A stretch of DNA of 9,978 nt from Bacteroidota bacterium (GTDB lineage: Bacteria; Bacteroidota; Ignavibacteria; Ignavibacteriales; Ignavibacteriaceae): the NCBI GenBank assembly GCA_021796135.1, contig JAJYOQ010000123.1, positions 1-9,978 on the forward strand, given 5' to 3'. Below the pieces are notes generated by a model. It searched no databases and was not told the DNA's origin. It saw nothing but the letters and a program-made list of their open reading frames with translations. Shown piece after piece: positions 1 to 9,978 of this stretch; position 1 is the first letter of the stretch, and every line of letters starts with the position of its first letter. The position numbers and the translations under genes were made by a program.

Positions 1-977
1 TGGAAAATAAAAAAATTAAGATAGCAGGAATAGCATTAGTAACACTAATACAAATCTTTTTTATGGTCGGCTGTTCAAGCGATGAGCCGAAAGAAGATAC
101 AGTTAAAAATAAAGAACAAACCGAAAACACCGAACATAGTAAAGCGATAAAACTAACAGACAATGAACTAAAAGAATTTGGCATTGAAATAAAAGAAGCC
201 GCAGCGGGAGTGATTACCAATCACATTGATTTGACTGGTGAAATAAAAGCCGAACCCTCACGCCTCTCGCACATTATCCCCCGTTTCCCCGGAATAGTGA
301 AGGAGGTTTATAAAACGGTAGGGGAAAAAGTCAAGCAGGGTGAGGTTCTAGCAGTAATAGAAAGCAACGAAAGTCTCACCCCTTATGAAGTTAAATCTTT
401 AATGGATGGGATAGTTATCGAATTACATATGGCAAAAGGTGATTTGGTAGGCGGTGATCAGGTAGCTATTACAGTTGCTAACCTTGATAAAATTTGGGTG
501 ATACTCACTATTTATCAACGAGATATTAACAAAATAAAAATCGGGCAGCGTGCTTTGGTTTCTCTTAGTGCTGATGAAAAGGGAGAAGAAGGAACAATCT
601 CTTATGTAAGCCCGGTTGTTGATGAGGCAAGCAGGACAGCATCGGCAAGAGTAATATTGAATAACACTTCGAGAAAATGGCGCCCCGGGATGTTTGTATC
701 GGCAAAAGTAACTGTGAGCGAAAAGGAGTCGCCGCTTGTTATAGAAAAATCTGCTCTTCAAACTCTTGAAGACCTACCTACCGGACAGGCAGGCAATACT
801 GTAGTGTTTGTTAAAGATGGAGAAAGATTTAAGCCGCAGCAAGTTGTAATTGGAAAAGAGAACGATGAAAATGTAGAAGTTGTCTCCGGAATTAAACAAG
901 GACAACAGTATGTGTCTAAAGGTTCATTCACATTGAAAGCTGAAATTCTGAAAGAATCTTTCGGCGGCGAGGAGTGA
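1..977 (+). CDS. RND efflux periplasmic adaptor lipoprotein (CusB/CzcB family), start codon one base upstream of window
   Basis: This is the membrane-fusion subunit that would link the inner-membrane pump encoded next to an outer-membrane channel. The frame is open from base 3, and the first two bases (TG) need only one missing base to form a start codon, so the full protein is probably 325 aa. The N-terminus is then a lysine-rich n-region, a hydrophobic stretch and the lipobox MVGC, with the lipidated Cys at residue 25 (codon 72-74). The internal ATG at 63 would cut the signal peptide away and is rejected. After a charged linker come a barrel-sandwich/lipoyl-like domain (around residues 85-155, with PRFPGIVKEV and SLMDGIVIEL), a beta-barrel (around 155-240, with WRPGMFVSAKV) and a membrane-proximal domain. 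No His-rich or Met-rich N-terminal metal site is visible. Residues 258-265 look like an insertion (see the repeat at 773-793). The pump gene follows after 3 nt, so the two are cotranscribed. The family call is strong; the metal is not determined. Confidence 0.93.
   Translation, partial: ENKKIKIAGIALVTLIQIFFMVGCSSDEPKEDTVKNKEQTENTEHSKAIKLTDNELKEFGIEIKEAAAGVITNHIDLTGEIKAEPSRLSHIIPRFPGIVKEVYKTVGEKVKQGEVLAVIESNESLTPYEVKSLMDGIVIELHMAKGDLVGGDQVAITVANLDKIWVILTIYQRDINKIKIGQRALVSLSADEKGEEGTISYVSPVVDEASRTASARVILNNTSRKWRPGMFVSAKVTVSEKESPLVIEKSALQTLEDLPTGQAGNTVVFVKDGERFKPQQVVIGKENDENVEVVSGIKQGQQYVSKGSFTLKAEILKESFGGEE
773..793 (+). repeat. In-frame palindromic mini-insert inside the adaptor gene (encodes LPTGQAG)
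   Basis: A 21-nt imperfect inverted repeat centred on G783: each position pairs with its mirror across 773-793 except two A/C mismatches (776 with 790, and 780 with 786). It is GC-rich against an AT-rich gene. It encodes LPTGQAG, residues 259-265, within ALQTLED...NTVVFVKDG. In CusB/CzcB relatives, as I recall them, ALQT and VVFV are joined by only a few residues, so about 8 codons look inserted without breaking the frame. Similar coding palindromes occur in other genomes (for example the Rickettsia palindromic elements), but I cannot assign this one to a named family. Confidence 0.6.
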
Positions 978-980
978 ACA

Positions 981-3900
981 ATGAATAGAATAATAGATTT
1001 TGTTTTACGCAACCGACTTTTAATTGTAGTGTTTGCAATAATAGTAATGGCTGCAGGATATATGAGTTACAGACAGCTTCCAATTGATGCTTTCCCGGAT
1101 GTTTCACCGGTGCTTGTTCAGGTCTTTACACAAACTGAGGGATTGGCGCCGGAAGAAATTGAAAAATATGTAACCTATCCGGTGGAAACCGCAATGAACG
1201 GTTTACCGAATCTGCAGCTTATCAGGTCAGTTTCAAATTTCGGTCTTTCGGTTGTCAATATTTATTTCGAAGACGGAACGGATATTTATTTTGCAAGACA
1301 GCTTGTTAATGAACGGCTGACGGAAGCGCGGGAACAAATTCCCGAAGGTTTCGGCAAGCCTGCAATGGGCCCGATTTCTACCGGTATGGGTTTAATTCTC
1401 TTTTATTATCTGGAAGATGAAACCGGTAAATACAGCTTGGAGGAATTAAGAACAATTCAGGATTGGTTAGTTAAATATCAATTACAAACAGTTTCGGGTG
1501 TTACTGAAATACTTGGAATAGGCGGCTGGGAAAAACAATACCAGGTTGTAGTAAATCCCAACTCATTGCTACGTTATGATATAACAGTTAACGACGTTGT
1601 TGATAAAATCAAAGCGAATAATTTAAATGTCGGCGCTCAGTTCTTAGAAAAAAATGCGGAAGAATTTATTGTACGTTCAACAGGACTTACTTCCAACATT
1701 GAAGACCTTAACAATATTGTGTTAAAATCTGAAGATGGAGTTCCGATTTATTTAAACCAGGTAGCAAATGTAAAAACAGGCGGAGCTATCAGGCGGGGTG
1801 TTCAAACAAGCAACGGTGTGGGCGAAGTTGTTGCCGGGATGGTTGTTAAATTGTTTGGAACAAACTCTTCAACTGTAATTAAGAATGTTGAAGATAAGTT
1901 AGCTGAAATAAACAAGTCTCTTCCCAAAGGTATAAAAATAATTCCATACTATCAGCAAAAAACTCTTGTTGAATCAGCCGTAAAAACTGTAACAGATGCA
2001 CTGCTTGAAGGAATCGTTTTGGTGGCTATAATATTAATGGTATTCCTTGGTGCAATAAGACCAAGCGTGGTAGTGGCAATTGCAATCCCTTTCTCGGTTC
2101 TTTTTGCAATGATCGGTATGAAGTTTTTCGGAATTTCTGCAAACCTAATGTCGTTTGGCGGCTTGGCAATAGCAATCGGCATGATGGTGGACGGAGCCGT
2201 TGTTATTGTTGAAAATACAGACCGGCTTTTACGCACAAGCAACCCAGACGAATCCAAAATTCATATAATAGCAAAAGCTAGTAAAGAAGTTATAAGACCA
2301 ATTACTTTTGCAGTGATGATAATTATAATTGTTTTCCTTCCGTTATTCACACTTCAGGGAGTTGAAGGAAAAACGTTCAGACCGCTTGCTTATACAATTG
2401 CACTGGCAATGTTTGGTTCTTTATTGTTTGGAGTTTTTGTGGCTCCGGTTCTCTCTTCATTTTTTATGAAAAAACACACCCCTAAAGGACAAGCAAAGAA
2501 AAATTCTACTCACGAAGAAAACAAGAATGAACTTTCATCTTCAGAAGAAGAACAAATCTGGATACTGAAATTATTAATAAAAATTTATAAGCCGGTTGTA
2601 ACTTTCTTTGTCAAGACAAGAATGGCTGCAATTGCACTTGCAGTAATTTTAATAATTATTGGTGTTCTCATCTTTCCGCAATTAGGTTCTGAATTTACGC
2701 CCACTCTGCAGGAAGGAACATTAGTATTAAGAATGGCGATGGCTCCTTCAATCTCTCTTACTGAAAGTACACGGCTTACTCTTATTGCAGAAAGAAGATT
2801 AATGAAGATCCCGGAAGTTACCGGCGTAGTAACAAGAATAGGCAGAGGCGAAGTCGGCGCTCATACTGACCCGGTTAACAGTGCTGAAATGTATGTATTG
2901 CTAAAACCAAGAGATCAATGGAGAAACCACGCAACACAGCAGCAGCTTGAAGAAAATATAAGGCGTGATTTTGGAGAGATACCGGGAGTATTTACAAACT
3001 TTACCCAGCCAATACAAATGACGGTTGATGAATTATTGGAAGGCGTTAGAGCTGAACTAGCAATTAAACTTTTCGGAACCGACCTTGAAACATTAAAAAA
3101 CAAAGCAGATGAAGTTGCCGCTCAAATCAAAAAGGTTAATGGTTCCGCCGATGTGCAGGTTGACCAGGTATCGGGCGCTCCGCAATTAAGTATTTTAATC
3201 AATCGTCACGAAATTGCACGCTACGGAATAAACGTTAATGATGTACAACAAGCAATCAGAGCTGCAATTGGCGGTGAAACTGCGGGGCAAATATTTGAAG
3301 ATGTAAAACGGTTCGATATTTATGTCCGCTTCGAAGAGGAGTTCAGAAAAGATATGAATTCTATCGGGGCTTTATTAATTAAATCTCCATCCGGTGTCGA
3401 AGTTCCGTTAAGTCAGTTATCGGAAATTAAAGAAGTGGTTGGACCGCGCCAAATAACACGTGAAAAGAACCAGAGATTTATTACTGTCCAGTCCAATGTA
3501 GTGGGGCGCGACATAGGTTCATTTGTAAAGGAAGGGCAAAATGTTATTGACAGCAAAGTAAAACTTCCACCGGGATATTTTGTAACGTGGGGTGGTCAAT
3601 TTAAACTGCAGCAGGAAGCTAATGCAAGATTAGCAGTAGTAGTTCCAATTACACTGTTAATAATTTTCATTATGCTTTTCTCAAGTTTTAATTCTCTAAA
3701 GAATTCTTTGCTGATATTCTTAAACATACCTTTGGCTTTAGTTGGCGGAATTGTTGCTTTGTGGATTTCCGGGCAAAATCTTTCCGTGCCGGCTTCAGTA
3801 GGGTTTATTGCTTTATTCGGTATTGCACTGCTTAACGGTATTGTATTGGTAACATATTTAAACCAACTGCGGATGGAAGGGTTGAGTGTTGATGATGCCT

Positions 3901-4127
3901 CAATCCAGGGAGCGTGCTTAAGAGTAAGGCCGGTTTTAATGACCGCTCTTGCCGCAGCCTTAGGAATGATACCGCTTTTGTTCGCAACTGGAATTGGAAG
4001 CGAAGTACAAAGACCTTTGGCAACTGTTGTAATTGGCGGATTGGTTACTTCAACCACGTTAACATTATTAGTTATACCGGCTTTATACAAGTGGTTTGCA
4101 ATTAAGGTAGCGGAAGGTGAAATGTAA
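981..4127 (+). CDS. cusA/czcA: Heavy-metal efflux RND transporter, CusA/CzcA family
   Basis: This is the proton-driven inner-membrane pump of a tripartite metal exporter. At 1048 aa it has normal family length. It starts at the ATG 3 nt after the adaptor stop, with GAGGAG at 969-974 as ribosome binding site. It has TM1 near residues 10-30, a first periplasmic porter half (RQLPIDAFPDVSPVLVQV), a TM2-TM6 block from about residue 340, a cytoplasmic Lys/Glu-rich linker around 496-530, a second porter half and a final TM block ending at the C-terminus. The TM4 proton-relay motif reads GMMVDGAVVIVEN, with D404 and E411. The first Asp of the CzcA-type DFG motif is Ala398, as in CusA. PIQMTVDELLEGVRA and WGGQFKLQQEA in the second half read more like CzcA. 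The methionine pattern of CusA is only partly present (RYGI instead of RYGM), so Cu/Ag versus Zn/Co/Cd/Ni stays open. The family call is very secure. Confidence 0.96.
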   Translation: MNRIIDFVLRNRLLIVVFAIIVMAAGYMSYRQLPIDAFPDVSPVLVQVFTQTEGLAPEEIEKYVTYPVETAMNGLPNLQLIRSVSNFGLSVVNIYFEDGTDIYFARQLVNERLTEAREQIPEGFGKPAMGPISTGMGLILFYYLEDETGKYSLEELRTIQDWLVKYQLQTVSGVTEILGIGGWEKQYQVVVNPNSLLRYDITVNDVVDKIKANNLNVGAQFLEKNAEEFIVRSTGLTSNIEDLNNIVLKSEDGVPIYLNQVANVKTGGAIRRGVQTSNGVGEVVAGMVVKLFGTNSSTVIKNVEDKLAEINKSLPKGIKIIPYYQQKTLVESAVKTVTDALLEGIVLVAIILMVFLGAIRPSVVVAIAIPFSVLFAMIGMKFFGISANLMSFGGLAIAIGMMVDGAVVIVENTDRLLRTSNPDESKIHIIAKASKEVIRPITFAVMIIIIVFLPLFTLQGVEGKTFRPLAYTIALAMFGSLLFGVFVAPVLSSFFMKKHTPKGQAKKNSTHEENKNELSSSEEEQIWILKLLIKIYKPVVTFFVKTRMAAIALAVILIIIGVLIFPQLGSEFTPTLQEGTLVLRMAMAPSISLTESTRLTLIAERRLMKIPEVTGVVTRIGRGEVGAHTDPVNSAEMYVLLKPRDQWRNHATQQQLEENIRRDFGEIPGVFTNFTQPIQMTVDELLEGVRAELAIKLFGTDLETLKNKADEVAAQIKKVNGSADVQVDQVSGAPQLSILINRHEIARYGINVNDVQQAIRAAIGGETAGQIFEDVKRFDIYVRFEEEFRKDMNSIGALLIKSPSGVEVPLSQLSEIKEVVGPRQITREKNQRFITVQSNVVGRDIGSFVKEGQNVIDSKVKLPPGYFVTWGGQFKLQQEANARLAVVVPITLLIIFIMLFSSFNSLKNSLLIFLNIPLALVGGIVALWISGQNLSVPASVGFIALFGIALLNGIVLVTYLNQLRMEGLSVDDASIQGACLRVRPVLMTALAAALGMIPLLFATGIGSEVQRPLATVVIGGLVTSTTLTLLVIPALYKWFAIKVAEGEM

Positions 4128-4132
4128 TGGAA

Positions 4133-4171
4133 GATGGGTGTTGGAATAGTGAAATGATGGAGTGTTGGAAT
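4133..4171 (+). repeat. Two-copy direct repeat, GATGGgTGTTGGAAT type
   Basis: GATGGGTGTTGGAAT at 4133-4147 recurs as GATGGAGTGTTGGAAT at 4156-4171, differing by one inserted base, about 23 bp apart and immediately after the pump stop codon. It is noncoding. It may be a remnant of a simple intergenic repeat or slippage product. No function is evident. Confidence 0.55.
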
Positions 4172-4214
4172 GAAGGATTCCGTCATAATAAAATCTTAGT
4201 AATCCGTCTCAGTG

Positions 4215-4319
4215 TTTCTCTGTGCAATTCTCTGTGGCTTTCTGTGTAACTAATGCTTTTAAGAATTACACAGAGTTCTATCGAGAATCCGCCGCGGCGG
4301 AACAGAGTTCACAGAGAAA
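4215..4319 (+). repeat. Long imperfect inverted repeat of CTCTGTG/CACAGAG units
   Basis: The main content of the 265-bp gene-free spacer between the pump and the P-II gene. TTTCTCTGTG at 4215-4224 is the exact complement of CACAGAGAAA at 4310-4319. Further in, TCTGTGTAA at 4241-4249 is the exact complement of TTACACAGA at 4266-4274, leaving a 16-nt loop. Between these, CTCTGT at 4230-4235 can pair with ACAGAG at 4302-4307. The right arm is longer than the left because an extra GC-rich palindrome lies inside it. As RNA this would fold into a long hairpin and could end or attenuate pump transcription, or protect the 3' end, but it has no T-tract typical of an intrinsic terminator. The unit resembles intergenic CACAGAG repeats I have seen in many environmental genomes; that is recollection, not a search. 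Confidence 0.7.
4270..4310 (+). repeat. GC-rich palindrome bracketed by a 9-bp direct repeat, nested in the CACAGAG repeat
   Basis: TCCGCCGCGGCGGA at 4288-4301 is a perfect 14-bp palindrome, far more GC-rich than its surroundings. The 23-nt block holding it (4279-4301) is flanked by ACAGAGTTC at 4270-4278 and again at 4302-4310. Taking out the block plus one copy of the 9-mer makes the right arm of the larger hairpin nearly match the left arm in length. This is what insertion of a tiny palindromic element with target duplication would leave. The host repeat is itself rich in ACAGAG, so the duplication could instead be pre-existing. Confidence 0.55.
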
Positions 4320-4380
4320 TTTCTCCGAGCAGAAAAATGGAATAAGAAATAGAGAAAATCAATAATTGTTAAAAACTAAT

Positions 4381-4385
4381 AAGGA
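4381..4385 (+). promoter_or_regulatory. Ribosome binding site that decides the P-II start
   Basis: AAGGA lies 7 nt before the ATG at 4393. The frame could also open at a TTG at 4366, adding nine residues (MLKTNKECY) absent from P-II proteins, but that TTG has no comparable site in front. The ATG gives MKEIKAII, the usual P-II N-terminus. Confidence 0.7.
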
Positions 4386-4392
4386 ATGCTAT

Positions 4393-4734
4393 ATGAAAGA
4401 AATAAAGGCCATAATAAGAGATTTCAAACTTGATAGTGTAATCACTGAGCTTAAGAAGATTGAAGGACTACCTGGGATTACTATTTCAGAGATTAAGGGG
4501 TTCGGTAAATCCAAAGCAAAAGGTGCAAGAGATAAAATTAGTGAGGGGTTACACGAGTTTGTGCCAAGAATTAAACTTGAACTGGTAGTGCATAATAACA
4601 TTGTGAATGATGTTGTAGATGTAATTCAACGAACAGCGCACACCGGAAATCCGGGTGACGGAAAAATATTTGTAACCAATTTAGAGAATGTTGTAAAGAT
4701 AAGAACAAATGAAAGAGGAGAAGAAGCAATATGA
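4393..4734 (+). CDS. P-II family signalling protein, metal-pump-associated type (PII-NG-like)
   Basis: A small trimeric P-II (GlnB/GlnK fold) protein, 113 aa against 112 for E. coli GlnB, to which it aligns without gaps apart from one extra residue near the start. P-II proteins bind ATP/ADP and often 2-oxoglutarate and control partners through the T-loop. The B-loop is intact (TGNPGDGKIFV, residues 84-94) and so is the C-loop region (KIRTNERGEEAI). The T-loop (about 37-58, FGKSKAKGARDKISEGLHEF) is lysine-rich and has Gly52 where GlnB has the uridylylated Tyr51. Ser40 replaces Gln39, which in GlnB/GlnK helps bind Mg-ATP-2-oxoglutarate. Classical nitrogen signalling is therefore unlikely. A P-II subgroup linked to CusA/CzcA pumps has been described as PII-NG, and the upstream pump fits it. 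The stop overlaps the next start as ATGA, so it is also coupled to the CcmE-like gene. The P-II fold is certain; the ligand and partner are unknown. Confidence 0.9.
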   Translation: MKEIKAIIRDFKLDSVITELKKIEGLPGITISEIKGFGKSKAKGARDKISEGLHEFVPRIKLELVVHNNIVNDVVDVIQRTAHTGNPGDGKIFVTNLENVVKIRTNERGEEAI

Positions 4735-5078
4735 AAATATCAAAACTAATATTGCCGGCAATCTTTATCGTGGTTAGTGTAATAATGTATTTTACTTATT
4801 TCGCACCAACAAAAGAACTAGGCTCGTTCAGTAAATTCAGCCCGGGCAGTGAGATTAACCAGCAAATAAATGTTGCTGTTGTTAAAACAAAAGGATTTGA
4901 AAGAGATGCAAGCGGCGGCATTACTTCCTTTTATGCAAGAGATAAAGACAATGTCGAATTAATAATTACTCTTCACGAACCGGCACCGGCAGAGATTGCG
5001 AATGCAGAAGTTGTTGAAGTCAATGGGCATATGCACGGGAATAGTATTACTGCTTCGAAGGTTACGATTATCAAATGA
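4731..5078 (+). CDS. ccmE: CcmE-like OB-fold membrane protein lacking the heme-attachment motif
   Basis: CcmE is the periplasmic heme chaperone of system I cytochrome c maturation: it holds heme covalently and passes it to CcmF. This 115-aa protein has the expected layout: a short cytoplasmic start, one TM anchor (about residues 5-24), then an OB-fold domain with INVAVVKTKGFERDASGG and AEVVEVNGHMHGNSITASKV, matching the CcmE ending VVVxGxxxGxxFxAxxV. Family members continue with the heme-binding His or Cys and a Tyr (HxxxY or CxxxY, as in CPSKY). Here the protein stops at KVTIIK, exactly before that point. None of the three downstream frames before 5121 shows such a motif. The start is the ATG overlapping the P-II stop, with AGAGGAG at 4714-4720. 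ccmF follows 42 nt later, which strongly supports the assignment. It is either a variant that hands over heme noncovalently or a shortened copy. Confidence 0.75.
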   Translation: MKISKLILPAIFIVVSVIMYFTYFAPTKELGSFSKFSPGSEINQQINVAVVKTKGFERDASGGITSFYARDKDNVELIITLHEPAPAEIANAEVVEVNGHMHGNSITASKVTIIK

Positions 5079-5120
5079 TAAAGGTTTAAGAAAAATTATA
5101 AAATTATCGGAGAAATATTT

Positions 5121-7490
5121 ATGATAGGTAATATTCTTTTGGTTGCGGCGTTACTGTTTGCCCTATATTCATTTATAATGTATTATAGATCATACAAAGG
5201 TTCTAATACGATTGGTAAAGCCAGGATTGGTTATCATTTAACTACTATAACTGTAGTTATTGCATCAGCATTATTGCTTCTTTTGATATTAAAACATCAA
5301 TATCAATATAAATATATATTTGAATACAGCAGCAGCGATCTTTCAACCGGACTGTTAATTTCTTCATTCTTTGGCGGACAGGAAGGAAGTTTTTTACTAT
5401 GGCTTTTATTTACTGTGCTGATTGGGTTGGTGGTTATTAATCAAACTTCAAAAGAAAAAAATTTTGAAGCACCGGTAATGATGCCCTTCCTTGTTGCGGT
5501 TGTGTTTCTGCTGCTTATGGTAAATCCATTATTAAAAAGTCCGTTTAACTATTTATGGGCAGACCCAAATTATATTGACCCAAAATTTATTAACCAGAAT
5601 ATCCTGGGATATTCATTTATGAATAATTTTATATTTCAGGATAATAGCGGTAAATCTTTTGTTAAGATAAGCGAAGAGCTAATTAATGCTATTAAAGCAA
5701 ACGGACTATCCACCGATAATCTAATCGTTCAGGGGAAAGGACTGAATCCATTATTACAAAACTTTTGGATGCAGATTCATCCACCGGTATTGTTCTTAGG
5801 ATTTGCGCTTGCCACAACTCAATTCTCTTTTGCCATTGCTGCATTAATTAAAAATGAATACAAGACCTGGTTAAAATTCAATTTGCCCTGGACATTGGTT
5901 ACGGCATTATTTTTAGGGCTTGGAATAATGATTGGCGGTTACTGGGCTTACGGAGTTTTAGGATGGGGCGGTTATTGGGCTTGGGACCCGGTCGAAAATT
6001 CAAGTCTTATACCATGGATATTTTCCGTGGCTTTGCTGCATACGCTTATTGTTCAAAAACAATCCCAAACTGAACACAAGCTGGGAAGTTTGACAAGGAC
6101 TAATTTAATATTATCGGTTTTCACTTTTGCCTTGGTTGTTTACAGCACCTTCCTTACCCGCAGCGGAGTTCTTTCCGAAGCTTCAGTTCATTCATTTAGC
6201 GACCCGGGTTCTTTTGTTTATTCTGTTCTTATTATTTTTCTTATAGGTTTTGTTCTATCTGTATTTGTAGGAATTTATAAAAGAAGAAAAACTTTAAATA
6301 ACAACAAAGCTCTTTCTCAGAATATTTTGTCGCGGGAGCTTGGACTTTTTTATGGCTCAATGCTTTTGATTGGTTCTGCCGTTGCAATTCTTTTCGGCAC
6401 TTCCGCTCCAATATTCGGCAGTTCTGTGGATTTAAGTTTCTATAACCAGATAAACTTACTCATTGCTGTTTTTATGGTTCCCTTAATTGGATTTACTTTA
6501 TACTCATATTGGCAAAATACTCCTATAGATGTTTTTATTAAAAGAACAGCAATATCAATAGCGGCTTCAATTATAATTACTTTTCTCCTCTTATACTTAA
6601 CGGGTATTTGGGATTTTCTTTACGGTCTGCTTTTATTTGCATCAGCTTTTGCAATAATTACCAACCTTGAACTTATCCTAAAATTCAATAAGAAATTTAT
6701 TTTTATGGGCGGTCATATTGCGCATATTGGTTTCGGAATATTCTTGGTCGGAGCGCTTTTCAGCGGTGTGCTCTCAAAATCCCAAACTTTAGATCTCCCG
6801 AAAAATAATAGTCAATCTGCATTCGGTAAAAGGTTAACTTATCTTGGAAATGAACCGATAGACAACGGCAAGAAATATGCTTTCACAGTAAAAATAGATG
6901 ATGGAAATAAATCATTCCTTTCTAAACCGGTAATGTATATATCGGAATATAACAACAGTTTAATGAGAGAGCCGGATATTTTAATAGGTGCCGCTCAAGA
7001 CCTTTATATTTCACCGCTGTCATTTCAAGAAGGGAATGATGCGGGGACTAAAGAAATTGATTTAAAGAAAGGAGTGCCTTACAAGATAGGCAATTCAGAA
7101 ATACTCTTTGAAAAATTTGACCTTCCAAAAGATGCGATGGAAAAGATGACGAACAAAGAACCATTCGATATTCGTGCAGCGATGAAAATTACTTCTAACG
7201 GGATTTCTAAAAATTTCAGCATTATTGTCAATGATTCACTGCAAAATAGTTTTCAAATAGAAGAGGAAGGGTTAACTTTTACCGTTTCACATTTCGACGT
7301 TAAAGGAATGATAGAGTTAAACGTAATGGATTCAAATAATACTAAAAAGGAAGAAGCTAAGGCAGATATACTTTCTATTGAATTCAGGGAAAAACCTCTT
7401 ATAAACCTCGTATGGTCCGGAGTGCTTCTGATGTCAATCGGATTTTTAATAATGTTAATAAGAAGGTTTCGTGAGATAAGAATTGAGTAA
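5121..7490 (+). CDS. ccmF: CcmF, cytochrome c heme lyase component (system I)
   Basis: A polytopic inner-membrane protein of the heme-handling family that, with CcmH-type partners, attaches heme to apocytochrome c CXXCH sites in the periplasm. Start: ATG at 5121 with GGAGA at 5109-5113. The tryptophan-rich heme-handling signature WGGYWAWDPVENSSLIPWI spans residues 282-300. The four expected heme-ligand or heme-access histidines are visible: H220 (QIHPPVLFLGF), H307 (LLHTLIVQ), H357 (SVHSFSDPGSF) and H535 (HIAHIGFG; H532 lies nearby). TFLTRSGVLSEASVHSF is also diagnostic. A large soluble periplasmic domain (about 558-757, with MREPDIL and DLYISPL) precedes the last TM (about 762-780). At 789 aa it is longer than E. 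coli CcmF (about 650) but resembles long forms in other phyla. No other ccm gene follows; ccmA-D and ccmG/H must lie elsewhere or be absent. Confidence 0.95.
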   Translation: MIGNILLVAALLFALYSFIMYYRSYKGSNTIGKARIGYHLTTITVVIASALLLLLILKHQYQYKYIFEYSSSDLSTGLLISSFFGGQEGSFLLWLLFTVLIGLVVINQTSKEKNFEAPVMMPFLVAVVFLLLMVNPLLKSPFNYLWADPNYIDPKFINQNILGYSFMNNFIFQDNSGKSFVKISEELINAIKANGLSTDNLIVQGKGLNPLLQNFWMQIHPPVLFLGFALATTQFSFAIAALIKNEYKTWLKFNLPWTLVTALFLGLGIMIGGYWAYGVLGWGGYWAWDPVENSSLIPWIFSVALLHTLIVQKQSQTEHKLGSLTRTNLILSVFTFALVVYSTFLTRSGVLSEASVHSFSDPGSFVYSVLIIFLIGFVLSVFVGIYKRRKTLNNNKALSQNILSRELGLFYGSMLLIGSAVAILFGTSAPIFGSSVDLSFYNQINLLIAVFMVPLIGFTLYSYWQNTPIDVFIKRTAISIAASIIITFLLLYLTGIWDFLYGLLLFASAFAIITNLELILKFNKKFIFMGGHIAHIGFGIFLVGALFSGVLSKSQTLDLPKNNSQSAFGKRLTYLGNEPIDNGKKYAFTVKIDDGNKSFLSKPVMYISEYNNSLMREPDILIGAAQDLYISPLSFQEGNDAGTKEIDLKKGVPYKIGNSEILFEKFDLPKDAMEKMTNKEPFDIRAAMKITSNGISKNFSIIVNDSLQNSFQIEEEGLTFTVSHFDVKGMIELNVMDSNNTKKEEAKADILSIEFREKPLINLVWSGVLLMSIGFLIMLIRRFREIRIE

Positions 7491-7567
7491 AAGAAGTCTC
7501 TTGAAATATGAAAGCTCCAGTTAAAATTGAAGATAATTAAGAAAAATTTCATCAGGAATATCGTAAT

Positions 7568-7594
7568 CGTAATACTTTTATCTCTTGTGCGTCT
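7568..7594 (+). promoter_or_regulatory. Candidate ECF-sigma promoter before the sigma factor gene (autoregulation)
   Basis: TAAT at 7570-7573 near -35 and TGCGTCT at 7588-7594 near -10, with 16 nt between AAT and CGTCT. The element matches the one at 9118-9144 at 14 of 22 upstream positions plus all of CGTCT. CGTC at -10 and AAC-like at -35 with a 16-17 nt spacer is the usual ECF layout; here the -35 is AAT. The distance from CGTCT to the sigma ATG is 18 nt, giving a very short leader in which AGGA (7602-7605) is the ribosome binding site. The rest of 7491-7612 shows no gene. Confidence 0.5.
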
Positions 7595-7612
7595 TTATAT
7601 TAGGAATATTTA

Positions 7613-8191
7613 ATGAAAAGTAGAGCCAAAGATTTAACAGATGAAGAACTACATCAAATTGTAGAAAAAGCGAAAGCTAAAGATAATAGAGCGCTTGGAA
7701 GATTATGTGAACACTTTTATTCAAAAATCTACCGGTTTATTTACTATCGTGTGAATTCTATTGAAGATGCTGAGGATTTAACAAGCGAAGTATGTCTAAG
7801 AGTTGTCAAATCTTTGCCGGAACAAAACGGACTGTTCTACGCATGGATTTTTCGTATAGCTTCGAATCTGATTACAGATTACTATCGCCGGCGTGCAGTT
7901 CGTTCAAATGTAGCAATAAACGAAGATTTAGTTGAAGAAATGGCTGATGAGAAAAGAACAACTACAGAGCTGCTTGAACAGCAGGAATTACGGCAGGCAA
8001 TAAAGCATCTCACCGAAGAACAGCAGCAGGTTATTGTGTTGAAATTTATTGAAGGTTATGAAACTGATGAGATAGCAGACCTGGTTGGAAAGTCTGCAGG
8101 AGCAGTTCGTGCAATTCAGTTTAGAGCTTTAACTGCTTTGCGAAACATATTTGCTTCAGATATGTCCATCAGAAAGGATAAGAAGGTTTAA
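7613..8191 (+). CDS. ECF-type RNA polymerase sigma factor
   Basis: A 192-aa group IV (extracytoplasmic function) sigma factor with only regions 2 and 4. Region 2 spans about residues 28-95: LCEHFYSKIYRFIYYRV, then IEDAEDLTSEV (the 2.2 core-binding helix) and WIFRIASNLITDYYRRR (2.3-2.4, -10 recognition). After a linker rich in Glu and Thr comes region 4 (about 128-180): LTEEQQQVIVLKFIEGYETDEIADLVGKSAGAVRAIQFRALTALR, a helix-turn-helix for -35 recognition, quoted here by its conserved blocks LTEEQQQVIVLKF, EIADLVGKS and RALTALR. There is no C-terminal extension. The start ATG has AGGA 7 nt ahead. The stop TAA at 8189-8191 touches the ATG of the next gene with no gap, the usual arrangement for a sigma and its anti-sigma. 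A promoter-like element in front matches the one before the LTxxQ gene, suggesting autoregulation. The family is certain; the exact ECF group is not resolved. Confidence 0.95.
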   Translation: MKSRAKDLTDEELHQIVEKAKAKDNRALGRLCEHFYSKIYRFIYYRVNSIEDAEDLTSEVCLRVVKSLPEQNGLFYAWIFRIASNLITDYYRRRAVRSNVAINEDLVEEMADEKRTTTELLEQQELRQAIKHLTEEQQQVIVLKFIEGYETDEIADLVGKSAGAVRAIQFRALTALRNIFASDMSIRKDKKV

Positions 8192-9094
8192 ATGGAACAA
8201 AACGTTGAATTGTTTTTGGATATTTGCATTAGCGAAATGCAGAAGGGGAAAAGTATTGATGAATGTATAGCGAACTATCCTCAATATGCTAACCAGTTAA
8301 AGCCCCTTCTACAGCTTGCTGAACAAATTGAGGATTTGCCTATGCCAATGCCTTCATCCGAAGCGATATCAGCTACTTTAATTAACATAGGCAAGCAGAT
8401 GGAACAGGATACTGCAGCCATAGAAATACCAGGAGCACTTGTCCCGAAGGAATCCGTTCGGATGAAAAAATCGAAAACATTCTCTTTCCTCAATATATTT
8501 CGGAAACCAAAGCTGGTGTGGGCGTTAAGCACTTTCCTATTTTTTGCCGTTATTTTTAGTGCCACAATGGTTTCAGCAAACAGTGTTCCCGGCGATATTC
8601 TCTATCCTCTAAAGTTAGTAACTGAGAAAGTAAAATTTCTGCTCACATTTGATTCTTATGGAAAAGCAGAATTACGATTGAATTTTTCCGATGACCGTTT
8701 GAGTGAGTTAGTAACTGTTCTTCAAAAATCCAATAAGTTAGATACAACGCTCTTAAAGGAAATGCTTGATGAAGCAAAATTAGCTTTGGAAGAAAATGAA
8801 ATACCAGTTGATAAAGCGTCTATCTTTACAGCAAAGCTAAATCACATCAATGCTTATCAAAAAGCTGTGTTAGAAAATATTCGCCCTCGCGTTCAAACAT
8901 CAAACCGTCAAATTATTGATGAAGCAATCAATATGTGCAATATGCGCTCACGCTGGATGAGAAGAATGATGGATGAGGAGCATCAGGAACAGTTTTATGA
9001 ACCAGATTCAACTCACCAAACCGATACTCAACACAGAAAGAAGTCTAAGCCAAAAAGAATGCAATGGGGACCAGGCTGTGATTGGATGGAGTGA
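8192..9094 (+). CDS. DUF5667-type membrane protein, putative anti-sigma factor
   Basis: A 300-aa single-pass protein, probably the anti-sigma partner of the sigma factor encoded immediately upstream (0 nt gap). The cytoplasmic N-terminal part (1-106) starts with a helical motif, LDICISEMQKGKSIDECI, then NYPQYANQLKPLLQLAEQI, a pattern seen in anti-sigma-like proteins that precede DUF5667 domains. TM: about residues 107-129 (LVWALSTFLFFAVIFSATMV). The outside part begins with SVPGDILYPLKLVTEKVKF (131-149), the hallmark of DUF5667, followed by a helical region with LRLNFSDDRLSEL. The C-terminal third is unusual: C249, M248, M251, M256, M259, M260 and H264, then H275, H281 and C296 near the end, a set that could bind a soft metal ion in the periplasm. 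No zinc-binding ZAS HxxxCxxC motif is present. Anti-sigma function is inferred from position and topology; DUF5667 membership is recognised by eye. Confidence 0.78.
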   Translation: MEQNVELFLDICISEMQKGKSIDECIANYPQYANQLKPLLQLAEQIEDLPMPMPSSEAISATLINIGKQMEQDTAAIEIPGALVPKESVRMKKSKTFSFLNIFRKPKLVWALSTFLFFAVIFSATMVSANSVPGDILYPLKLVTEKVKFLLTFDSYGKAELRLNFSDDRLSELVTVLQKSNKLDTTLLKEMLDEAKLALEENEIPVDKASIFTAKLNHINAYQKAVLENIRPRVQTSNRQIIDEAINMCNMRSRWMRRMMDEEHQEQFYEPDSTHQTDTQHRKKSKPKRMQWGPGCDWME

Positions 9095-9117
9095 AATTAT
9101 AAAAAGAAAATATGTCG

Positions 9118-9144
9118 CATAACAATTTTGACTGCTATGCGTCT
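9118..9144 (+). promoter_or_regulatory. Candidate ECF-sigma promoter before the LTxxQ periplasmic protein gene
   Basis: TAAC at 9120-9123 near -35 and TATGCGTCT at 9136-9144 near -10, with 16 nt between AAC and CGTCT. Spacing and sequence match the element before the sigma gene (TTTT, CT, TGCGTCT in register), the best evidence that the sigma controls both. CGCATA at 9116-9121 is the exact inverse of TATGCG at 9136-9141, so the element also forms a dyad across the core promoter. The leader to the ATG at 9212 would be about 60 nt. Confidence 0.55.
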
Positions 9145-9152
9145 GGTAGTAT

Positions 9153-9189
9153 TGAATTCTGAAATGTTTTTGTGAATTCGCAAATGTTT
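9153..9189 (+). repeat. Two 17-bp direct repeats at 20-bp period in the leader of the LTxxQ gene
   Basis: TGAATTCTGAAATGTTT at 9153-9169 and TGAATTCGCAAATGTTT at 9173-9189 agree at 15 of 17 positions. The 20-bp offset puts both on nearly the same helix face, just downstream of the candidate promoter. They could be a tandem operator for a second regulator, an mRNA leader element, or a local duplication. Confidence 0.6.
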
Positions 9190-9211
9190 AACAAAACAAG
9201 GAGAAAAAATT

Positions 9212-9736
9212 ATGTTTACAAAACAAAGAAAACTCGTTCTAATTGTTTCGCTGATTGGAACAATAATACTGTTGTCATCACTCACAAATACAGTTAAAGC
9301 ACAGGGTTGGAATTATAGCAACTGTATGAACGGGATGAGCCGTGATTATGGATGGCAGTGGAATGCCAGCGTGCCGCAGAAGTATCAATTGTCTGCCGAC
9401 CAAATGACAAGCATCAGGGACATTCGCTCTCAATATGATGACCAAATCTTCCCTTTGCAGAGAGAGCTTCGTGCACTCAGAATTGAAGCAAGAGGTTATG
9501 AAAGCCGCACCGACGCCGAGATAGAAAAAATTAAATCTTACAGAAAAGATATTAACAAACTTTCAGATAAGATTGAAGACTTACGCTTGGATACAAGAGC
9601 AGAAATCAACAAGGTTCTTACCAAGGAACAGCTTGCTTACTTCGGCAATAACTTTGGCGGAGATATGGAAAATTGTATGATGGACTATTCGGGAAGCGGT
9701 ATGGATGGATGTCCAATGATGTCACACAGTAATTAG
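9212..9736 (+). CDS. Periplasmic LTxxQ protein of the Spy/CpxP/ZraP/Metal_resist type with Met/Cys-rich ends
   Basis: A 174-aa secreted protein. The signal peptide runs from MFTKQRK through a hydrophobic core to VKA, with likely cleavage before Gln31. The mature part is mostly helical with two LTxxQ-like motifs, LSADQ (60-64) and LTKEQ (136-140), spaced as in Spy/CpxP proteins. Between them lies a charged helical hairpin region (SIRDIRSQYDDQIFPLQREL, then repeated Lys/Asp/Glu). These proteins act as periplasmic chaperones or, in CnrX and ZraP, as metal sensors or buffers. Both ends carry possible metal ligands: C38, M39 and M42 at the front, and M152, C155, M156, M157, M164, C167, M169, M170 and H172 at the back. 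The start has AAGGAG at 9198-9203, 8 nt ahead. It sits behind an ECF-like promoter that matches the one before the sigma gene, so it is the probable regulon output or sensor of that system. The fold call is good; the metal role is inferred. Confidence 0.82.
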   Translation: MFTKQRKLVLIVSLIGTIILLSSLTNTVKAQGWNYSNCMNGMSRDYGWQWNASVPQKYQLSADQMTSIRDIRSQYDDQIFPLQRELRALRIEARGYESRTDAEIEKIKSYRKDINKLSDKIEDLRLDTRAEINKVLTKEQLAYFGNNFGGDMENCMMDYSGSGMDGCPMMSHSN

Positions 9737-9754
9737 AAATTGACAAATTAATGT

Positions 9755-9781
9755 GAGAGCGGATGATGATTATCCGCTCTT
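9755..9781 (+). terminator. Hairpin terminator after the LTxxQ gene
   Basis: AGAGCGGAT at 9756-9764 pairs perfectly with ATCCGCTCT at 9772-9780 around a 7-nt loop, with a possible G-U pair added outside. It lies 19 nt after the stop codon. Only a weak T-rich tail (TTAACATCTT) follows, so termination may be partial and some transcripts could read into the next gene. Confidence 0.65.
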
Positions 9782-9842
9782 AACATCTTAGATAAAATTT
9801 TGACACAAAAAAATTATGATTTCAAAAAGAAGAGAAACAAAA

Positions 9843-9978
9843 ATGGGAAATTTCATTACTCAGATAATCCATTATCGTCTTTTGATTTTCGCAGGAATAC
9901 TTTTTATGTATTCAAATAATTTAAATGCCCAGTGTTCGTGGCGGGGGATGGGAAGTCACGATGATATGAACTCTCACA
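9843..9978 (+). CDS. Secreted Cys/Met/His-containing protein, 3' end outside the window
   Basis: An open frame from ATG at 9843 to the window end (45 codons). AAGAAGAGA upstream is a modest ribosome binding site. The visible part is a signal peptide: a hydrophobic core (LLIFAGILFMYS) ending NLNA, with likely cleavage before Gln30. The mature start QCSWRGMGSHDDMNSH holds C31, M36, H39, M42 and H45. It resembles the mature start of the preceding LTxxQ protein in composition, not in alignable sequence. It may be another component of the same periplasmic response. The family cannot be told from what is visible. No ECF-like element matching the other two was seen in 9737-9842. Confidence 0.65.
   Translation, partial: MGNFITQIIHYRLLIFAGILFMYSNNLNAQCSWRGMGSHDDMNSH

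Follow-up and report, generated by a model that had tools for sequence, protein, structure and literature searches.

Related genomes of the class Ignavibacteria repeatedly carry a module in which an ECF sigma gene is joined to a gene for a single-pass DUF5667 protein and followed by a gene for a secreted LTxxQ protein; we read this module, with a probability of roughly 0.7, as an autoregulated sigma/anti-sigma switch of the BldN-RsbN kind that would have been recruited to metal-efflux islands. The window (the whole 9,978-nucleotide stretch of DNA analysed here) holds the module downstream of genes for an RND membrane-fusion protein and pump (Table 1). The sigma and DUF5667 reading frames abut, the TAA of the one being followed directly and in the same frame by the ATG of the other. 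The sigma factor scores above the Pfam gathering thresholds (Sigma70_r2, 52.2 bits; r4, 47.3 bits), as does the DUF5667 domain (cut-off 27 bits), and the DUF5667 protein has one hydrophobic stretch, residues 109-132 (best hydropathy windows 109-127 and 114-132). Since seven K/R residues precede this stretch (residues 88-107) and three follow it (130-149), the N-terminus is predicted to be cytoplasmic. An ECF sigma gene touching a single-pass DUF5667-type gene, as the original prediction had it, is therefore borne out. No Rfam family matches above its gathering score anywhere in the window. The frame of the membrane-fusion protein is open back to base 3.

Table 1. Features of the window (positions in nucleotides, counted from its first letter)
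Feature	Position	Strand	Basis
RND membrane-fusion protein, IhpB/CzcB-like (divalent metal)	63..977	+	NF045680 255.5 bits, cut-off 450 not reached
CusA/CzcA-family heavy-metal RND pump	981..4127	+	TIGR00914 1152.6 bits, above cut-off
Predicted sigma-dependent promoter, sigma/DUF5667 operon	7568..7593	+	CGTAAT-N16-CGTC
ECF sigma factor, BldN-like, 192 aa	7613..8191	+	Pfam sigma r2/r4; TIGR02952; 6dxo_A
Single-pass DUF5667 protein, 300 aa, predicted RsbN-like anti-sigma	8192..9094	+	PF18915 47.3 bits; position 3' of sigma
Predicted cytoplasmic N-terminal region of DUF5667 protein, residues 1-108, presumed sigma-binding helices	8192..8515	+	Fused model
Transmembrane helix of DUF5667 protein, residues 109-127	8516..8572	+	Hydropathy
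Pfam DUF5667 core, residues 131-234, predicted periplasmic	8582..8893	+	Pfam
Conserved periplasmic Cys249 in MCxMRxRWMRxMM stretch of DUF5667 protein	8936..8938	+	Homologue comparison
C-terminal tail WGPGCDWME of DUF5667 protein with Cys296	9065..9091	+	Homologue comparison
Predicted sigma-dependent promoter, LTxxQ operon	9118..9143	+	CATAAC-N16-CGTC
Secreted Spy/CpxP/ZraP-like helical-hairpin protein, 174 aa, C-terminal CPMM	9212..9736	+	Weak Pfam/NCBIfam; homologues; Foldseek
5' part of a further secreted/membrane protein gene (cluster c7)	9843..9978	+	68% identity over 37 aa to L014:5693-6208

Conservation and metal setting of the module

The order sigma-DUF5667-LTxxQ, for which a search in relatives had been proposed, is kept: the DUF5667 gene lies directly 3' of the sigma gene in all 17 collected loci, and the LTxxQ gene comes next in 14 of the 16 loci where this could be judged. 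Four families of the class, including that of the window, show this order, with DUF5667 identities of 42-87%, and such recurrence is more than chance. Stygiobacter electus (L035) is one of the carriers. Metal-transporter genes lie near the module in 15 of the 17 loci, the two without one spanning 5.2 and 6.3 kb, and in three of seven same-strand runs examined that are headed by the LTxxQ gene, P-type ATPase genes lie inside the run. The ATPases beside two modules (L014 and L056) score above the cadmium-type cut-off, at 536.4 and 522.4 against 313.5 bits, and narrowly miss the copper-type cut-off (395.0 and 390.3 against 397 bits). Because of these scores, and because the divalent-metal IhpB family, though its cut-off is not reached, comes closest to the fusion protein of the window, Cu/Ag was dropped as the first-choice signal, with copper kept as a less favoured candidate. 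Metal sensing, part of the original prediction, has the metal-efflux setting of the loci on its side.

In some loci genes for cytochrome c maturation (CcmF) adjoin the module. A contig of genome G001 (C124) is 100% identical to positions 633-7675 of the window and then diverges within the sigma gene. The CcmF-sigma junction in the window could therefore have arisen by true recombination or by the joining of a repeat during assembly; a second contig of G001 (C48) has a similar junction, at 72% identity, which indicates that such a junction exists elsewhere. The module is not a window-specific artefact, its gene order being independent of this junction. A plasmid or viral origin was likewise rejected, no DUF5667 relative of the clade being present in the plasmid collection or the viral contigs.

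A BldN-like sigma factor and its DUF5667 partner

The best sequence match of the sigma factor in the PDB is BldN (6dxo_A, E 1.3e-23; runner-up, 1.5e-15), and the BldN family TIGR02952 ranks first of 112 NCBIfam families at 143.7 bits; this is below the curated cut-off of 206.45 bits, and we therefore call the protein BldN-like rather than BldN. A BldN-like protein of the actinobacterium Nonomuraea (6dxo_A, E 4.3e-57) also falls below that cut-off (193.2), and its gene is followed by a DUF5667 gene (39.4 bits, cut-off 27). In genome G270 the DUF5667-linked sigma factor is the best BldN-family match among 14. With BldN as closest solved relative and a DUF5667 neighbour in Nonomuraea, the pair looks like the known BldN-RsbN kind, the likeness to RsbN being drawn through the Nonomuraea pair; homology between the window and Nonomuraea DUF5667 proteins covers the DUF5667 core, with the sigma-binding helices outside it. 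Sequence searches of the PDB with the window protein, its profile or the Nonomuraea protein returned no RsbN chain, and CnrY is absent from the matches of the window protein and profile.

A fused sigma-DUF5667 model (pTM 0.42) predicts helices at 162-210, 215-220, 223-240 and 249-269 of the fused numbering, in which the DUF5667 residue is the model residue minus 193. The sigma factor in the model shares its compact shape with anti-sigma-bound CnrH (2.0 Å over 150 residues) and SigW, but the predictor may tend to give such a shape in any case. Among the Foldseek or VIA matches listed there is no RsbN chain, which is evidence neither way.

Among 71 DUF5667 homologues of at least 255 aa, 68 have a cysteine 21-75 residues from the C-terminus and 66 end in a G-x(1-2)-CD pattern; two DUF5667 proteins outside metal islands lack the cysteine tail. 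These near-invariant, predicted periplasmic cysteines (tail WGPGCDWM) suggest the DUF5667 protein as the likeliest metal or thiol sensor. Tentatively, at somewhat less than even odds, the two cysteines with Met and Trp (MCxMRxRWMRxMM and WGPGCDWM) might form a soft-metal site evolved on an RsbN-type anti-sigma, which would make the anti-sigma itself the periplasmic metal sensor by a mechanism unrelated to CnrX. To our knowledge no stimulus has so far been found for any DUF5667 domain, and such a site would be the first.

Promoter-like sites upstream of two gene units

A site of the form CRTAAY-N16/17-CGTC lies 32-45 nt before the start codon of all 16 sigma genes, and a site of this type lies 74-102 nt upstream of all 16 LTxxQ genes (14 with CRTAAY, two one base off); it is also present at loci that were added once the motif was known. 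The published BldN promoter, which the site resembles, as given in the available part of PMC2375139, is CGTAAC-N16-CGTTGA. CGTAAC occurs exactly at two of the 16 sigma genes, and most sites have CATAAC, which differs from the BldN -35 element at a single base; the module spacer is 16 nt, or 17 in one family, and the -10 element agrees with BldN in CGT only. By hand count, 18 of the 20 exact pattern matches in the six carriers among 116 relatives sit at modules, while the 52 in the other 110 genomes are scattered. The reversed control pattern gives 26 matches in the six carriers, so the exact pattern is not enriched by number, and the signal rests in the positions of the matches. The sequence ahead of the pump genes in the window showed no such site, and the same held on a G001 contig (C55) that reaches further upstream.

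The LTxxQ protein and the fourth gene

The protein encoded at the head of the second unit has an N-terminal hydrophobic stretch, two LTxxQ-type motifs (LSADQ and LTKEQ) and predicted helices at 62-97 and 104-135. It falls below every Pfam and NCBIfam cut-off (DUF4890, 25.1 against 29.7; LTXXQ, 17.4 against 24.3; Metal_resist, 13.8 against 29.2; ZraP, 18.3 against 200), and 25 of its 49 listed homologues carry PF13801 or PF07813. Its description as a Spy/CpxP-like secreted protein holds. With its own copy of the module site, the gene looks like a sigma target or a feedback protein rather than a co-transcribed sensor of the CnrX type. The further secreted protein fared less well: the gene start is present, with 45 codons inside the window (9843-9977), but 'Cys/Met/His-containing' says little, since the 172-aa relative whose N-terminus it matches has a single cysteine.

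Weighing the alternatives

CnrX binds metal through histidines in its N-terminal part. A true CnrYXH analogue, in which the LTxxQ protein would be a constitutive periplasmic sensor locking the DUF5667 anti-sigma until metal binding frees the sigma factor, is unlikely, although the Foldseek ranking places the LTxxQ protein in the same helical-hairpin class (ZraP chains and then CnrX, E 0.05-0.33, probability 0.82-1.0) and all 34 aligned LTxxQ homologues have a cysteine in their last 14 residues. HxxxH is found in the N-terminal part of none of these 34 (of 49 homologues found), the median mature homologue having one histidine; the LTxxQ gene has a sigma-type site apart from the regulator operon; and at one sigma-DUF5667 copy (C73, L015) no LTxxQ gene is adjacent, one with a site lying about 3.5 kb away. 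CnrH, too, transcribes its own regulator operon and the efflux operon, in the available part of PMC4803752, which fits such an analogue, whereas CnrX is a transmembrane protein, in the available part of PMC7689651, and the LTxxQ protein looks, by eye, cleaved and secreted. We consider it rather improbable that the module is instead an envelope protein-folding switch, in which DUF5667 would sense misfolded or unlinked envelope parts, the Spy-like chaperone would be the output and the metal genes mere neighbours. Some LTxxQ relatives do carry the name Spy/CpxP refolding chaperone in their source annotation, and the CcmF neighbours would fit; against this stand the recurrence of metal-transporter genes across four families, the ATPase genes inside LTxxQ-led runs and the cysteine tail.

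The sites themselves could be an operator or an RNA hairpin of another regulator, since before the LTxxQ genes they partly overlap an inverted repeat that was called as resembling a terminator of the minus strand. This we hold to be very improbable: CGTC, the most conserved part, has by eye no mirror copy, and at the best-paired of six offsets (22 distinct sites) 4.7 of 8 positions pair, a level that re-paired arms reach as well (p 0.08). Another offset of the same 22 sites gave p 0.0 with only 3.6 of 8 positions paired, and the dyad reading was not favoured. The position of the sites close ahead of the sigma start codons and the resemblance of -35, spacer and part of the -10 to the BldN promoter (PMC2375139, available part) also argue against it.

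Proposed switch and its significance

In the autoregulated switch that we favour, the BldN-like sigma factor would at rest be held by helices on the cytoplasmic side of the DUF5667 membrane protein. It would be freed when thiol stress, or a surplus of metal in the periplasm (most probably a thiophilic divalent ion, for example Zn, Cd or Pb), acts on the periplasmic DUF5667 domain and its Cys/Met/Trp tail. The freed sigma would read two units through CRTAAC-N16/17-CGTC, the sigma-DUF5667 operon and an LTxxQ-led operon that in some loci would extend, past genes for small membrane proteins, as far as those for a P-type ATPase and a CDF exporter. As an output of the switch, the LTxxQ hairpin would probably serve as a chaperone that buffers metal in the periplasm, and it may feed back on the switch in the manner of CpxP/ZraP.

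What looks new, judged from sequence, is a BldN-RsbN-like pair in metal islands with an LTxxQ gene; the sigma/anti-sigma kind itself is already known. We know of no stimulus for the outer domain of any RsbN-type anti-sigma, and that question becomes directly testable in a second phylum, where what is seemingly the same pair occurs in metal islands, its DUF5667 protein has a conserved cysteine tail, and a regulon with two predicted promoters can be read from sequence. Ignavibacteria gain a concrete candidate for a metal-linked ECF system; the literature search found no copper-linked one in the class. The DNA sites through which the switch is likely turned on are visible in the genome sequence itself, and a search with the promoter-like site could reveal targets of the sigma factor.

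Comparison with known systems

The original prediction saw an independent version of CnrYXH with a different anti-sigma, not known as a described system. The conserved module, its metal-efflux setting and an anti-sigma that is not CnrY support the first part, but the anti-sigma family has precedent; no description of the module was found in open-licence papers, as judged from search listings, but the pair looks to be of the RsbN kind, already described. BldN-RsbN is a developmental ECF sigma factor of Streptomyces with a class III membrane anti-sigma. The likeness lies in the closest solved relative of the sigma factor, in the sigma-DUF5667 gene pair (as in Nonomuraea) with a directly 3', single-pass partner whose DUF5667 domain is predicted outside the membrane, and, in part, in the promoter-like site, with a -35 of CRTAAC and a 16-nt spacer. 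The module differs in its metal-pump islands, in its -10 (CGTCT against CGTTGA) and its 17-nt spacer in one family, in a Cys/Trp tail that the Nonomuraea relative lacks, and in including an LTxxQ gene.

With CnrYXH of Cupriavidus metallidurans the module shares an ECF sigma factor, a membrane anti-sigma and a helical-hairpin periplasmic protein beside metal efflux, as well as a pair of transcription units under the sigma factor, predicted here from the sites and described for CnrH in the available part of PMC4803752. The anti-sigma is CnrY there and DUF5667 here, the gene order differs, the sigma factor is distantly like CnrH (PDB sequence match, E 2.1e-4), and the hairpin protein of the module is in a separate unit, predicted to be secreted, with HxxxH not found. 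CpxP and ZraP feed back on the two-component systems CpxRA and ZraSR. The LTxxQ protein resembles them in its paired motifs and predicted secretion, with ZraP ranked first by structure, and its gene, like theirs, is a predicted target of the regulator, which here would be an ECF sigma factor with a DUF5667 anti-sigma.

Conservation and distribution of the module

Comparison of 17 loci that carry both a sigma gene and a DUF5667 gene (the window; three from genome G001; seven from a scan of named genomes; one each from G270, G621, G433 and G453; and two from G457, with contigs fetched under two names counted once) reveals a conserved gene order. The DUF5667 gene lies directly 3' of the sigma gene in 17 of 17, including L099, where the contig end cuts sigma, and the gene for the LTxxQ protein, a Spy/CpxP/ZraP-like secreted hairpin protein, comes next in 14 of 16, L101 being left out of this count because its contig ends there; in the two exceptions a small opposite-strand ORF intervenes (L103) or the nearest LTxxQ gene is roughly 3.5 kb away (L015). 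The order sigma-DUF5667-LTxxQ, which the original prediction expected to be conserved in relatives, is thus borne out. Single-sequence search finds a DUF5667 homologue in 7 of 116 relatives, and a profile search finds one in 10 of 391 genomes from the class, each set including one weak match; the module is therefore accessory.

Judged by sequence, the window DNA is Ignavibacteria-like: homologues carry the names Ignavibacteria, Melioribacteraceae, Stygiobacter and other Bacteroidota assemblies, with one more distant homologue named Acidobacteriota. In the window the TAA stop of the sigma gene directly abuts the ATG of DUF5667 in the same frame, and an LTxxQ-type secreted protein and the start of a further secreted protein follow; the region 5' of sigma encodes a heavy-metal RND pump with its fusion protein, a P-II protein, CcmF and a small unassigned protein that resembles CcmE by eye only. 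Contig C124 of G001, the nearest genome, is identical to the window as far as base 7675 but diverges from there, after 21 sigma codons, with the promoter-like site retained; this copy would be a truncated sigma, a recombination product or an assembly join.

Features of the window and of the compared loci
Locus	Position	Feature	Remark
Window	1-786 and 633-7675	DNA shared with G001	100% identity
Window	4366-4734	P-II gene (cluster c4)	such genes recur beside RND pump genes of module islands
Window	7613-8191	ECF sigma gene
Window	8192-9094	DUF5667 gene
Window	9212-9736	LTxxQ gene
Window	9843-9978	further secreted protein	first 45 codons
Window; L058	7613-7675; 469-870	divergent sigma copy on G001 C124
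L014	5417-5671	module protein, small SHOCT protein	start MWNSGCSWWWGPGYFFGGP
L014	6226-6747	173-aa module protein	no Pfam match
L014	16722-17816	gene fusing SCO4226-like nickel-responsive domain, weak cyclase-like stretch and AraC-type HTH	between two modules
L056 (G270)	12016-13856	DUF302-like, ArsR-type regulator-like and arsenite-methyltransferase-like genes	after module; by eye
L085	4238-5801	sigma-DUF5667 pair	Chloroflexota plasmid; no LTxxQ gene annotated within the 10.3 kb seen

A promoter-like site shared by sigma and LTxxQ genes

A common site was first noted 5' of 12 sigma and 11 LTxxQ genes. When 18 distinct sites from these loci were turned into a weight matrix, every site scoring above 8 bits in the scanned loci stood in front of a sigma gene (in one case truncated) or an LTxxQ gene, and none of 20 block shuffles reached the score of the weakest known site. 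Among 16 genomes, the exact pattern TAAYAM-N12-TRCGTCT gave 22 matches in the seven carriers, 20 of them at modules, and 2 in the nine others; among the 116 relatives, it gave 20 in the six strong carriers (18 at modules) and 52, spread over 40 genomes, in the other 110 (about 0.5 each, by hand count). A reversed control pattern matched 0 to 8 times per genome, with a total of 26 in the six carriers, so the information lies in where the matches fall and not in how many there are.

Five further loci were fetched only after the motif had been noticed. L099 fitted the first pattern at once; the loci of G457, G433 and G453 failed it because their spacer measures 17 rather than 16 and because, in their sigma sites, TAAC is followed by G. 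A widened pattern (spacer 16 or 17, looser -35) precedes all 16 sigma genes, 32-45 nt from the start and always as CRTAAY, and all 16 LTxxQ genes at 74-102 nt, 14 as CRTAAY and two (L032, L056) one base off. It occurs 13 more times in the 206,112 bp of loci; as these partly overlap, one of the 13 is an LTxxQ site counted a second time. Since this pattern was fitted to the same loci, the independent evidence is that, in the later loci, CATAAC and GCGTC are present before sigma and before LTxxQ alike. For BldN, PMC2375139 gives the motif CGTAAC-N16-CGTTGA. Only 5 nt separate CGTC from the sigma ATG in loci L100, L101, L102 and L103, so the sigma mRNA of this family may be leaderless.

Metal-transport genes and extent of the operon

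RND, P-type ATPase, CDF or NRAMP genes are present in 15 of 17 loci; for most loci the assignment comes from a BLAST match to a representative and the Pfam or NCBIfam scan of that representative. The two loci without such a gene, L007 and L099, have contigs 5.2 and 6.3 kb long. Eight carrier genomes each have 3 to 16 matches to the heavy-metal ATPase model, yet in 7 of 17 loci the immediate 5' neighbour of sigma is an ATPase gene of this kind, intact or interrupted by a contig end. By eye, a piece resembling the coding start of the P-type ATPase (MKKYQLKNIDC...) directly precedes the predicted sigma promoter, about 50-100 nt 5' of the sigma start, in L025, L031, L032, L033, L034, L035 and L037, an arrangement that recombination of the module with the start of an ATPase gene would give.

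In L032 the same-strand run that starts at LTxxQ continues through c9, c7, the SHOCT protein gene and DUF302 and takes in a P-type ATPase and a CDF gene (gaps 16-140 nt). The corresponding run in L031 extends to the ATPase (gaps up to 273 nt), and the one in L033 includes two ATPases, reached via other genes (gaps of at most 193 nt); the other four runs examined reach no pump, two of them stopping at a contig end. Because a terminator-like site falls within the L032 run (8 such sites in the stretch versus 5.8 expected), co-transcription of the run is putative.

The DUF5667 protein as candidate sensor

Cysteines were counted in the 71 DUF5667 sequences of at least 255 aa from the module clade, three shorter fragments of the 74 being left out. 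One lies within the first 20 residues, on the predicted inner side, in 70 of 71; outside the Pfam core, 68 of 71 have a cysteine in a Met/Arg/Trp stretch and 66 of 71 end in a G-x(1-2)-CD motif, typically WGPGCDWM. The DUF5667 proteins of the Chloroflexota plasmid and of Nonomuraea contain no cysteine anywhere. Because conserved cysteines mark this clade and are missing from those proteins, we favour, with moderate probability, the predicted anti-sigma itself as the sensor.

Relation to known sigma/anti-sigma systems

Searched by sequence against all solved structures, the sigma is matched best by 6dxo_A, the BldN chain of the RsbN-BldN complex (E 1.3e-23; next 1.5e-15; CnrH 2.1e-4). Its best NCBIfam model is the BldN family, at a score below the curated cut-off, and in G270 the DUF5667-adjacent sigma is the strongest of 14 BldN-family matches. 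Sigma and DUF5667 were folded as a single chain from 7 joined and 67 single-protein alignment rows (mean pLDDT 73.9, pTM 0.42); the modelled sigma fits CnrH in its CnrY-bound form to 2.0 A for 150 residues and SigW in its RsiW-bound form to 3.0 A for 155, and its region 2 alone fits BldN to 0.9 A for 75.

For the link between BldN and DUF5667, a Nonomuraea record of 11.85 Mb, catalogued as a plasmid, was examined. After a gene for a BldN-like product (6dxo_A, E 4.3e-57) comes that of a 211-aa single-pass protein with a DUF5667 score of 39.4 bits (cut-off 27), whose alignment with the window's family is confined to the DUF5667 core (profile E 2.7e-8); from position and architecture we infer that it is the RsbN orthologue. 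According to PMC7406223 and PMC8103513, RsbN is membrane-anchored and blocks access of sigma to the -35 box, and as of 2020 no other class III anti-sigma had a crystal structure; the text of PMC7406223 has the names RsbN and BldN swapped.

DUF5667 was absent from the open-licence literature searched, in which Ignavibacteria ECF systems with copper, and RsbN with Bacteroidetes and heavy metal, likewise returned nothing on the module among the papers listed; two papers there contain LTXXQ, anti-sigma and ECF together. The module pointed out at the outset is real, conserved and, as far as that literature was searched, undescribed. The likeness drawn to CnrYXH, in which an ECF sigma is paired with the anti-sigma CnrY and the periplasmic sensor CnrX, is apt for how the module possibly works, but the membership tests place it nearer to BldN-RsbN, with LTxxQ as a probable output gene.
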